Below are positions 1 to 64,000 of a DNA stretch of 64,000 bases, piece after piece. Each line of letters opens with the position of its first letter. Position 1 is the first letter of the stretch. Source of the stretch: Nostoc sp. 'Peltigera membranacea cyanobiont' 210A (GTDB lineage Bacteria; Cyanobacteriota; Cyanobacteriia; Cyanobacteriales; Nostocaceae); assembly GCF_002246015.1 (NCBI RefSeq), contig NZ_NOLJ01000016.1, positions 19,475 to 83,474 of the forward strand, in the 5' to 3' direction. A program made the translations under genes and the position numbers. A model generated the notes under the pieces. The model was not told where the DNA came from, ran no database searches, and was given only the letters and a program-made list of their open reading frames with translations.

Positions 1-128
1 TCGCCGATCAAATTAACCTTATTCACATTCTCCTCCTTTTGTCAACTATCTACATGTTGCATTGTTCCATAATCCTTTTCCTGACTTACTTACAGCAATG
101 TTAAGAAACATGTGACTAATGCATAGCC
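1..128 (+). mobile_element. Right end of an IS50-like (IS4 family) element
   Basis: These 128 bases are identical to 48371-48498, the segment between the transposase stop and the right end of the IS copy further along the window. The identity stops abruptly at 128/48498, which fixes the right boundary. The last ~29 bases form the right inverted repeat: their reverse complement starts GGCTATGCATTAG and matches the left end of the other copy at about 23 of 29 positions. The body of this copy lies before base 1, so its transposase and target duplication cannot be judged. Confidence 0.85.
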
Positions 129-294
129 TAAGAGGAGAGAGGTTTGGAGAGAGGTCAAAATTGTACCTCACGCTTGTCGAGAACCGCTATACGGAGCCAG
201 TTTTGGTAATGAATATACTTAACGATACCAAAACCTAATAACTTATGACTCAAAACTCCAAACTCCTGAATTCTGACTCCTGAATTCTTTCTTA

Positions 295-1767
295 TTAAAA
301 TCTTTCCACACCTTCAAATTGCTTGAGTGCCGATGCATTTGCTGCTTCTCCACAAGTTCGTGGTGTGGGGAATATCTTTTCGGGATTTGCTAAACCTTTT
401 GGATTAAAAACTTGCCGCACCCATTGCATAGTTTCTAAATCAACTTGGCTAAACATCTGTGGCATATAGCACCTTTTCTCTGCACCGATGCCATGTTCAC
501 CAGAAATACTACCACCGACTTTAACACAAAGTTTAAGAATTTTTCCACCCATTTCTTCTACTTGTTCTAATGCTCCAGACACAGAATTATCATAAAGAAT
601 TAGCGGATGAAGATTGCCATCACCAGCGTGAAACACATTAGCAACACGATAACCGTATTGTTTACTCAATGCCTCAATTTCATGTAAAACATAAGGCAAC
701 TGAGTCCGAGGAATTACACCATCTTGTACATAATAATCTGGACTTAAGTGCCCTGCCGCAGCAAAAGCCGCTTTACGTCCTTTCCATAATTTCAATCGGG
801 TTTCTGGGTCAGTAGCAGAAGTGACATTCCGCGCCCCATTCTTTTTACAAATTTCAGTAACTCGCTGCTTATTTCCTGCAACTTCCACTTCTAAACCATC
901 AATTTCTATTAGTAAAATAGCAGTAGCATCGCGGGGATAACAATTAGTTGCTACAACATCTTCAACTGCATTGATGCTGAAGTTATCCATCATTTCCATA
1001 CCACCAGGAATAATGCCAGCGCTGATGATGTCAGAAACAGTTGCCCCGGCAGCTTCAATGCTAGTAAAATCTGCCAATAGTACACAAATTGATTCCGCGC
1101 TTTTGAGAATTCGCAAAGTAATTTCTGTGGCAATTCCTAAAGTGCCTTCAGAACCAACAAAAACACCTGTTAAATCGTAACCAGGCATTTCTGGAATTTG
1201 TCCGCCTAAATCAATAATTTCCCCTTCCGGCGTAACAATTTTTAATCCTAAAACGTGGTTAGTAGTAACGCCGTATTTGAGACAATGTACGCCACCAGAA
1301 TTTTCGGCAATGTTACCCCCAATAGAGCAGATAATTTGACTAGAAGGGTCAGGAGCGTAGTAAAATCCAGCACCACTAACAGCTTGTGTTACCCAACTAT
1401 TAATTACCCCTGGTTGTACAACTGTCCGTTGATTTTCTAAATCAATGCTGAGGATTTGCCGCATTAATGAAGTGACAATTAAAACAGAATCTTCCACTGG
1501 TAAAGCGCCACCCGATAGACCAGTACCAGAACCGCGTGCGATGAAGGGTATAGAATATTGATTGCATATCTTCACCACTTGGGCAACTTGTTCTGTAGTT
1601 CTGGGTAACACTACCACAGCCGGACGTTGGCGATAACCAGTTAAACCATCGCATTCATAAGTAATGAGTTCTTCGCGGCGTTGCACCACACCATTTTTAC
1701 CAAGGACAACCTCGAATGCTTTGAGAATGGGTTTCCAGTTGTGTTGTTTTTTATCTTGGGTAAGCAT
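295..1767 (-). CDS. glcD: FAD-linked oxidase, GlcD-type (glycolate/D-lactate dehydrogenase subunit)
   Basis: A 490-residue flavoprotein of the GlcD/vanillyl-alcohol-oxidase fold. The N-terminal FAD_binding_4 domain shows the pyrophosphate loop IARGSGTGLSGGALP (about residues 76-90) and the second FAD segment GGNIAENSGG followed by GSEGTLGIATEITLRI. The C-terminal FAD-oxidase domain carries FHAGDGNLHPLI and SGEHGIGAEKR, the usual substrate/flavin contacts. Length matches the family. In cyanobacteria such enzymes oxidise glycolate (photorespiration) or D-lactate; the sequence alone does not separate these. No glcE or glcF lies next to it. ATG at 1767 is the natural start. The next gene upstream on the same strand starts 330 bases away. 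Confidence 0.88.
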   Translation of the reverse strand: MLTQDKKQHNWKPILKAFEVVLGKNGVVQRREELITYECDGLTGYRQRPAVVVLPRTTEQVAQVVKICNQYSIPFIARGSGTGLSGGALPVEDSVLIVTSLMRQILSIDLENQRTVVQPGVINSWVTQAVSGAGFYYAPDPSSQIICSIGGNIAENSGGVHCLKYGVTTNHVLGLKIVTPEGEIIDLGGQIPEMPGYDLTGVFVGSEGTLGIATEITLRILKSAESICVLLADFTSIEAAGATVSDIISAGIIPGGMEMMDNFSINAVEDVVATNCYPRDATAILLIEIDGLEVEVAGNKQRVTEICKKNGARNVTSATDPETRLKLWKGRKAAFAAAGHLSPDYYVQDGVIPRTQLPYVLHEIEALSKQYGYRVANVFHAGDGNLHPLILYDNSVSGALEQVEEMGGKILKLCVKVGGSISGEHGIGAEKRCYMPQMFSQVDLETMQWVRQVFNPKGLANPEKIFPTPRTCGEAANASALKQFEGVERF

Positions 1768-2096
1768 AGTTTTTTCAAATTCAAGGTAGATGTTGCAGGC
1801 TGGTTAGTATAGCTGTAATTACTATTGTTGCAAGAATAGCAGTCAAAAGTGCGTAAGTGCGATCGCTCCTATCTTCTGAATTCAGTTTAAGGAGTCGGAG
1901 GCAAGCAAATTGCTTATATTTATTTGTTTAGGGTACGGACTAAAGTGAGGTAGGGTCACTTAGCGGTTACAATTAGCCCTTACAACGTCATATAGGAATC
2001 CTGTTTGATTCCTGAATAAGATTTCAGATAAAACCCTGATAAAACGGGCTTTTCAGTCTCAGGATTTTTTCAAAAATCAAATCAGATTCTTATATA
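1768..2096. other. Intergenic region upstream of glcD
   Basis: 329 bases without a convincing gene. On the minus strand, just after the kinase stop, CCTGA and TCAGG (plus-strand 2034-2069) could form a weak 5-bp stem followed by TTTT, a possible terminator. The rest, including one HIP1-like GCGATCGC at 1859-1866, shows nothing I recognise. Confidence 0.4.
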
Positions 2097-3929
2097 TTAA
2101 TAAACAAACTTTCCTATCTTGTCTATATAATGCTCTCGTCCACCAATCGAAACCCATGCCATTCCTTCAGAAAAATCATCAGCGCCATCAAACTGGACTG
2201 AGATTACTATCTTTCCTATCTTATCAATATAGCCCCACTTTTTACCAATCTTAATCCGTGCCAGCCCTTCAGAAAAATCTTCAGCATTATCAAACTGGGC
2301 TGAGATTATTAGCTGCCCTTTTTTGTCGATATAGCCAAATTTATTACCCATCTTAAACCGTGCCATCCCTCCACAAAAGTTATGAGCATTATCAAACTGG
2401 GATAGGATGACTTGCTGCCCTATCTTATTGATATACCCCAGCTTGTCAGCAATTTTGACTAACGCCAATCCTTCAGAAAATTTACAAGCATTTTTAAATT
2501 GAATTGGGATAACTAGCTGACCACTCTTGCCAATATAGCCTAACTTATCGCCCATTTTAATTAATGCTAGCCCTTCGGAAAAGCTCCAAGCATCATCATA
2601 ATTGGGTTGAATAACAATTTGTCCAGTCTTATTGATATAACAAGATTTTTCGTCAATCCTGACTTTTCCTAAACCTTCAGAAAAGTTCCAAGCATCATCA
2701 AATTGTAGTGGGATAAGTAGCTGCCCTGTTTTATCAATATAGCCAAATTTTTCATCAATCTTGACTAATGCTAATCCTTCACAAAAGTTCTTAGCATCAT
2801 CAAATTGTAGTGGGATAACTAGCTGCCCCGTTTTGTCAATATAGCCAAATTTTTTATCAATCTTGACTAATGCTAATCCTTTAGAAAAATCCCAAGCATC
2901 ATCAAATTTTAGTGGGATAAATAGCTGCCCCGTTTTGTCAATATAGCCAAATTTTTCATCCATCTTGACTACTGCCAATCCTTTAGAAAAGGCCCAAGCA
3001 ATATCAAATTGGGGTGTAATGGCTATCTGCCCCGTTTGGTCAATATAACCATACTTTTTATCAATCTTTATCCGTTTTAATGAGGTAATAAGTAATGATG
3101 AAAATAAACCAGCCTGATTTAAGGCTTGCAAAGCCTCACCTGCATTTGAGTAGCGCTCGTGAGAACTATACCGCACCATTTTAGTCAAAATTTCTACCAG
3201 TGTGTTGCTTACTTGGGCTTGTTCTTGCCAAATAACTTCTAATGTATCCGCATCTATTCGTAATTCCTGCGGCGATACTCCAGTTAAGGCTTGAATTGCC
3301 GTCATTCCCAGTGCGTAAATATCACTGCATAACTTGGGATGCCCATGAAGCTGCTCACTTGGCATATAGCCGCGAGTACCAATTGGAATTGTGCTACTGA
3401 TTTTACCTTGAGCATTCACCCCCAAAATGCTAATTTCTTTGACAATCCCAAAGTCTATTAAAACAAGCTTGTTATCTAAATATCGCCGCATCAAATTTAA
3501 TGGCTTAATATCTCGGTGAATCACATTATGTTGATGGACAAAAGCTAACACCTCCAAAATTTCTTGTAAAAGTTGAATTACATCAGCTTCACTTTGCGGT
3601 TTTCCTGAAATGATTTCGTTACTCAGGTCATGCCCTTCAATGAATTCCTGGACAATATAAAATTCTCTATTTTCCTCGAAGAAGTCATACAGTTCAGGAA
3701 TTTGCGGATGTTCTTTACCCAATTTGAACAGAATTGCTGCTTCTTTCTTAAACCTTTCTTCTGTATCTAAGTCTGGTGTCGGGGGTCTGGTCAGCCGTTT
3801 AATGACACATTTATACTTGGGGCTGACAGGTAAATCCTGTGGGTATTCAGCCAAATAGGTTTCCCCAAAACCACCCGCTCCTAGTTTTTGGATAATTTTG
3901 TAACGCTGTCGCAGTATGTATCCAATCAT
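2097..3929 (-). CDS. Serine/threonine protein kinase with C-terminal WG repeats
   Basis: A Hanks-type kinase of about 610 residues. The Gly-rich loop LGAGGFGETYLAE, the ATP-lysine in KCVIKRL, the catalytic loop HRDIKPLNLM, the metal-binding DFG in LIDFGIVKEI and the P+1 segment IGTRGYMPSEQ are intact, so it should be active. After the kinase domain (ending near residue 285) come nine full and one partial WG (KWG) repeats of about 34 residues, each like KFGYIDKTGQLVIPLQFDDA followed by FSEGLALVKI. WG repeats are thought to be a protein- or ligand-binding scaffold. There is no predicted membrane segment. The frame is open back to 3971, but the family normally begins MIG..LR.RYKI, so I place the start at the ATG ending at 3929. 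It is divergent from the Uma2 gene at 4062. The partner of the WG array is unknown. Confidence 0.9.
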   Translation of the reverse strand: MIGYILRQRYKIIQKLGAGGFGETYLAEYPQDLPVSPKYKCVIKRLTRPPTPDLDTEERFKKEAAILFKLGKEHPQIPELYDFFEENREFYIVQEFIEGHDLSNEIISGKPQSEADVIQLLQEILEVLAFVHQHNVIHRDIKPLNLMRRYLDNKLVLIDFGIVKEISILGVNAQGKISSTIPIGTRGYMPSEQLHGHPKLCSDIYALGMTAIQALTGVSPQELRIDADTLEVIWQEQAQVSNTLVEILTKMVRYSSHERYSNAGEALQALNQAGLFSSLLITSLKRIKIDKKYGYIDQTGQIAITPQFDIAWAFSKGLAVVKMDEKFGYIDKTGQLFIPLKFDDAWDFSKGLALVKIDKKFGYIDKTGQLVIPLQFDDAKNFCEGLALVKIDEKFGYIDKTGQLLIPLQFDDAWNFSEGLGKVRIDEKSCYINKTGQIVIQPNYDDAWSFSEGLALIKMGDKLGYIGKSGQLVIPIQFKNACKFSEGLALVKIADKLGYINKIGQQVILSQFDNAHNFCGGMARFKMGNKFGYIDKKGQLIISAQFDNAEDFSEGLARIKIGKKWGYIDKIGKIVISVQFDGADDFSEGMAWVSIGGREHYIDKIGKFVY

Positions 3930-4061
3930 CATGCTAATGCTAAAGACCTTTATCTGTAGATTTTGACACAACCTATCCGTTATTGTAGGTAAACGACTAC
4001 GTACCCTCCTACCCTGAATTAACTAACCTAGAAATAACGCTCTCAAATACTGGATAAAATT

Positions 4062-4625
4062 ATGGTTCAGCAAGTTTTAATCAATGATGATGATTACTAT
4101 GTGCCAGATGCCAACCAGCTAGTCACTGAAAATGAAACTTTAGAGAATTTTGCTACTTCCAAACATAAACGCCTTTTAATTAGTTCTCTTTACAGTTCTT
4201 TACAGCAGCAAAGTTTTTTAGCAGCAGCGAATGTCGGTATTTACCATACAGATGAACAACCCGCAATTGTACCCGACGTTTTTCTTAGCTTTGATGTGCA
4301 ACTATCTCAAAATTGGTGGGAAAAACAAAATCGTTGTTATATGGTTTGGCGTTTTGGCAAACCTCTAGAGGTTGTCCTCGAAATTGTCTCTAATAAAGAA
4401 GGTGATGAACTTGGCAAAAAGCTGAAAATTTATGAACAAATGCGGGCTAGTTACTACATTGTATATGACCAGAATCAGCAATTAGGAGAAAAAGTGTTGC
4501 GCGTTTATGAACTTAGAGGAAGGCGCTACTTTGAAACTTCAGAAAATTGCTTAGAACAAGTTGGTTTAGGTGTAACTTTGTGGGAAGGTAAATTTGAAGA
4601 TAGACAAGATACTTGGTTACGCTGA
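4062..4625 (+). CDS. Uma2-family (DUF820) PD-(D/E)XK protein, cut short by an in-frame stop
   Basis: 187 residues of the Uma2 family, a very numerous cyanobacterial group with a restriction-endonuclease-like fold and no established biological role. The catalytic pattern is visible: PDVFLS (Asp), VVLEIVSNKE (Glu) and the lysines of KKLKIYE. The protein ends ...DTWLR at the TGA 4623-4625. The same frame continues without a stop to TAG at 4764-4766 and encodes the usual Uma2 tail: GDERAEQERQRAEQAEQR, then a LADRLRAMGVDPDTL-type ending. Relatives commonly read WLRW at this point, so a TGG to TGA change is the simplest explanation. The nuclease core is complete and the product may still fold. Confidence 0.85.
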   Translation: MVQQVLINDDDYYVPDANQLVTENETLENFATSKHKRLLISSLYSSLQQQSFLAAANVGIYHTDEQPAIVPDVFLSFDVQLSQNWWEKQNRCYMVWRFGKPLEVVLEIVSNKEGDELGKKLKIYEQMRASYYIVYDQNQQLGEKVLRVYELRGRRYFETSENCLEQVGLGVTLWEGKFEDRQDTWLR

Positions 4626-4766
4626 TGCTACCAAGATGGTAATGTTTTATCGACTGGAGATGAACGCGCCGAACAGGAACGACAACGCGCCGAACAAGCA
4701 GAACAACGCACCCAATTACTAGCAGATAGGCTACGCGCTATGGGCGTAGATCCCGACACCCTATAG
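4626..4766 (+). pseudogene. Detached C-terminal tail of the Uma2 gene
   Basis: 47 codons in the same frame as the Uma2 gene directly upstream, separated only by its TGA. They encode the Glu/Arg/Gln-rich coiled tail and the GVDPDTL-like ending seen at the end of many cyanobacterial Uma2 proteins. With the upstream part the gene would be 234 codons. There is no own ribosome-binding site, so it is probably not translated unless the stop is read through. Confidence 0.75.
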
Positions 4767-4778
4767 GACACTTACTGT

Positions 4779-4804
4779 AAAGACGCAAAAAATTTTGCGT
4801 CTTT
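4779..4804 (+). terminator. Bidirectional terminator between the Uma2 gene and miaA
   Basis: AAAGACGCAAAA pairs perfectly with TTTTGCGTCTTT around a 2-nt centre. It lies between two convergent genes and ends in T-rich sequence on both strands, so it can serve both. Confidence 0.75.
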
Positions 4805-4825
4805 GCATGAGTAAAAAACTTCTCA

Positions 4826-5728
4826 CTAACTTGTACAATTCATAAACTCATTTATCCGCAGCCAAACCTTCTCTAATAAATCAGGAGCATTCGCATCAAA
4901 CCATTCAATTTGCGGATAGGCTCGAAACCAAGTGCGTTGTCGCTTGGCAAATTGTCGCGTATGTAAAATGATTAATTCTTTCGCTTCATCTAAGGAAATA
5001 TCCCCAGCTAAATATTGCTTAATTTCTTGATAACCCAAAGTATTCAATAAAGACAAATCAGCGCCATATTTTTGACAAAGATACTCCACCTCAGCAACTA
5101 AATCATTTGTTATCATCTGTTGAGTACGCTGTTGAATACGAGCGCCTAACTTTTCAACATCGCAATCTAAACCAATTTGCAAAATCGGATAATCGGGTGG
5201 ATTCTCCCCTTGCTGTTCTGAAATTGGATATCCGGTGACGTAAAATACCTCTAATGCTCGTAAAGTCCGCACTGAATCGTTGCCATGAATTTTTTGTGCG
5301 GCAACTGGATCGACTTGTTGTAAAATTGCGTAGAGTTGTGGTTGACCTAGAGATTCAAGCTGCGATCGCAATTCAGTTTGTGGTGCAACTCTCGGAATTT
5401 TCATTCCTTGAACAATGGAACGGATATATAAACCAGTACCACCAACTAGCAACAGTGGCCTAACATCAACAGAAGCAATTAAGGCTTGTGTTTGTTCCTG
5501 GTAGTCTGCTACTGTCATGGTGTCTGTAGGATCGCAGATATCTATTAAATAGTGCGGCACTAATTTTTGTTCAGTCACAGATGGTTTCGCCGTCCCAATA
5601 TCAAACTCACGGTAAACTTGACGAGAATCGGCACTAAGAATTACAGAACCCAACCGCATCGCCAAAGCCAAAGTCAAACTCGATTTACCCGTTGCCGTCG
5701 CACCACAAATCACAATTAATTTAGTCAT
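4826..5728 (-). CDS. miaA: tRNA dimethylallyltransferase MiaA
   Basis: 300 residues, the normal length for bacterial MiaA. The enzyme adds dimethylallyl to N6 of A37 in tRNAs reading UNN codons. The P-loop GATATGKSSL is at residues 9-18. It is followed by SADSRQVYREFDIGTAKP (diphosphate/tRNA contact region), PHYLID, LLVGGTGLYI, and the C-terminal TRQFAKRQRTWFR segment. All are diagnostic. ATG at 5728. It is divergent from gyrB, with 215 bases between the two starts; that gap holds the repeated TAGTCAT motif, a run of CCCCTGCT repeats and a GCCCT/AGGGC hairpin at 5843-5864. Confidence 0.96.
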   Translation of the reverse strand: MTKLIVICGATATGKSSLTLALAMRLGSVILSADSRQVYREFDIGTAKPSVTEQKLVPHYLIDICDPTDTMTVADYQEQTQALIASVDVRPLLLVGGTGLYIRSIVQGMKIPRVAPQTELRSQLESLGQPQLYAILQQVDPVAAQKIHGNDSVRTLRALEVFYVTGYPISEQQGENPPDYPILQIGLDCDVEKLGARIQQRTQQMITNDLVAEVEYLCQKYGADLSLLNTLGYQEIKQYLAGDISLDEAKELIILHTRQFAKRQRTWFRAYPQIEWFDANAPDLLEKVWLRINEFMNCTS

Positions 5729-5943
5729 TAGTCATTAGTTATTAAGCTATTCTCGCCCTGCTTCCCCTACCTCCCCTGCTCCCCCTGCTCCCGTGCCATC
5801 TTCTACGGTAGTGCAACCCTAGTATAAACTTCTCTTGAAAATGCCCTACAGACGCTAGCAGGGCTTTTGTGTTACAATTTTGGAGTGTTTTTGCTTTTAT
5901 TTATTTTTAGGCGAGTTTAACCCCACGCATCAGGAGAGTTTAC

Positions 5944-7881
5944 ATGACGAGCAGTTACAGTGCCGATCAGATTCAAGTTCTGGAAGGTCTGGAAGCCGTC
6001 CGCAAAAGACCAGGAATGTACATCGGTACCACTGGGCCGCGAGGACTCCACCATCTAGTTTACGAGGTGGTGGACAATTCAATTGATGAGGCTTTGGCGG
6101 GTCATTGCACTCATATAGAAGTGGATATCAACGCTGATGGTTCCGTGACTGTAACAGATGATGGTCGCGGTATTCCTGTTGATACTCATTCGCGCACCGG
6201 AAAATCGGCTTTGGAAACCGTGATGACGGTACTGCACGCTGGTGGTAAGTTTGGCGGCGGTGGCTACAAGGTTTCTGGAGGATTACACGGGGTTGGTATT
6301 TCTGTTGTTAATGCCCTATCTGAAGTTGTAGAAGTTACAGTTTGGCGAGATAAAAAGGTTCATCTCCAACGCTATGAACGCGGCATCCCAGTTACTGAAC
6401 TGCAAACCAAAGCTTACAAGGAAGCGAGAACTGGAACTTCTGTCACTTTCAAGCCAGATACCCAAATCTTTACAATTAGCATTGAGTTTGATTACATCAC
6501 TTTATCAGGTCGCCTACGGGAGTTGGCGTATCTGAATGCAGGTGTCAAAATTACCTTTACTGACAATCGTCTAGAACTACTAAAAAGCGATACACCAAAG
6601 GTAGAATCCTACGATTACAAGGGTGGTATTAAAGAATATATCGCCTACATGAACCGCGAGAAGCAGCCTCTGCATGAAGAAATTATCTATGTGCAGGGGG
6701 AACGCAACAATGTACAAGTGGAAGTTTCCTTGCAATGGTGTACTGATGCTTACACGGATAATGTGCTAGGTTTCGCCAACAATATTCGTACCGTCGATGG
6801 TGGTACGCACTTAGAAGGGTTGAAGGCGGTTTTGACTCGGACATTAAATGCGATCGCTCGCAAGCGCAATAAAATTAAAGAGAATGAAACTAACCTAAGT
6901 GGTGAACACGTCCGCGAAGGTTTGACTGCGGTAATTTCCGTTAAAGTCCCAGATCCAGAATTTGAAGGACAAACCAAGACTAAACTCGGTAACACCGAAG
7001 TACGGGGGATTGTCGATTCTCTGGTAGGAGAAGTCCTCACCGAGTATCTAGAATTTCACCCGGCGATCGCAGACTCAATTTTAGATAAAGCTATCCAAGC
7101 TTTCAAAGCCGCAGAAGCAGCGCGTCATGCGCGGGAATTAGTTCGACGCAAATCTGTACTAGAATCTTCGCCATTGCCTGGTAAATTGGCAGATTGTAGT
7201 TCTCGCGATCCTAGCGAATCTGAGATATTCATTGTGGAAGGGGACTCAGCAGGCGGGAGTGCCAAACAAGGACGCGATCGCCGCACTCAAGCTATCTTGC
7301 CTCTACGTGGTAAAATTCTCAACATTGAAAAAACCGATGACGCTAAAATTTATAAAAATAACGAAGTTCAATCGTTAATTACAGCACTCGGTTTAGGTGT
7401 CAAAGGTGATGAATTCGATTCTACCCAACTGCGCTATCACCGCATAGTCATCATGACAGATGCTGACGTAGATGGAGCGCACATCCGTACTTTGTTGTTA
7501 ACATTCTTCTATCGATATCAACGGGCACTCATCGAACAAGGCTTTATTTATATTGCTTGTCCCCCACTATTCAAAGTAGAACGGGGACGTAATCATGAGT
7601 ACTGCTATAGCGATCGCGAAAAAAATCAAGCGATCGCCAAATTCCCTGCTAACGCCAACTATACCATCCAACGCTTCAAAGGTTTGGGTGAAATGATGCC
7701 ACAACAACTCTGGGACACCACAATGAACCCAGAAACTCGCAAAATGAAGCAAGTCGAAATTGAGGATGCCGCAGAAGCCGATCGCATCTTTACAATTTTA
7801 ATGGGCGATCGGGTCGCACCCAGACGAGAATTCATCGAAACCTATGGCTCTAAACTCAACTTCACCGATCTAGATATCTAA
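5944..7881 (+). CDS. gyrB: DNA gyrase subunit B
   Basis: 645 residues, typical for cyanobacterial GyrB. It is the ATPase subunit of gyrase, which introduces negative supercoils. The GHKL ATPase domain shows [19 protein letters not shown], and the [15 protein letters not shown] lid. The TOPRIM domain has [24 protein letters not shown] and [19 protein letters not shown] (Mg2+ ligands). The C-terminal [19 protein letters not shown] closes the family signature. The start ATG at 5944 has a good Shine-Dalgarno (AGGAGAG, about 8 nt upstream). No gyrA is adjacent; a gyrA/parC-like gene lies at 12075-14585. Confidence 0.97.
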
Positions 7882-7912
7882 TCTCAACAGTCCTAAATCA
7901 TTCGTAAAAAAC

Positions 7913-7947
7913 AAGATCCCCGATTCCTCAAAGAAATCGGGGATCTT
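7913..7947 (+). terminator. Intrinsic terminator of gyrB
   Basis: AAGATCCCCGATT pairs with AATCGGGGATCTT (13 bp) around a 9-nt loop, 32 nt after the gyrB stop and followed by TTAA. Confidence 0.85.
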
Positions 7948-8178
7948 TAACTTTGAAATATTACTTGACATTCCTGCAACAGATTTTGCTAAAGAATTTA
8001 TATCCAAAATTTCTGTAAAAACTACCTCTTTTGGATGATGACAAGCTGTATAATTTATAAATTTATTGTATTAACATTTTTCATACTACAAATTATGTCG
8101 TTATAGTAAGTGACTATATCCACAAATTCATTAACTATTATTAATAATTCCCTATTTAACTGGATTCTACATCAAGGT

Positions 8179-8373
8179 ATGAAAGCGAACAAAGACATAG
8201 TAGGAAAAGCATTGTTAAATATTATTGGCATCGGTAGCTTAGTTGCTCTGTCTGCCTGCGCTCAACCTGTTGCAGAAACTCCTACAGCAACTGTCCCACC
8301 CGTCACGCCAACTCCTACTGCCACTATTGCAACCCAAAATTTAGCAGAATTGGCAAAGTCAGCAGCTAGTTAA
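8179..8373 (+). CDS. Small predicted lipoprotein
   Basis: 64 residues from ATG 8179. It has a lysine-containing N-region, a hydrophobic core and the lipobox LSAC (VALSACAQ), so it should be lipidated and membrane-anchored. The remainder is Pro/Thr-rich (TPTATVPPVTPTPTATIATQ), a typical linker, and ends NLAELAKSAAS. The frame extends upstream to a GTG at 8110, but the lipoprotein signal fits the ATG at 8179. The tail resembles a linker leading into a larger exported domain (a fasciclin domain would be one possibility), yet the frame stops at once and the following bases do not continue such a domain. It may be a truncated gene. Function unknown. Confidence 0.6.
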   Translation: MKANKDIVGKALLNIIGIGSLVALSACAQPVAETPTATVPPVTPTPTATIATQNLAELAKSAAS

Positions 8374-8908
8374 AGTTCTGCCACCTAATTTTCCTGCAAG
8401 TCTAAACACAACACCAACACCACGGTAGTTCAGCAAAGTTCATAGTCTTCAGTTGAAAGGCAATCAATGCTCGATTGTTAGCAAAACTACCAACTTTATT
8501 GGAAAGTTAGTCCAGATAATACTCTTTGCTCTGACTCGTTGATTAATTTGAACCACCAGCTAGAAACACATTTGTTATGCTTTAAGAAAATAACTGAACA
8601 TCATCTATCCAACAGTAATTAATAAGTATTTTGAGGATTTCTCATCATAAGATGACAGAAACTTACCGAAATAAAAGTATTGAAATTTACAATTGATTTA
8701 CGCAAAAAAGCTTTGTAACTAAATCATCAGGTAATCTGCTGGGTTCTATGTGTTCGAGGTAATAGCTGTTGGAAATACACACCATAAGGCTGAAAACTTG
8801 TTAATATCTTCATGTAGTGCCGTGGCGATCGCGATCGTATCGTATGTATCTAAATGTACTTTTGCCTAGGATAAGACGATATTGGCAAGTTCACAGGACA
8901 AATTGTTT

Positions 8909-8937
8909 TTGAATTGATTAAAATATCCTTGTATACA
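8909..8937 (+). promoter_or_regulatory. Candidate sigma-70-type promoter
   Basis: TTGAAT and TATACA are separated by exactly 17 nt. It points towards sigA, whose ATG is about 850 nt downstream, or towards an unannotated RNA. Assigned from consensus only. Confidence 0.45.
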
Positions 8938-9672
8938 ATAAAAAAAGTTTGTCAAGTTTCATAGGGCTGAAATCGCCACAGTGCGCTAACGTGTGAATAA
9001 GACCGAATTAGTAAACCTAAATTGATCTCCGATCGGGTCGATTCTGCCAGCGCCTCAACTCCTCAGTTAAGGTAGTTAGTACGCAGAAGGTTAACTGCTT
9101 TCAGGCAAGCACCACCACCGTTGTTGTATTTACCCAAGGACAAGACCCGTTTTAGTCTAAGGGATGCTTAATTTATGAAGGAAATGTAAAAATGGGTAGG
9201 TTAAGACGAATAGTCTGAGTTAACATAAAATGCACTCTTTCTCAGTAATTAATGTTGTGTAAAATACATGAAATTCGGCAGGAGCAAGCGTACTTACTTC
9301 GTAATGTAATAAGAGCGTCACTGCAATTCCGAAAAGTGGAGAAAGAATTTCCGGGTATAAATCCCGTTTTCAATGTCTTTTTGGTGAAAGTAGCTAAAGG
9401 TTACTTAATGAATTCATGATTAATACACAAAAAGAGTGCAATTTCTGTGAAACAGGCTACAATCGGAAGAGTCTTTATACGAAAATCTGCCAACAGTCTG
9501 AACTCATTTGTATAGAGTGGCAATTTTTTTGATAAAGGCAAGTATTTTTTTGACCAGTTAGTTGAAAGCAATATGTGATAGCAACACATATAACATTTAC
9601 TAAAGTGAGCAAGTAACCTTTAGTATTCGCTTAAACTAAAGTAAAAACCCTCCTACCGGAGGTGTAAAACTT

Positions 9673-9715
9673 CCGAAAATATCTCTGGCAAATCTGCCAA
9701 AAAACTTATTTTCGG
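9673..9715 (+). promoter_or_regulatory. Nested hairpin in the sigA leader
   Basis: CCGAAAAT (9673-9680) pairs with ATTTTCGG (9708-9715), enclosing a second stem TGGCA (9686-9690)/TGCCA (9695-9699). It lies about 80 nt before the sigA start and just after a CCTCC/GGAGG hairpin (9648-9662). It could regulate mRNA stability or read-through; it has no terminal T-run, so it is not a standard terminator. Confidence 0.5.
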
Positions 9716-9792
9716 TTGGCAATTGGCTCGTTTAAAAGAGCAGTAAACACATCTTGAGTAATTGATTCTGCAAGGAGCATGAGGAACGCGGC

Positions 9793-10962
9793 ATGAACCA
9801 GGCTAACAACGTACTCGAAAGCATATATCAGCCTGACCTAGAAATAATGAATCAGCCTGAGCTCGAGTTAGAAGAACTCTTAATAGACGATGAAGAGGAC
9901 TTGCTGATCATCGATGAAGGTGACGAGGAATTTTTAGAGCCTCAGTCTGATGAGGACGACGCAAAGTCTGGAAAAGCCGCTAAATCGCGTCGTCGGACAC
10001 AAAGCAAGAAAAAGCACTATACCGAAGATTCAATTCGGCTTTACTTGCAAGAAATTGGTAGAATTCGTCTGTTGCGGGCAGACGAAGAAATTGAATTGGC
10101 GCGGAAAATAGCCGATTTGCTGGAATTAGAGAGAGTCCGCGAAAGACTCTGTGAGCAATTAGATCGCGATCCTCGAGATAGTGAATGGGCAGAAGCAGTA
10201 CAACTGCCACTACCAGCCTTTCGTTATCGCCTCCATGTTGGTCGTCGGGCGAAAGACAAGATGGTGCAATCTAACCTCCGTCTTGTAGTTTCAATTGCTA
10301 AGAAATACATGAATCGTGGTTTGTCGTTCCAGGACTTAATTCAGGAAGGCAGTCTCGGTTTGATTCGTGCCGCTGAAAAGTTTGACCACGAAAAAGGTTA
10401 TAAGTTCTCCACCTATGCAACATGGTGGATTCGTCAAGCAATTACCCGTGCGATCGCAGATCAATCCCGCACAATTCGTCTTCCAGTTCACCTTTACGAA
10501 ACCATTTCTCGGATTAAGAAAACTACCAAGTTACTATCTCAAGAAATGGGTCGCAAACCCACTGAAGAAGAAATCGCTACTCGCATGGAAATGACTATTG
10601 AGAAGTTGCGGTTCATTGCTAAATCTGCCCAGTTACCTATCTCACTAGAAACGCCTATTGGTAAAGAAGAAGATTCTCGATTAGGCGATTTTATTGAATC
10701 CGACGGTGAGACACCAGAAGACCAAGTTTCCAAAAATCTTCTGCGCGAAGACCTTGAAAAAGTTCTCGACAGTCTCAGCCCACGCGAACGTGATGTTCTC
10801 AGACTGCGTTACGGCTTGGATGATGGTCGCATGAAAACCCTTGAGGAAATCGGCCAGATTTTCAACGTCACCCGCGAACGGATTCGTCAAATTGAGGCGA
10901 AAGCACTCCGCAAATTACGCCATCCAAATCGCAACAGCGTTCTCAAGGAATATATTCGGTAG
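9793..10962 (+). CDS. sigA: Principal (group 1) RNA polymerase sigma factor
   Basis: 389 residues, the size of cyanobacterial SigA/RpoD1. The N-terminus is very acidic ([20 protein letters not shown]), followed by a basic patch and region 1.2 ([16 protein letters not shown]). Region 2 holds [43 protein letters not shown] and the -10 recognition helix. Region 3 follows. Region 4 ([35 protein letters not shown]) reads the -35 box. The ATG at 9793 follows GAGGAA by about 7 nt. A 5-codon reading frame (9779-9796, ATG AGG AAC GCG GCA TGA) overlaps the start in an ATGA junction, but its own Shine-Dalgarno is only 1 nt away, so its use is doubtful. Confidence 0.97.
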
Positions 10963-11040
10963 TCAATTAGTCATTAGTCATTGGTCATTATCCTTAAACA
11001 AATGACTAAGGACAAATGACAAATGACAAATGACAAAAAA
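10963..11040. repeat. Short tandem repeat (STRR-like) downstream of sigA
   Basis: Repeated heptamers: TAGTCAT/TGGTCAT on the left, then ACAAATG repeated at 11011-11037 (ACAAATGACAAATGACAAATG). Such heptamer repeats are common between genes in Nostocales. Confidence 0.75.
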
Positions 11041-11043
11041 ATA

Positions 11044-11080
11044 AAAAACCTGGAAGTGAATTAGCACTCCAGGTTTTTTT
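11044..11080 (+). terminator. Bidirectional terminator between sigA and the HLIP gene
   Basis: AAAAACCTGGA pairs with TCCAGGTTTTT, with inner AGTG/CACT adding to the stem, and is flanked by A and T runs. It sits between convergent genes. Confidence 0.85.
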
Positions 11081-11108
11081 ATTTATAGGTCATCTTTGAT
11101 ATTAAAAC

Positions 11109-11294
11109 TTACAGGATGCCCCAAAAATGTAGGAAGCCTTGACCAGAAAAAGCCTCAACCAAAACGGCTGCTGAAAAGCCAATCATTGCCAAGCGACCGT
11201 TCCAAACTTCTGCTTGTGGGGTAAAGCCCCAACGCCAAGCGTTGCGATCTTCAATTACAGGAGTAGTGACTTTTGTTGTGCTTGCATTTGTCAT
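11109..11294 (-). CDS. High-light-inducible protein (HLIP/CAB-ELIP family)
   Basis: 61 residues with the diagnostic chlorophyll-binding helix [21 protein letters not shown] (about residues 29-49). HLIPs are one-helix thylakoid proteins that bind chlorophyll and carotenoid and protect photosystems under excess light. The N-terminal 28 residues are soluble and end in RWGFTPQAE, common before the helix. ATG at 11294 has GGAG 8 nt upstream. High-light control is expected from the family; I could not identify a specific control element in the 306-base AT-rich upstream gap (11295-11600). Confidence 0.95.
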
Positions 11295-11600
11295 GGTTAG
11301 GACTCCAAACTTAATTTTTAAGGTTTATTGCCTTATGTAAACTAATATAACAAATATTTTTAGAAAAGCAACATTTTTTATACTTTTGTTTCTAGACCTT
11401 GACATAAAGAGAAATAGCTATTTATACAAATTAAAACATCAGTCTTCAGTGAGATTTACTGAGACAGAAGAAATGTTATCTAGATTTTTACTTGATAAAC
11501 AATATAATCTTATTAAAATTAATTATCAAGTAATTGATTGATATTGCTTGACCGTAAATATATTTTGGATTTTAAAATAAAAAATTATTGATAATTAAAT

Positions 11601-12065
11601 TCAGTAGTAGACAATTTCCATTTCTTTTGAAGTCGAGACAAAACTAAGCTTCTCATAGATACGTTTACCATCCTCAGTAGTGTGAAGCCAGAGGCGTTTT
11701 GCCTCAGTTACTCTCACAAAGCTAATAATTTCCTTTAATAATGCTGTTGCAATTCCCTGTCCTCGCCACATCGGAATTGTATAAACGTTCATAACGTAGG
11801 CTTCTAAGCCTGAGAGATTGCCGTTGTAAGGGGGTCGTTGAAAAAATACCAAGCCGCTAGTGGCAACAATTTGGTTATCCACTTCAGCTACCCAAGCTAA
11901 AAACTCACCCAACGGCATTTTTTCGCCAAGATATTTTCGAGTTGCTTCTGCTAGGTTTGTGGTGTCAGAATTACCTTTAATCTCGCCAGCCTCTCGCAGG
12001 AGTTGGAGACGCAGTTGGATTAGCGCCTCTAAATCCTGCAAGTTCGCTTGTCGGAAGTTGAACAT
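11601..12065 (-). CDS. GNAT-family N-acetyltransferase
   Basis: 154 residues from ATG 12065. The acetyl-CoA loop is visible as MWRGQGIATALL (about residues 107-118), preceded by the beta-bulge strand AYVMNVYTIP and followed by LWLHTTEDGKRIYEKLSF, all standard GNAT elements. The substrate cannot be told. It begins 9 nt after the stop of the gyrA/parC-like gene on the same strand, so the two are probably co-transcribed. A GTG one codon upstream (12066-12068) is an alternative start. Confidence 0.88.
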   Translation of the reverse strand: MFNFRQANLQDLEALIQLRLQLLREAGEIKGNSDTTNLAEATRKYLGEKMPLGEFLAWVAEVDNQIVATSGLVFFQRPPYNGNLSGLEAYVMNVYTIPMWRGQGIATALLKEIISFVRVTEAKRLWLHTTEDGKRIYEKLSFVSTSKEMEIVYY

Positions 12066-12074
12066 CACTCTAAT

Positions 12075-14585
12075 TTACGATCGCACTTCAGCCACAGTAA
12101 TGATTTTTTCATCGCGGCTGAGTTGGATAATGCTTTCACCTTTGACATCTTTCCCTAAAAGCGGCACTGTTTCCACAGGGATTCGCACTACCCGCTCCTT
12201 ATTAGTTACTAAAGCTACTTCGCCAGATGCGATCGCCATTACCATACCAGCTAAGTTGTCAGTTTTGCTAGCAAATTTCAGCGCTTGTGTACCTAAATCG
12301 CCGCGATTAGCCGCTCTTAACTGACTCGCAGCCATCCGCTTGGCATATCCTTCTTGAGTAACTAGTAGCAGTTGGTCATCTTTACCGACAGTCACACAGC
12401 CAACCATTTGCTGATTTTTCAGTAACCGAAATGCTTGTAAACCCATCGCTGTGCGACCCATAATCGGCAATTGTTCATCATTGACTGCAAAGCGCAACAT
12501 TCGCCCACCGGAACTAGCTAAAATCAGATGCGCCCCTGGAGCGGTGAATTGGGTAAATGACAATTCATCATCATCTTTGAGCTTCAAAATCGTGATGCCG
12601 CGCCGAGTCAGGTTAGCAAATTCTGCGAGAGACAGACGCTTAATTCTTCCCTGTTTTGTTAAGAGAATCATCTGTCTAGTTTCCAGATTTTCCGGCAGCA
12701 AAAAGCGGCTGACCACAGCTTCTTGAGCGCCTTGAGCAGTACTACTGAGCATCGTAATCAAAGGTTTTCCTCGTGGAGAACGCCCAGTCGTTGGGGGAAT
12801 TTCTCCTACATTTACCGGATAGACTTTGCCGCCACCAGTTAGTATTAGCAAGTCTTTCCCTGTGTCGGTCAACACAGTTTGGATAATAAAGTCATTATCG
12901 TGCAGACCATTTTCAGCTTTTGACTTTCTCCCAGATGGCTGAGTGCGGCGAACATAACCCCGTTGGGTAAATTCTAAAATCGCTTCTTCTACTGGTTCCG
13001 AAGATTTAAGTTCCTCCTCCTCTGCTCCTCTGCTCCTCTGCCCCTCTGCCCCTCTGCCGCTCTGCTCCTCTGCCCTAGACTTCTGCTCCTCTCCAATTTT
13101 TGTCCGCCGGGGATCGTTGTACTTGCGCTTGAGCGATCGCAAATCTTTTTTCAGCGCCTTCAATAATTCGCGGCGATCGTTGAGTAATTGCTCCAATAAA
13201 CTAATTTGTCCACTAATCTGCTCAAATTCCTGCTGCAAATTTTGCTGTTCTAAACTAGTGAGGCGGCGCAACGGCATAGCGAGAATTGCATCTCCTTGTA
13301 CCTCACTCAAATCCAGTTGGCTACAAAGATTAATTTTTGCCGTACTACCATCGGGAGCTTGGCGCAAAATTTGAATTACCTCATCCAAACTCGACAGCGC
13401 TTTCAGCAAACCTTCTACCAAATGCACGCGACTTTGGGCCTTAGCCAACTCGTAATTGTAGCGACGGTTCAGCGTCTCTTCCCGGAATTTCAAAAACTCC
13501 TGCAACAGTTGACGCAAACTTAATTGGCGGGGTTGTCCATCCACGATTGCGAGGAGAATCGCCCCAAAAGTCATCTGTAAAGCAGTTTGGTGATATAAAT
13601 GCTGGAGAATTTCTTGGGGATTGGTATCGCGTTTGAGTTCAATTACCACCCGCATCCCTTCGCGATCGCTCTCATCCCGAAGATCGGAAATTCCTTGCAA
13701 GCGTCCTTGATTTACTAAGTCCGCTACCTTCTCAATCCAGGCAGCCTTATTCACTTGATAAGGCAATTCTGTAATGATAATTGCCGTCCGACGCTTGCTT
13801 CCCCTACTGGCTGGAATTTCCTCCAGAGTCGCGACTCCCCGCAGCAGAATTCCACCTTTACCTGTGGTGTATGCTTCCCGAATTCCCGTCTCACCAATTA
13901 TTTCTCCACCAGTGGGAAAGTCTGGCCCTGGAATTAGCTCAAATAATTTTTCATCTGGCAAATCTGGGTTGTCAATTAAAGCAATCAACCCATCGACAAT
14001 TTCCCCCAAGTTGTGGGGTGGTACATTTGTTGCCATTCCCACAGCAATACCAGAACAGCCATTGAGTAACAGAAACGGCAACTGAGCAGGTAACACCGTT
14101 GGTTCTTGCTGGGAATTATCGAAGTTCCCGACAAATTCCACAGTTTCTTCACCAATTTCTGTCAGCATTCCCTCATGGCTGATCGGTGCGAGGCGCGTTT
14201 CTGTGTAGCGCATCGCCGCTGGCGGGTCATTATCGACACTGCCAAAGTTACCGTGTCCTGCCAGCAAGGGATAGCGGCTAGAAAAATCCTGCACCAGCCT
14301 GACTAAAGCATCGTAAACTGATTGGTCGCCGTGGGGATGGTATTTACCCAACACATCACCCACTACACGGGCACATTTTCGATAGGGTCTATCTGGTACT
14401 AAACCGAGTTCGTGCATTGCATACAAAATGCGCCGATGCACTGGTTTTAAGCCATCACGCACGTCTGGTAGCGCTCGCCCGACAATCACGCTCATGGCAT
14501 ATTCTAGATAAGACCGTTGCATCTCGGTGTGCAGGGCTGTTGGAATTACCTGTCCCGTTGAGAGAAGGTTTAACTGTTTTGCCAT
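12075..14585 (-). CDS. gyrA: DNA gyrase subunit A / topoisomerase IV subunit A-like protein
   Basis: 836 residues. The winged-helix breakage-reunion domain shows [55 protein letters not shown] (catalytic Tyr in AMRYTE) and [14 protein letters not shown]. The C-terminal half has the repeated pinwheel strands ([46 protein letters not shown]). I see no clear QRRGGKG GyrA-box, so a ParC-like or decatenase role is possible; the symbol is provisional. Residues about 498-526, at the junction of the two halves, are a low-complexity Glu/Arg/Ser/Gly insertion encoded by the genome's CTCCTCTGC intergenic repeat (13009-13094). ATG at 14585. Confidence 0.9.
13009..13094. repeat. CTCCTCTGC-type tandem repeat inside the gyrA/parC-like gene
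   Basis: About nine imperfect copies of a CTCCTCTGC/CCCCTCTGC unit. Read on the coding strand they give [20 protein letters not shown]-like sequence. The same kind of repeat is normally intergenic in Nostoc genomes (compare 5759-5790). It keeps the reading frame. Confidence 0.85.
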
Positions 14586-14870
14586 GAGTTTTTTCCCTGA
14601 AATTTAACTACACAAAAGCCGATGGAACTCAACACTGCGGCAACCACAGCATAACGGATGAAATGAGATTCATAACAAAATTTTGATAGTCACAGAAGAA
14701 AAAGCAGTAGTATCATCCTTGATGACGAAGATGCATATTGACTATTAAAAAGGATGCACACGAGTATAATCTACATAAACTTAGTAGCTATGATACTTAC
14801 CATGATTGCAAATCTTTAATTTTGTATTCTGGAATTCTTGAATCTCCTCACCTCTATAACTAAAATTCTC

Positions 14871-15275
14871 ATGAAAACTGTTTTAATTGTCGAAGACGAT
14901 CTAATTAATGCTCGTGTTTTTTCCAAAATTTTGTCCAAGCGTGGTGGCTTGGGTGTGAAACACACTGAAAATGTCGAAGAAGTCATCAAAATTGCCCAAT
15001 CAGGAGAAGCCGACCTGATTTTGATGGATGTTTCTCTCTCCAGAAGTGTTTACCAAGGCAAGTCGGTTGATGGAATCAAGATTACACAAATGTTAAAATC
15101 CGATCCAAAAACAGCAAACTTACCTGTGATTCTGGTGACAGCACATGCTATGGAAGGCGATCGCGAGAACTTTCTCAAGCAAAGCGGTGCTGATGGCTAC
15201 ATTTCTAAGCCAGTTGTTGACCATCAACAGTTCGTTGACCAAATCATCGCACTTCTACCCACAGACGAACACTGA
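14871..15275 (+). CDS. Single-domain response regulator (CheY-like)
   Basis: 134 residues from ATG 14871. It consists only of a receiver domain: acidic pair EDD (LIVEDDLIN), phospho-acceptor Asp in LILMDVSLS, Thr in VILVTAHAM and Lys in YISKPV. There is no output domain, so it probably acts by protein contact or in a phosphorelay. An insertion after the Asp (SRSVYQGKSVDGI) is a common cyanobacterial variant. The frame extends to a TTG at 14838, but the receiver begins at MKTVLIVEDD. No kinase is adjacent. The 285-base gap upstream (14586-14870) holds no gene I can see. Confidence 0.93.
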   Translation: MKTVLIVEDDLINARVFSKILSKRGGLGVKHTENVEEVIKIAQSGEADLILMDVSLSRSVYQGKSVDGIKITQMLKSDPKTANLPVILVTAHAMEGDRENFLKQSGADGYISKPVVDHQQFVDQIIALLPTDEH

Positions 15276-15292
15276 GAATTAAAGACTTATTT

Positions 15293-15335
15293 CAGGAATA
15301 CTCGCCCGCAAATGTTTTTGGGCGATTAGTTCCTG
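15293..15335 (+). terminator. Terminator of the response regulator gene
   Basis: CAGGAA ... TTCCTG encloses CGCCC/GGGCG; the stem is interrupted by a small internal loop. It sits 17 nt after the stop and is followed by TATTTATTT. Confidence 0.7.
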
Positions 15336-15394
15336 TATTTATTTAGTATAGATGTACTATGAAAAGGTACTATTAGGCAAGTGGCAATAAGAGA

Positions 15395-15474
15395 GTTAGG
15401 AGTTAGGAGTTATGAATTGAAATATTTAACTCCCAACTCCTAACTTTTAACTTTTAACTCCTAACTCCCCACTC
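15395..15474. repeat. TTAGGAG/CTCCTAA heptamer repeats
   Basis: GTTAGGAGTTAGGAGTTA on the left and several AACTCCTAAC/AACTTTTAAC units on the right could pair into a long imperfect hairpin. Typical Nostoc intergenic repeat, between convergent genes. Confidence 0.7.
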
Positions 15475-16368
15475 CTATTGAGTAGGCTGTTTTCTAGGCG
15501 TAGGCGCTGATGATGAGTTTTCTCGTTGCTGTATGGCTGCTTGAATACGGGGTAATTCTAGGAATTTTTTCGTATCAGACAGTAGACGATCGCCCCAGAG
15601 ATTTTCTTTGAGGAAATTCAAATTAGCATAGCGCGAATCGATACGGAGTGCAGCTTCTCCCAAGGTTAGTCCTTGTTGGCGCTCGCCTTTAGTATACAGT
15701 GCCACGGCTAAGGCCAATAAAGGTTCTGCGGCTTGTTTATCAAGGGTTACAGCAGATTGCCATCGCTTAATCGCTTCGGGGATATTACCCTGTTCGTAGT
15801 TGATTAAGCCAATATTGTTGAGCGCCGGCCAGAATTTTTTATCTTGGGAGACGGCTTTATCGTACTGGGCGATCGCATCAGGCAATTTACCCAGCAAATA
15901 GTAAGCATTACCCAAATCAAATAAACCCTCTGGATCGTTGGGTTTTAATTTCAAACCATCTTGATAATTGACAACAGCAGCCTGGTAATTTTTCTGCTGA
16001 AAATTTGCTGAACCCAAAGCAAACAAAATATCGCCATTTTTAGGGTTGATAGATTGTGCTTTTTTCAGACTGGCGATCGCGTTATCAAACTCTTTCGTTT
16101 GCAGTTGCAATCCACCTAAGAGCAACCACACTTTATCATTCCCCGGAGCCAGTTGACTAGCCAGCCGCGCTCGTGGCAAAGCTAAGTCAACCTGTTGAAA
16201 CTGAGCTAGTTGAGCCGCCTCTTGTGCCAAGCTCAACCCCTGCTTTTCTAACTTTGTCGCATCTAGTTGCAGTGTATGGGGTATTAATGCCTGCGCGTTA
16301 GCGGCTTTTGGCATACTCCATAAACTACAGACCATTAAAAGAGAAATCAAACGAACATGTTTAGGCAC
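15475..16368 (-). CDS. Exported TPR-repeat protein
   Basis: 297 residues. It starts with a cleavable-type signal peptide (LISLLMVCSLWSMPKAANAQA, probable cut after ANA), so it should be periplasmic or lumenal. About five to six TPR units follow, for example PKNGDILFALGSANFQQKNY and PNDPEGLFDLGNAYYLLGKL. TPRs form superhelical binding surfaces; the partner is not known. The start is GTG at 16368, since no ATG lies before the signal peptide. It is convergent with the response regulator. Confidence 0.85.
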   Translation of the reverse strand: MPKHVRLISLLMVCSLWSMPKAANAQALIPHTLQLDATKLEKQGLSLAQEAAQLAQFQQVDLALPRARLASQLAPGNDKVWLLLGGLQLQTKEFDNAIASLKKAQSINPKNGDILFALGSANFQQKNYQAAVVNYQDGLKLKPNDPEGLFDLGNAYYLLGKLPDAIAQYDKAVSQDKKFWPALNNIGLINYEQGNIPEAIKRWQSAVTLDKQAAEPLLALAVALYTKGERQQGLTLGEAALRIDSRYANLNFLKENLWGDRLLSDTKKFLELPRIQAAIQQRENSSSAPTPRKQPTQ

Positions 16369-16778
16369 ACTACCGCCTTTAAGCCACTAATCAAAGAATC
16401 TTTCAGCTAGCTTAAACGATCTGCGCTGTTGGCGGTAGCAAAATCTTACCAATCTTGGGGAAAGGGATGCGGGGAGTAGGGAATAGGGTACAGATTATTC
16501 CCTATCACCTGTCACCTATCACCTCTACCCTAATCCCAATGTCCAATGCATAATGCCCATTAAAAAAATTGGTGACTTTGGTCATACATCAGTCTGGAAT
16601 TACTAATGACTTTGGTCATACATCAGTCTGGACGTTTTGACCGATAATTATTATGTATGAATTTATACGATGAGGTAAATATTAAACACTTTGATATCAA
16701 AAAAAAGCAACTGTCTAAGATTGCTTAATTCATATCTCAGCAGAATAGAACTTTACTTGTAAATAAGGAGTCAATTTC
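16369..16778. other. Intergenic region between two exported-protein genes
   Basis: 410 bases between divergent genes. It contains repeat-type sequence (GGGGAGTAGGGAATAGGG and CACCTGTCACCTATCACCTC, 16455-16535) and two copies of a 26-bp direct repeat, described separately. No further gene is seen. Confidence 0.6.
16573..16632 (+). promoter_or_regulatory. 26-bp direct repeat upstream of the Arg/Asp/Asn-rich secreted protein
   Basis: TGACTTTGGTCATACATCAG followed by TCTGGA occurs at 16573-16598 and again, identically, at 16607-16632. The period is 34 bp, about three helical turns. Each copy contains the dyad TGAC-TTTG-GTCA. The position, about 150-200 bp before the next start, suits a regulator binding site. 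Inference from arrangement only. Confidence 0.45.
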
Positions 16779-17336
16779 ATGTTGAAACCAAACCGGATAT
16801 CGATAGTATTAGCTGCTGCTGCCCTGATAATTGTTCCTACTCTCTTGACTGCACCTGCAAGTGCCCAGACGAAAGTCTACGTTGGTGGCGATCGCGATCG
16901 AGATTGGAACCGCGACGGCAGATCCAATTCTAGAGAAGTCAGAAACTCTAGAGACAGGGATAATAATTGGAACCGTGACGGCAGATCCAATCCTAGAGAA
17001 GTCAGAAACTTTAGAGACAGGGATAATAATTGGAACCGTGATGGCAGACCCTATCCTGTAGAAGTCAGAAACCCCAGAGATCGGGATAATTGGAATCGTG
17101 ACAACCAATTTAATGGCAGAGTAGTCAGACTTGGTAATGGTGATATCAGATATCCCAATGGGCAAATTATTCCTTCTAGATCCATAGTCAGACTGCGCGA
17201 TCAAGGTTACTTCAGACTTCCTAACGGGGATATTCTGCTTCCCAATCAAGAAATTATTCCTGCTGGGAGATTAGTGAGAGTGCGTGATGATTACTTCAGA
17301 CTTCCTAGTGGATTAGTATTGCAAATAAACCTTTAA
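16779..17336 (+). CDS. Secreted Arg/Asp/Asn-rich repeat protein of unknown function
   Basis: 185 residues. The signal peptide (about residues 1-29) ends TAPASAQ. The mature part first has three copies of a 20-21 residue repeat RDRDNNWNRDGRSNPREVRN, very polar and rich in Arg, Asp and Asn. It then has two copies of a longer motif, VRLGNGDIRYPNGQIIP... and YFRLPNGDILLPNQEIIPAG. I do not recognise a named family. The near-identical DNA of the repeats suggests recent expansion. ATG 16779 has AAGGAG 10 nt upstream. The 26-bp direct repeats upstream are the obvious candidate control site. Confidence 0.8.
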   Translation: MLKPNRISIVLAAAALIIVPTLLTAPASAQTKVYVGGDRDRDWNRDGRSNSREVRNSRDRDNNWNRDGRSNPREVRNFRDRDNNWNRDGRPYPVEVRNPRDRDNWNRDNQFNGRVVRLGNGDIRYPNGQIIPSRSIVRLRDQGYFRLPNGDILLPNQEIIPAGRLVRVRDDYFRLPSGLVLQINL

Positions 17337-17430
17337 ACACTAAAAACTCAAAATCATTGTCAGTATTAGGCTACCAGGCTATAGTTTTAGCCGTGAATAA
17401 GTAGCTCGGTAGCCGTTCCTTATAGACAAA

Positions 17431-19038
17431 ATGGATATGAAAATTGATACAGCAAATACCGTAGATTCCTCAGTTATAGTTCCAGAGGTAAAGAAAAAAA
17501 AGGGCAGACGTAATTGGCTCTCTTGGCTAATTGCTCTTTGCCTTTTAGGTGGAATTGGCTATGCCGTTTATTACCAAGTAACGGTTGTTTCCCGTCAACA
17601 AGCCAGCCGCCGGGTGCTGACAAGACCTGTAGAAAGGCAGAGTTTAACAATCACAGTTTCAGCGAACGGAACGGTGAAGCCTGAGCGGTCAATCAACCTC
17701 AGCCCGAAAAATTCCGGCATCTTGAAAAGCCTGCTGGCGAAAGAAGGAGATATCGTCAAACAAGGACAGATTGTCGCTTACATGGATGATTCCAACCTCC
17801 GGGGGCAACTTACCTCTGCACAAGGACAATTAGCACAAGCCGAGGCGAATTTGCAAAAAGCGATCGCAGGTAATCGTCCTCAAGATATTGCCCAATCACA
17901 GGGAGCATTAGACGAAGCCGAAGCGAATCTGCAAAAGGTACAAACAGGGAATCGCTCTCAAGATATTGGTCAAGCACAGGCACGCTTGCAAAGCGCTCAA
18001 GCCGCCCTCCGCCAAGCAGAAGATGATTTTGTTCGCAATCAGCAACTTTACAATGCAGGCGGTATTTCCCTTCAGACTCTAAATCAAAACCGCTCCAATC
18101 GTGACAGCGCCCAAGCTAATGTAAATGAAGCACAGCAAGCACTGGGTTTGCAAAAAGCTGGATCGCGTCCAGAAGATGTTGAGCAAGCACGAGCTGTGGT
18201 GAAGCAGAGACAGCAAGCTTTGGCACTCCTGAAAGCCGGAACGCGCCAAGAAGATATTAACGCAGCCCGCGCCCAGGTAACATCGGCTCGTGGTTCGCTG
18301 CAAAACATCCAAGCCGAAATCAATGACACGATCATTCGCGCCCCCTTTGATGGTGTGGTGACAAAGAAGTTTGCCGATCCAGGTGCTTTCGTGACACCTA
18401 CAACTGCCAGTAGTGAAGTAGCTTCTTCTTCTTCTTCTTCAATCTTGTCTCTAGCTTCTACAAATGAAGTTGTCGCCAATTTAGCGGAAACAAATATTTC
18501 CAAAATCAGCCTTGGTCAAAAAGTCTCGATTAAAGCAGATGCCTACCCAGGAAAAACCTTTGAAGGTAAAGTAAGCCAAATTGCTGCCCAAGCAATAGTG
18601 GAGCAAAACGTCACCAGTTTTGAAGTGAGAGTATCACTTTCAGACCCTCAAAGACTACTGCGGTCTGGGATGAATGCGGAAGTAGATTTTCAAGTCGGTC
18701 AAGTTCAAAATGTTTTAGTAGTGCCAACAGCCTCAGTGGTACGCCAAGAAAATGCCACAGGCGTGTTTGTGCCAGGAAAAAATAACAGACCTGTGTTCAC
18801 TCGCATCGAGACTGGTGTCACCGCGAATAACTTTACCGAAGTTAAGTCTGGATTGACAGGAGACGAAAGGGTGCTGCTCAGTTTCCCACCAGGATCGCGT
18901 CCGCAATCAACACCAAGAGGAGGAGTTTTCCCTGGTCTAGGTGGAGGTGGAGGAGCCGGAGGAGCAGGTGGCGGCGGAGGTCGTTCCGGCGGCGGTTCAG
19001 GTGGTGGTGGTCGTTCTCAAGGCGGTGGTTCCCCTTAA
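17431..19038 (+). CDS. HlyD/MacA-type membrane fusion protein of an efflux pump
   Basis: 535 residues. A short cytoplasmic N-terminus with a KKKKGRR patch precedes one membrane helix (WLSWLIALCLLGGIGYAVYY). The biotinyl-lipoyl-like half-motifs (LKSLLAKEGDIVKQGQIVAYMD and IIRAPFDGVVTKKFADPGAFV) flank a long alpha-hairpin made of repeated ...GQLAQAEANLQKA... and AGNRPQDI segments. A beta-barrel and membrane-proximal domain follow, and then a Gly/Ser-rich tail that looks disordered. It bridges the inner-membrane ABC transporter and TolC. First gene of the operon with the permease (23 nt downstream), ATPase and TolC genes. Confidence 0.93.
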   Translation: MDMKIDTANTVDSSVIVPEVKKKKGRRNWLSWLIALCLLGGIGYAVYYQVTVVSRQQASRRVLTRPVERQSLTITVSANGTVKPERSINLSPKNSGILKSLLAKEGDIVKQGQIVAYMDDSNLRGQLTSAQGQLAQAEANLQKAIAGNRPQDIAQSQGALDEAEANLQKVQTGNRSQDIGQAQARLQSAQAALRQAEDDFVRNQQLYNAGGISLQTLNQNRSNRDSAQANVNEAQQALGLQKAGSRPEDVEQARAVVKQRQQALALLKAGTRQEDINAARAQVTSARGSLQNIQAEINDTIIRAPFDGVVTKKFADPGAFVTPTTASSEVASSSSSSILSLASTNEVVANLAETNISKISLGQKVSIKADAYPGKTFEGKVSQIAAQAIVEQNVTSFEVRVSLSDPQRLLRSGMNAEVDFQVGQVQNVLVVPTASVVRQENATGVFVPGKNNRPVFTRIETGVTANNFTEVKSGLTGDERVLLSFPPGSRPQSTPRGGVFPGLGGGGGAGGAGGGGGRSGGGSGGGGRSQGGGSP

Positions 19039-19060
19039 AGTTAGTTTTAAATAGAACATT

Positions 19061-20341
19061 ATGTTTAAGATATTTAAGGGCTTTTACAAAGCGAAGAATA
19101 CCCGCACAGTACCATTGCTCGAAATATTGACAATGGCGGCAGAGACTCTGTGGAGTAACAAATTACGCACAGGTCTAACTATGTTGGGCGTGATTATTGG
19201 GATTTCTTCAGTGATTGCCATTACTTCTGTCGGTCAGGGAGTGCAAAAGGGGGTTGAGCAACAGATACAAGCATTGGGTACAGATGTGATCCAAATCTTG
19301 GCGGGTGCGGCAAGAAGCGGGAATGTCCGTCAAGGAGTAGGTTCTAGCAGTACCTTGACTTGGGAAGATGCGAAAGCGATCGCAACACAAGCGCCATCAG
19401 CACAGATGGTTTCTGCTTATCTCCAACGGACTGCTCAAGTTGTCTATGCAGGACAGAACACCTCAACAACCATTTATGGCACTGATTTGAACTACCCAGA
19501 AGTCAGAAATACTCACCCCCAACAAGGGAGATATTTTACTCAGGAAGAACTAGATACTGCTGCACAGCTGGCCATTCTTGGCCCTACAGTTCAAAAAACA
19601 CTCTTTGGACAGGGTGAAAATCCGATCGGCGAGAAAATTCGGATTCAAGGAGAGGCTTACGAAGTGATTGGGGTGATGGAACCTAAAGGCGCTCAGGGGC
19701 CGATGGATCGAGATGACCAGATTTTTATTCCTCTAACTAGTATGTCGAAGAGACTAGTTGGGAACAATGCTCTGGTGGGCGTTTCTGTAAATGGAATTCT
19801 AGTCAAAGGCGCTAATCAGGAAGAGTTAGAAGCCGCTCAGTTTCAAGTCACCAATCTTTTACGGCTGCGTCATAACATTTATCCGCCACAAGCTGATGAT
19901 TTTCGACTGACTAATCAAGCTGATATTGTTAGTACCTTTACTAGTATTGTGGGTTTATTTACAGTCATGGTGGTAGCGATCGCTGGAATTTCTCTGGTAG
20001 TTGGTGGTATTGGTATTGCCAACATTATGCTGGTTTCTGTGGTCGAGCGGACGCGGGAAATTGGGATTCGCAAAGCGGTAGGAGCTACTAATTCAGCCAT
20101 TCTCAATCAATTTTTAGCTGAAGCGATCGTGATTTCCATCGTCGGCGGAGGTATTGGTATGGTGACTGGTGTTTTATTAGCCTTTGTGGCTGCAAACGTT
20201 TTCAAATTTCCCTTTGTAATTTCTTTCTTGTCGATTGTTGCTGGCTTTGTACTCTCGTTAACCGTTGGCTTAATCGCTGGCGTGATTCCAGCACGAAACG
20301 CATCTAAATTAGATCCAATCAACGCTTTAAGAAGCGACTAA
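19061..20341 (+). CDS. ABC transporter permease, MacB/FtsX type
   Basis: 426 residues. It has the MacB topology: one N-terminal helix (TGLTMLGVIIGISSVIAITSVG), a large periplasmic domain (about residues 70-290), and three C-terminal helices containing the FtsX signature (VVGGIGIANIMLVSVVERTREIGIRKAVGA). The ATPase is separate (20396-21067), unlike E. coli MacB. In such pumps the permease moves by mechanotransmission and pushes periplasmic substrates (macrolides, peptides, glycolipids) into TolC. Substrate here unknown; cyanobacterial DevBCA exports heterocyst glycolipid with a similar design. Confidence 0.93.
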   Translation: MFKIFKGFYKAKNTRTVPLLEILTMAAETLWSNKLRTGLTMLGVIIGISSVIAITSVGQGVQKGVEQQIQALGTDVIQILAGAARSGNVRQGVGSSSTLTWEDAKAIATQAPSAQMVSAYLQRTAQVVYAGQNTSTTIYGTDLNYPEVRNTHPQQGRYFTQEELDTAAQLAILGPTVQKTLFGQGENPIGEKIRIQGEAYEVIGVMEPKGAQGPMDRDDQIFIPLTSMSKRLVGNNALVGVSVNGILVKGANQEELEAAQFQVTNLLRLRHNIYPPQADDFRLTNQADIVSTFTSIVGLFTVMVVAIAGISLVVGGIGIANIMLVSVVERTREIGIRKAVGATNSAILNQFLAEAIVISIVGGGIGMVTGVLLAFVAANVFKFPFVISFLSIVAGFVLSLTVGLIAGVIPARNASKLDPINALRSD

Positions 20342-20395
20342 ATAATTCGTAATACTTCGGCTACGCTCAGTACAAGTTCGTAATTCGTAATTCTT
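20342..20395. repeat. TTCGTAATTCGTAATTC-type repeat in the efflux operon
   Basis: ATTCGTAATAC...GGCTACGCTCAGTAC...AAGTTCGTAATTCGTAATTC lies between the permease and ATPase genes. A longer relative is at 27936-28019. Nostoc interspersed repeat; it appears not to break the operon. Confidence 0.7.
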
Positions 20396-21067
20396 ATGCC
20401 AACAATGATTTGGATGGAATCTATTACTAAAACCTACTACTTGGGAGAAGTTAGTGTTCCCATACTCAAGGGGATTGAACTCTCGATTGAGGAAGGGGAA
20501 TATGTCTCAATTATGGGTGCGTCAGGTTCGGGAAAATCCACGCTGATGAATATTTTGGGATGTCTGGATCGTCCCACAACTGGAGACTATATTTTTGAAG
20601 GCAGAAACCTGACGACTTTTGATGATGATGAATTAGCCTATATCCGCAACCAAAGGATAGGTTTTGTTTTCCAACAATTTAACCTATTGGCGCGGGCGAC
20701 AGCGCTAGAAAATGTTATGTTACCAATGGTTTATGCTAACTTGCCTAAGTCAAAACGCCGTGAAAGGGCATTAGATGCCTTGGAAAAGGTAGGACTAGGG
20801 GGACGCATATCTAACCGTCCTAGTCAACTCTCTGGCGGACAACAACAACGGGTAGCGATCGCTCGTGCTTTGGTCAACCGACCTGCATTAGTTTTGGCAG
20901 ATGAGCCAACAGGAGCTTTAGATACTGAAACTTCCCATGAGGTAATGAATTTACTGACTGAACTTAATAACCAAGGGATCACAATTGTGATTGTCACTCA
21001 TGAACCTGATATTGCTGCTCAAACCCAAAGGATTATCCGAGTTCAGGATGGTTTGATTGTCGGCTAA
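20396..21067 (+). CDS. ABC transporter ATPase, MacB/LolD type
   Basis: 223 residues. Walker [10 protein letters not shown] (about residues 41-49), Q-loop FVFQQFNLL, signature [15 protein letters not shown], Walker [13 protein letters not shown] and H-loop IVTHEP are all intact. The spacing and the GALD D-loop are those of the MacB/LolD class that drives FtsX-type permeases. Its permease is the gene immediately upstream, 54 nt away across a repeat. Confidence 0.94.
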
Positions 21068-21184
21068 TTTGTTAAGATCAACCCTTGGAGGAAGAATTTA
21101 AGATTTAAATCTCTGTAGGTCAATCAGGATGAAAACTTTTGATTATATCCTCAAAAGAACCTAATTAATTACTATATCTAGATT

Positions 21185-22597
21185 ATGAATTTCAGCTTAT
21201 TATTCGTGCATTTTACCTGGGTTACTGTCGCAATCGCGATTCTTTTTCCAAATGCAGCAAGTGCAGCAACTCCGCCAAAAGCACAGAATTCTTCAAGCTC
21301 TGTACAAGTTCCCGATCGCCTCAACCCCAGCCCCAATCCTCTGCAATTTCCGACTAAACCGGAGGAAGTAAGGATTCAGGGAACTGTACCAATCAGTTTG
21401 GCACAAGCTTTAGAACTCGCAAAACGCAACAATCGAGACTTACAGGTAGCTATATTACAGCTAGAACGCAGTCGCTCGGCGCTACGCGAGTCTCAAGCTG
21501 CCTTATTTCCTACTCTTGGTATTAACAGTAGTGTGACTAATAGTGGTAATGGTTTTAGAAACAATTCATCTCAAGCCAGCACATCTTTTAATGGTTCAGC
21601 ACAACTGAATTATAATCTCTATACTTCTGGGAACACGCTAGCGACTATCCGAGCCGCAGAGGAACAGCTACGGATAGATGAATTAAATGTTGAAAGTCAG
21701 TCTTTGATAATTAGGTTGAATGCCACCACTCAATACTACGATTTGCAACAAGCAGATGAGCAAGTCAGAATTAATCGGTCTGCTGTGCAAAATGCCCAGG
21801 CTAGTTTGCGAGATACTCAGGCTAGAGAACAGGCTGGAGTGGGGACGCGGTTCGATGTGCTGCAAGCTCAGGTAAATTTAGCAAATGCCCAACAACTACT
21901 TACTAATGCGATCTCACAGCAGCAAATTGCCCGTCGTCAGCTTGCCACGTTGTTAAGTTTATCGCAGTCATCTGAGATCAGTGCCTCAGATCCCGTACAA
22001 TTAGCGGGTCTTTGGCAGCAGACGGTAGAACAAAGTATTGTCCAAGCTTTTCAAAATCGTCCAGAGTTGCAACAGCAATTAGCACAACGTAACATTAGCG
22101 AGCAACAGCGACGACAGGCACTTTCACAGCTAGGGCCGCAAGTTAGTTTGGCAGGAAACTACAATCTGCTAGATCGGTATGATGATGGTGTCAGCATTAC
22201 TGATGGCTATTCAGTAGGACTTCAAGGAAATCTAACGGTGTTTGATGGGGGAGCAGCAAGAGCAAGGGCGGCTCAGTCGAGAGCTAATATTGCGATCGCA
22301 GAGACTCAATTTGCTAACCAGCGCGACCTAATTCGCTTTGATGTAGAACAGTACTATGCTCAATTGCAATCTAATTTAAATAATGTGCAGACTTCTAGTG
22401 TGGCCTTAAATCAAGCAAGAGAAGCTCTGAATTTAGCAAGATTGAGGTTCCAAGCTGGTGTGGGCACTCAAACAGAGGTAATTGATGCTGAAAATGACCT
22501 GACAAGAGCAGAAGGTAATCGCGTCGCAGCTATTTTGGATTACAATCGCGCTCTAGCTAATTTACAAAGATCGGTAACATCCAGAGCTTCGCGCTAA
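21185..22597 (+). CDS. TolC-family outer membrane efflux protein
   Basis: 470 residues with a signal peptide (about 1-28, ending ASAA) and a Pro-rich linker. Two homologous OEP halves follow: ISLAQALELAKRNNRDLQVA ... AREQAGVGTRFDVLQAQVNLA, and its C-terminal counterpart ...LARLRFQAGVGTQTEVIDAENDL. This gives the outer-membrane beta-barrel plus periplasmic alpha-tunnel. It completes the tripartite pump of the preceding three genes, 117 nt downstream of the ATPase. Confidence 0.93.
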   Translation: MNFSLLFVHFTWVTVAIAILFPNAASAATPPKAQNSSSSVQVPDRLNPSPNPLQFPTKPEEVRIQGTVPISLAQALELAKRNNRDLQVAILQLERSRSALRESQAALFPTLGINSSVTNSGNGFRNNSSQASTSFNGSAQLNYNLYTSGNTLATIRAAEEQLRIDELNVESQSLIIRLNATTQYYDLQQADEQVRINRSAVQNAQASLRDTQAREQAGVGTRFDVLQAQVNLANAQQLLTNAISQQQIARRQLATLLSLSQSSEISASDPVQLAGLWQQTVEQSIVQAFQNRPELQQQLAQRNISEQQRRQALSQLGPQVSLAGNYNLLDRYDDGVSITDGYSVGLQGNLTVFDGGAARARAAQSRANIAIAETQFANQRDLIRFDVEQYYAQLQSNLNNVQTSSVALNQAREALNLARLRFQAGVGTQTEVIDAENDLTRAEGNRVAAILDYNRALANLQRSVTSRASR

Positions 22598-22628
22598 GAC
22601 CAAATCATTAGACCTATCCTTAATATAA

Positions 22629-23668
22629 GCTTTGTGGGATAATCAACCAAGAATTAAGAAATATGTATATTGAATAATGACAAGTCCTCTGGCAAGAATT
22701 GAATCACATCCGCAAGAAGCAAAGCGATTAATCGGTATTGATTATGAGCAATTTTTAGCATTAGTAAGTTTAGCGGAAAAATGCCATTTAGAAAAACGTG
22801 CAGAAATCGAAAGGAATAAAACTCGTATTATTGCCCCTGGGGGTGGACGAAAACCGGAGATATCTTCAAAAGAAGGGATCTGCTTATGCCTAATTTATCT
22901 TAGACAAAAACCAATTTTTGAAATATTAGGTTTACTCTTTGACATCTCCAAAACAAAAGCTAATGATACATTTAATTATTGGGTAGAAATTTTAAGAGAA
23001 GTTTTACCAGCCTCTCAAATAGAAGAAGTAGAAAAAGATAGCAAAAAATATCAAAATTTACGTAAAATACTTGGTGAATACGAATTAATTGTAGATAGCG
23101 CAGAGCAAGCCATAGAAAGACCTATGGACTACCAAAACCAGAAACAATATTATTCTGGTAAGAAAAAAATGCACACTCTAAAAAATCAGTTTATTGTGCT
23201 GCCAAAGGGAGAAGATATTGTTGATGTATATGTTGGTAAATTAGGTAAAACAAGCGATATAGGTTTATTTCGAGAAACACGGCATAAATTCAATGTTGAA
23301 CAAAAGTTTATTGGTGACAAAGCTTATATCGGAGATAATGCAATTACTACACCACATAAAAAACCCAAAAAATCAGAGATTTCACAACTGCAAAAAGAAC
23401 AGAATAAACAATTATCTTCACGGAGAATTGGTGTTGAACACATGATATGTCGAGTGAAAATATTTCGAGTAGCGAGTGAGAAATTTCGTTTATCTCGTCA
23501 TCGCTATAATCGGGTAATAATGGCAGTATGTGGACTTGTCAGATTGCGACTTAATTGCTCATGGTTTTTATCTGTTAATAATTGAGTTTATCGGGAAAAA
23601 ATAAATTTTCACTCTTTCTATCTTTTCCTTGCTAACTGATAAATTAGCTCGATTAATTCCCCTAAAGC
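22629..23668 (+). mobile_element. IS5-type insertion sequence (ends tentative)
   Basis: The transposase gene is flanked by an imperfect inverted repeat: GCTTTGTGGGATAATC at 22629-22644 on the left, and on the right a segment (23651-23668) whose reverse complement reads GCTTTAGGGGAATTAATC. This gives an element of about 1,040 bp, right for the IS5 family. I could not identify a convincing target duplication, so the ends may be off by some bases. Confidence 0.55.
22677..23585 (+). CDS. IS5-family (DDE_Tnp_4) transposase
   Basis: 302 residues. It has an N-terminal HTH_Tnp_4-like region (GRKPEISSKEGICLCLIYLR ... GLLFDISKTKANDTFNYW), then a DDE nuclease with Asp in LIVDSAEQAI, Asp in FIGDKAYIG and Glu in RRIGVEHMICRVK. 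The catalytic triad is complete and there is no frameshift, so the element may be active. It lies just downstream of the efflux operon in the same orientation. Confidence 0.92.
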   Translation: MTSPLARIESHPQEAKRLIGIDYEQFLALVSLAEKCHLEKRAEIERNKTRIIAPGGGRKPEISSKEGICLCLIYLRQKPIFEILGLLFDISKTKANDTFNYWVEILREVLPASQIEEVEKDSKKYQNLRKILGEYELIVDSAEQAIERPMDYQNQKQYYSGKKKMHTLKNQFIVLPKGEDIVDVYVGKLGKTSDIGLFRETRHKFNVEQKFIGDKAYIGDNAITTPHKKPKKSEISQLQKEQNKQLSSRRIGVEHMICRVKIFRVASEKFRLSRHRYNRVIMAVCGLVRLRLNCSWFLSVNN

Positions 23669-23806
23669 CTTATTCTTGCGTCCACCAAGCGCAAGCGATC
23701 GCAAGCCATTAAAATCGCTAAAAGCATTGTATAGTAAACATTTCAGATTTTTGGATAAGTCTATTAGATATCTGGTGAAATTAAATATGCGTTATCCAGA
23801 ACCCTT

Positions 23807-23835
23807 GTAGAGACATAGCAGTGCTACGTCTCTAC
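23807..23835. repeat. GTAGAGAC palindrome (Nostoc REP-like hairpin)
   Basis: GTAGAGAC ... GTCTCTAC encloses TAGCA/TGCTA, making an almost perfect 14-bp stem with one mismatch. It is followed on the plus strand by ATTCTTTTTT and could also terminate transcription from the left. The rest of 23669-23927 shows no gene. Confidence 0.75.
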
Positions 23836-23927
23836 ATTCTTTTTTACTCCAATGTCTATCAAATTAACGTATAGTTTATTGCTCAAAGCTTTGAAGCAAC
23901 TGGGTTTATACTCACTACTCAGCACTC

Positions 23928-26192
23928 TTAAGGTACAGTAATTACTGCTACTGGGCAATGAGCTTTACTCAGAATTGCATCGACTCTATGACCGAAGAAA
24001 ACGCGACCCGTAACCATGCGGATATTACTCCCTAGAATAATTAGGTCAACTTCCTCGGTTTTGGCAAACTTGAGGATTTCCTTTTCTGGGCTGGTTCCTT
24101 GAAGAATATAGGTTTTGACATCAGCGCCCAGATTGCGGGAAATTACTGCTTGCTGTTCGAGCATATCGTGAGCAATTTCTTTCACTGGAGCTAGCGATCG
24201 CTGTTCGTAAAGAATATACTCAACCTGTGGCAAATTAATCACGTTAACGATCATCACTAATGCCCCGGTTTGAGCTGCGATCGTACTTGCCATCTCTACA
24301 GCATTTTTACTATATTCTGTCCCTACCGTTGGCACCAAAATCTTTTTCAGCTGTTGTTGAGGGATTTTGCATATCTCGTCTTTCGGTTGGGGTAGATGCG
24401 ACTTCACCACCATCGTTGCACAAGGCGCTTCTTGGACAACCCGATCGACAAGCAAATTAAACAATGCTTTCTGGGGGCTTATCTGTTCCGAAGCTCCCAG
24501 TACAATCAAGTCATAGTTTTTGTTTGCTTCATTCAAAATTACCTCCGCTTTATTACGCCCGGACTCCGTTTTTGTTTGCAAGGTGGTATCAGCAGGTAGC
24601 TGCATTTCCTCAGTCACAGCAGTTAGAGCTTGCTCGGCGGCAGTATCTTTAACCTGGGTTGCCTCCATCCGGCGGGCTTTGCTTTGAGGTTGCTTATCAC
24701 TCAGGGCATATAGAGATGTAACTTCTATCGAGTTTTGGTGAGCCATGTAACCGACTAGTTGCGCCGCCAGTTGGATGTTGGGGCCACCACTAGTAGGTAT
24801 TAAGATACGGTGAATCTGCTTGATAAAGCTGCGGCTATCCTGTTCTTCTTGTTCCAAACGTCGAGCTTCCTCTTCACCCATAACCACTTTTGATAAAGTC
24901 CAGCGCAGCAGGGGTGGAGCCATTAGGGAAGTGACGATCGCTACCATGACAATAATCGAATACATCTGGGGATTCAGCACTCCCAAAGATAAACCAATGG
25001 TGGCAACGACAATTTCCATCGCCCCGCGAGCATTCATCCCGGAACCCATCGCCAAACCTTCCCAATGACTCAAGCCGCCCGCACGAGAACCAAGGTAAGC
25101 ACCTGTAAATTTACCAATACAAGCGACAGCGAGAACAATCAAGCCAAATATCAATGTTTGAGGGACTAACAGAGCTAGCAAATTAACTTTCAAGCCCGCT
25201 GAAGCAAAGAAAATTGGCGCTAGAAAGGCTGCTGTGAAGACTTCTAACATGTGTCCAGCTTCATTGCTAAAGCGGCGGGATTGACCTGCTAGAATCCCCA
25301 TTACAAAAGCACCTAATGCCGCTTCTAGACCTAATCCGTGGGTAAGTGCTGCTGCCGAGAGCGCAAGAATCAGCACAACTGACATACTCGCGGCGATGCC
25401 GCCAACGTAGTCATCAACCCAGCGCAAAATCTGGTCTACAATAGTACGCCCAATTGTAAAGGCGATCGCTAAAAATAATATGGCCGCGCTCACAGAATGG
25501 AAAATTGTCCCCAGGTCAAATTTGCCGCTACTAGCTAAACCTGAAACCACAGAAAGTAAAATCCAGCCGATGGTGTCGTCAGTCATCCCAGCAGCTAAGG
25601 TAACTTGACCAATGTCACGGCGAATCAGGTTTAAGTCCATCAGAACCTTCGCAATCACTGGTACTGCTGAAATACTCATTGCTGTGGCGATAAATAGACT
25701 AAATACCAATCGCTTTTCTGGATCGGCTAAAAAACTATCTGGCAATAGCCAGCCCAGTCCAAATCCGGTGATAAACGGGACAATAATTCCGCCCAGTGAA
25801 ATCAACAGAGCCGTTTTACCCTTACGCAGAATCAGCTTGAGATCCGTCTCCAACCCAGTCACAATCAGCAAAAATAACACGCCTAACCAAGAAATCACCG
25901 AAAGTAAATTAGACTGTTCTTGACTTTTGGGAAAGATGTGCGCCTGTAAATCTGGAAGAAGTAAACCAAATAGAGAAGGGCCAAGCAGCACACCCGCCAG
26001 TAATTCTCCAACAACAGGCGGTAGGTTAATCCGGCGCATCAACTCACCTAATCCCCGCGCTACGAGAAGCAATAGTGACAGTTGTACTAGCACCAACAGC
26101 AGTTCGTGATGACCGAGAGGTTTAATTAAACCGTCACCTGCTGCTTTCTGGGCAGCGAGTACAGGTACTAATATTAGGGACAGGTTTTGCAT
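23928..26192 (-). CDS. CPA2-family cation/H+ antiporter with two universal stress protein domains
   Basis: 754 residues from ATG 26192 (a TTG at 26204 is less likely). The first ~430 residues form the Na_H_Exchanger membrane domain with 12-13 hydrophobic segments (LPPVVGELLAGVLLGPSLFG, FLLIVTGLETDLKLI, GMTDDTIGWILLS with the paired acidic residues of the transport site, GMNARGAMEIVVATIGL). The C-terminal half carries two Usp-like domains, one starting at RILIPTSGGPNI and the other at KILVPTVGTEYS with LIILGSNIR as the nucleotide-loop region. Usp domains probably sense ATP/AMP or stress and gate the antiporter. Monocistronic. Confidence 0.93.
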   Translation of the reverse strand: MQNLSLILVPVLAAQKAAGDGLIKPLGHHELLLVLVQLSLLLLVARGLGELMRRINLPPVVGELLAGVLLGPSLFGLLLPDLQAHIFPKSQEQSNLLSVISWLGVLFLLIVTGLETDLKLILRKGKTALLISLGGIIVPFITGFGLGWLLPDSFLADPEKRLVFSLFIATAMSISAVPVIAKVLMDLNLIRRDIGQVTLAAGMTDDTIGWILLSVVSGLASSGKFDLGTIFHSVSAAILFLAIAFTIGRTIVDQILRWVDDYVGGIAASMSVVLILALSAAALTHGLGLEAALGAFVMGILAGQSRRFSNEAGHMLEVFTAAFLAPIFFASAGLKVNLLALLVPQTLIFGLIVLAVACIGKFTGAYLGSRAGGLSHWEGLAMGSGMNARGAMEIVVATIGLSLGVLNPQMYSIIVMVAIVTSLMAPPLLRWTLSKVVMGEEEARRLEQEEQDSRSFIKQIHRILIPTSGGPNIQLAAQLVGYMAHQNSIEVTSLYALSDKQPQSKARRMEATQVKDTAAEQALTAVTEEMQLPADTTLQTKTESGRNKAEVILNEANKNYDLIVLGASEQISPQKALFNLLVDRVVQEAPCATMVVKSHLPQPKDEICKIPQQQLKKILVPTVGTEYSKNAVEMASTIAAQTGALVMIVNVINLPQVEYILYEQRSLAPVKEIAHDMLEQQAVISRNLGADVKTYILQGTSPEKEILKFAKTEEVDLIILGSNIRMVTGRVFFGHRVDAILSKAHCPVAVITVP

Positions 26193-26369
26193 ATAAGTGT
26201 CCAAAGGTTGGATTACAAATTTTTCAAGGGGCTGTTCAAGTAAATCCTGAAAATGTTTACTTGCACATCGGTCTAGGAGATTAAAATGTCATTGTCATTA
26301 TTAATCGCAAGATTATCATCTGCGATCGCCCGAAGCTGTAAGTTCAAGAACAAAGCTTTGCTCATCAAC

Positions 26370-27188
26370 TTATTTTTGAGCGCGAACAAAGAACTTTGTA
26401 GTGTCTATCCAAAGACCTTGCTCGGTTGCTAATTTCTCAATTTCTGCTTTGTACTCAACTTGCAATTGATTTAATTGTTCTTGTGATAATTTTGACAACA
26501 GAGGATTGCCTTTAAAATTTATATTAATTACTGTCATCGATAATCTGTTATCACTAAGAGGGTGATAACGTCCTGATGGTTCAATCTTAATTTCGATATC
26601 TCTAAAACCTACCCGAACAAGCAATTTCCGACATTTTTCTGGAGTTCCCAGTGGTTCAAGGATATGTGGTAGCGATACACCCAAAACTCTAGCGCAGATC
26701 CTCTGCTGAAGAGAGGCCATAAAAGCAGTTTCGGGAGGACAGGTGAATGCCACAAATCCTCCTGGTTTCAAGAAGCGATACCACTTTTTTAAAATAGTAA
26801 TTATATCAGGAAAAAGTACAATTGCCTCACAGCAAAAGACAACATCAAAACTACTATCACTAAAGTTGAAATATTCTGCATCTGCCTCAATCAACTCGAT
26901 ATTTTGTAATCTTGCTGCTGCAATCTTAAGTCTTGCTTGATGCAACATTCCAGGGGTCATGTCAATTCCAATCACGTAGCCCTCTGAACCAACTTTTTCA
27001 GATGCGGGTATCGCAACTAAACCCGTTCCAGTTGCCACATCAAGGATTTTTTGTCCCGAATGTAGCCCAACAAATTCAAGTAAAAGCTTGGCTTCTAAAG
27101 GATGGCGAGTATCTTTTTCATAGTCATAAGTCGTTCTACTACCATAAAATTCTTTTAGTTGCTGCTTATAAATATCCATATCGGTCAT
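26370..27188 (-). CDS. Class I SAM-dependent methyltransferase
   Basis: 272 residues from ATG 27188. Motif I is ILDVATGTGLVAI, with VIGIDMTPGML as motif II, IEADAEYFNF and FDVVFCCEAIVLF as the later SAM-pocket motifs. It resembles the UbiE/Methyltransf_11 group, but the substrate is unknown; the C-terminal ~100 residues show no known domain. It is head to head with the next methyltransferase: the two start codons are only 6 bp apart, so each promoter must lie inside the other coding region or one start is further in (an in-frame ATG exists at 27179). Confidence 0.85.
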   Translation of the reverse strand: MTDMDIYKQQLKEFYGSRTTYDYEKDTRHPLEAKLLLEFVGLHSGQKILDVATGTGLVAIPASEKVGSEGYVIGIDMTPGMLHQARLKIAAARLQNIELIEADAEYFNFSDSSFDVVFCCEAIVLFPDIITILKKWYRFLKPGGFVAFTCPPETAFMASLQQRICARVLGVSLPHILEPLGTPEKCRKLLVRVGFRDIEIKIEPSGRYHPLSDNRLSMTVININFKGNPLLSKLSQEQLNQLQVEYKAEIEKLATEQGLWIDTTKFFVRAQK

Positions 27189-27194
27189 AACCAA

Positions 27195-27944
27195 ATGTTA
27201 AATTTTCTCCACTTTATAGTACCTCTTGTTGCGATCTTGAGTTGTTCGCTGCTGAACCCAACCCTGACAGCACAAGCAGCGTCTTCATCCACCACTGTTT
27301 ACGAACAACGGATAATCCACAGTCCAGATGGTATCGGCAAATACTACATGGGGCGCGAAATTGCCAAAGTTATGGGATACACTGGCGCTGGCTGGCTAGA
27401 ACGTCCCAGCCGAGAGCGAGAAGAACAGCCAAGTAAGGTAGTCAGCCTCCTCAATCTCAAACCTAATGATGTGGTGGCGGATATTGGCGCTGGTACAGGT
27501 TACTTAAGCTTTCGCATCGCGCCGTTATTAACAACAGGTAAGGTGGTAGCTGTAGATGTTCAGCCAGAAATGTTGGAAATTATTGAGTTATTCAAAAAAG
27601 AGAAAAATATCACCAATGTTGAGCCAATTTTAGCCACTTTTACTGACCCCAACTTACCATCTGAAAGTATCGATTTAGCCTTAATGGTGGATGCTTATCA
27701 TGAACTTGAGTATCCCCAAGAAGTGATGCAAGGAATTGTGAAAGCACTTAAACCAGGTGGGAATGTGGTGCTGGTTGAGTATCGGGGTGAAAATCCTTTT
27801 ATTATGATTAAACGTCTGCACAAGATGACTCAAAAGCAAGTTCGCCAAGAAATGCAAGCTGTTGGTTTGGTTTGGCGGGAAACTAAAAACTCGTTACCTC
27901 AACAGCATTTAATGGTGTTTGAGAAACCCAATACTAATTCGTAA
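27195..27944 (+). CDS. Predicted exported SAM-dependent methyltransferase
   Basis: 249 residues from ATG 27195. The first ~28 residues look like a signal peptide (LHFIVPLVAILSCSLLNPTLTAQA). A segment with GIGKYYMGREIAKVMGYTGAGWL follows, a feature of a family of bacterial methyltransferases with signal peptides. The Rossmann core then has VADIGAGTGYLSFRI, VVAVDVQPEML, LALMVDAYHEL and LKPGGNVVLVEYRG. SAM motifs look intact. A signal peptide on a SAM enzyme is odd because SAM is cytoplasmic; the N-terminus may instead be an anchor. It is divergent from a second methyltransferase. Confidence 0.82.
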   Translation: MLNFLHFIVPLVAILSCSLLNPTLTAQAASSSTTVYEQRIIHSPDGIGKYYMGREIAKVMGYTGAGWLERPSREREEQPSKVVSLLNLKPNDVVADIGAGTGYLSFRIAPLLTTGKVVAVDVQPEMLEIIELFKKEKNITNVEPILATFTDPNLPSESIDLALMVDAYHELEYPQEVMQGIVKALKPGGNVVLVEYRGENPFIMIKRLHKMTQKQVRQEMQAVGLVWRETKNSLPQQHLMVFEKPNTNS

Positions 27945-28019
27945 TACTTCTCTACGAGAGGCTGCGCCAACGGCTACGCTCAGTACAAGTTCGTAATTCG
28001 TAATTCGTAATTCGTAATT
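27936..28019. repeat. TTCGTAATTCGTAATTC / CTACGCTCAGTAC interspersed repeat
   Basis: Starts ATTCGTAATACTTC, passes through CTCTACGAGAGGCTGCGCC and GGCTACGCTCAGTAC, and ends in four tandem TTCGTAA units. It is the longer sibling of 20342-20395. Confidence 0.75.
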
Positions 28020-28068
28020 AAGGTGTCAAGCCATAATAAAGTAAAACTTCTTGCTATCTAGGAAAATC

Positions 28069-28758
28069 ATGGTCAACCTATCATTCAAGCAGCGAATTCC
28101 TTATTTAGAAAATGGCGATCGCCTGACTCGCTACGAATTTGAACGACGCTATCAAGCAATGCCCCGTCATCAAAAGGCAGAATTAATTGAAGGAGTTGTA
28201 TACTTGGCATCCCCATTACGCTTTGAAAGTCATGCTGAACCACATGGTCATACAATCACTTGGTTGGGAGTTTATGAAGCATCAACCCCTGGTGTGAGAT
28301 TGGGAATTGAGCCAACAGTCCGATTAGATCGAGACAATGAACCGCAACCAGACGGAGTGTTATTAATCACACCAACATCTCAAGGACAATCTCGTTTAAG
28401 TAATGATGATTACATCGAAGGTGCGCCAGAACTTGTAATAGAGATAGCAGCTAGCAGTGTTGCTATTGATTTACATGACAAGAAAAAAGTTTATGGGCGG
28501 AATGGAGTAAAAGAATATATTGTTTGGCAAATATTTGAAAACAAATTAGATTGGTTTCGCCTGCAACAAGGAGAATATGTCTCCTTGGAAGTGGATGCAG
28601 ATGGAATTATCAAAAGTCAAGTATTTCCTGGTTTGTGGTTATCAATGCCCGATTTCCTTGCTGGCAATATGCAGCAAGTATTGGCTGTGTTGCAGTTGGG
28701 ATTAAATTCGCCAGAACATCAAAGATTTGTGCAGCAGTTGTCTGGGGAAGGAAGATAG
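28069..28758 (+). CDS. Uma2-family (DUF820) PD-(D/E)XK protein
   Basis: 229 residues from ATG 28069. It has the N-terminal RYEFERRYQAMP start of the family and the nuclease-like core PQPDGVLLI (Asp), LVIEIAASS (Glu) and KKKVYGRNGVKEYIVW (Lys). The C-terminal alpha-helical tail ends EHQRFVQQL. Unlike the copy at 4062 it lacks the Arg/Glu-rich coil. No role is established for the family; some copies are transposon cargo. It is convergent with the 98-residue gene at 28778. Confidence 0.88.
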   Translation: MVNLSFKQRIPYLENGDRLTRYEFERRYQAMPRHQKAELIEGVVYLASPLRFESHAEPHGHTITWLGVYEASTPGVRLGIEPTVRLDRDNEPQPDGVLLITPTSQGQSRLSNDDYIEGAPELVIEIAASSVAIDLHDKKKVYGRNGVKEYIVWQIFENKLDWFRLQQGEYVSLEVDADGIIKSQVFPGLWLSMPDFLAGNMQQVLAVLQLGLNSPEHQRFVQQLSGEGR

Positions 28759-28777
28759 TCACAGCCATTTTCTGGTA

Positions 28778-29074
28778 TTAGTCTATTTTTTGGGGAATGA
28801 GACTGGCGCTTTTGGTGACACTATCCCAAACAATCCAGTTAAGAGAATTATCTAAATCATCGGGGCTATTTGAAACTTTGAAATATAGCTTTTCTTCACG
28901 TTTTCTTTCAATGGCAAAGTCGGCATTTTGAGCATAAGCGACTATAAAACCTTTGTCTCGCAAACAATACATCGCCCAGGCTTTCAATGATTGCTTGTAT
29001 GGTTCGTGTGGAATTGGCGGTTTTGCGATCGTGTCTTCAATTACTTTAAATATTTCCGTGATTTTAGCGGCCAT
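28778..29074 (-). CDS. Hypothetical protein
   Basis: 98 residues, no recognised domain. It begins with an amphipathic helix (AKITEIFKVIEDTI) and continues with mixed alpha/beta-like sequence (WAMYCLRDKGFIVAYAQNADFAIERK ...). Soluble; no signal peptide. ATG at 29074. It starts 22 nt after the stop of the VOC gene on the same strand, so co-transcription is likely. Confidence 0.7.
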   Translation of the reverse strand: MAAKITEIFKVIEDTIAKPPIPHEPYKQSLKAWAMYCLRDKGFIVAYAQNADFAIERKREEKLYFKVSNSPDDLDNSLNWIVWDSVTKSASLIPQKID

Positions 29075-29096
29075 AGTTTTACTGACAAATAATTAT

Positions 29097-29564
29097 TTAA
29101 TGGACATCTGGATCGCAACGAATTTCAATCATAAAGCCATCTGGATCGTAAAAATACACTCCTCTACCAGTAGGACGAGTGACTGGGCCATGTGCGATCG
29201 CTATTTTATTTTCCCCGATCACTGTCACCGCGCGATCGAATAACTGCGGATCGATATCAAAAGCTAGATGATAGGCTCTAGTGAAGGTCTTTTCTGGATT
29301 GGGATCTGGTGGTGATAATTCTGGTTCCCCAAATAAATCCAAAATTGTACCATCGGGGGTGATGAAGTTGGCTACTTTCCCAGATGCGACTAGTTCCACT
29401 AGGGTTGCAGGTACTTCGTCGCCTGTGAGTTCGTGCAAACCCAGGATTGTGCCATAAAAATAGCGCGAGGCTTGCATATCCTTGACGTTGAGGGCAATGT
29501 GATGTACTCTACGCAGACTTCCTGGCGCAATAACACTGTTCAGGGATTGGGTGCTAGATAGCAT
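29097..29564 (-). CDS. VOC-superfamily (glyoxalase/dioxygenase-like) protein
   Basis: 155 residues from ATG 29564. Two VOC half-motifs are present: VHHIALNVKDMQASRYFYGTILG, then YHLAFDI near the centre, and GVYFYDPDGFMIEIR near the end. Metal-ligand candidates are the His of VHHIAL, the Glu/Asp of TPDGTILDLFG, the His of YHLAF and the Glu of MIEIR. The family includes glyoxalase I, fosfomycin-resistance proteins and dioxygenases; the reaction here is unknown. A TTG at 29573 is an alternative start. Confidence 0.87.
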   Translation of the reverse strand: MLSSTQSLNSVIAPGSLRRVHHIALNVKDMQASRYFYGTILGLHELTGDEVPATLVELVASGKVANFITPDGTILDLFGEPELSPPDPNPEKTFTRAYHLAFDIDPQLFDRAVTVIGENKIAIAHGPVTRPTGRGVYFYDPDGFMIEIRCDPDVH

Positions 29565-29639
29565 AATTAACAAAATCTCAATACTTAGATAGAAGTTGAA
29601 CTTTTTTTTAAAGTTTACTATTTCTAATAAAAATCTATC

Positions 29640-30113
29640 ATGGCTTTTGATTATTCTTTAGACTTTAAAAATATTGATTTTCGCCAACATCCTGAACTCT
29701 ATCGCGTGGGGAAGGGTGAGCAGGGTGTACTTTTGGTTGAACCATACAAATCAGAAATTCTTCCTTACTGGCGGTTCAAAACTCCTGAGATTGCTAGAGA
29801 GTCGAGTGAAAAAATCTATGAGATGTTTCTTGATTATTTAGATAAAGATGATTTTGTCGGCGCAGATATGGCACGAAAGTTTATCCAAATGGGTTATACT
29901 CGCTCTCGCCGTTATGCTAATCATAAAAGCGGCAGGAAGTATAAACAGAATTCGGAAGATTCAGGTTCCAAAAAAGAAATTCTTCCTTATGAAGTTGACC
30001 CAGTGAAAGCGGAATCGGCAGCAATATTTAAAGCGAAGTGGGTAGAAGCAAAGACAAATGAGAAATATCAAGAGCTTTTAGCCAAACATAAGCAGATGTA
30101 TGAAGTAGATTAA
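29640..30113 (+). CDS. DUF4385 family protein
   Basis: 157 residues with the conserved DUF4385 sequence: FDYSLDFKNIDFRQHPELYR, GEQGVLLVEPYKSEILPYWRF, FVGADMARKFIQMGYTRSRR. No function is established. Cytoplasmic by appearance, strongly charged. A small AGGTGC/GCACCT hairpin (30124-30149) follows the stop and may terminate it. Confidence 0.87.
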   Translation: MAFDYSLDFKNIDFRQHPELYRVGKGEQGVLLVEPYKSEILPYWRFKTPEIARESSEKIYEMFLDYLDKDDFVGADMARKFIQMGYTRSRRYANHKSGRKYKQNSEDSGSKKEILPYEVDPVKAESAAIFKAKWVEAKTNEKYQELLAKHKQMYEVD

Positions 30114-30202
30114 TAACCTTGGTAGGTGCGTTAGGACCGTAAAGCACCTTCTAAGATGTTTTTACTGCGTTATGCTGTTGCTAACATACTCTACCAAACA
30201 GC

Positions 30203-30423
30203 CAATGAGTCTTTTATACTCGTGAACGAGGCTTTGATACTCGCCGACGAGTCTTTGATCCTCGTGAACGAGTCTTTGATGCTCGTGAACGAGTCTTTTA
30301 TACTCGCCGACGAGTCTTTGATGCTCGTGAACGAGTCTTTTATACTCGTGAATGAGTCTTTTATACTCGCTGACGAGTCTTTGATGCTCGTGAACGAGTC
30401 TTTTATACTCGTGAATGAGTCTA
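30203..30423. repeat. Tandem array of a 21-bp unit with a 12-bp palindrome (about 10.5 copies)
   Basis: Each unit is CTCG-NNNN-CGAG plus a 9-nt spacer TCTTTGATG or TCTTTTATA. Palindromes sit every 21 bp from 30219-30230 to 30408-30419. The outer CTCG/CGAG arms are kept, apart from two copies with TGAG (a G-T wobble), while the central tetramer varies: TGAA, CCGA or CTGA. Because 21 is a multiple of three and no stop is contained, both strands stay open: plus gives NESLMLV heptads, minus gives HEYKRLV/HEHQRLV heptads. Neither reading frame is convincing as a gene, although the minus one (30162-30494) is coiled-coil-like. Confidence 0.9.
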
Positions 30424-30458
30424 GAGGACTGATTGCAGAAACTTTTTACATTGTGGCT

Positions 30459-30523
30459 AATTAATTTAAGAGTAACGCGATCGCATTTCCCCACTTAGCA
30501 ATCCAGCAATAATCATAGTTGCT
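30459..30523. repeat. Direct repeat flanking the VapBC module, right of vapC
   Basis: TTAATTTAAGAGTAACGCGA, then TCGCATTTCCCCACTTAGCAATCCAGCAATAATCATAGTTGC-type sequence, closely matches 31210-31274 on the other side of the toxin-antitoxin pair. A third, shorter copy ends at 31370. Confidence 0.85.
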
Positions 30524-30921
30524 TATCGCCATACCTGAACCAGCATCAAATCGAAATGATAGTCATACGTCCACACTGGTAGCTTCATTTCTTCTGACAA
30601 AATGGCAGTGACAGCATCGCAGAGAGTAATGCGTTGATCTGGAAAACGTGCAGCTTTTTCAACTGCTGCTATATATCGTTCCTGTGAAGGATTGACGAAA
30701 TGAACCGCTCCTATACATTGTCTAGCAAAGCTAATCGCTTGTTCAGTTCCGAGACGATATAGCAAAAGATTATATGTTTCCAGGTAAATAGGAAAGGGAA
30801 CTAGAATTATTAAATTTTCTGTATTTATACGTTGTAGTTCGGCTTGCGATCGCTCATGATATTGGTCGTCTACATCTACAGCAGCATATAAAGGCCCAGT
30901 GTCAGCAATTACGGCTCTCAA
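30523..30921 (-). CDS. PIN-domain ribonuclease, VapC-like toxin
   Basis: 132 residues. PIN signature acids: Asp in VIADTGPLYA, Glu in IYLETYNLL, Asp in ITLCDAVTAIL and Asp in VWTYDYHFD. PIN nucleases of VapBC systems cleave tRNA or rRNA and are blocked by the antitoxin encoded just upstream. The start is a TTG (30919-30921) overlapping the antitoxin stop in a TTGA junction, so translation is coupled. Confidence 0.85.
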   Translation of the reverse strand: MRAVIADTGPLYAAVDVDDQYHERSQAELQRINTENLIILVPFPIYLETYNLLLYRLGTEQAISFARQCIGAVHFVNPSQERYIAAVEKAARFPDQRITLCDAVTAILSEEMKLPVWTYDYHFDLMLVQVWR

Positions 30922-31190
30922 GGTGTGTTTGGTGGCAATGACTGCGAAAACGTTTGTTCAGCTAGAATTTTATCGTGATTTACTGACGTATCTTTAAATC
31001 CACTTCCCTTGGATGCAGGAGTTAGGCGTAAACCTTGCTTTTGTGGAGGTAAATAACCACGTTGGCTGAGGAATTCTTCGAGGGCATTTTCTACGATAGC
31101 GTTAGCAGGTAAAGAAACTTCTTGATCGCCAATGTAAGCACTTAGAGCATTAGCGATCGCATCTGGCAGTGTAATATTCAGGGATTGCAT
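30918..31190 (-). CDS. VapB-like antitoxin
   Basis: 90 residues encoded directly before a PIN toxin with a 4-nt overlap. The N-terminal part (MQSLNITLPDAIANALSAYI ... AIVENALEEFLSQRGYL) looks like a ribbon-helix-helix DNA-binding fold; the C-terminal ~35 residues are polar and probably disordered until bound to the toxin. Family assignment is mainly from context. ATG at 31190. The DNA for the first ~13 codons plus the upstream region is duplicated at 31278-31370. Confidence 0.78.
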   Translation of the reverse strand: MQSLNITLPDAIANALSAYIGDQEVSLPANAIVENALEEFLSQRGYLPPQKQGLRLTPASKGSGFKDTSVNHDKILAEQTFSQSLPPNTP

Positions 31191-31370
31191 AAGCTGGTTA
31201 TATTGTCGTCAATTAATTTTAGATTAACGCGATCGCATTTCCCCACTCAGCAATCCAATAATAATCATAGTTGCCTAAGCGATCGCATCTGGCAGTGTAA
31301 TATTTAGGGATTGCATAAGCTGGTTATATTGTCGTCAATTAATTTAAGAGTAACGCGATCGCATTTCCCC
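31152..31370. repeat. 93-bp direct duplication containing the antitoxin 5' end
   Basis: 31152-31244 and 31278-31370 are nearly identical (a few substitutions). The duplicated unit contains the first ~13 codons of the antitoxin, its upstream region, and a GCGATCGC-TTTCCCC segment also found at 30459-30490. The second copy abuts the stop of the CHAT gene. It looks like the trace of a tandem toxin-antitoxin duplication or deletion. Confidence 0.85.
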
Positions 31371-34300
31371 TTATCCCTCCACCTCAAATTGACTACGGTC
31401 AAACAACCACCCATCGCCGACAATCTCCTCTAGGCGTTGATTGAGCCGAGGGAGGAAATATTCTGGATCAATTTGCTGGGTAAACCAAGTATCGAAAGCT
31501 TCCTTTGTTTCAATTCCTTGGGCACTTGCCGCATCTAATATAATTTTGAAACTATCCTTTTGAAGTTCTTCTAACTGGAGATGACCTTCACCTCGGCGGC
31601 TGCAAAAGAACATTGCCGTTGCTCCTAGCAAAGCTTTTAGTTCATCTCCTTGAGGCACTTTATTATATAAAACACGGATAAGTCTAATGCTTTGTTCTAA
31701 GGGTGCTTGAATTTTCAGCGTCAACCAGATTGCTTGAGCTAGGTAAACCAAACCGTTACTTTCATCTGCTACGCCTAAATTACTCAGAACTGTTACCAAA
31801 TCACTGTATGCACGAACCTGTATAAGTGCTGAAACAGCTTGCAAATTTAGCTCTAATTGCCTAACTTTATCTCCAGTTTTACCTGCAAAAGAAGCCATGT
31901 TGTTGAGGGTAGTGGCTTTACCTTTGACATCGCCAATCTGCTCAGATATTTCCAAGTCTTGCTCCCAGAGTGCGATCGCTCTAGGTATGTCCCCTTGTTG
32001 GGCGATTACCTGTGCTATGTTGCCCAAGGTAGCGGCTTTACCTTTGATATCGCCAATTTGCTCCTTTATTTCCAAGGATTGTTCCCAGAGTGCGATCGCT
32101 CTAGGTATGTCTCCTTGTTGGGCGATTACCAGTGCTATGTTGTTAAGGGTAGTGGCTTTACTTTTGACATCGCCAATCTGCTCAAATATTTCCAAAGATT
32201 GTTCCCAGAGTGCGATGGCTCTAAGTATGCCACCTTGTTGGGCGAATACCTGTGCCATGTTGTTGAGGGTAGTGGCTTTACCTTTGACATCGCCAATCTG
32301 CTCAGATATTTCTAAGGATTGCTCCCAGAGTGCGCTCGCTCTAGGTATATCTCCTTGTTGGGCGATTACCAATGCCATGTTGTTGAGGATAGTGGCTTTA
32401 CCTTTGACATCATCAATCTGCTCAAATATTTCCAAAGATTGCTCCCAGAGTGCGATTACTCTAGGTATGTCCCCTTGGTCGGCGATTACACTAGCCATGT
32501 TATTGAGGATAGTGGCTTTTTCTTGTAATTCCTTTTCAGGGCAAAGGTCTAAAGCTTTATGATAATGGGCAACAGCCTCTTGCACAAAACCCAAAACATA
32601 TTCGGCATGGGCGACGGTTCTCAAGATGCGGTAGTCTTGGAAAACTGCCAGAACTTGCTCACATAAATCAAAAGCTTCCACAAAGCGGGAATTGTTTAGC
32701 CAATAGGTTGCAATCCTATTTCCAATGCTGACAGCAATTTCCTGCTCTTTTGCCAGCAACCCCAAACGTAGAATTTCCAGTGCTTGCGCTTCTATTTTTT
32801 GCTTAGACTCCTCCCACCAAACTTGATAAATTTTCCTCACCGCTTGGTGTCGCATTGCTTGCCATTCTTCCTCACTTAACACTGATTCCAGCAATGGTTC
32901 TAAAATTGTCGTCACTCGGTAATTAGCTAGCTGAGTGGGGTGAGTGGTGGAAAACTCGACTAGGCTAAGGCTGATAAGCTTTTGCAGAGGAGGGGTAGAG
33001 GAAGAAATAGCATTGATGATTTCAACAGTAACGGGCAAGTGAAAAACACTCAACCGTGCAAGAAACTTTTGTTCTTCCGGTTCCAAAGCATCCAACAGAG
33101 TTTGTGCCAAGATATTTTCACGGAATTTATCTTTAGTATCTTCCAGGCGAGTCAGTAGTTCATTCACCGCTAGTTCAGGCTGCTGAATCACCTCTAACAA
33201 CCACTTCAGCAAGCGGGGATTTCCATCGGCAATATTAATAATCCTCTGATCTTTTAACTGCTGCCTAACTTCTTTATCTAAAGGAAAGCAGATTTTATCA
33301 ATATCACTACTACTCATCCCTGCCAAAGATTCCAAGTGCAGGCGGTGGGGTGGCAAAGTGTCTTCTTTCAAATAGCGACAGGTGACAATCAGCCGACTTT
33401 CTGCCCCGGTTTCTGTTAATGCCGCACAAATCGCCCGTAAAATTTCGTAAGCTTCCGCCGTCATCCGCAATGAGCCATCTTCAATGTTAGCTGCGGGGAT
33501 GTTTTGCTCAAAGTCATCCAGCACCAACAGTAAGGGTTGGTTGTGTTCGTTTTCAATTGCCTCAAAAAAGTTTTGTAACCGCCCTTTAAGAGAAACCTTT
33601 GGTTCATTCAAAAGTGCGGGCACATTTACAAACCGCTCAAATTTATTAGACAGCTTATTCAGCAAACCTATTTCATCCAGAGGCCCAATCAACACGACTC
33701 GTGCAAAGTTAGGACGCTGCGCCTGCACCCGCGTACATAACCGCGCCGCCAAGCTACTTTTACCCAGTCCACCCATCCCCGCAATAAACACGCCTATTTG
33801 GTCGCTGGTTTCCTGCAAAGCTTTGAGACACCGTTGCAAAGGTCGTCTGCGTCCGACAAACTCAAACCGACTGGCAACTTTAACTTGATTATTCTCATCC
33901 AAAAATTCTTGCTCTGGCGCTGTAAACTTCAGCTTTTCACGATTTTTTGTTCTCAGCGCAGTCACTAGTTGGTTAATGGGGCGCGTATCCCGATACATCC
34001 GCAACAGATGCCAGTCGGTGCATTCTTTCTCAATCATCTCCTGCTGCGCCGCTTTGACTGCTTCTTCAACAGTTGCCCCCGTCGCCAAAGCTTGATAAAG
34101 TGCCTGTGCCGCTACAATACCCGTGCGGTCATACACCGGACGCGCCCAGCCTAAAACTATACCTGCTCCCGCCCTCACCAATGCCTGCGCCATCGAGGGT
34201 ACTGTCCCTTTGTTAGGAACCTGTCCTGTATGACAACCAGAGAGAAAAGTTACACGCGGCCAGCGTCCGCGAAAGGCTTTTGCTAAATCATTGACAGTAG

Positions 34301-35075
34301 TAAGTTGCATATTCCCCACCTCATCTTCAGTGATGAAGCAGGGGGTATTGTCTGCCAGCGTTGTACCTTTTGGCAGCAAAGAGCCGTAATCTTTTTTGGT
34401 ATAAATTATCCCGTGTCCCGTGAGGTGAAAGACATCAAAATAGTTTTCTTCGTAGGATTTCACCAAATTGGCTAACTCTGCAACGGAGCCGCTTTCCTCG
34501 ACAATCAAATCTATGGTCTGATTCTGATCTTTGATTGCTTGCAAAATATTCGCTTCTTCCTGCTCAAACCCTAATGGCGCAACTCTGGGATCTTCAGGAG
34601 AAGTCGCCATGAACAGCAACCGCAAGGGGCGATTTTGCACGCCAATCACTTGAGTTTGACGCTGCTGCACACAACGCACTAGCAAAACGGAAATATCCTC
34701 GCGTTCTAGTAAAAACCCTCCAAGATCGTGTAGCAACTCCCAAGGCAAATGTCCCAATCCCAAGGCTACCCGTTCTGTTTCTGGGTTCAACCCCTGCGCT
34801 TCGCTGGTTTTAATTAAATCTAGATGAATCGTTTGCTCATCCGCCTCATCCAGCGCCTTTCTCAACCAACCTTCTTTACCATCCAGCCATTGATAAAGTT
34901 GCCGTCCCAACTGGGTGAGATAAGGTAGATAATCTTTTTGTTGAGTGTAATAATTTTGCTCGCACAAATCAATTAGTGCTGCCAACTCCGTTTTATCCAG
35001 GCAACGCGAGCCATAATCACAGCGCAGGTCAAAAGTTTGCTGTTGACTGAGGGCGAAGGTAAAGTTTAGGGGCAT
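31371..35075 (-). CDS. CHAT-protease / NB-ARC (STAND) NTPase / TPR protein
   Basis: 1234 residues. The N-terminal CHAT (caspase-like) protease domain ends near residue 370 and has the His-Cys pair: H221 in FHLTGHGI and C281 in LSGCHTGQ. A STAND NTPase follows: Walker A AGMGGLGKSS (432-441; K439) and Walker B LLLVLDDFEQN (about 515-525). A helical region precedes a C-terminal TPR array with five near-identical 40-residue units (ALWEQSLEIFEQIGDVKGKA ... NNMALVIAQQG). The layout is effector-switch-sensor, as in NLR proteins. Proteins of this kind are suspected in regulated cell death or phage defence, but target and trigger are unknown. It sits beside a VapBC pair. Confidence 0.92.
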   Translation of the reverse strand: MPLNFTFALSQQQTFDLRCDYGSRCLDKTELAALIDLCEQNYYTQQKDYLPYLTQLGRQLYQWLDGKEGWLRKALDEADEQTIHLDLIKTSEAQGLNPETERVALGLGHLPWELLHDLGGFLLEREDISVLLVRCVQQRQTQVIGVQNRPLRLLFMATSPEDPRVAPLGFEQEEANILQAIKDQNQTIDLIVEESGSVAELANLVKSYEENYFDVFHLTGHGIIYTKKDYGSLLPKGTTLADNTPCFITEDEVGNMQLTTVNDLAKAFRGRWPRVTFLSGCHTGQVPNKGTVPSMAQALVRAGAGIVLGWARPVYDRTGIVAAQALYQALATGATVEEAVKAAQQEMIEKECTDWHLLRMYRDTRPINQLVTALRTKNREKLKFTAPEQEFLDENNQVKVASRFEFVGRRRPLQRCLKALQETSDQIGVFIAGMGGLGKSSLAARLCTRVQAQRPNFARVVLIGPLDEIGLLNKLSNKFERFVNVPALLNEPKVSLKGRLQNFFEAIENEHNQPLLLVLDDFEQNIPAANIEDGSLRMTAEAYEILRAICAALTETGAESRLIVTCRYLKEDTLPPHRLHLESLAGMSSSDIDKICFPLDKEVRQQLKDQRIINIADGNPRLLKWLLEVIQQPELAVNELLTRLEDTKDKFRENILAQTLLDALEPEEQKFLARLSVFHLPVTVEIINAISSSTPPLQKLISLSLVEFSTTHPTQLANYRVTTILEPLLESVLSEEEWQAMRHQAVRKIYQVWWEESKQKIEAQALEILRLGLLAKEQEIAVSIGNRIATYWLNNSRFVEAFDLCEQVLAVFQDYRILRTVAHAEYVLGFVQEAVAHYHKALDLCPEKELQEKATILNNMASVIADQGDIPRVIALWEQSLEIFEQIDDVKGKATILNNMALVIAQQGDIPRASALWEQSLEISEQIGDVKGKATTLNNMAQVFAQQGGILRAIALWEQSLEIFEQIGDVKSKATTLNNIALVIAQQGDIPRAIALWEQSLEIKEQIGDIKGKAATLGNIAQVIAQQGDIPRAIALWEQDLEISEQIGDVKGKATTLNNMASFAGKTGDKVRQLELNLQAVSALIQVRAYSDLVTVLSNLGVADESNGLVYLAQAIWLTLKIQAPLEQSIRLIRVLYNKVPQGDELKALLGATAMFFCSRRGEGHLQLEELQKDSFKIILDAASAQGIETKEAFDTWFTQQIDPEYFLPRLNQRLEEIVGDGWLFDRSQFEVEG
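31890..32490. repeat. Near-identical 120-bp repeats encoding TPR units
   Basis: Five tandem 120-bp units inside the CHAT/NB-ARC/TPR gene, differing at a few positions each (TGCGATCGCTCTAGGTATGT recurs every 120 bp). The similarity at silent sites shows recent duplication or gene conversion and keeps the opposite strand open over a long stretch. Confidence 0.88.
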
Positions 35076-35133
35076 GGCTGACAGCAGTAGTTTCCACAGT
35101 AACCTTCACCGTATTATCACCTTTTTCCCGAAA

Positions 35134-36153
35134 TTATCGCCGATACTCGTCGCCGCAATCGCCGATAAGCTGGTACAAATCGCGTGATTGGCGAGATACT
35201 GCATTGATGCGATCGCGATCGTCTTCATCTAAACTAAAACTAAATACTTTGGCGTTATCTTCTATATGTTCAGATACACCAAGTCTGGCACCAACTATCA
35301 CACCTCCCACAGTTGGCTGATCTAAAATGTAACGTACTGCCACGTTAGAAATGCTTACCCCATACTTATTAGCAATTTCCTTCAGGATAGCCAGCAACTC
35401 TTGAAATAATCGCCAACCACCCCAAGCATCGATCATATTTTTATATTTTTTCAAACTAGCAGTAGAGAGATCAAATCCTTGCGGTTCTGGTTTACCCAAA
35501 TAGTTTTCTGATAACAAACCGCCGCACAGCGTACCGTAAGTAAAAAGCTTTATGTCATGCTGTTGACAAAACTCTACCATATTAACTTCAGGACGGCGAT
35601 CAATAAGTGAAAATTGCACTTGATTAGAAACAATTTTGATGCCTGCTTCAGTAATAATCTTCAAGTTTTCCGTGTCAAAATTAGTTAAACCTAGATGCTT
35701 GATTTTACCATCAGTCTGAAGTTCTGCCATATATTTGAGGGCATCCAGGTAATTTTTATCCTGATATTCCCACCAATGGAATTGCATCAAATCTAACGAT
35801 TGCACATTCATTCTTCTCAAGGAAATATCAATATTTTCCTCGACGAGTTTTTTTGTCATTTTGCCTGGACGAGGTACCCATTTCGTAAAGGCTTGTACCT
35901 GAGATAAAGCATCTTTACCACGAGTATCAATTAGTTGGCAACGAAACTCACCAATAAAGTCTTCCGCAGGGCCATAATGATCTGCTAAATCCCAAGTAGT
36001 AAAGCCAGCATCTAAATATTTGAACATAGTCTCAATAGCGGCTTGGGGATTGATCTGTCCGTGTCCGCCGGAGACTTGCCACATCCCATTTAATATGCGG
36101 CAGATGTTCAAATCGGGAGTAAATTGGAGACGACTAGCTGCGGGTAAGTTCAT
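35134..36153 (-). CDS. Aldo/keto reductase
   Basis: 339 residues from ATG 36153 (a TTG two codons upstream is possible). TIM-barrel AKR: the catalytic Asp and Tyr of DLADHYGPAEDFIGEF, Lys in FTKWVP, His in LMQFHWWEY, and the NADPH-binding end (VAVRYILDQPTVGGVIVGAR). Its sequence fits the cyanobacterial/plant group of oxidoreductases annotated as NADP-dependent aldo/keto reductases; the physiological substrate is unknown. It lies ~100 nt downstream of the cytochrome c gene on the same strand. Confidence 0.9.
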   Translation of the reverse strand: MNLPAASRLQFTPDLNICRILNGMWQVSGGHGQINPQAAIETMFKYLDAGFTTWDLADHYGPAEDFIGEFRCQLIDTRGKDALSQVQAFTKWVPRPGKMTKKLVEENIDISLRRMNVQSLDLMQFHWWEYQDKNYLDALKYMAELQTDGKIKHLGLTNFDTENLKIITEAGIKIVSNQVQFSLIDRRPEVNMVEFCQQHDIKLFTYGTLCGGLLSENYLGKPEPQGFDLSTASLKKYKNMIDAWGGWRLFQELLAILKEIANKYGVSISNVAVRYILDQPTVGGVIVGARLGVSEHIEDNAKVFSFSLDEDDRDRINAVSRQSRDLYQLIGDCGDEYRR

Positions 36154-36250
36154 TTTCAATTTATGAGTGAAAAGTTAGGAATGGGAAGACTTAACAATTA
36201 CTAATAGATAAATCATAACTGATAATTCTTAATTCCTAACTCCTAACTTT

Positions 36251-36586
36251 TTAATGCCAGCCTTTTTCAGCTTGTTCGAGAACGTAAGCAGCAACGTCTT
36301 GAATTTGCTGTTCAGTGAGACGCTCTTTGTAGGCTGACATATTATTTTTACCATTGGTAACTATAGATGTAACTGCCTCTATTGAATCCATACCATACTT
36401 TTTCAGGGCTGGCTTTTTGAGATTTTTACCTCGCCTGATGATGTTGCTACCGTTGATATGACAACCAGCACAATGAACACTAAATATTTGTTCGCCATTA
36501 ACTGTGTCTGCTGCACTAGCAGGCAAAGTAAAAGTACTGATTAATAACAAAAACGTTACTAATACTAATGTAAGTAGTTTCTTCAA
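36251..36586 (-). CDS. petJ: Cytochrome c6-like protein
   Basis: 111 residues: signal peptide (KLLTLVLVTFLLLISTFTLPASAA), then a single c-type haem site CAGCH and the axial Met in NMSAYKERLTEQQIQDVAAYV. The C-terminus EQAEKGW is the hallmark of the cytochrome c6 group, lumenal carriers between the b6f complex and photosystem I or oxidase. The haem-proximal part (INGSNIIRRGKNLKK) is more basic than classical PetJ, so a c6B/c6C-type paralogue is possible. The start appears to be TTG (36584-36586) with GGAG 8-9 nt upstream. Confidence 0.87.
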   Translation of the reverse strand: MKKLLTLVLVTFLLLISTFTLPASAADTVNGEQIFSVHCAGCHINGSNIIRRGKNLKKPALKKYGMDSIEAVTSIVTNGKNNMSAYKERLTEQQIQDVAAYVLEQAEKGWH

Positions 36587-36641
36587 TTAACTTCTCCAGA
36601 TTTGGACATACTAGTTGTAAGCATAAGTATCAGAACCAATA

Positions 36642-36866
36642 CTAGAGAGATTCAAAGTCAGTTGTAAATCCAGCAAAATTTGCACAATCTTCTTGAAAAG
36701 CTTCTGCATCACTAACATCCTCAATTTTATAAGACATGATACGCGTCCCATCTGGCATTTTTTTAGAACCAATCAATTCACCTTGATATTTGGCTGCGAT
36801 CGCTTTAAAATCAACACCATAGATTTTCCAAGCATCATCCGAACAAGTAATATTTACTCGCCACAT
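36642..36866 (-). CDS. Hypothetical protein
   Basis: 74 residues, soluble, with an alpha/beta look (WRVNITCSDDAWKIYGVDFK, GTRIMSYKIEDVSDAEAFQ). Two cysteines. No domain recognised. ATG 36866. It is 55 nt upstream of the cytochrome gene on the same strand and might share its transcript. Confidence 0.65.
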   Translation of the reverse strand: MWRVNITCSDDAWKIYGVDFKAIAAKYQGELIGSKKMPDGTRIMSYKIEDVSDAEAFQEDCANFAGFTTDFESL

Positions 36867-37057
36867 ATTTCACTCCCAATTACTACCACTAAATATTCAT
36901 CATCCCACAAATGGTCAACATCTTACACATCACCTCCTTGGGACTGCAATTTTCTATCTAAAGGAAGTACCGAGCCATATCTGGCTACGCCATAATGTGG
37001 ATGTAGGAACATTTCTAGAAAATTTTATCCAAATTAGTTAAACCCCAAGAGTTGAAA

Positions 37058-37858
37058 ATGCCTAACAATATCAAGCAACAAATTCAAGCCGACTTGCAAC
37101 AAGCGAAAGAAACTGGACAATTAAGAACTGATCGGATTCGAGAAATAGTAAAATCCGCGGTTTCTCAAGTAGCTTCTGAGTTTAAACAAGGTTCTAGTGA
37201 AGTTCGTGGCATTGTGAAAGATGCAGTTTCTGCTGTAATTGAAAACTTCCAAGAAAAAGGTGGCGAACTCAAAGATGAAGTGACAGCTTCCATTGAAGGA
37301 GCGCTGGAAGGGATTAATAGCAAAAGACACGAAAGCATTGCTCAAACTCAAACAGATATAAAAAGGTTACAAGCTCAACTGGATGGTGAAGAAGAACAAC
37401 TCCAACAAGAGGTTGATGTAATTTTGGCAGAGATTGAAGAGACAGGTAAGGAAAAACCTGCGAGTACCAAAACTGCCATTGATTCTGCTGTCAATGCTAT
37501 TAAAGATAGTGAAGAAGTAGGATTGTTAAAGAAACGTTACGCGCAACTGCAAGCACAGCTAGCCATTGTCCGAGCTAATATGGCTGCACGCTACGGTGGA
37601 CGTAATATGGAGGTTCAAGATTATCTAGACGAGGCTAAACACTGGTACGATAAGGCTCGTCCCCAAGCAGAGTCTATGGCTGTACAGGTAGGAGAGAAGC
37701 GATCGCAGTTAGAAGATAAACTGGGTGAAGCTGGTACATCTCTAGCCAGAAAAGAGCGTCAAATCAAACAAACCTTGAGAGAGTTACTTTTAACGGCAGC
37801 TGACTTATTCAAAGATAAGGAACCTGCTAAAAAAGAACGGGAGACTATTCACAAATAG
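37058..37858 (+). CDS. Coiled-coil, apolipoprotein/LEA-like protein
   Basis: 266 residues, almost wholly helical by composition. It has no Cys or Trp-rich core and many Lys/Glu/Ala/Gln. The N-terminal half has amphipathic 11-residue-like periodicity (REIVKSAVSQVASEFKQGSSEV, VKDAVSAVIENFQEKGGELKDEV), as in apolipoprotein- or LEA-like proteins. The middle is a coiled coil (DIKRLQAQLDGEEEQLQQEV, KKRYAQLQAQLAIVRANMAARY). Possible roles are membrane-surface binding or stress protection, by analogy only. Start at ATG 37058; a TTG at 37052 is an alternative. Confidence 0.78.
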   Translation: MPNNIKQQIQADLQQAKETGQLRTDRIREIVKSAVSQVASEFKQGSSEVRGIVKDAVSAVIENFQEKGGELKDEVTASIEGALEGINSKRHESIAQTQTDIKRLQAQLDGEEEQLQQEVDVILAEIEETGKEKPASTKTAIDSAVNAIKDSEEVGLLKKRYAQLQAQLAIVRANMAARYGGRNMEVQDYLDEAKHWYDKARPQAESMAVQVGEKRSQLEDKLGEAGTSLARKERQIKQTLRELLLTAADLFKDKEPAKKERETIHK

Positions 37859-37887
37859 GCTGCTTTAGCGTTTAATTGACTGAGAAA

Positions 37888-37919
37888 AAGAGGGTGGGAA
37901 ATTCCCACCCTTTTTTTTT
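37888..37919 (+). terminator. Strong intrinsic terminator
   Basis: GGGTGGGA pairs with TCCCACCC around a 3-nt loop and is followed by nine T residues. It ends the coiled-coil protein gene. Confidence 0.93.
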
Positions 37920-37960
37920 GTTAAAACAACAGTTTTATTAGACTTCTTGCATGAATCAAA

Positions 37961-38059
37961 AGCCCTCACCCTAAATCCCTCTCCCAAACTTGGGAGAGGG
38001 ACTTTGAAATTGACTCCCCTTCTCCCAATATTGGGAGAAGGGGTTGGGGGATGAGGGCT
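37961..38059. repeat. Nested palindromic intergenic repeat (cruciform/MITE-like)
   Basis: Outer arms AGCCCTCACC and the matching TGAGGGCT enclose two further hairpins, CTCTCCCAAACTTGGGAGAG and CCCCTTCTCCCAATATTGGG (continuing AGAAGGGG). A repeat of this type is widespread in cyanobacterial genomes. Confidence 0.85.
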
Positions 38060-38090
38060 ATACCATTGCACTGTAATTATTAAAAATAGT

Positions 38091-38124
38091 AAATGGGTAA
38101 TTGTCGTGCAACAATTACCCATTT
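38091..38124 (-). terminator. Terminator of the Pmp3-like gene
   Basis: A perfect 14-bp stem, AAATGGGTAATTGT/ACAATTACCCATTT, with a 6-nt loop. It lies about 20 bp past the stop of the minus-strand gene at 38144. Confidence 0.75.
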
Positions 38125-38143
38125 CTTAAATTACTATTGCGTA

Positions 38144-38335
38144 TTAGTAAATATTTCCTTCTCTATTGAGTTGTTCATCATGCTTGGCAATAACCCAAAT
38201 TGCATGAATACTACCTGGTAGCCAACCTAGAACTGTGAGCAAGATGTTAATAAACAGAGTTGGGCCAACTCCAACAGTCAGGAAAACGCCTAAAGGAGGC
38301 ACTAACAAACCTAGAAGAAAACGAACTAATTTCAT
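38144..38335 (-). CDS. YqaE/Pmp3-family small membrane protein
   Basis: 63 residues with two hydrophobic helices (VRFLLGLLVPPLGVFLTVGV and FINILLTVLGWLPGSIHAIWVI). The Pmp3/UPF0057 signature is LLVPPLGVFL...G. Members are induced by salt or cold and help maintain membrane potential. ATG 38335. Confidence 0.93.
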   Translation of the reverse strand: MKLVRFLLGLLVPPLGVFLTVGVGPTLFINILLTVLGWLPGSIHAIWVIAKHDEQLNREGNIY

Positions 38336-38466
38336 GATTTTGCCGTATTTTTGTGAGTTTCTTTAATTACATTCTGCTGAAGATACCGAATTAGGAAATC
38401 CACCTTCGGATACTTTATTTGGAGTAGAGACGTGAAAAAATTTGGTCTTTCTACTCCTTATAATAC

Positions 38467-38862
38467 TTATCTAGAAGGTAATTCACCTTGGGTTTTTTCG
38501 CCACTGCTGGTTAACAGATTTTTTTCAACAAAGTAGTTGTTAATGAAGGTGTTAGCAAAAGTTAGAATCACTGGCCCAAGAAGGAAACCAATAATTCCGC
38601 GAACTGCGAACCCAGGAACTAGGACTGCTGCTAACCAGAAACACAAACCGTTGACGACGAGCGAAAATGCTCCAAATGATAGAAAGTTAAGTGGTAGAGA
38701 AAGAGCAGACAAAACTGGTTTAACTGAACCGTTAATTAGACCAATTACTAAAGCAGCAATCATAGCTGCGGGAAAGTTAGCAATATTAACGCCTGGAACA
38801 ACTAAATCAACAATCAACAGGCTCAAAGCTGTAGCTAGGGCGGTTAATAATGGTGTTAACAT
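38467..38862 (-). CDS. Phage holin family 4_2 (DUF360) membrane protein
   Basis: 131 residues, four hydrophobic segments; the family motif appears in the central VIGLINGSVKPVLSALSLPLNFLSFG. Such proteins are common in non-phage contexts and are called holin-like only by similarity; function unknown. The polar tail (SSGEKTQGELPSR) is probably cytoplasmic. Followed at 130 bp by the Pmp3-like gene on the same strand. Confidence 0.88.
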   Translation of the reverse strand: MLTPLLTALATALSLLIVDLVVPGVNIANFPAAMIAALVIGLINGSVKPVLSALSLPLNFLSFGAFSLVVNGLCFWLAAVLVPGFAVRGIIGFLLGPVILTFANTFINNYFVEKNLLTSSGEKTQGELPSR

Positions 38863-39034
38863 TTTTCTTACCTAATCACTAAAGATTTTTTGTAACTTCT
38901 TATCTCATCTTCAGCTATGTACTAAGTTTTAACCTCTCTTGCAAGGTAGAATTTGGTTCTACCATTAGGCCGATCATTGAGAAAAATATAGCGGTTGCAA
39001 TACTGCGTAGGTTTTACTTAAAAAAGCACTCCGA

Positions 39035-39106
39035 GTAGGTTGGGTTGGAACGAAATCCAACATTTTCACGATTTTGTCGGGTTTCACTACCTTTAACCCA
39101 ACCTAC
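39035..39106. repeat. GTAGGTTGGGTT inverted repeat (MITE-like)
   Basis: GTAGGTTGGGTT (39035-39046) pairs perfectly with AACCCAACCTAC (39095-39106). The interior (GGAACGAAATCCAACA ... GTCGGGTTTC) is that of a repeat found in many cyanobacteria. Confidence 0.85.
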
Positions 39107-39122
39107 AAATCTTTTTAACTGA

Positions 39123-39476
39123 TTAGTATTGCGATCGCTCAGATTTTCCAGACTCAGACTTATAATAAAGGGCTGATTTATATAAGACTTGTTCTTGATG
39201 GGTTTCTAAAGTGCAATCAGACAAAGGATAAGTTACACAAGTAACAACATAACCAGCCTGTATTTCGCTGGGGCGCAGAAATTTTTGCTCGCTTTGATCG
39301 ACTTCACCACTAATAAGTTTAGCAATACACGCAGAACATTCGCCTTGTTTGCACCCAGATGGTAGGCGGATACCAGCTTCTTCCGCCATATCCAGAATAT
39401 ATTGATCGTCTGGTACTGGAATGGTGCGATCTAATCCAAATGTAGGATTGATAAATCGAACTTGATAAACTGCCAT
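39123..39476 (-). CDS. [2Fe-2S] ferredoxin
   Basis: 117 residues, plant-type ferredoxin fold. Cluster ligands are the cysteines in PSGCKQGECSACIAKL plus the Cys in YVVTCVTYP. It differs from photosynthetic PetF at the N-terminus (VRFINPTFGLDRTIPVPDDQ) and has a ~20-residue polar C-terminal extension, so it is probably a specialised ferredoxin. It starts 13 nt after the tex stop and is likely co-transcribed with it. Confidence 0.92.
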   Translation of the reverse strand: MAVYQVRFINPTFGLDRTIPVPDDQYILDMAEEAGIRLPSGCKQGECSACIAKLISGEVDQSEQKFLRPSEIQAGYVVTCVTYPLSDCTLETHQEQVLYKSALYYKSESGKSERSQY

Positions 39477-39489
39477 CTGCTGTTTCTAA

Positions 39490-41649
39490 TTATTGTTTAA
39501 CTGCTTTCATCGATAAACTAATCCGTTTGAGTTTCTCGTTGATTTCTAACACCTGGACTTTGACTACTTGGCCAACTTTGACAATTTTGTTGGGATCGTC
39601 TACAAATCTATCAGCAAGTTGGGATATATGCACTAAGCCATCTTGATGTACACCAATATCGACAAAAGCACCGAAGTTGGCGACGTTCGTCACAATTCCC
39701 TCTAGTTCCATTCCCACCTTTAAATCCCTGATTTCCTTAATTCCTTCTCTGAAGGTGGCATACTTAAATTCAGCCCGAGGATCTCTACCTGGTTTTTCTA
39801 GTTCGCTGAGGATGTCGCGCAGTGTGGGTTCGCCGACGCTATCGGTAACATATTTTTTCAGGTTGGTCTTTTTGAGCTTTTCGGCAATTTGTGTTACCTG
39901 ATTTAATGGCACATTTAGATCGGATGCGATCGCTTCTACTACAGAATAACTCTCTGGATGCACTGCTGTATTATCCAAAGGGTTATCACCGCCGCGAATC
40001 CGCAGAAAACCCGCTGCTTGTTCAAAGGCTTTCGGCCCCAGCTTCGGAACTTTCAACAGTTGTCGGCGATTTTTAAAGGCTCCATTCTGGTTGCGATGGG
40101 CGACAATATTATTGGCTACTGTTGCCGTAATCCCAGAGACGGATGTTAGAAGTTCTTTGGAGGCGGTGTTTAAGTCTACGCCGACGTAGTTGACGCAGCT
40201 TTCTACAGTGTCATCCAATTTCTTTTTCAACAACTTCTGATCGACATCGTGCTGATATTGTCCCACACCAATAGATTTGGGATCGATTTTCACTAGTTCC
40301 GCCAAAGGGTCTTGCAAACGGCGGCCGATACTAATTGCGCCGCGCACGGTAATATCTAAATCGGGAAACTCTTCTAACGCCACAATACTAGCAGAATATA
40401 TAGATGCGCCAGATTCATTCACCATCACCTTAACTGGTTTGCGTTCTATATTTTGTAATACTTGCGTGACAAATTCCTCTGTCTCGCGGGAGGCTGTACC
40501 GTTACCGATGGCGATTAACTCAATTTTGTACTTTTCAATCAGATTTTTGACAGTTTGTGCAGCTTTGAGTCGCTGTTCAGCCGCTTGGTGGGGAAATACT
40601 GCCTGATATTCCAAAAATTGTCCAGTTTGGTCGAGGACAGCAACCTTACACCCAGTTCTAAAACCAGGGTCTATCGCCAGGGTTGGTTTCATCCCCGCTG
40701 GTGCAGACAGCAGCAACTCCCGCAGATTAGTTTCAAATGTCTTGATTGATTCTATGTCTGCATAAACTTTTTTCTCGGAAATTACCTCTCCCATGAGAGA
40801 GACTTTCATCAAACGATTGAATGCATCCTTCAACATTGATTGATAAAAATCTCGAATTGTCCGTACTTTGGTTTTAATTTCTTTCGACTCAAGATAGTAA
40901 AGTACCGTATCCTCATCGAAAGCAATTTCAAAGCTTAATATTTTTTCGGTTTCACCCCGGCACAACGCCAGCATATTGTGTGGTGCAATATTTTTTACCT
41001 TAATTTGATAGTTACGGTACATCTCAAATTTGGTTGTACCTTCAGGATAATCATCTTTGATGCGGGAGACAAATACCCCTTCCTCTAAAAGATAATCGCG
41101 GATATACGCACGTAATTCAGCTTTTTCAGCTACTTCTTCTGCCAAAATATCAGCAGCACCTTTGAGTGCTTCTTCTGCTGTTTTTACTCCCTGCGTTTCC
41201 GAAATATATTTAGCCGCTTCTTCTTCCAAGGATGCAATTACAGCATTTTTGATATTTAGTGACTTGATGAACTCTGCTAGTGGTTCGAGTCCTTTTTCTC
41301 TGGCGATAGTGGCACGGGTGCGGCGCTTTGGGCGATAGGGTAAGTATAAATCCTCAAGTTCGGTTTTTTGTAAGCAAGATGAGATTTTAGCTTTGAGTTC
41401 ATCTGTAAGTTTACCTTGTTGGGCGATCGCACTTAAAATCACCGATTTTCGTTCTTCCAGTTCTGTTAAATAAGTATATCGATCGGCCAGTTCGCGTAGT
41501 TGCACTTCATTCATCTCGTCAGTGCGCTCTTTCCGGTAACGTGCAATAAAGGGAATTGTTGCACCCTCCGCCAAAAGTTCCAGCGCGTTTTGCACCTGGT
41601 GGGATTTGAGGTTTATTTCAGTTGCCAGTATTTGAGGAATGTTCAGCAT
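39490..41649 (-). CDS. tex: Tex-family transcription accessory / S1 RNA-binding protein
   Basis: 719 residues, full-length Tex. Order: Tex N-terminal helical region (VQNALELLAEGATIPFIARYRKERTDEMNEVQL), YqgF-like RNase H-fold domain (TLAIDPGFRTGCKVAVLD), helix-hairpin-helix (LNTASKELLTSVSGITATVANNIVAHR), and a C-terminal S1 domain (GMELEGIVTNVANFGAFVDIGVHQDGLVHISQL). It binds RNA/DNA and acts with RNA polymerase. ATG 41649. Confidence 0.95.
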   Translation of the reverse strand: MLNIPQILATEINLKSHQVQNALELLAEGATIPFIARYRKERTDEMNEVQLRELADRYTYLTELEERKSVILSAIAQQGKLTDELKAKISSCLQKTELEDLYLPYRPKRRTRATIAREKGLEPLAEFIKSLNIKNAVIASLEEEAAKYISETQGVKTAEEALKGAADILAEEVAEKAELRAYIRDYLLEEGVFVSRIKDDYPEGTTKFEMYRNYQIKVKNIAPHNMLALCRGETEKILSFEIAFDEDTVLYYLESKEIKTKVRTIRDFYQSMLKDAFNRLMKVSLMGEVISEKKVYADIESIKTFETNLRELLLSAPAGMKPTLAIDPGFRTGCKVAVLDQTGQFLEYQAVFPHQAAEQRLKAAQTVKNLIEKYKIELIAIGNGTASRETEEFVTQVLQNIERKPVKVMVNESGASIYSASIVALEEFPDLDITVRGAISIGRRLQDPLAELVKIDPKSIGVGQYQHDVDQKLLKKKLDDTVESCVNYVGVDLNTASKELLTSVSGITATVANNIVAHRNQNGAFKNRRQLLKVPKLGPKAFEQAAGFLRIRGGDNPLDNTAVHPESYSVVEAIASDLNVPLNQVTQIAEKLKKTNLKKYVTDSVGEPTLRDILSELEKPGRDPRAEFKYATFREGIKEIRDLKVGMELEGIVTNVANFGAFVDIGVHQDGLVHISQLADRFVDDPNKIVKVGQVVKVQVLEINEKLKRISLSMKAVKQ

Positions 41650-42182
41650 TAGGTGTCTAAAATGAAAATGCTACTTCTAAAGGTAATATGCTAGATCCTT
41701 ATCCTGGCGCAAGGCCAAAGTTTTAAGCTAATTTACCAGATGATTGCTCGCAAGAGTGCAATTGGCGAAATAGACAAAACCCACCTACGCAAGTTTTATA
41801 ACCCTTTCAATCCGCGTAGATGAATCAGAATTTGTCTAGCACAGGGCAGCTTGGCTGATTGAGAAGAACGACAAAGCATCACCCACAGGAATTGTCTGTT
41901 TCTAAACACTACGCAATTTCGCGTAGCGTCTCGTACCCACTTTTAAAGCTTGCTACGCACACCATCGACCACAGAAAAAATATTTGTCAAGCTTTTTGGC
42001 GCTTCATTTATCGCAAGAATTATTCCAATTGGCATAAAATACAACGTTGCGTAATCTTGATTTTCTATAATATTTATTTCGCTCGACTGTTGTAGCCAAA
42101 ACCTTATTGGATGTAAGATTAACGACACTCCCAAAAAATTTGTTCTAAAAACACTACAACCTTTAGTTTAGAGGTTAGTAAA
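41650..42182. other. Intergenic region, no gene recognised
   Basis: 533 bases. Contains a fragment of the common CGCGTAGCGTCTCGTACC repeat (41925-41945). Short open stretches on both strands lack ribosome-binding sites and sensible composition. Confidence 0.5.
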
Positions 42183-42401
42183 ATGCCTTTGTTTTTCTTG
42201 ATACCACTATGTACTGCTTTAGCTACAGGCTACTTGTTCAAAAAGAGTACTGATGAAATAGCATATCTTGCAGGTGTATTCGCAGCAATTAGCTTGATCT
42301 TAAGTTTAGTATTAGCACCTTGGCAGATTCAGTTTGGATTATTAATCATTGTCTTCGTCATTACCAACAGACTTTTGCAGGATAATGAGTCTAAACAATA
42401 G
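42183..42401 (+). CDS. Small two-helix membrane protein
   Basis: 72 residues with hydrophobic segments at about 1-18 (LFFLIPLCTALATGYLF) and 28-62 (YLAGVFAAISLILSLVLAPWQIQFGLLIIVFVITN), separated by KKSTDE. Polar end LLQDNESKQ. Function unknown. A diverged tandem copy follows at 42441-42617, which supports it being a genuine gene. Confidence 0.72.
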   Translation: MPLFFLIPLCTALATGYLFKKSTDEIAYLAGVFAAISLILSLVLAPWQIQFGLLIIVFVITNRLLQDNESKQ

Positions 42402-42440
42402 GAAAACAACCTAGAGAAACCTCTATCCAGCCAAGGAAAC

Positions 42441-42617
42441 TTAGGCTTGTTTTTCTTGACACCACTATATACTGTTTTGGCTACTGCCTACTTGTTCAAA
42501 AAGAGTATTAATGAAATTGCGTACTTTGCAGCTATTAGCTTGATTTTAAATCTAGTACTAGTATCTTGGCAGATTCAGTTGGGATTGTTAATCATGATTA
42601 CCAACAGATTTTTGTGA
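42441..42617 (+). pseudogene. Decayed tandem copy of the small membrane protein gene
   Basis: 59 codons in one frame matching 42183-42401 through almost the whole length (FFLTPLYTVLATAYLFKKSINEIAYFAAISLIL, then WQIQLGLLI). The original ATG is replaced by TTA, two short in-frame deletions removed residues in the second helix, and the end is shortened by a TGA. A TTG at 42447 with AAGGA upstream could still start a 57-codon product, so complete loss is not certain. Confidence 0.75.
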
Positions 42618-44223
42618 GGATAATCAGTCCAAACAATAGAAAAACCTCTACCCAGCTAAGAAAAATTGGCGGACTAATAGCTCTGTCTGAGATATGTGAA
42701 TTTAGATGGAGATTTTTGTGGATAGATAGAAAACAATTCAAACTCTCGATTGTCATCTAAATTTCTGGCTGTAATTGGGTGTAACGTGGTGCGATCATTA
42801 CCAGTGCCAGTACTGTTGTTCAAGCTTAAATTTTCCTTTGGTCAACTCTTAGCTTTGCATTTATCTAGTCTAATACTAACTCTTTACTTATACAAGTTTA
42901 ATACCCAAAAATTACTTCATAAATGTGCAAATTTCCCAGACAAAAATTCATAATGGAGGAGGGATTTTGTTTTATGAAGTTTTTGTTTAAGTGTACTTGT
43001 GAATAGATAAATTTTTGATGAAGTATAACGATAAATTTGCAACATACCTTTCTCGTGGTATTCTAGTAAGTAATTACATGTAGCAATAAATTTGGAGAAA
43101 AAAGCCTATTTAAAATTCCGAGGGTAAATCAAGCAAACCTAATACTAAATGGTGTAGAAATATCTCAAATTCAATGCAACCAACGTCAACTTAAAGTTGA
43201 TTAGCCAATGCTATTTTGCATTAGTTGTTTTGTTAAAAAGGCTCCATTTGGACATTCAGCAAAATTCCCCATAAACCTGTAAAGCGTATTACTGTAGATT
43301 GATTTATCTCCTCTCTATGATTTACGCCGCCAGTCAGACTTGTATTACTTATTGCGTTACCATACCCAAAAAGAGCACGTATACATACTCAATTTGAGTA
43401 AAAACCTTTACTTTTATAAATCGGCTTAATTGCCAGCCGAGATTACAGATATGTCTGTGAGTCGGGAGAAATTTTATGATATGTTCAGTACATTAATCAA
43501 CTTTCCTGGAGCAAATAGAGAATATTTATCAATCCAGCTAGGTTTTATAGCTTGAGAAGATCGATAGTATCTTTAAAAGATTTCTACAGCAGGATACAAC
43601 TGATGAAAGTTAATAAATGGGTTAATCAAAAATTCTAGCAATCCATTTTGGTTTAGGTGCATCTGTTGAATATGTGTGTGGAATCAGAGTTCAGGATCAG
43701 TGATGTCTACAACTGGCTACACCTACGCACACTGCAAACTTTGCGTATGTAGAGAGAATTTGTGACAAAGTTCTCAAGCTTCCCTATGTCTGCATCCACT
43801 ATTAGATTATCGCGATCGCGCTAAAAATAGCGTTAGAGCAAAACTGGGTAGCACAGAAAATATCTGTAATTCACAATTGGGCAAACTCTAAATTGATTGT
43901 GCCAATTGCCAAGCAATAAACTGGTTTGCTTGAGAGTATAACCCAGTAAAAAATTAAGCGTGCTTTAGTCCGAATCATATCGAACGCTGCCATGAGAGAG
44001 CAACCTAGAGTATTACATAATATTTAGTTTTGAACTCTAGGGCATGAGCTTCAAGGCTGATTTTGATATCAGTCGCTTCAGCATAGCCTTCCTAATTTTG
44101 TTGTCTATTTACTGAAGTAGAGATCGAATTGTAGAGAAGGTGTTGCCGAGATATGAAATGTTCAAAACAACTGGCTTTTTACTGCTCGGTTCATACCTAC
44201 TATCTTGATTAAGGCAAAGTACT
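42618..44223. other. 1.6-kb region without a recognised gene
   Basis: AT-rich, with several short open frames (the longest about 65 codons) that look random. No tRNA, repeat array or terminator stands out apart from a small GCGCTAAAAATAGCG hairpin near 43817-43832. It may hold the promoter and leader of the operon starting at 44224. Confidence 0.45.
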
Positions 44224-44613
44224 ATGAAATCTATGTCGCAAATTTCAAACTTTAAAATAATCCCTTATATTATTTTATTTGTAAGTATTTTACTTAGTAT
44301 CTGTGGACAATTGCTGATGAAAAACGCCATGCTTTATACAAATGAGGGAGTATTTACTTGGGATTTCCTTCAAAAATTATCATTAGCTATTACTGTCTAC
44401 TGTTTAGGAATAGTAAATTGGATATTGGCTCTCCGATCTGTAAAATTAAGTATTGCTTATCCACTGACGAGTTTAAATTATGTCGGGATACTTTTCGGCT
44501 CATACTACTTTTTTAATGAGGTGATTACAGTAACTCGAATACTAGGAGTCATCACTATCTTCTTGGGTGTTCTTTTAGTAGTTAACCCCATAAAAAAGCT
44601 CAATTTTAGATAA
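44224..44613 (+). CDS. EamA/SMR-type half transporter (ArnE/F-like), first of a pair
   Basis: 129 residues, four hydrophobic helices: IIPYIILFVSILLSICGQLLMKNAM (with the GQLLMK pattern of SMR/EamA proteins), LSLAITVYCLGIVNWILALRSVKLSIAYPL, LNYVGILFGSYYFFNEVIT and ILGVITIFLGVLLVV. Such half-size proteins work as dimers; ArnE/ArnF-type pairs flip undecaprenyl-linked aminosugars. The next gene, 22 nt downstream, is a second half transporter, so a heterodimer is likely. Confidence 0.87.
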   Translation: MKSMSQISNFKIIPYIILFVSILLSICGQLLMKNAMLYTNEGVFTWDFLQKLSLAITVYCLGIVNWILALRSVKLSIAYPLTSLNYVGILFGSYYFFNEVITVTRILGVITIFLGVLLVVNPIKKLNFR

Positions 44614-44635
44614 TTAATTACTTCAAAAATTAAAA

Positions 44636-44992
44636 ATGAGTATTTTTACTTGGATAAATTTAATACTTGTTGTTTTGTTTGGAACAACAGCTCAACTTTC
44701 ACTCAAGTATGGATTTTACATCTCTAACTCTAATAAAGGAGAAAGCGGATCTCTCAAAAATCTCTTATTATCTCGTTATTTTTTGATTTGGTTTATCTGC
44801 TATACATTTATGACTATATTGTGGCTTTATGTATTGCGGACAATTCCTTTAAGTCAAGCGTTTCCAGTTTTAGGATTAATGTATGCATTTGTACCAATTG
44901 CTTCTCACTATCTTTTAAAAGAAGAAGTTGTTTTTAGCCAGTGGTTAGGAATTTCCGTTATTATAACTGGCGTAATTCTAGTTGGACATTAA
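44636..44992 (+). CDS. EamA/SMR-type half transporter, second of the pair
   Basis: 118 residues with four helices: FTWINLILVVLFGTTAQLSLKYGFY, YFLIWFICYTFMTILWLYVLRTIPLSQAFPVL, YAFVPIASHYLLKEEV and WLGISVIITGVILVGH. The TTAQLSLKYG motif parallels CGQLLMKN in the preceding protein. Probable partner of it; the substrate may be a lipid-linked sugar made by the GT2 encoded downstream. Confidence 0.87.
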   Translation: MSIFTWINLILVVLFGTTAQLSLKYGFYISNSNKGESGSLKNLLLSRYFLIWFICYTFMTILWLYVLRTIPLSQAFPVLGLMYAFVPIASHYLLKEEVVFSQWLGISVIITGVILVGH

Positions 44993-45073
44993 TCTTTTAT
45001 CATCAGATTATTAATATTAACAGTTTCCGAAGATCATCCTCTAAAACATTTTCACAAAATCTAAATTTAATTT

Positions 45074-46378
45074 ATGAATATAGGCATAGTTGGCGGAGGC
45101 ATCACTGGGCTGGTATTAGCTCAACGTCTTTCACATCAAGGGCATAAAGTCACTGTCTTTGATAGTAATAAGCAGCTTGGTGGACTTACTACCTATCATG
45201 ATTACGGATTATTTACCTGGGATCGCTTTTATCACGTTATCCTACCTTCTGATACTCACTTAATAAATTTTCTCAGAGATATTGGTCTTGGAGATAAACT
45301 ACGTTGGCATCGAAGTTTAACAGGCTTTTACGACAATAAAAAGTTTTATTCTATTAGTAATAGTATAGAATTCCTGCGTTTTCCTCTATTTGGACTTATA
45401 GGTAAAATCAGATTAGCTTTTACTCTCCTATATGGTTCACGCCTTAATAACTGGCGGCGCTTAGAGAAGATTTTAGTTGAAGATTGGCTCTTGAAACTCG
45501 GTGGTAAAAACACATACGAAAAACTCTGGAAACCTTTACTTTTATCCAAACTAGGAGAAAACTATAAGCGAATCTCAGCAGTTTTTATCTGGGCTTATAT
45601 CAAACGACTATTTTCAGCGCGCGATTCTTCATTAAATAAAGAACAACTTGGTTATGTCTCCGGCGGTTATAAAACTGTTTTTGACCATATAGAAAAATTA
45701 ATTTATGCGGCTGGAGGTCATATCCACAAAGGTGTTGCAGTTGAATATATCGCACCTCATCTAGGGGGTGGAATGTGGGTAGAATCTCAGGGTAAAAAAG
45801 AGCATTTTGATAAAGTCATCTTTACTGGGCCAGTTAATATCTTGCAACAGGTTGCTGCGAGGGGACTGGTGAAGGTTTCAGACACTACTGAAACAGTAGA
45901 ATACCTGGGTGTAATCTGCATGGTATTGATTACTCGTAAACCTCTAGTTCCTTATTACGTAGTAAACATTGCCGATAAAAACATTCCTTTTACCGGAGTT
46001 ATCGGTATGAGTAACTTAGTTTCTTTACAAGAGACAGCAGGGTATCACATTACATTCCTACCAAAATATATCCTTTCCACTGACCCGTTGTTAAAACAAC
46101 CAGATGACGAATTACGCCCAATATTTTTCCAAGGTATACGTTTAATGTTCCCCGAACTCAAAGCAGATGACATTGTAGCAGCACATATTAATCGAGCGAT
46201 TAAAGTACAGCCACTACAAGTTTTAAATTATTCCAGCCTTGTTCCAAAAGTGAGTACTGAAAACGATGATTTTTTCGTCGTCAATACCTCACAGTTGGTC
46301 AACGATAGCGTCAACAACAACGCAGTAGTTCGACAAGTCGATGAATTTATCAAAAAATCAGCATTACTGAATTCTTGA
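45074..46378 (+). CDS. NAD(P)/FAD-dependent amine-oxidase-like oxidoreductase
   Basis: 434 residues. N-terminal Rossmann FAD site IGIVGGGITGLVLAQRLSHQ, then VTVFDSNKQLGGL, the usual start of the protoporphyrinogen oxidase / UDP-galactopyranose mutase / amino-oxidase superfamily. FDKVIFTGPVNILQQV and a C-terminal end without a clear ATG-type FAD-closing motif follow. In this context it may act on a lipid-linked sugar or polyprenyl compound. The reaction is unknown. It is 82 nt after the second EamA gene and 46 nt before the GT2 gene. Confidence 0.87.
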   Translation: MNIGIVGGGITGLVLAQRLSHQGHKVTVFDSNKQLGGLTTYHDYGLFTWDRFYHVILPSDTHLINFLRDIGLGDKLRWHRSLTGFYDNKKFYSISNSIEFLRFPLFGLIGKIRLAFTLLYGSRLNNWRRLEKILVEDWLLKLGGKNTYEKLWKPLLLSKLGENYKRISAVFIWAYIKRLFSARDSSLNKEQLGYVSGGYKTVFDHIEKLIYAAGGHIHKGVAVEYIAPHLGGGMWVESQGKKEHFDKVIFTGPVNILQQVAARGLVKVSDTTETVEYLGVICMVLITRKPLVPYYVVNIADKNIPFTGVIGMSNLVSLQETAGYHITFLPKYILSTDPLLKQPDDELRPIFFQGIRLMFPELKADDIVAAHINRAIKVQPLQVLNYSSLVPKVSTENDDFFVVNTSQLVNDSVNNNAVVRQVDEFIKKSALLNS

Positions 46379-46423
46379 AATTTGAGTAATCACATTTTAT
46401 TTTAAAAATCACACGAGGTCTTT

Positions 46424-47248
46424 ATGAGTCTTTTTGTTCTTTTACCCGCATATAACGAGCAAGAATCAATTCGACCCTTGTTCAAAAAGTTTCAAACATT
46501 GCAGCAAATCTTTAATATAGAGATAGAACTGATTCTTGTCGATGATGGCAGTAGCGATAAAACTGCTCAGACTGCAATAGATGAATCTCAATCACTAGGT
46601 ATATTACTGAAATTAGTCCAACATCCCAAAAATGCTGGTTTAGGTCAAGCAATTAAAACAGGTTTCACGACTTTCTTAGAAATTTCCAAAGAAGGTGATT
46701 TTTTAGCGGCGATGGATTGTGACAATACTCAACCACCAGAACTGTTAATAAAAATGTATGACACTATGATAGCTGGTAGCTATGATATTGCGATCGCGTC
46801 TAGATATCGCAAAGGTTCTAAAGTCATAGGCTTATCAAAATTTAGAGAGCTGATGAGTTACGGAGCCAGCTGGCTTTTCAGAATTGCCGCCCGTGTCCCA
46901 GGCGTAAAAGACTACACTTGTGGTTACAGACTGTATAACCGTACTTTCCTCAGTAAACTGGATATGTATTATGGGGAGAATCTATTCACTGAAAGTGGAT
47001 TTGCTTGCATGATAGATTTACTGCTGAAAGCCAAAGCCCTCAAACCAAAAATCGTAGAAATTCCAATGGTTTTGAGATACGACCAAAAGCCGAGTGCTAG
47101 CAAAATGAAAATTCTGAAAACTATTACTCGAACGCTAAAGCTCTTGTTTAAGAATCTACTATCAACAGAGCCAACTCCCAATTTAGGTCAGACTTTCAAA
47201 CAGCAAGAAACACTCAGAATTCCACTGAGAATGGCAAATCGTAAATAA
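46424..47248 (+). CDS. Family 2 glycosyltransferase (dolichol-phosphate-mannose-synthase-like)
   Basis: 274 residues, GT-A fold: FVLLPAYNEQESIRPL at the start, LVDDGSSDKTAQ (nucleotide-sugar contact), AAMDCDNTQPPELL (metal-binding DXD-like) and DYTCGYRLYN. No C-terminal membrane helices, so it is a soluble or peripheral type. Such enzymes usually transfer a sugar to polyprenyl phosphate on the cytoplasmic side; the EamA pair in the same operon would then flip the product. GAGG precedes the ATG by about 6 nt. Confidence 0.9.
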   Translation: MSLFVLLPAYNEQESIRPLFKKFQTLQQIFNIEIELILVDDGSSDKTAQTAIDESQSLGILLKLVQHPKNAGLGQAIKTGFTTFLEISKEGDFLAAMDCDNTQPPELLIKMYDTMIAGSYDIAIASRYRKGSKVIGLSKFRELMSYGASWLFRIAARVPGVKDYTCGYRLYNRTFLSKLDMYYGENLFTESGFACMIDLLLKAKALKPKIVEIPMVLRYDQKPSASKMKILKTITRTLKLLFKNLLSTEPTPNLGQTFKQQETLRIPLRMANRK

Positions 47249-47334
47249 ACCTGAGAAGAAAAAGTATGAATTCTTTGGTTGAGAAGAGTGCCAGATAAGT
47301 ACATAAATATAAATGTATTATATTTTACACTCAA

Positions 47335-47367
47335 ACAAAAGCGGAGCAAAGAAAGCTCCGCTTTTGT
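47335..47367 (+). terminator. Terminator of the EamA/EamA/FAD/GT2 operon
   Basis: ACAAAAGCGGAGC and GCTCCGCTTTTGT form a perfect 13-bp stem around a 7-nt loop, ending in T-rich sequence, 87 nt after the GT2 stop. Confidence 0.88.
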
Positions 47368-47456
47368 ATTCTGATATCATGTCCGCTTGATTACTTACTA
47401 AACCCCAAGAACCCCACCCCGCCAAAGCTGCGCTTTGTCTCCCCTCCCCGCAAGCG

Positions 47457-48498
47457 GGCTATCCATTACCCGCATCTTTCTCAACAAAAATACAACTTAC
47501 TTAAAATATGCCAAAAGCATTGATAGGTATAGTTTTTGAGAGAAGAGAATATTTGAGGGTAATGGTGCATCATGGAAAAATGGGCAGCATCCGAATTAAA
47601 ACAGGCAGATTTAGGAGACGCAAGACGAAACAAGCGTCTGGTAAGGATCGTAGAAGACTTGGCAGCACAACCAAGCAGCAGCGTACCTCAAGCCTGTGGA
47701 AACATACAAGCAAAACCCAGAGCGTGATGCAAGGACAGCAAAACTAACACTCTTTCAAGCCACTTTTGAGATACAAGTACCCTTACACCATATCCGACGT
47801 TTACAGTTGAAGCCTGTAAAATTGCAGGTAATTCTGGCACTTGAAGAAAACCCGCCAGATGGAATCAAACCGATTAGCTGGTTGTTGCTTACTACCCTTA
47901 AAGCTAACAGTTTTGAAGAGGCTGCCCGTTGCGTTCGCTGGTACACATATCGTTGGTTGATAGAACGTTACCACTACACATTAAAAAGTGGTTGTGGAAT
48001 TGAAAAATTACAGCTTGAAACCGCAAGGCGAATCGATATGGCACTGGCAACATATTCAATTGTGGCGTGGCGTTTGTTATGGCTAACTTATGAAGCCAGA
48101 TTTAACCCTGATATGCCATGTGATTCTGTTCTAGAAATCGATGAATGGCAGTCTTTGTGTGCCACTATCAACAAAAATCCAATCCCACCCAAAAAGCCGC
48201 CTTCTTTACGCGAAGCAGTACGAATGATTGCAATATTAGGTGGCTTTTTAGGTCGAAAGGGTGATGGAGAACCTGGTGTTAAGACTATTTGGCGGGGATT
48301 ACAGCGATTACACGATATCGCTGCAACCTGGAAACTACTCTACCAGAATTGTCAAATATGTATTTAGCGATCGCCGATCAAATTAACCTTATTCACATTC
48401 TCCTCCTTTTGTCAACTATCTACATGTTGCATTGTTCCATAATCCTTTTCCTGACTTACTTACAGCAATGTTAAGAAACATGTGACTAATGCATAGCC
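47457..48498 (+). mobile_element. IS50-like (IS4 family) element, internally deleted
   Basis: 1,042 bp, bounded by imperfect ~29-bp inverted repeats: left GGCTATCCATTACCCGCATC, right (reverse complement) GGCTATGCATTAGTCACATG. It is flanked by an 8-bp direct repeat CGCAAGCG (47449-47456 and 48499-48506), fitting the 8-9 bp duplications of the IS50 group. Its last 128 bp match the window start exactly. The transposase is missing its centre, so the copy needs a full-length relative to move. Confidence 0.88.
47572..48367 (+). pseudogene. Deleted, frame-broken IS50/Tn5-type transposase
   Basis: The ATG at 47572 opens a frame encoding the Tn5-type DNA-binding start (EKWAASELKQADLGDARRNK ... LAAQPSSSVPQACGN) that stops at 47727. 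The C-terminal part continues in another frame up to 48367: LEENPPDGIKPISWLLLTTL, then YTYRWLIERYHYTLKSGCGI with the YREK-type catalytic Glu, and MIAILGGFLGRKGDGEPG. About half of a normal ~450-residue protein is absent, including the two catalytic Asp positions. It cannot be active. Confidence 0.9.
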
Positions 48499-48760
48499 CG
48501 CAAGCGGGGAGGGGGTTGGGGGTGGGGTGCAATGACTGTGGGAATCATAACTAATTATGCGGACATGATATGAATTCTGAACTTCTTCGTCAAATAGCTC
48601 CAAATTTCTAGTCTGTAGGCGGATTTGCCAAGGCGTTGTTAAAGGGGAGGGAAATCCACACGTTTTTCTAGCAACTGTGGCTTTTGCTCATTTGTTAGAC
48701 TGAACAAACCAGGATTTTTTCAGTCAAATCTCTGAACTACGCCAGCAGACGAGGCTACCC

Positions 48761-50233
48761 ATGCTTACAAGTACGCTACTTCTCTCGAATCAACTTCCCA
48801 CTCTCCAATATTCCTCCACACCAGAGCGTTTCGATGAAACCTGGGAAGCCCCCCTGGCTACCCTTCTGGGACTAGGACGCGCCGCTGGGGCTGACTTCAT
48901 CGAATTATTTTTAGAGCGTCGCAACTATATTAGTTCTCTTGCAGAAGATGACGCTATCACGAGTATTTCACCCAGTCTGTCTACAGGCGCGGGAGTCAGA
49001 GTATTTCGTGGTAAAGCTGACTGTTACGTTAGCACCAATGACCTTTCGTTTTCCGGTTTGAAAGCAGCCTTAGAAAAAGGTCTTTCTATCTTGGGATTGC
49101 AACTACCCACTGCTAAGGCTTTCATCCCAGAAATCAACCTAGAATTACTCAGAGATTACGCCACCAAAAGAGGTAAAGATGCATGGCTACCTGTGTGTAG
49201 CTCCATCCGAGAAATGGGAGAAATCCTTCTTGATGGTACTGCCCATCTGAAGCAAAAAGCTAGCCATGTCCAATCGCGCCGTGCTACCTATTTCCGGGAT
49301 TGGCAAGAAGTTTTAATCGCCGCTAGTGACGGGACTTTTGCCCGTGACATCCGCCTCACGCAATCAGTCGGATTTAACCTATTGTGTGCTGATGGTGCTA
49401 ATCGTAGCTCAATTGGCGATCGCGCGGGTAATACTAGCGATGCCAACTTCTTGAGAACTTGGGATTCTCAACAAGCCGCCGAGAAAATAGCAGAATCGGC
49501 TGGAAAAATGCTCTACGCAGATTACGTGGAATCGGGTACCTATCCCATCATTATGGCCAATCACTTTGGCGGCGTCATCTTCCACGAAGCTTGCGGACAC
49601 CTACTAGAAACCACTCAAATAGAACGCAATACCTCTCCCTTTGCTGACAAAAAAGGCGAAAAAATTGCCCACGAAAGTTTGACAGCCTGGGATGAAGGGC
49701 GCTCTGAAAATGCCTTCGGGACAATTGACATGGATGACGAAGGTATGCCGGCTCAAAGAACCCTCTTAATTGAAAAAGGCGTTCTGAAAAACTTCTTAGC
49801 AGATAGAACAGGTTCTACACGCACCGGACACCCCAGAACTGGAAGTGGACGCCGCCAAAATTATACCTATGCCGCTGCTAGCCGAATGCGTAATACTTAT
49901 ATTGATTCTGGCGAATATAGCATTGATGAATTATTTGCCTCTGTTGATAAAGGTATTTACTGTAAAAAGATGGGTGGTGGTAGCGTTGGTGCTACAGGCC
50001 AATTTAACTTTAGTGTTGATGAAGCTTATTTAATTGAAAATGGCAAAATCACCAAACCGTTAAAGGGAGCAATTCTCATCGGTGAAGCTAAGGAAATCAT
50101 GAATAAAATTTCCATGTGTTCCCAAGATTTGGAAATTGCACCAGGTTTTTGTGGTTCCGTTAGTGGCAGTATTTACACCACGGTAGGACAACCCCACATC
50201 AAGGTTGATTCTATTACCGTTGGGGGAAGATAA
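48761..50233 (+). CDS. tldD: TldD-family metalloprotease subunit
   Basis: 490 residues. The zinc motif HEACGH (about residue 275) lies in [14 protein letters not shown]. The surrounding [21 protein letters not shown] and [11 protein letters not shown] segments are family signatures. TldD pairs with PmbA/TldE to form a heterodimeric protease with the active site in TldD; it degrades unfolded peptides and processes some modified peptides (microcin B17, linear azole peptides). The partner gene follows 137 nt downstream. ATG 48761. Confidence 0.94.
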
Positions 50234-50246
50234 GATAACTTCATCA

Positions 50247-50335
50247 ACTTCCAGGTTCTACCTGGAAACGCCTTCCTGGTGGCTATTTTATCTAGGAGGC
50301 AGAAGCCTTCTATTATTACACTCCCAGGCTGAAGT
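50247..50335. repeat. CCAGGTTCTACCTGG repeat between tldD and pmbA
   Basis: TTCCAGGTTCTACCTGGAA hairpin followed by CGCCTTCCTGGTGGC ... GAGGCAGAAGCC ... CTCCCAGGCTGAAG. This is a degraded form of a Nostoc interspersed repeat. It separates two functionally linked genes without breaking them. Confidence 0.7.
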
Positions 50336-50370
50336 AGGGAGCAAGAAAATCCAAAATCTAAAAATTGACT

Positions 50371-51711
50371 ATGCCGAATATAAATGAAATTGCAAATTCT
50401 GCCAAGGATAATGCTGATAAGCTTGGCATTAAGAAATTCGACATTTATGGCTCAACAGTAGATGACACTAACGTGCAAGTAGACCAAGGTGAGCCAAAAC
50501 AAGTTAAAGCTTCAAATCGCTCTGGTGTTACTGTTCGTGTCTGGAATGAAGATAATACAATGGGTGTCACCAGCACCACAGATGTAGACCCCAAGGGACT
50601 GGAATTAGCTTTGAAAACTGCTTATGAAGCCAGTTTTTTTGGTGTTAAAGAAAATGTCCCTGATTTTAGTCCAGAAGCTACTGTTCCTATTCCAAATAAA
50701 CCTCAGAATAAAGCACCCCAAGCACCTGTGGCTGAACTCATAGAAAAATTATTGGTAGCTGAAAAAGAATTACTAGCAGCTCATCCAGCAATTAAAGGTG
50801 TGCCTTATAATGGTTTGTCTCAAAGAGATATTGACAGATTTTATCTCAATAGCGACGGTGCGGTGAGAACTGAATCTCACTCTTTGGCATCAGTTTATCT
50901 TTACAGCAAAACTGAGGAAGAAGGAAAAAAACCTCGCAGTGCAGGTGCTTATAGAATCAACCAGAGTTTAGATAATCTAGATATTAATGGTTGCATCAAA
51001 GAAACTGCTGATAAAACTATCAGTCACTTGAATTATGAAAAAATCAAAACTGGTAAATATCGAGTTGTTTTTTCAGCAGAAGCTTTCTTAAGTCTGTTGG
51101 GTGCTTTTTCTAACTTGTTCAATGCCCAAAGTATTTTAGACAATCAAAGTCTATCTACGCCTGATGATTTAGGTAAGCAAATTGCTTCTCCTTTAATTTC
51201 AGTTTACGATGATGCGTTGCACCCAGCTAACGTAGGTGCAGAAAGTTTTGATGGCGAAGGAACTCCTACTCGTAAAATTTCGCTGATTGAAAATGGCGTT
51301 TTAACAGGATTTCTTCATAGTGCAGGAACTGCTAAAAGGTTAAATGCCCAGCCAACGGGTAATGCTAGTATTGGGGCAAAAGTCAGCGTCAGCCCCAATT
51401 TTTATCACGTGTTTTCAACAGCAACTCCTGAGCAAGAGTTTAGCTTAGACACTGCTGAAAATGTGATTTTTATCGATGATTTACAAGCTCTCCATGCTGG
51501 AGTTAAATCCTTGCAAGGTTCCTTTTCTTTGCCGTTTGATGGTTGGCTAGTTAATAAGGGTGTCAGGACGAGTATTGAGTCAGCAACTGTTGCTGGCGAT
51601 TTCTTAGAACTCTTGAAGTCAATTATTTATGTAGAAAAAGAAGCAGAGTTAACGCCAGGTGGTGTTTGCCCGAAAATCTGGGTTAATGAACTATCGATTA
51701 CTGGCGAATAA
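50371..51711 (+). CDS. pmbA: PmbA/TldE-family protease subunit
   Basis: 446 residues from ATG 50371 (a TTG two codons upstream also fits). It shows GVTVRVWNEDNTMGVTSTTD, FDGEGTPTRKISLIENGVLTGFLHSAGTAKR and the C-terminal LTPGGVCPKIWVNELSITG end of the PmbA family. It lacks the HExxxH zinc site, as expected for the non-catalytic half of TldD/E. Same strand as tldD. Confidence 0.92.
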   Translation: MPNINEIANSAKDNADKLGIKKFDIYGSTVDDTNVQVDQGEPKQVKASNRSGVTVRVWNEDNTMGVTSTTDVDPKGLELALKTAYEASFFGVKENVPDFSPEATVPIPNKPQNKAPQAPVAELIEKLLVAEKELLAAHPAIKGVPYNGLSQRDIDRFYLNSDGAVRTESHSLASVYLYSKTEEEGKKPRSAGAYRINQSLDNLDINGCIKETADKTISHLNYEKIKTGKYRVVFSAEAFLSLLGAFSNLFNAQSILDNQSLSTPDDLGKQIASPLISVYDDALHPANVGAESFDGEGTPTRKISLIENGVLTGFLHSAGTAKRLNAQPTGNASIGAKVSVSPNFYHVFSTATPEQEFSLDTAENVIFIDDLQALHAGVKSLQGSFSLPFDGWLVNKGVRTSIESATVAGDFLELLKSIIYVEKEAELTPGGVCPKIWVNELSITGE

Positions 51712-51776
51712 AACTTAGGAAGTGATAAGTTAAGAGTTAAACTCTTAACTCATCACTTTGAAATCATGACTCATCA

Positions 51777-52217
51777 TTAGTATTCACCACCAATGCTAAT
51801 GGCAGTATTAAATACGTCAGCACCGCTTAAATCAATACCAGCTAAAACAGCGCCATCTACGTCACTGTTATATAAACGGGAATTACTCAAATTAACGTTG
51901 GTAAGATTGGCATTATTTAACATCGTATCGCTAACAAATGCTTCTGTGAGATTAGCAGACTTTAAATTAGCTCCAGTTAAATCGGCACCTTCTAAGTTAG
52001 CACCTTCGAGATTAGCTCCTTTTAAATTTGCATTTCTCAAGTCAACACCGATTAGATGAGCGCCTTTAAGGTTAGCTCCTGCTAGATTGCATCCCGAACA
52101 TTCTCTAGTTTCTAACAAGCGGCGGACAGGGGTGGAATTTTCTGCTTTGACGGGAATGGGAGCAGCTAAAGATAGCGTGCTGAGTAAGGCTGCTGCCGTC
52201 AAAAAAATTCGTTTCAT
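51777..52217 (-). CDS. Exported pentapeptide-repeat protein
   Basis: 146 residues. Signal peptide (KRIFLTAAALLSTLSLAAPIPVKA), then a short ECSGC-containing segment and about 16 A(D/N)LXX repeats (ANLKGANLEGANLEGADLTG), which fold as a right-handed quadrilateral beta helix. The Cys pair before the repeats (RECSGCNLAGANL) recurs in cyanobacterial members. Periplasmic or lumenal; function unknown. ATG 52217. Confidence 0.92.
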   Translation of the reverse strand: MKRIFLTAAALLSTLSLAAPIPVKAENSTPVRRLLETRECSGCNLAGANLKGAHLIGVDLRNANLKGANLEGANLEGADLTGANLKSANLTEAFVSDTMLNNANLTNVNLSNSRLYNSDVDGAVLAGIDLSGADVFNTAISIGGEY

Positions 52218-52388
52218 AATTTACCTCGGACACTTCTAGAAGTCATTAAATTCTGATCTTCTACGATACCAGTGTGCCAAGATTAGAGAATTCTGTCCTC
52301 ATGCGATCGGAGGAATAATAAATTCGATGAGATTAGATATTGTTCTGTAAGGTAGTCCGATGGGAGTAAATTTCCAACTGAGATTCTA

Positions 52389-53495
52389 TCAAGCTTTGCC
52401 ACTACCTAATAGATACAAGAGTGCCATCCGAACCGCGACACCGCTGGTAACTTGTGATTGAATGAGACTAAATTCTGGGTCATCCATCAATTCAGAACTA
52501 ATTTCAACACCACGGTTGACTGGGCCTGGATGCAAAACTTTGACGTTAGGTTTACAAAGTTGCAGTTTTGTGCGTGTAATACCAAATAGCTGATGATATT
52601 CTCGCAAACTTGGCAGTAAATGAGCCGTCATCCGTTCCTTTTGCAGACGTAAAGTCATCACAAAATCTGCATTTTGCAAAGCTGGTTCTAGCTGCCAGTG
52701 TAGAAAAAGTTGGGGATTGGGGGAATTACTTCTGACTTCTGACTCACTTCGACTCCTTTCGACTTCGCTACCTCGGCTTCGCTCGGCACAAGTCAAGGCA
52801 AGTCGCTCAGTGACCTCCTGACTCCTGCCTTCTACTTCCTCCGAGATAAACTCGGCAAAGAATTTAGGTAAGAGGGTTGGCGGCGCTGCCAGATGCACTT
52901 CGGCACCACTAGCAATTAAACTCCAAATATTCGATCGCGCCACGCGAGAATGGAGAATATCCCCAACAATGGCAATCTTTTTCCCCTTTAAAAGTTCCAG
53001 TCGCGGGTGATCTGGGTCAATTAGAGTAGTTATGGTAAATAAATCTAGCAGTGCTTGGGAAGGATGTTCATGTTGACCATCACCAGCATTCAGGACGCTA
53101 ACTCGTACACCTAGACGATCCATTTCAGATGCGATCGCATTTGGTACTCCTGCCTCTCGATGGCGGACTACCATAATATCAGTTCCCATCGCCAAATACG
53201 TTTTCGCCGTGTCGAGAATTGTTTCTCCCTTAGTCATAGAAGATGTGGCGGCGGCGAAGTTCAGCGTATCCGCACTTAAACGTTTGGCTGCGAGTTCAAA
53301 ACTGCTACGGGTGCGGGTAGACGATTCAAAAAATAAATTTGCCACCACCTGTCCCTGCAAAGTTGGCACTTTCTTTGTCCGCCGCGATAGCACCTCTTGA
53401 AAACTGGCAGCAGTTTGCAAAACTGTATCGTATTCAGTGGTAGTAAAGTCAGCCAGGGAAAGAATGTGATGACGATTCCAGGTAGTAGTAGGCAT
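52389..53495 (-). CDS. pyrB: Aspartate carbamoyltransferase catalytic subunit (with in-frame repeat insertion)
   Basis: 368 residues from ATG 53495. Catalyses carbamoyl phosphate + aspartate to carbamoyl-aspartate in pyrimidine synthesis. Carbamoyl-P motif [13 protein letters not shown], then [44 protein letters not shown] and [10 protein letters not shown] are intact. The usual length is ~310-335; about 40 extra residues (~218-258, [20 protein letters not shown] ...) are encoded by intergenic-type repeat DNA at 52721-52842. They sit in the aspartate-binding domain, before the 230s-240s loop region, presumably on the surface. The frame extends to 53534, but the family start is [10 protein letters not shown]. 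Confidence 0.93.
52721..52842. repeat. Interspersed repeat sequence inside pyrB
   Basis: Contains TTCTGACTTCTGACTCAC, ACCTCGGCTTCGCTCGGCAC and GACCTCCTGACTCCTGCCTTCT. These are TCTGACT-type heptamers plus the CTTCGCTCGGCAC element usually found between genes in Nostoc. It preserves the pyrB frame. Confidence 0.82.
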
Positions 53496-53680
53496 ATTTG
53501 GGGACTGGGGACTGGGGACTAGGGATTGGGGCATGGGGCATGGGAGATGAGGGGGGACGCGGGGACAAGGAGATAAACAAAACTCTTAACTCCTAACTCC
53601 TAACTCAGCACGGGCTGAACGCCCCGCTACCGCTAACAGCACTTAGCACTCACAACTGTTTTGCCCAATGCCCAATCCCT

Positions 53681-55033
53681 TCATGCTGGTAAATGGAAAA
53701 CGTTTAAAGCTAGAGAAATTAGGCTGAGGAACGTTAAAAACCCAATTGTATCTAGCATTGTAGTCACTAATGGGCCACTAACCAAAGCAGGGTCAAGCTT
53801 CAGCCGGGTCAAAGCCATTGGCAGTAAAGTGCCAAGGGTAACAGCCACAATTGTGTTAGTTGCCATTACCATTCCGGCAATTAAAGCCACCCATCGTTCT
53901 TGGGGTCGCGCCCAAATTAAGGAAAGCAGGATCATCGTTGTGGCTAAAGCGAGAGCTGTACCTAAACCAGCTAGAAGTTCCTTGCGAAGAATTTTTAAGG
54001 TATCTTTGGGTGTTACCTCGCCCACCCCCAAGCCGCGGATTGTTACCGTTAATGATTGAATCCCGACAGTACCACCAGTGTTAGAAAATATCGGCATAAT
54101 TACTGCTAGAACTGGCACTGCGGCAATTACAGATTGAAAAGGCGCGATCGCACTAGCCGCACCAATATACATTGCCATGATTCCCAACAGCCAAGGTAAG
54201 CGGTTGCGGATGGTGAGTAAGGGAGAGGATAAAGCTGCTTCATCACCACTGACACCCGCCAGTTTTTGGATATCTTCTGTGGCTTCCTCTTCCAAAATAT
54301 CCATGACATCATCAATGGTGACAATGCCTACCAATCGGTCTTCTCGGTCAACCACGGGGATCGCGATTAAGTCATAGCGCTGCATGATTCGCGCCACTTC
54401 TTCTTGAGGGGTTTCAGTTGTTACCTTAATGACGCGATCGCTAGCAATATCCTTGATGAAAACATCGGGAAAGGTAAACAGCAATTGGCGCAGTGAAACT
54501 ACTCTCACCAGCGTCCGGTTGTCGTCTGTGACGTATGCGTAGTAAATCGATTCCTTGTCTTCGTCCTGACGGCGGATTTTGCTCAAGGCTTCGCCTACAG
54601 TCAATCCTTGTCGCAACCGGACATATTCGGTTGTCATTACCCGCCCAGCAGTGCCTTCTGGATAGCCGAGAATCGTTGCTGTTGCTTGCCTTTGTTCTGG
54701 ACTGAGTTCCTGCAACAGCCGTTTAATTACTCCAGCAGGTAGTTCATCAAATAATTCTGCCCGTTCGTCGGGACTCATCTCTTCTACAAGTTGCACTACC
54801 TGAACATCATGGAGAGAATTAATTAGTTCTTCCTGCACCTCTGTCGGCAGATATTCAAATACATCAATTGCTTGAGCTTTGTTGAGTAAACGAAATGCGA
54901 TCGCTCGTTGTTGTTCGGGCAATTGTGTAATGTATTCTCCCACATCCACAGGTTGCAAGCGATTTAAATCCCATTTCAACTGGTTTAAATCGGTAGTATC
55001 AGTCAGCAAATCACGAATATCTTGTGTGAGCAT
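53681..55033 (-). CDS. mgtE: MgtE-family magnesium transporter
   Basis: 450 residues. MgtE N-domain (PVDVGEYITQLPEQQRAIAF ... SPDERAELFDELP), a CBS pair (about residues 135-260, including MTTEYVRLRQGLTVGEAL and IPVVDREDRLVGIVTIDDVMD), then five membrane helices with the pore signature PIFSNTGGTVGIQSLTVTIRGL. A homodimeric channel gated by Mg2+ bound to the cytosolic domains. The leader upstream has a strong hairpin next to the Shine-Dalgarno (see 55043-55094). Confidence 0.95.
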   Translation of the reverse strand: MLTQDIRDLLTDTTDLNQLKWDLNRLQPVDVGEYITQLPEQQRAIAFRLLNKAQAIDVFEYLPTEVQEELINSLHDVQVVQLVEEMSPDERAELFDELPAGVIKRLLQELSPEQRQATATILGYPEGTAGRVMTTEYVRLRQGLTVGEALSKIRRQDEDKESIYYAYVTDDNRTLVRVVSLRQLLFTFPDVFIKDIASDRVIKVTTETPQEEVARIMQRYDLIAIPVVDREDRLVGIVTIDDVMDILEEEATEDIQKLAGVSGDEAALSSPLLTIRNRLPWLLGIMAMYIGAASAIAPFQSVIAAVPVLAVIMPIFSNTGGTVGIQSLTVTIRGLGVGEVTPKDTLKILRKELLAGLGTALALATTMILLSLIWARPQERWVALIAGMVMATNTIVAVTLGTLLPMALTRLKLDPALVSGPLVTTMLDTIGFLTFLSLISLALNVFHLPA

Positions 55034-55042
55034 GATATATAT

Positions 55043-55094
55043 CTCCTAAGTCTCCCCCGCGCTGGGAGACTTCCTCACCACAGCTCAGAGGAGG
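55043..55094 (-). promoter_or_regulatory. mgtE leader hairpin with a possible anti-Shine-Dalgarno
   Basis: On the minus strand AGTCTCCC and GGGAGACT form a strong hairpin (55049-55071) ending 1 nt before AGGAG (55043-55047), itself 9 nt before the ATG. Upstream, CCTCCT (55089-55094) could pair with the AGGAG instead. This could allow translational control. I cannot match it to the M-box or another named riboswitch. Confidence 0.4.
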
Positions 55095-55468
55095 TTGATA
55101 CTGCCATCTTGTGGACTATGGTCCATAAAATTTCAACAATTCAATATCGATAGCTAAATCAAAGCATTGCTAGTCATCATCCTAACCCGGAATAGCGCTG
55201 TCTGGTAGATACTGAGGAAATTTTATCTCTTTAGTACCTTTAGATAAATTTTTAGCTTGCTACCTTGATTTTTAGGGGAATTATTCTGCGATCATAGTAA
55301 GTTTTGCTACTAATATAATCTATGAGAGCTGGCGATCGCGAATAAATAACCATACGGATGGCTAAAAAAAGGGGAGTTGTTTCCAAACAAGGCATTAGAA
55401 AACTTCTGATCATTAACAAATGCTTGAGGTTCAGTAATCTCAATTGAGATACTTTTACTTGAGTGTCG
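55072..55468. other. Intergenic region between mgtE and the GT4 gene
   Basis: About 400 bases. A 63-codon open frame on the minus strand (55252-55443) has no ribosome-binding site and unremarkable sequence; I do not call it. One GCGATCGC lies near 55332. Probably leader/promoter of mgtE. Confidence 0.5.
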
Positions 55469-56590
55469 TTAACTGATTACTAAATCATAAATAGCTTCTA
55501 GTTTGGCAGTTTGCTTGTGAATATCAAAATTTTCGCAAATAAACTCTCGTCCTTTTTTACCCATACTTTTAGCTAAAGCCCGGTCAGACAAGAGAATATC
55601 TAATTTTTCTGCGAGAGCTTGATCATCTTTTTCATCAACTAAAAAGCCAGTTTCTCCATCTAAAATAGCATCAGGGATAGCGCTATGCCAGGTAGAAGCT
55701 ATTGGTAAACCAGAAGCGGCGGCTTCCAATATTGAAAGGGGTAAACCTTCGCTATCACCGTTCTTTGCTGTTTGACTGGGTAGAGAAAATATTTCTGCAT
55801 TTCTCATGGTTTTTTGAATCACTTCATAAGGTTTTGCCCCCATAAAATTGACTCTATTACTAATACCAAGCTCATCTGCTAGAGTTTTGAACTTTTCAGT
55901 CATTGTGCCATTTCCAATTTGAATAACTGACACATCTGGATGCTTACTGGCAATCCGGGCAAAGGCTTTTAATAGGGTATCAATTCCTTTTTTTTCAGTA
56001 TGTCTGCCTACACATAAAATATATCTTTCACCTTTTGATTCACTGGCTGGGGCAAATTTTTCTAAATCTATACCACTATTTAATTTAATAATTTTATCTT
56101 CAGGATAACCATATTCAATCATCTTTTTATACAAGAAACTAGAAAAAGCAATAAATTTAGATGCTTTTTGTTTTAATTCTTCTTCATGCAAAAGAAATTG
56201 ATAGAAAGCTGGATTACCTGATAGCCACATAGAGCGACGTGAAACTGTGATATCAAAACCGTAAAATGTAACGATGAAAGGAATATTTAATTTTTCTGCC
56301 AATCGCATTGCATAAATACCATCTGGCCCAAAATGTCCGTGAATTAATTTTAGATTTTTTAGTTCAGCCTCTTTTCCAAACATATTTGGTGAAGCAGAAA
56401 TTATATGAAATAATTGCTTAATTTTCCATTGGTCATTATCACTAATAGCAATATTGTCAAAAGGAATTTCTTCTAATAGTTTACAAGTAAGAAATAACGG
56501 TTTGTATGTTTGTAAATTATGGGCTTGTTCTCCGATAAAAGTTTCTGATATTCTCGGATAAGCTCGACGATACATCCCAACTGTTTTCAT
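55469..56590 (-). CDS. Family 4 glycosyltransferase (GT-B)
   Basis: 373 residues. N-terminal acceptor domain (HGHFGPDGIYAMRLAEKL, VTFYGFDI), hinge, then the nucleotide-sugar domain beginning YILCVGRHTEKKGIDTLLKAF and the E-x7-E motif in SEGLPLSILEAAASGLPIAS. Probably retaining; role in exopolysaccharide, glycolipid or heterocyst envelope synthesis cannot be told apart. No glycan genes adjacent. ATG 56590. Confidence 0.9.
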   Translation of the reverse strand: MKTVGMYRRAYPRISETFIGEQAHNLQTYKPLFLTCKLLEEIPFDNIAISDNDQWKIKQLFHIISASPNMFGKEAELKNLKLIHGHFGPDGIYAMRLAEKLNIPFIVTFYGFDITVSRRSMWLSGNPAFYQFLLHEEELKQKASKFIAFSSFLYKKMIEYGYPEDKIIKLNSGIDLEKFAPASESKGERYILCVGRHTEKKGIDTLLKAFARIASKHPDVSVIQIGNGTMTEKFKTLADELGISNRVNFMGAKPYEVIQKTMRNAEIFSLPSQTAKNGDSEGLPLSILEAAASGLPIASTWHSAIPDAILDGETGFLVDEKDDQALAEKLDILLSDRALAKSMGKKGREFICENFDIHKQTAKLEAIYDLVIS

Positions 56591-57254
56591 TGTGTTACTC
56601 CTATTTAAGATTAATATTTATCTTGACAAAAAATGAACAATATATTGGGTAAAAAACTTTGAAGTTCTTTATATATTTACGCCCTTGATCCTATCTGCTG
56701 CTATTTTGGATAAAATGGTAATTATCTGATTCATTCAGAACATCAATAACAATACCAATCAATTTTTAGTTTTTTCAAGCTAATCTTAGTCTAAATCAGG
56801 GTTTCAATTATTTATGTTAGTAAGTGAAATAATAATTTTTCCTGAAACTATTATTTAGTAAATATCTTAGGGTCTAATAAAGCAAACTAGGATATTTATT
56901 ATGTAAACAAACCGATTAATTTTTTATGACTTGAGCATTGCCAGAGAAGCCAAAATAGCAACTATGCTTTTCAAGGCTTCTAGGTAGAGTTTTGCGATGC
57001 CTGAGGTAAATGCTCGCCTACGCAACTAATAAAATATGGTTTGTAAAAGGCTGAACCGAGGTATTTATGTTAATGCACAAGATGAGTTATTTGTACAGCG
57101 CATAAGCCCTATTTTTTATCAAACTTGATTGGGTTGAGGATAGCCTCCCTTTCTTGACTGCAATTATTTGCCGAATGTTTAACACAAGCACATCAATTTT
57201 AAAACATATCTACATTAAAATTATATTTATTAAATAAATATTTTTGTAAAAAAA

Positions 57255-57335
57255 TGATTTAGTTTATACCAGCATAAGCATAACCTCGGAGTAGTGATTT
57301 AGTTTAGACTAACATAAGCTCATCCTTCGGAGTTA
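57255..57335. repeat. 40-bp tandem duplication
   Basis: TGATTTAGTTTATACCAGCA... (57255-57294) is followed directly by TGATTTAGTTTAGACTAACA... (57295-57335). Both end in a CCTCGGAGTAG/CTTCGGAGTTA segment. Diverged by several substitutions. Confidence 0.8.
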
Positions 57336-57368
57336 GGCACTCTTGATTTTTTGACATCATCTCATCAC

Positions 57369-57477
57369 TGATATTATGTCTGGCTAATTAGTTATAATTC
57401 CCGAATCTATGCACAAAGCCCAAAAAGCCCTCACTTCTGCGGTCTTAATGATAAGTCTTTAACCGGACATGATATTA
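57369..57477. mobile_element. MITE-like remnant related to the element at 47372-48573
   Basis: Left end TGATATTATGTCTGG (57369-57383), followed by CTAATTAGTTATAATTCCC. The same CTAATTAGTTAT-type interior adjoins the right end of the other element (ATAACTAATTATGCGGAC, inverted). Right end CCGGACATGATATTA (57463-57477). Terminal repeats match at about 12 of 15. No clear target duplication. Confidence 0.6.
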
Positions 57478-57713
57478 TTCCACCCACGCAGAGATCAATA
57501 TTTCTAGAGAAGATTAACGTTTCCGTATGCCCTACGGTACGGAATCCCATCTCCATGTCCCATTCCCTATAGCCCAAGTGCAAGAAACCCAATCCTTTAA
57601 GGGGTTGAATTCTGCAAGTAGTTCTGAATCAAACCATGAAAACATCTACAAAATTGCGAGCTAGCCTGGAATATTACTACATCTATACAAGTAGTATTTG
57701 GCATCAAGCAACT

Positions 57714-60700
57714 TCATGCATAGTCACCTGGACGACGCAGAATTAGAAATGGGTTGGCAGGTTTCACTTCATAGTCGTGGTAATGTGTTTGAGCTTTAGC
57801 GATCGCTGATGATGCAATCCACTCAGGATGATTATCTTGCCACAGAGGATGCCGTAAAATCAATATTGTCTGACGCTTCTGATTTTGGTGTACGTAACCA
57901 GTGAGAGTTCCGAACTGAGTGGGTAAGCCGTAACCAAGGCGTTGAAGAGTAGCGGGAATTGGCGCATTCATCCCTTGATATAATTCACTCCAAGGATTTG
58001 GAATATTGCCGTTGGGGGAATTGAGATCAATTGCAGATGAGGCTGATAACACTAATTGCGCCATATCTAAAGCTAGTCGCCAGTCTAATAAGCCGTGATA
58101 AGCAAGGTTCTGGTAATCTCGCAAACATAAGTTGCATGATGTATCACAGGCGTTTCCATGTGGCTGATTTATCCATTTGCTGGCAATGCTACTAAGAATA
58201 TTCGGATTCGCCAAATCCATCAATTTTTTAAATTCTTTTGGCTTTTCCAGAAACCGACAATATCCTGCCCCATTTTCTAGATGATCGCATAAAAAAGCCT
58301 GCCCGATAACAGATCCATTTTGCTCTAGCGATCGGAACCCAGCCTGCAACTCCATTGCATCTACATCTAATTGGGTGGCAGCTGCTACCCGCAACCAAAA
58401 TGCAAAGGAATACCAAGCCGCACGTCCGATAACTGTAGTTGGATCTGCAAAAACACCAGTAGGCCACTCTTCAATATTTACCAACAAAATATCCGTCTTC
58501 CGCCGAGATAACAATGCCACCCGATAGGTAGAACCAGATGTAGTTACTGAGGTATTCTTATCTGAAGAAACGGCATAAGCTCCGGGTTTGGGCGTACCAT
58601 AAATTGAGGCATTCTGAAAGTCAAATCCGCCAACGCCACCGTTGTCATTCACAGAAATGATCTGGTCATTGAATGCAGACACGGAAGCGTTAAGGATACG
58701 CTGGACATTGCCTACCACAGCATTTACACTTAACGATGGTCTGGTTGATTGCGGTTGCCATTCAAACTGTCCATCAAAGTCTTCTGGTTGCAAGTTAGTA
58801 AAAAAGCCCTTGGGTTCTCTAGCATCTAGACAACGCAAAGCATCCACCCCGCAGACTGGACAGATATCTGTTGGCGGTTCCTGATATCCCGGATGTGGTT
58901 TTTTTAACAATTTGTATGGGTAGATTACCGCTTGACAGTTACCACAAAGTCCTAAAGATTTATTCTCTTGGGTAAGGGCTGGTACAAGTCCTGGTTTTGA
59001 TTCTATATTCTTACCTTGGGGATATAACTCGACTACACCACAAGCTGTATGCACAGCTTTATCTTTCACCGTTTGGGAACGAGGGGCAAATTGGCTGAGG
59101 GCAATATCTAGATTCCGATCAACTACTCCCTCTGTTGGCGGCCATTGGTTGGCGCGTGTGGGAAAGCGGGTATAAAGCGATCGCACCCGCGTTGGAAAGC
59201 CAAACATCGGCAATAATCCGGCATTGGCCAGACGTTCACTCAATTTATCTTGGGTGTAAGTATCGTCTTCCACAACTGTTTGAATTTCTGGGATTAAATC
59301 ATCGCGCAGGAAATTCAACATCTGGGCATTGCTGGCGTTTGGTAAAGCTGTCTGCACTCGCAAGCTATTTAATATAGTGATTATGACTGGCTCATTCTTG
59401 GGGTCATGTAACCAATCTTGGATATCTGGTTTGTAATTTTCCCAATCAATTACACTACCAAATTCGCCGTGTACATTGTCACCTCCATTTGCAGCACTAA
59501 TACTTAAATTACTAAAAGCTTGCCGCAAAACTTCCTTGATCAGAACACGCTCAAAAATGGGTTTGCTGGTCATATCAACATAGGGCGGTGGTGGCGGATC
59601 ACCTGTGATACTTTCTGGGCGTTGGAAGTAAAAGTCATCGTGGCTTCTACCGCGACAGAAGGTAACAGCTAAGGCAACTCCCGCCGAACGTCTACCCGCG
59701 CGACCGACTCGCTGTTGATAGTTGAAGCGACGGGGTGGCATATTTGCCATCATCACTGCCAACAGCGCACCGATATCAACACCCGCCTCCATTGTAGTTG
59801 TGACGCTCAAAAGGTCGATGCCTTGGACGCGGGAGATTTCATCATTGATAAAAATATCTTGAAACCAGCGTTGGCGTTTGGTACGTTGATCTCGGTCAGT
59901 TTGTCCAGTTAACTCGGCGGCGTTCATGCGGAAGGGCTGACCTGACGAGGAAAGATAGGTATAGTAATCGAAGTCGCCAGTTGGGGTTCCAGTACCAAGT
60001 TTTTGAGGATTTTTGTTGTTAGTACGGGTATTGCATTCAGGACATAAACCAGCAGCAGGATGTAGATAGAAAGCATTGCAGCGATCGCACCGATATCCTT
60101 GATTTTTATCCGACGGTAGCATTAAATAAAGTTTATTTGGATCTAGTGACAAACTACCACTAGCGGCGATTCCAGCTTGTGACTGGAGTAATTGCTGTTG
60201 TATATCTTGAGGTTTTAAACCTGTAGACTGAATGTAGTTTTGGGCAAAGCCGGGTAAGTTGTGATCTGTTCCAGGGTAAAAAAACTTAGAATACTGGTGT
60301 CGGCGACGGATGCCCAATTGTCTAATTACTGCATCAGTCGCTTCAACTATCTTAGATGGTGTATTTTCTAGCGGTTGATAGCTGACCCACCCTTGTCCGA
60401 AACCCTCCATTGTGCGTACCATGTGATCAAACAATGGATTCATCAGTTCAGCAGTGAGCATATCTTCCAGTCGGGTAGCATGATCAGTCTGATTTTGTGT
60501 CGCTGGAAAAATTCGCGTCACCAAATTACCAGACCAGTTGTAGCATTCAAACCAAGAATACCGTTGCTGACCCGGATTTTGTCCAACTGAGTAATTCAAG
60601 GCGCGGAAACTGGAACCACCGGGACAAATACCACACTCTAATAAAGCATCTCTAACTTTTTGCCGTAATTCCAACAAAGGAATGCGTTCGGGGTAGCGTT

Positions 60701-63404
60701 TGAGTAAACCAAGCCATGCACTACTCGCCTGTTGATTACTGGCGGGTAAACCCATCACCCAGAAAAGCGCTTCTGTAACTAAGGTAGGATTAGCATTAGC
60801 AAAGCGATCGCGTCGAGTCTGATCATCTGCTGCTTGGGTAACAGCACTATAAAGATTAGCGTTTAAAGTCTGCAATTTCGCAAGACTGGCTGGGTTATTA
60901 GCACCAGTAATCCGCAAAAAGGCGATCAGGTCATCCCAATATTGAGAAAAGGACTGGATCAGTAGTAGGCGCACCATATCGCGGTAATGATCAAGTTCCA
61001 TTCCCGCAGCCAGTTTAGCTGCATCTTGGCGACTATCGGAAAATATTACCAACTTGCGAGAACTACCTAACCCCTTTTGAGACGGTGCTGGCATTTCTCG
61101 TAACAGTCCACTAGCAATAACTTGACAAGCCTTTTGAAAGCCGGTGCGATGGATACGCAAGGGAGTCGGGAATTTCTTTCGTTCACCGTAGTCAGCATCA
61201 CACCGGGGACACTTTGTTGGTAGTGCTGGTTGATCTAAATCATCTCCCGTTACCTGATACAGCCACCCTGGAATCTGATCAGTATTCGGTGGTGTGGAAT
61301 CCTGGATAAGTACGCCTGTTTGTTTGCCTAACTTTGCTTTCACCCACTGGCGTTTTATTTGATCAACAGTCCATTTTAAAACTTGAGGTTGTGTAGTCCA
61401 GGCTGGTGTTTCTCCCGGTAATGGCCAAAATACCCGATAGTTGTCGTAACGTTGATTCATCACAACCAAATCGGGTATACCTTCTAAGTTCGGCTGATCT
61501 GGGGTGAGGATATCTACTGTCAAGTTACTTAGCTTGCGAGTACTTTTATATCCTCCCAAAAAGACATCGCCACAGACTTCACAGACAATTAAATCGAGAA
61601 CGCGGGAACCACAACCGCAGCTGAGGCGATGGTTAGCATGGATAGCACCGATGGTTGGTGGATCGCTTTGTCGCTGAATTTGATCAACTTGGGTACAACT
61701 GGGGTTACAGCAAGCCCATAGGCTTTGCAAATTGTGGAAAAATAAATGTCCACGCACAGGTTGAGGCGATCGCCCATTAGCCAATTTTGACATCCCCAGT
61801 GCTAACAGTAGTCCCCGCATGGAGTCGGATACCAAACTACTACCCGCAGCATTCGGGAAAAGTTCGTTATCTAAATCTGTTTGGTGATTTTGCTTGTTTG
61901 GATATTTGACTTTCGCCGCCCGAACCGACATCTGATTAGTTTGGCGAACAACGCGATCGACTTCCTGACAAGCATCGCGCAAAGCTTCACCAGCATCAAC
62001 AATAGCTAAAGCTTCACCGAGTTGCTTTTCTTCACTAATTCCAGATTTTGAGTATCCCAACTTGCTGGCCAAAGTAGACATAGCCACAGTCTTTGCCGTT
62101 GGATCTGGCTGTGTCATCGACTCTAATGGATCAGGCTGCACTGACTGGGCAAACTCTGCAAAGGCAGTTTCATATTTAACCAGAGATTTTCTCGCGTTGG
62201 CTTTTGGCTGTTGTTGTTGTCCAGTGATGAAAGCAAACTGTTTGTCATCACGTCCAAAAAATTCGCGCAAGAATTTTCTTCCTTCTGGATTATCATCCAA
62301 GCTTGCTGTAGTCGTGATTATCCGCAGCTTTGGCGAATCTGGCGTTAAACCCAACCGCGAAAAAAGCAAGCGTAAAATATAGGCAACTTCCGTTCCTGGA
62401 GTGCCACGATAGGCGTGTAGTTCGTCAATAATCAGGAAAAATTGCCGTTCTGGATGATTTGGTTCAGCCAGCCAGTCACGAGTTATATCAAAAATATCGT
62501 TTTCAATGCTCCGCATCATCATAATGTTGAGCATCGAGTAGTTAGTAATTAGAATATCTGGTGGAGTATCTTGCATATCCCAACGTGACCACATTTCCCC
62601 GCCATCAAGTCGAGGAAAGTAGTAAGGTAAATCGGGATTTAAAGATAAATTCGCCTGAAGTAAATTTTGTTGCTGTTTGGCACACTCATCTAATTCGTTT
62701 CGCAGTCGTTTGATTTTATTAGGTGTTGGTTCACCCGGAATCGGGGTTTGTCCAGTGTAACGCCCAAAGGTGATCCGATTTGTGCCGCGTTCTCTATCCA
62801 GCCAATTGTGGATTTCTGGCGCTTCCAGGGCTTTTCTGAGTCGTCGCAATTGGTCTTCTACCAAGGCGTTGAGAGGATAGAGTATCAAACCTCGCATAGC
62901 TTTGGGGCGAGTGACGTGTTTCCACTGAGAGACGCGATCGCCCTGAACATCCCACCAGCAATGATGAATCGGTGGGGGCGGACTTGCTTCCCAAGTTCTA
63001 GATTCCCAGGCTAAATGGGCGAGTAGTGGCAATAAAAAGCACTCAGTTTTCCCGGAACCTGTACCAGTGGTAACAACTAAATCTTTTTGGTTGATTAAGA
63101 CTTCTTCTAAACTTTCCCACTGGTGTTGATAAAGTTCGATTCCCCCTTCAAACAGCATTTTTCCCAGTTGTGCCAAATCATGGTATTTTCTAGGCAGTTG
63201 TTTAGCAGCAGTTTGCAAGTCTCTCCCAGATGAGGGATAAATCGGAACTGGTTCAATTAAAGGCGGTTGGCTTAAAATACCTGGTTGTTGTAAAAGGCGA
63301 TCGCGTTCTGCCGCTAAAGAGCGATAACGTAGGGGAAAGGCACTTTTAATATACAGCTGATAGATATGGTTAAGTCGTTGATACGCTCCAACTACGTCAT
63401 GCAC
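57714..63404 (-). CDS. Giant DEAD/DEAH-box helicase with DUF1998-type C-terminal domain
   Basis: 1896 residues. Superfamily 2 helicase: motif I TTGTGSGKTE (112-121), motif Ia LILYPLNALVEDQ, Walker B DELH (327-330) in LIIDELHAYRGTPG, motif III TTTASL (365-370), and far downstream motif V/VI TTTMEAGVDIGAL and QRVGRAGRR. The middle and end hold four-cysteine clusters (CPRCDADY, CDRCNAFYLHPAAGLCPEC, LCGNCQAV ... CPVCG). The last cluster is CDTSCNLCLRDYQNLAYHGLLDWRLAL, the DUF1998 signature. Architecture and size resemble DruE of Druantia, DpdJ or an enlarged MrfA, so a defence or DNA-repair role is likely. Starts at GTG 63404, overlapping the upstream gene by 8 nt. Confidence 0.92.
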   Translation of the reverse strand: MHDVVGAYQRLNHIYQLYIKSAFPLRYRSLAAERDRLLQQPGILSQPPLIEPVPIYPSSGRDLQTAAKQLPRKYHDLAQLGKMLFEGGIELYQHQWESLEEVLINQKDLVVTTGTGSGKTECFLLPLLAHLAWESRTWEASPPPPIHHCWWDVQGDRVSQWKHVTRPKAMRGLILYPLNALVEDQLRRLRKALEAPEIHNWLDRERGTNRITFGRYTGQTPIPGEPTPNKIKRLRNELDECAKQQQNLLQANLSLNPDLPYYFPRLDGGEMWSRWDMQDTPPDILITNYSMLNIMMMRSIENDIFDITRDWLAEPNHPERQFFLIIDELHAYRGTPGTEVAYILRLLFSRLGLTPDSPKLRIITTTASLDDNPEGRKFLREFFGRDDKQFAFITGQQQQPKANARKSLVKYETAFAEFAQSVQPDPLESMTQPDPTAKTVAMSTLASKLGYSKSGISEEKQLGEALAIVDAGEALRDACQEVDRVVRQTNQMSVRAAKVKYPNKQNHQTDLDNELFPNAAGSSLVSDSMRGLLLALGMSKLANGRSPQPVRGHLFFHNLQSLWACCNPSCTQVDQIQRQSDPPTIGAIHANHRLSCGCGSRVLDLIVCEVCGDVFLGGYKSTRKLSNLTVDILTPDQPNLEGIPDLVVMNQRYDNYRVFWPLPGETPAWTTQPQVLKWTVDQIKRQWVKAKLGKQTGVLIQDSTPPNTDQIPGWLYQVTGDDLDQPALPTKCPRCDADYGERKKFPTPLRIHRTGFQKACQVIASGLLREMPAPSQKGLGSSRKLVIFSDSRQDAAKLAAGMELDHYRDMVRLLLIQSFSQYWDDLIAFLRITGANNPASLAKLQTLNANLYSAVTQAADDQTRRDRFANANPTLVTEALFWVMGLPASNQQASSAWLGLLKRYPERIPLLELRQKVRDALLECGICPGGSSFRALNYSVGQNPGQQRYSWFECYNWSGNLVTRIFPATQNQTDHATRLEDMLTAELMNPLFDHMVRTMEGFGQGWVSYQPLENTPSKIVEATDAVIRQLGIRRRHQYSKFFYPGTDHNLPGFAQNYIQSTGLKPQDIQQQLLQSQAGIAASGSLSLDPNKLYLMLPSDKNQGYRCDRCNAFYLHPAAGLCPECNTRTNNKNPQKLGTGTPTGDFDYYTYLSSSGQPFRMNAAELTGQTDRDQRTKRQRWFQDIFINDEISRVQGIDLLSVTTTMEAGVDIGALLAVMMANMPPRRFNYQQRVGRAGRRSAGVALAVTFCRGRSHDDFYFQRPESITGDPPPPPYVDMTSKPIFERVLIKEVLRQAFSNLSISAANGGDNVHGEFGSVIDWENYKPDIQDWLHDPKNEPVIITILNSLRVQTALPNASNAQMLNFLRDDLIPEIQTVVEDDTYTQDKLSERLANAGLLPMFGFPTRVRSLYTRFPTRANQWPPTEGVVDRNLDIALSQFAPRSQTVKDKAVHTACGVVELYPQGKNIESKPGLVPALTQENKSLGLCGNCQAVIYPYKLLKKPHPGYQEPPTDICPVCGVDALRCLDAREPKGFFTNLQPEDFDGQFEWQPQSTRPSLSVNAVVGNVQRILNASVSAFNDQIISVNDNGGVGGFDFQNASIYGTPKPGAYAVSSDKNTSVTTSGSTYRVALLSRRKTDILLVNIEEWPTGVFADPTTVIGRAAWYSFAFWLRVAAATQLDVDAMELQAGFRSLEQNGSVIGQAFLCDHLENGAGYCRFLEKPKEFKKLMDLANPNILSSIASKWINQPHGNACDTSCNLCLRDYQNLAYHGLLDWRLALDMAQLVLSASSAIDLNSPNGNIPNPWSELYQGMNAPIPATLQRLGYGLPTQFGTLTGYVHQNQKRQTILILRHPLWQDNHPEWIASSAIAKAQTHYHDYEVKPANPFLILRRPGDYA

Positions 63405-64000
63405 AGATTAAAGCCTCTTCATATTTAACATTCAGCTTTTGACACAACTGATAGGCAACTTCCCCACCTACGTTTTGATACAGCAGCCAGTTGCCCTGAT
63501 ATGTTGGTAGTTGTCCAGATGCCAGCACTAAAGCACGTTCATATAGTTCAGGCCAGCGCTGCTTGACTGGTATTGCCAAACACTTTGTAGCAAAATTGTA
63601 ATGAGCTTGGCAAGATGCACCATGATGATGCAAAGCTAGAAAGCGCAAACCATACCAATCACCTTGATGCCAAGTGTTAGTGTTTTGGTTATAAAAAAGG
63701 GTGTAGCGAAGGTTTCGCTTTTCATCAAACATCAGATACATCCCTGTTTCGTGAGGAATACCGCAGATTTCAAAATCCTCACCGTCAAAGTGCTGCCATT
63801 CCCACTGACTCGGCACAATTCCCGGCATATTTCTCAGACTTTGCTGCCAACTAGCGATATCAGGTAGAATTTGGGCAAGTCGTGTGGATACTTCACCCGC
63901 GTTGATGATTGGAAAATTATTTGCGATCGCATCAGGGTTACTCACCACCAATTTAATGCAGGGTGGTGCTTCCCCTCTGGATTGATGAGTAATAGATGCT
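63397..64000 (-). CDS. Unknown protein translationally coupled to the giant helicase (5' end outside window)
   Basis: At least 200 codons; the frame is open to the window edge (no stop between 63951 and 64000), so the gene continues beyond 64000 and the TTG at 63951 is not the true start. The visible C-terminal part (ARLAQILPDIASWQQSLRNM-like helix, EWQHFDGEDFEICGIPHETG, YNQNTNTWHQGDWYGLRFLALHHHG, NWLLYQNVGGEVAYQLCQKL) is soluble and rich in Trp and His. I recognise no family. It overlaps the helicase start by 8 nt, so the two proteins very probably act together, perhaps as helicase and specificity partner. Confidence 0.78.
   Translation of the reverse strand, partial: ASITHQSRGEAPPCIKLVVSNPDAIANNFPIINAGEVSTRLAQILPDIASWQQSLRNMPGIVPSQWEWQHFDGEDFEICGIPHETGMYLMFDEKRNLRYTLFYNQNTNTWHQGDWYGLRFLALHHHGASCQAHYNFATKCLAIPVKQRWPELYERALVLASGQLPTYQGNWLLYQNVGGEVAYQLCQKLNVKYEEALICA

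What the first reader, a model, noticed from the sequence alone, without database searches (positions are those of the whole stretch)
57714..64000. Giant DUF1998 helicase with a translationally coupled unknown partner
Seen: a 1896-residue SF2 helicase with intact motifs I, II, III and VI, several Cys4 clusters and the DUF1998 signature at the end, overlapping by 8 nt the end of an unrecognised gene that leaves the window. Known: helicase-DUF1998 fusions of this size occur in Druantia (DruE), the Dpd DNA-modification/restriction system (DpdJ) and, shorter, as the repair helicase MrfA. Inference: this is part of a multi-gene phage-defence or DNA-repair module whose other genes lie beyond 64000. 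The partner does not look like a protein I know from these systems, so it may be a new variant.
Basis: partly seen in the sequence, partly recalled or inferred. Interest (0 to 1): 0.72.

Follow-up and report, generated by a model that had tools for sequence, protein, structure and literature searches.

The report
Cyanobacterial Druantia type IV defence operon
The giant helicase and its partner are the last two genes of a three-gene anti-virus operon of the known Druantia family, in a little-studied variant whose partner protein carries an extra domain and whose relatives often sit beside DNA-modification-like genes.

Summary
In detail: an intact 1896-aa helicase (57714-63404, minus) overlaps by 8 nt a gene that runs off the window. 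Beyond it the operon has three genes: druF-like (561 aa), druL-like (448 aa, probably 437), druE. The helicase matches DruE4 over its full length (1612 bits; DpdJ 57), the partner DruL4, the first gene DruF2/DruF4. DruE+DruF+DruL without DruM/DruG is Druantia type IV (Payne 2021), so the partner is a known component of unknown function, not a new family.

Three things are new or little described. (1) These loci form a clade (43 of the 80 DruE in my tree, support 0.98) in which DruL has an extra N-terminal domain (38 of 43, against 0 of 37 outside); its predicted fold resembles the NusG NGN domain. (2) The clade lacks DruK nuclease (0 of 43 against 15 of 37) and, but for one locus, DruM; 16 of 43 loci carry a GNAT/guanine-transglycosylase + BrxC-like ATPase cassette (0 of 37). 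(3) In the genus the site is a conserved slot: 6 of 53 genomes keep this type of cassette (three with damaged druE), and 18 of 37 examined sites without it hold druE remnants.

Phage defence is inferred from family membership, not tested.

The parts
57714..63404 (-). druE: YprA-family SF2 helicase of Druantia, 1896 aa, GTG start
   Evidence: (DruE4 PDLC00051 1611.6 bits, residues 2-1894 against 4-1818/1829)
63397..64000 (-). druL (3' part, last 200 codons in the window; whole gene = contig C8:82871-84217, 448 aa, likely 437). The window holds the second half of the DruL core; the N-terminal NGN-like domain (about residues 12-115) lies outside the window
   Evidence: (DruL4 PDLC00057 76.4 bits over residues 159-438). 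The first gene, druF (561 aa, C8:84211-85896), lies wholly beyond 64000
63397..63404 (-). 8-nt overlap of the druL stop and the druE GTG start (GTGCATGA)
63045..63068 (-). helicase motif I (Walker A) of DruE, residues 113-120
62415..62426 (-). helicase motif II (DELH) of DruE, residues 327-330
59691..59714 (-). helicase motif VI (QRVGRAGR) of DruE, residues 1231-1238
58125..58148 (-). C-terminal Cys cluster (DUF1998-type position), residues 1753-1760
57602..57680 (.). 79-bp imperfect direct repeat (69 of 79 identical) of the 5' end of the neighbouring GH15/phosphorylase-kinase-like gene, just beyond the druE stop; the other copy is C8:86444-86522, on the far side of the cassette and outside the window

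Best explanation
The feature is the 3' part (all of druE and the end of druL) of a three-gene Druantia type IV operon (druF-druL-druE), an anti-phage system. Shown here: gene content, gene order, full-length DruE match, conserved helicase motifs, conservation of druL with druE across phyla, occurrence on plasmids, patchy presence at one chromosomal slot. Inferred: DruE is an ATP-driven DNA translocase/helicase that engages phage DNA intermediates, as its type III relative does. DruF (helical N-terminus plus beta domains, one of them Ig-like, in the model) and DruL (an NGN-like domain, a winged-helix-like segment, and a C-terminal region of unknown fold) would form the sensor/adaptor part that recruits or licenses DruE. 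The family searches found no credible nuclease in DruF or DruL, and DruK was not seen in this clade, so restriction probably works by unwinding or blocking phage DNA together with host nucleases, or through an unrecognised nuclease domain. The step from sequence to mechanism is inference.
For: DruE4 1611.6 bits and DruE2 1534.7 bits over the full length, DpdJ only 57.3. Partner: DruL4 76.4 bits, and the C-terminal part of DruF2 (positions 738-1028/1030, 29.1 bits); first gene: DruF2 79.7, DruF4 67.8 bits. The definition of type IV (DruE+DruF+DruL, no DruM/DruG) was read in PMC8565338 (passages). One relative has DruF and DruL fused in a 1040-aa protein, with DruF4 538.8 and DruL4 285.1 bits (L039), which suggests that the two act together. 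DruL with DruE conserved; DruF, DruL and DruE in a row in the near relatives. Plasmid copies of DruL in 3 of 72,556 records, one typed as conjugative; the Deinococcus plasmid copy lies beside type III CRISPR genes. DruE has solved homologues: 9wae_A matched over profile positions 3-1866 (1100 bits), 9tu7_Y, and YprA 6znp. DruE of Druantia III is described as a helicase-nuclease effector engaging ssDNA-containing intermediates (PMC13192584, abstract and passages).
Against: I saw no activity data for type IV; among the 25 papers listed (of 80) for DruL, DruF or 'Druantia type IV' only the 2021 paper is about this system. DruF scores slightly better with DruF2 than with DruF4, so the type IV label rests on DruL and on the lack of DruM/DruG. 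I recognised no defence genes by eye in the 29 kb read beyond druF; a 125-aa PD-(D/E)XK_3 protein there is the nearest thing. Foldseek found no match below E 0.001 for either partner. Three of the six copies of this type in the genus have a damaged druE, so selection to keep the system is weak or intermittent.
Confidence: 0.78

Rival explanations
1. The helicase is an MrfA/YprA-type DNA-repair enzyme with an accessory gene, not defence.
For: YprA-family helicases include MrfA, which is a repair enzyme; 6znp (YprA) matches the DruE profile.
Against: The YprA match is weak beside DruE (6znp 72.7 bits with the family profile, DruE4 1611.6 with our protein). The operon is patchy: DruL in 16 of 292 genomes of the phylum and 12 of 53 of the genus at E 0.001, 9 of the 12 at 59% identity or more over nearly the whole protein. 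It occurs on plasmids and is decayed in sisters. That is unlike a housekeeping repair gene.
Confidence: 0.07
2. The helicase is DpdJ of a 7-deazaguanine DNA modification-restriction (Dpd) system.
For: Some weak DpdJ similarity (57.3 bits; NF041067 53.4 bits). Relatives in the same clade often lie next to a DpdA-like transglycosylase.
Against: DruE4 scores about 28 times higher in bits; NCBIfam's DpdJ cut-off is 800 bits. No DpdA-like gene in this operon; the one match to a clade-A GNAT-TGT protein in this genome covers only the GNAT part (query residues 23-144).
Confidence: 0.02
3. The operon is a relic on its way out: intact by chance, with no present function.
For: 18 of 37 sites without the cassette hold druE remnants. 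DruL is 86-90% identical between ours and the other five, while the two neighbouring proteins of those genomes are 96-99%.
Against: All three ORFs are intact here and in G125, and L040 (= G334) also has three open ORFs; helicase motifs are intact.
Confidence: 0.13

Closest known systems
Druantia type IV (Payne et al. 2021, PADLOC; PMC8565338, passages seen)
   Same: DruE + DruF + DruL, no DruM and no DruG; DruL of unknown function
   Different: DruL 448 aa (probably 437) against PADLOC models of 309 and 330 aa, with an extra N-terminal domain; DruF 561 aa against DruF4 models of 678-703 aa; no DruK nuclease gene after druE
Druantia type II (DruE, DruF, DruM, DruG; 'Type IV CoCoNuT' in PMC12458937, passages seen)
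   Same: DruE2 1534.7 bits over the full length; two DruF2 models match both upstream genes
   Different: No methyltransferase DruM and no DruG recognised in the operon; DruF and DruL are separate genes
Druantia type III (DruH-DruE; PMC13192584 abstract and passages; PMC13316683 only as a search listing)
   Same: A DruE helicase; a solved 2108-aa helicase that I take, from memory and its size, to be type III (9tu7_Y) matches our DruE profile
   Different: No DruH recognised; type III DruE is reported to carry an active C-terminal PLD nuclease, while in the last hundred residues of ours only W1805, H1852, P1853 and R1891 are invariant in 15 sequences
BRC (BREX-related capture) system, PMC12839542 (passages seen)
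   Same: Neighbours of 16 of 43 clade-A relatives resemble parts of it (GNAT-TGT fusion, BrxC/D-like ATPase)
   Different: Not in this operon; I did not search for HerA and PglZ, and in two of the three genus loci read, three further genes (one of them PRTase-CE in G292) stood with the cassette

Membership tests
Druantia (any type) | DruE, a giant YprA-family SF2 helicase | tested here: met
   DruE4 1611.6 bits, 2-1894 of 1896; motifs
Druantia type IV | DruF present in the operon | tested here: met
   DruF2 79.7, DruF4 67.8 bits; moderate scores, the best ones over the first 190 residues (one DruF4 model over 3-480)
Druantia type IV | DruL present in the operon | tested here: met
   DruL4 76.4 bits, model 3-302/309
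Druantia type IV | No DruM and no DruG | tested here: met
   In the operon and next to it: no further gene in the operon; PADLOC names neither the GH15 gene nor the glycosyltransferase on its two sides. Farther ORFs were mostly not scanned, and a gene elsewhere in the genome cannot be ruled out
Druantia type IV | Protection against phage | not testable with these tools
Druantia type II | DruM and DruG present | tested here: not met
   with the limits given above
Dpd (DpdJ) | DpdJ above the curated cut-off and dpdA nearby | tested here: not met
   53.4 bits against a cut-off of 800; no dpdA in the operon
MrfA/YprA repair helicase | Stand-alone helicase or MrfAB pair (the solved YprA chain has 751 aa) | tested here: not met
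   1896 aa with druF and druL upstream; YprA 6znp 72.7 bits with the family profile
NusG/Spt5 NGN domain (for DruL residues 15-112) | NGN fold | tested here: inconclusive
   the 18 best rows are all NusG/Spt5, Z 8.5 to 6.5 (9a56_B Z 8.3, 2.5 A over 87 residues), first other fold Z 6.2; Foldseek alone not significant; no NusG family among the 25 families shown of 26 matched by 56 members at E 1
NusG/Spt5 NGN domain (for DruL residues 15-112) | Sequence profile similarity | tested here: inconclusive
   HHalign score 26.8, E 3.8e-4 for one comparison, probability 36%, 39 columns only; 1 of 300 column shuffles scored higher. With a narrower NusG set 22.4, 0 of 300 shuffles but 2 of 50 windows of other Druantia regions scored higher

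The most novel reading that the evidence does not exclude
Clade-A Druantia is a separate subtype in which the DruM methyl mark has been replaced by (or become dispensable beside) a guanine-transglycosylase self-mark supplied by a neighbouring GNAT-TGT/BrxC-like cassette, as in Dpd. DruL carries a NusG-like domain that docks the system on transcribing RNA polymerase, so that it samples phage DNA while it is being transcribed. The operon in this window would be the stripped three-gene form.
Probability: 0.12. Interest if true: 0.8.

Novelty: new variant of a known kind. Interest (0 to 1): 0.5.

Why it matters
I found no published mechanism for Druantia type IV, and its DruF and DruL are bare names. 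This locus and its relatives give DruL and DruF confident fold predictions. They show a natural DruF-DruL fusion, a clade-specific extra DruL domain, and an exchange of neighbours (DruM/DruK outside the clade, a guanine-transglycosylase cassette inside it) that raises a testable self-marking question. The genus-level slot with intact, broken and vestigial copies at one place is a good natural series for asking why the system is lost so often.

Tried and rejected
Shifted gene boundary: I first thought the extra N-terminal part of DruL was the C-terminal end of the longer DruF of other type IV systems, because the summed lengths agree (561+448 against about 690+310). HHalign of the DruL N-domain against the DruF of ten loci of the other group gave probability 0.1%, and 0.5% with two fused proteins added; a domain search over the ORFs of 97 loci found it in DruL proteins only. 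Rejected.

NGN homology was not accepted as shown: two of 50 real-protein windows (overlapping, in DruE) beat it in one set-up, and one of 300 shuffles beat it in the other. A first run with badly cut NusG sequences is superseded.

Catalytic function for DruF or DruL: no Pfam match for DruL up to E 10 and only one, at E 0.23, for DruF, no NCBIfam match up to E 0.01. Among members of the two alignments only scattered weak hits, one to three members each (best E 0.0036 PseudoU_synth_1 in one DruL; 0.002 Tnp_DNA_bind and 0.16 RNaseH_pPIWI_RE in single DruF). The best PDB sequence matches have E 0.24. Foldseek: nothing below E 0.001 in PDB or, for DruL, in viral models. VIA-align rows for DruF are mostly Ig-like domains over residues 442-534, Z up to 9.7, a common fold; other parts of both models are barely tested. 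DruF was not detected by my profile in many loci of the other group; I make no claim of absence there.

Phage records: no DruL at E 0.01 in 50,697. The viral contig scan failed for want of conserved stretches and I did not try it in another form. I could not find out which Druantia type 9wae comes from (one search found no paper on it); my DruF and DruL profiles detect no chain in the PDB at E below 0.24. The CoCoNuT paper PMC11090510 (passages) does not contain DruF or DruG.
Full report
OBSERVATION. The helicase ORF is real and intact: 57714-63404 minus, 1896 aa, GTG start. In its 8.3-Mb genome the other three matches to it score about 33 bits or less. The next gene overlaps its start by GTGCATGA, 8 nt. 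Helicase motifs I, II and VI and 17 of 33 cysteines are conserved in 15 aligned sequences. Pfam finds DEAD and Helicase_C but lists no DUF1998 model up to E 1; the C-terminal Cys cluster is nevertheless conserved.

WHAT LIES BEYOND THE WINDOW. The window is contig C8:19475-83474 of the genome. Beyond it the partner is 448 aa (C8:82871-84217) and a third gene of 561 aa (C8:84211-85896) precedes it, all on the minus strand. Upstream of that, on the other strand, is a 1076-aa GH15/phosphorylase-kinase-like gene; on the other side lie a glycosyltransferase and the ORF at window 53681-55033, which I call mgtE-like from memory of such sequences; no call names it. Close relatives are Nostoc (L040, L041), so the host is probably Nostoc.

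WHAT IT IS. PADLOC profiles name the helicase DruE4 (1611.6 bits, full length), then DruE2 (1534.7 and 1500.7), with DpdJ at 57.3. The partner is DruL4 (76.4 bits over residues 159-438) and the first gene DruF2/DruF4 (79.7/67.8 bits). Payne et al. 2021 (PMC8565338; passages seen) define Druantia type IV by DruE, DruF and a hypothetical protein DruL, without DruM and DruG. In a search of the library for DruL, DruF or 'Druantia type IV', the only paper of the 25 listed (of 80) that is about this system was that one. One relative has DruF and DruL in one protein of 1040 aa (L039; DruF4 538.8 bits over residues 37-697, DruL4 285.1 bits over 728-1039); L109 has a 909-aa protein that my DruF and DruL profiles both match.

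CONSERVATION. DruL was found in 16 of 292 genomes of the phylum. Of these 80, 71 have a DruL; in the other 9, druE begins within 124 nt of the edge of the locus, so upstream DNA is missing. In 70 of the 71, DruL is upstream on the same strand, 69 times within 350 nt; L044 has 2.2 kb between them and L049 has its DruL-like protein elsewhere. The 80 best are not a random sample.

A CLADE WITH AN EXTRA DOMAIN. I built a DruE tree of the 80 sequences with an ORF of at least 1500 aa, out of 97 loci: 15 from this genome and the phylum search and 65 from the named genomes. L080, a duplicate of L033, and 16 loci with shorter or broken DruE were dropped; some sister genomes are near-duplicates. Forty-three, ours included, form a clade with support 0.983 after midpoint rooting. 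In 38 of the 43, and in 0 of the other 37, DruL has an extra N-terminal domain at E 1e-5. The five without are L033, L045, L049, L059 and L081; L045 has no upstream sequence. PADLOC's DruL models begin at residue 159 of our protein. The AlphaFold2 model of DruL (pLDDT 89.4, pTM 0.75) gives, for residues 15-112, NusG/Spt5 structures in the first 18 rows of VIA-align (Z 8.5-6.5; first other fold Z 6.2). Foldseek itself is not significant. Profile comparison with 59 NusG-type sequences gives score 26.8, E 3.8e-4, over 39 columns that begin at a shared RWY motif; 1 of 300 column shuffles scored higher, and 0 of 50 windows of Druantia proteins against NusG did. With 29 NusG sequences of the phylum the score was 22.4; 0 of 300 shuffles but 2 of 50 Druantia windows against the N-domain scored higher. 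No NusG family is among the Pfam families shown for 56 members. I therefore call it NGN-like in fold, with homology open. Residues about 150-215 resemble winged helices (Z 5.9 and 5.2). DruF (pLDDT 88.0, pTM 0.85) is helical to about residue 242, then beta-rich, with an Ig-like domain at 442-534 (Z up to 9.7).

NEIGHBOURS DIFFER BY CLADE. A PD-(D/E)XK protein (DruK in PADLOC, two members scanned) belongs to 15 of 37 loci outside the clade, in 14 of them starting within 200 nt of the end of druE and in L083 332 nt from it, and to 0 of 43 inside. Thirty-three of the 43 and 30 of the 37 have at least 1.2 kb of DNA there. DruM-type methyltransferases: 15 of 37 outside, 1 of 43 inside (L082). A cassette of a GNAT protein with a DpdA-like C-terminal half (NF041059, 28.7 bits, E 5.7e-7, well below its cut-off of 200, in the member L048; a second member, L046, showed the GNAT part only), a protein of about 280 aa and an ATPase of up to 1463 aa with weak BrxC/D similarity in some members lies in 16 of 43 inside and 0 of 37 outside; L099, dropped from the tree for its broken druE, has it too. 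The three AAA entries outside the clade (L102, L107, L118) are a different protein that the search also drew in. No locus has both DruM and the transglycosylase. The cassette occurs upstream or downstream and on either strand; in L048, L064 and L068 all six genes run in one direction with the cassette first, and in L072 with the cassette last. The transglycosylase half keeps D221 and G223 (in a DSGG motif in L048), D393, and an H-C-C-H set (443, 445, 448, 464) at 95% or more in the 16 rows aligned; I assign these to catalytic and zinc sites from memory.

In the genus, a full-length match to the cassette protein is present in exactly three of 53 genomes (G292, G293, G338), the same three that hold a DruL of 59-62% identity to ours, 11-14 kb from it. 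In G338 druE of that copy is split. In G338 and G292 three further genes lie between cassette and druE, one of them PRTase-CE (PF24390, 78.7 bits in G292), and a TnsD/TniQ gene (392 bits) stands near the G292 copy; the G292 stretch is on the same contig as L046, by its length. The BRC system of PMC12839542 (passages) has GNAT, TGT and BrxC homologues with HerA and PglZ; the main text held does not contain the word Druantia. Our own locus has neither DruM nor this cassette.

A SLOT IN THE GENUS. Matches to the mgtE-like and the GH15 protein were found in 53 of 53 genomes of the genus. The two genes could be placed on one contig in 46; in five they are on different contigs, and in two I saw only distant mgtE-like matches. 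Of the 46, the gap is 0.7-5.3 kb in 38 (one of them, G310, in another orientation), 9.7-11.9 kb in five, and three are farther apart in another orientation (G331, G293, G314). The five wide ones are exactly those with a DruL of our type in the gap (G000, G125, G303, G329, G334); a sixth copy (G333) is on a broken contig. I read 37 of the 38 narrow gaps (G310 left out): 18 hold remnants of druE, in 16 of them the very 3' end of the gene, and 19 hold none. Many share much the same remnant, so these are not 18 independent losses. In our genome a 79-bp direct repeat (69 of 79 identical) of the 5' end of the GH15 gene flanks the cassette. G329 also has two copies and G323 two around a remnant, while G125, G303 and G334 show one, so the repeat is not a general mark of the cassette. 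In G338 the site is closed exactly at the repeat, as loss by recombination between the copies would leave it.

MOBILITY. DruL occurs on 3 of 72,556 plasmid records (Oscillatoria nigro-viridis pOSC7112.01, typed conjugative; Calothrix pCAL6303.03, mobilizable; Deinococcus aquaticus pDATS03, non-mobilizable), each time with a hypothetical protein before it and a DEAD/DEAH helicase after it, and in none of 50,697 phage records.

MECHANISM. Bell et al. (PMC12458937; abstract, sections 5 and 7 and passages seen) describe DruE as a YprA-family helicase with zinc modules, and the C-terminal Vsr domain of types I and II as inactive. Work on type III (PMC13192584; abstract and passages) makes DruE a helicase-nuclease acting on ssDNA-containing intermediates and sees partner proteins as what activates it. 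From this I infer that DruF and DruL are the sensor/adaptor and DruE the motor; that no nuclease has been recognised in this clade's three core genes suggests unwinding or hand-over to host nucleases. None of this is tested here.

VERDICT. A known kind of system, Druantia type IV, in a clade with a distinct DruL and distinct neighbours.

Noticed in passing
L048:735-6913, L064, L068, L046, L043 and 11 other clade-A loci, and L099: A GNAT-transglycosylase (DpdA-like) fusion, a ~280-aa protein and a BrxC/D-like ATPase lie beside clade-A Druantia operons in 16 of 43 loci and 0 of 37 others; cassette first and co-directional with druF-druL-druE in three. The GNAT and transglycosylase halves are separate ORFs in several.
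   Followed up: partly
L203, L205 (G338, G292), between the cassette and druE: Three further genes: ~288 aa, a 422-424-aa protein (AAA-like in G292), and a PRTase-CE protein (PF24390, 78.7 bits in G292); relatives of all three also in L043 and L099. A TnsD/TniQ gene (392 bits) stands near the G292 copy.
   Followed up: partly
L034, L035, L036, L037 (between druF and druL): An extra ORF of 583-642 aa in four small-genome relatives of the phylum; the two scanned with PADLOC and three with Pfam match no family credibly. Iterated search links it to DruC-like proteins of L102, L106, L107 and L118.
   Followed up: partly
L035:1403-3322, L037:1147-2850, L151:21384-23105 (Deinococcus plasmid): A NERD-type protein downstream of druE in three loci; two match NERD-helicase models, the third is annotated as a NERD-domain protein.
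   Followed up: no
L049, L060, L063, L065, L069, L071, L073, L082: A weakly UvrD/GajB-like protein, mostly about 660-715 aa, near the operon in 8 of 43 clade-A loci.
   Followed up: no
genus-wide, between the mgtE-like gene (window 53681-55033) and the GH15 gene: A conserved slot of 0.7 to 11.9 kb with intact, broken and vestigial Druantia copies; 18 of 37 read sites without the cassette hold druE remnants.
   Followed up: yes
L005:13727-14104 (beyond the window): A 125-aa PD-(D/E)XK_3 protein (Pfam PF13366, 147.9 bits) behind the GH15 gene, not part of the operon.
   Followed up: no
L049: DruF and DruE adjacent without DruL between them; a DruL-like protein of 460 aa sits 2.6 kb past druE on the other strand.
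   Followed up: no
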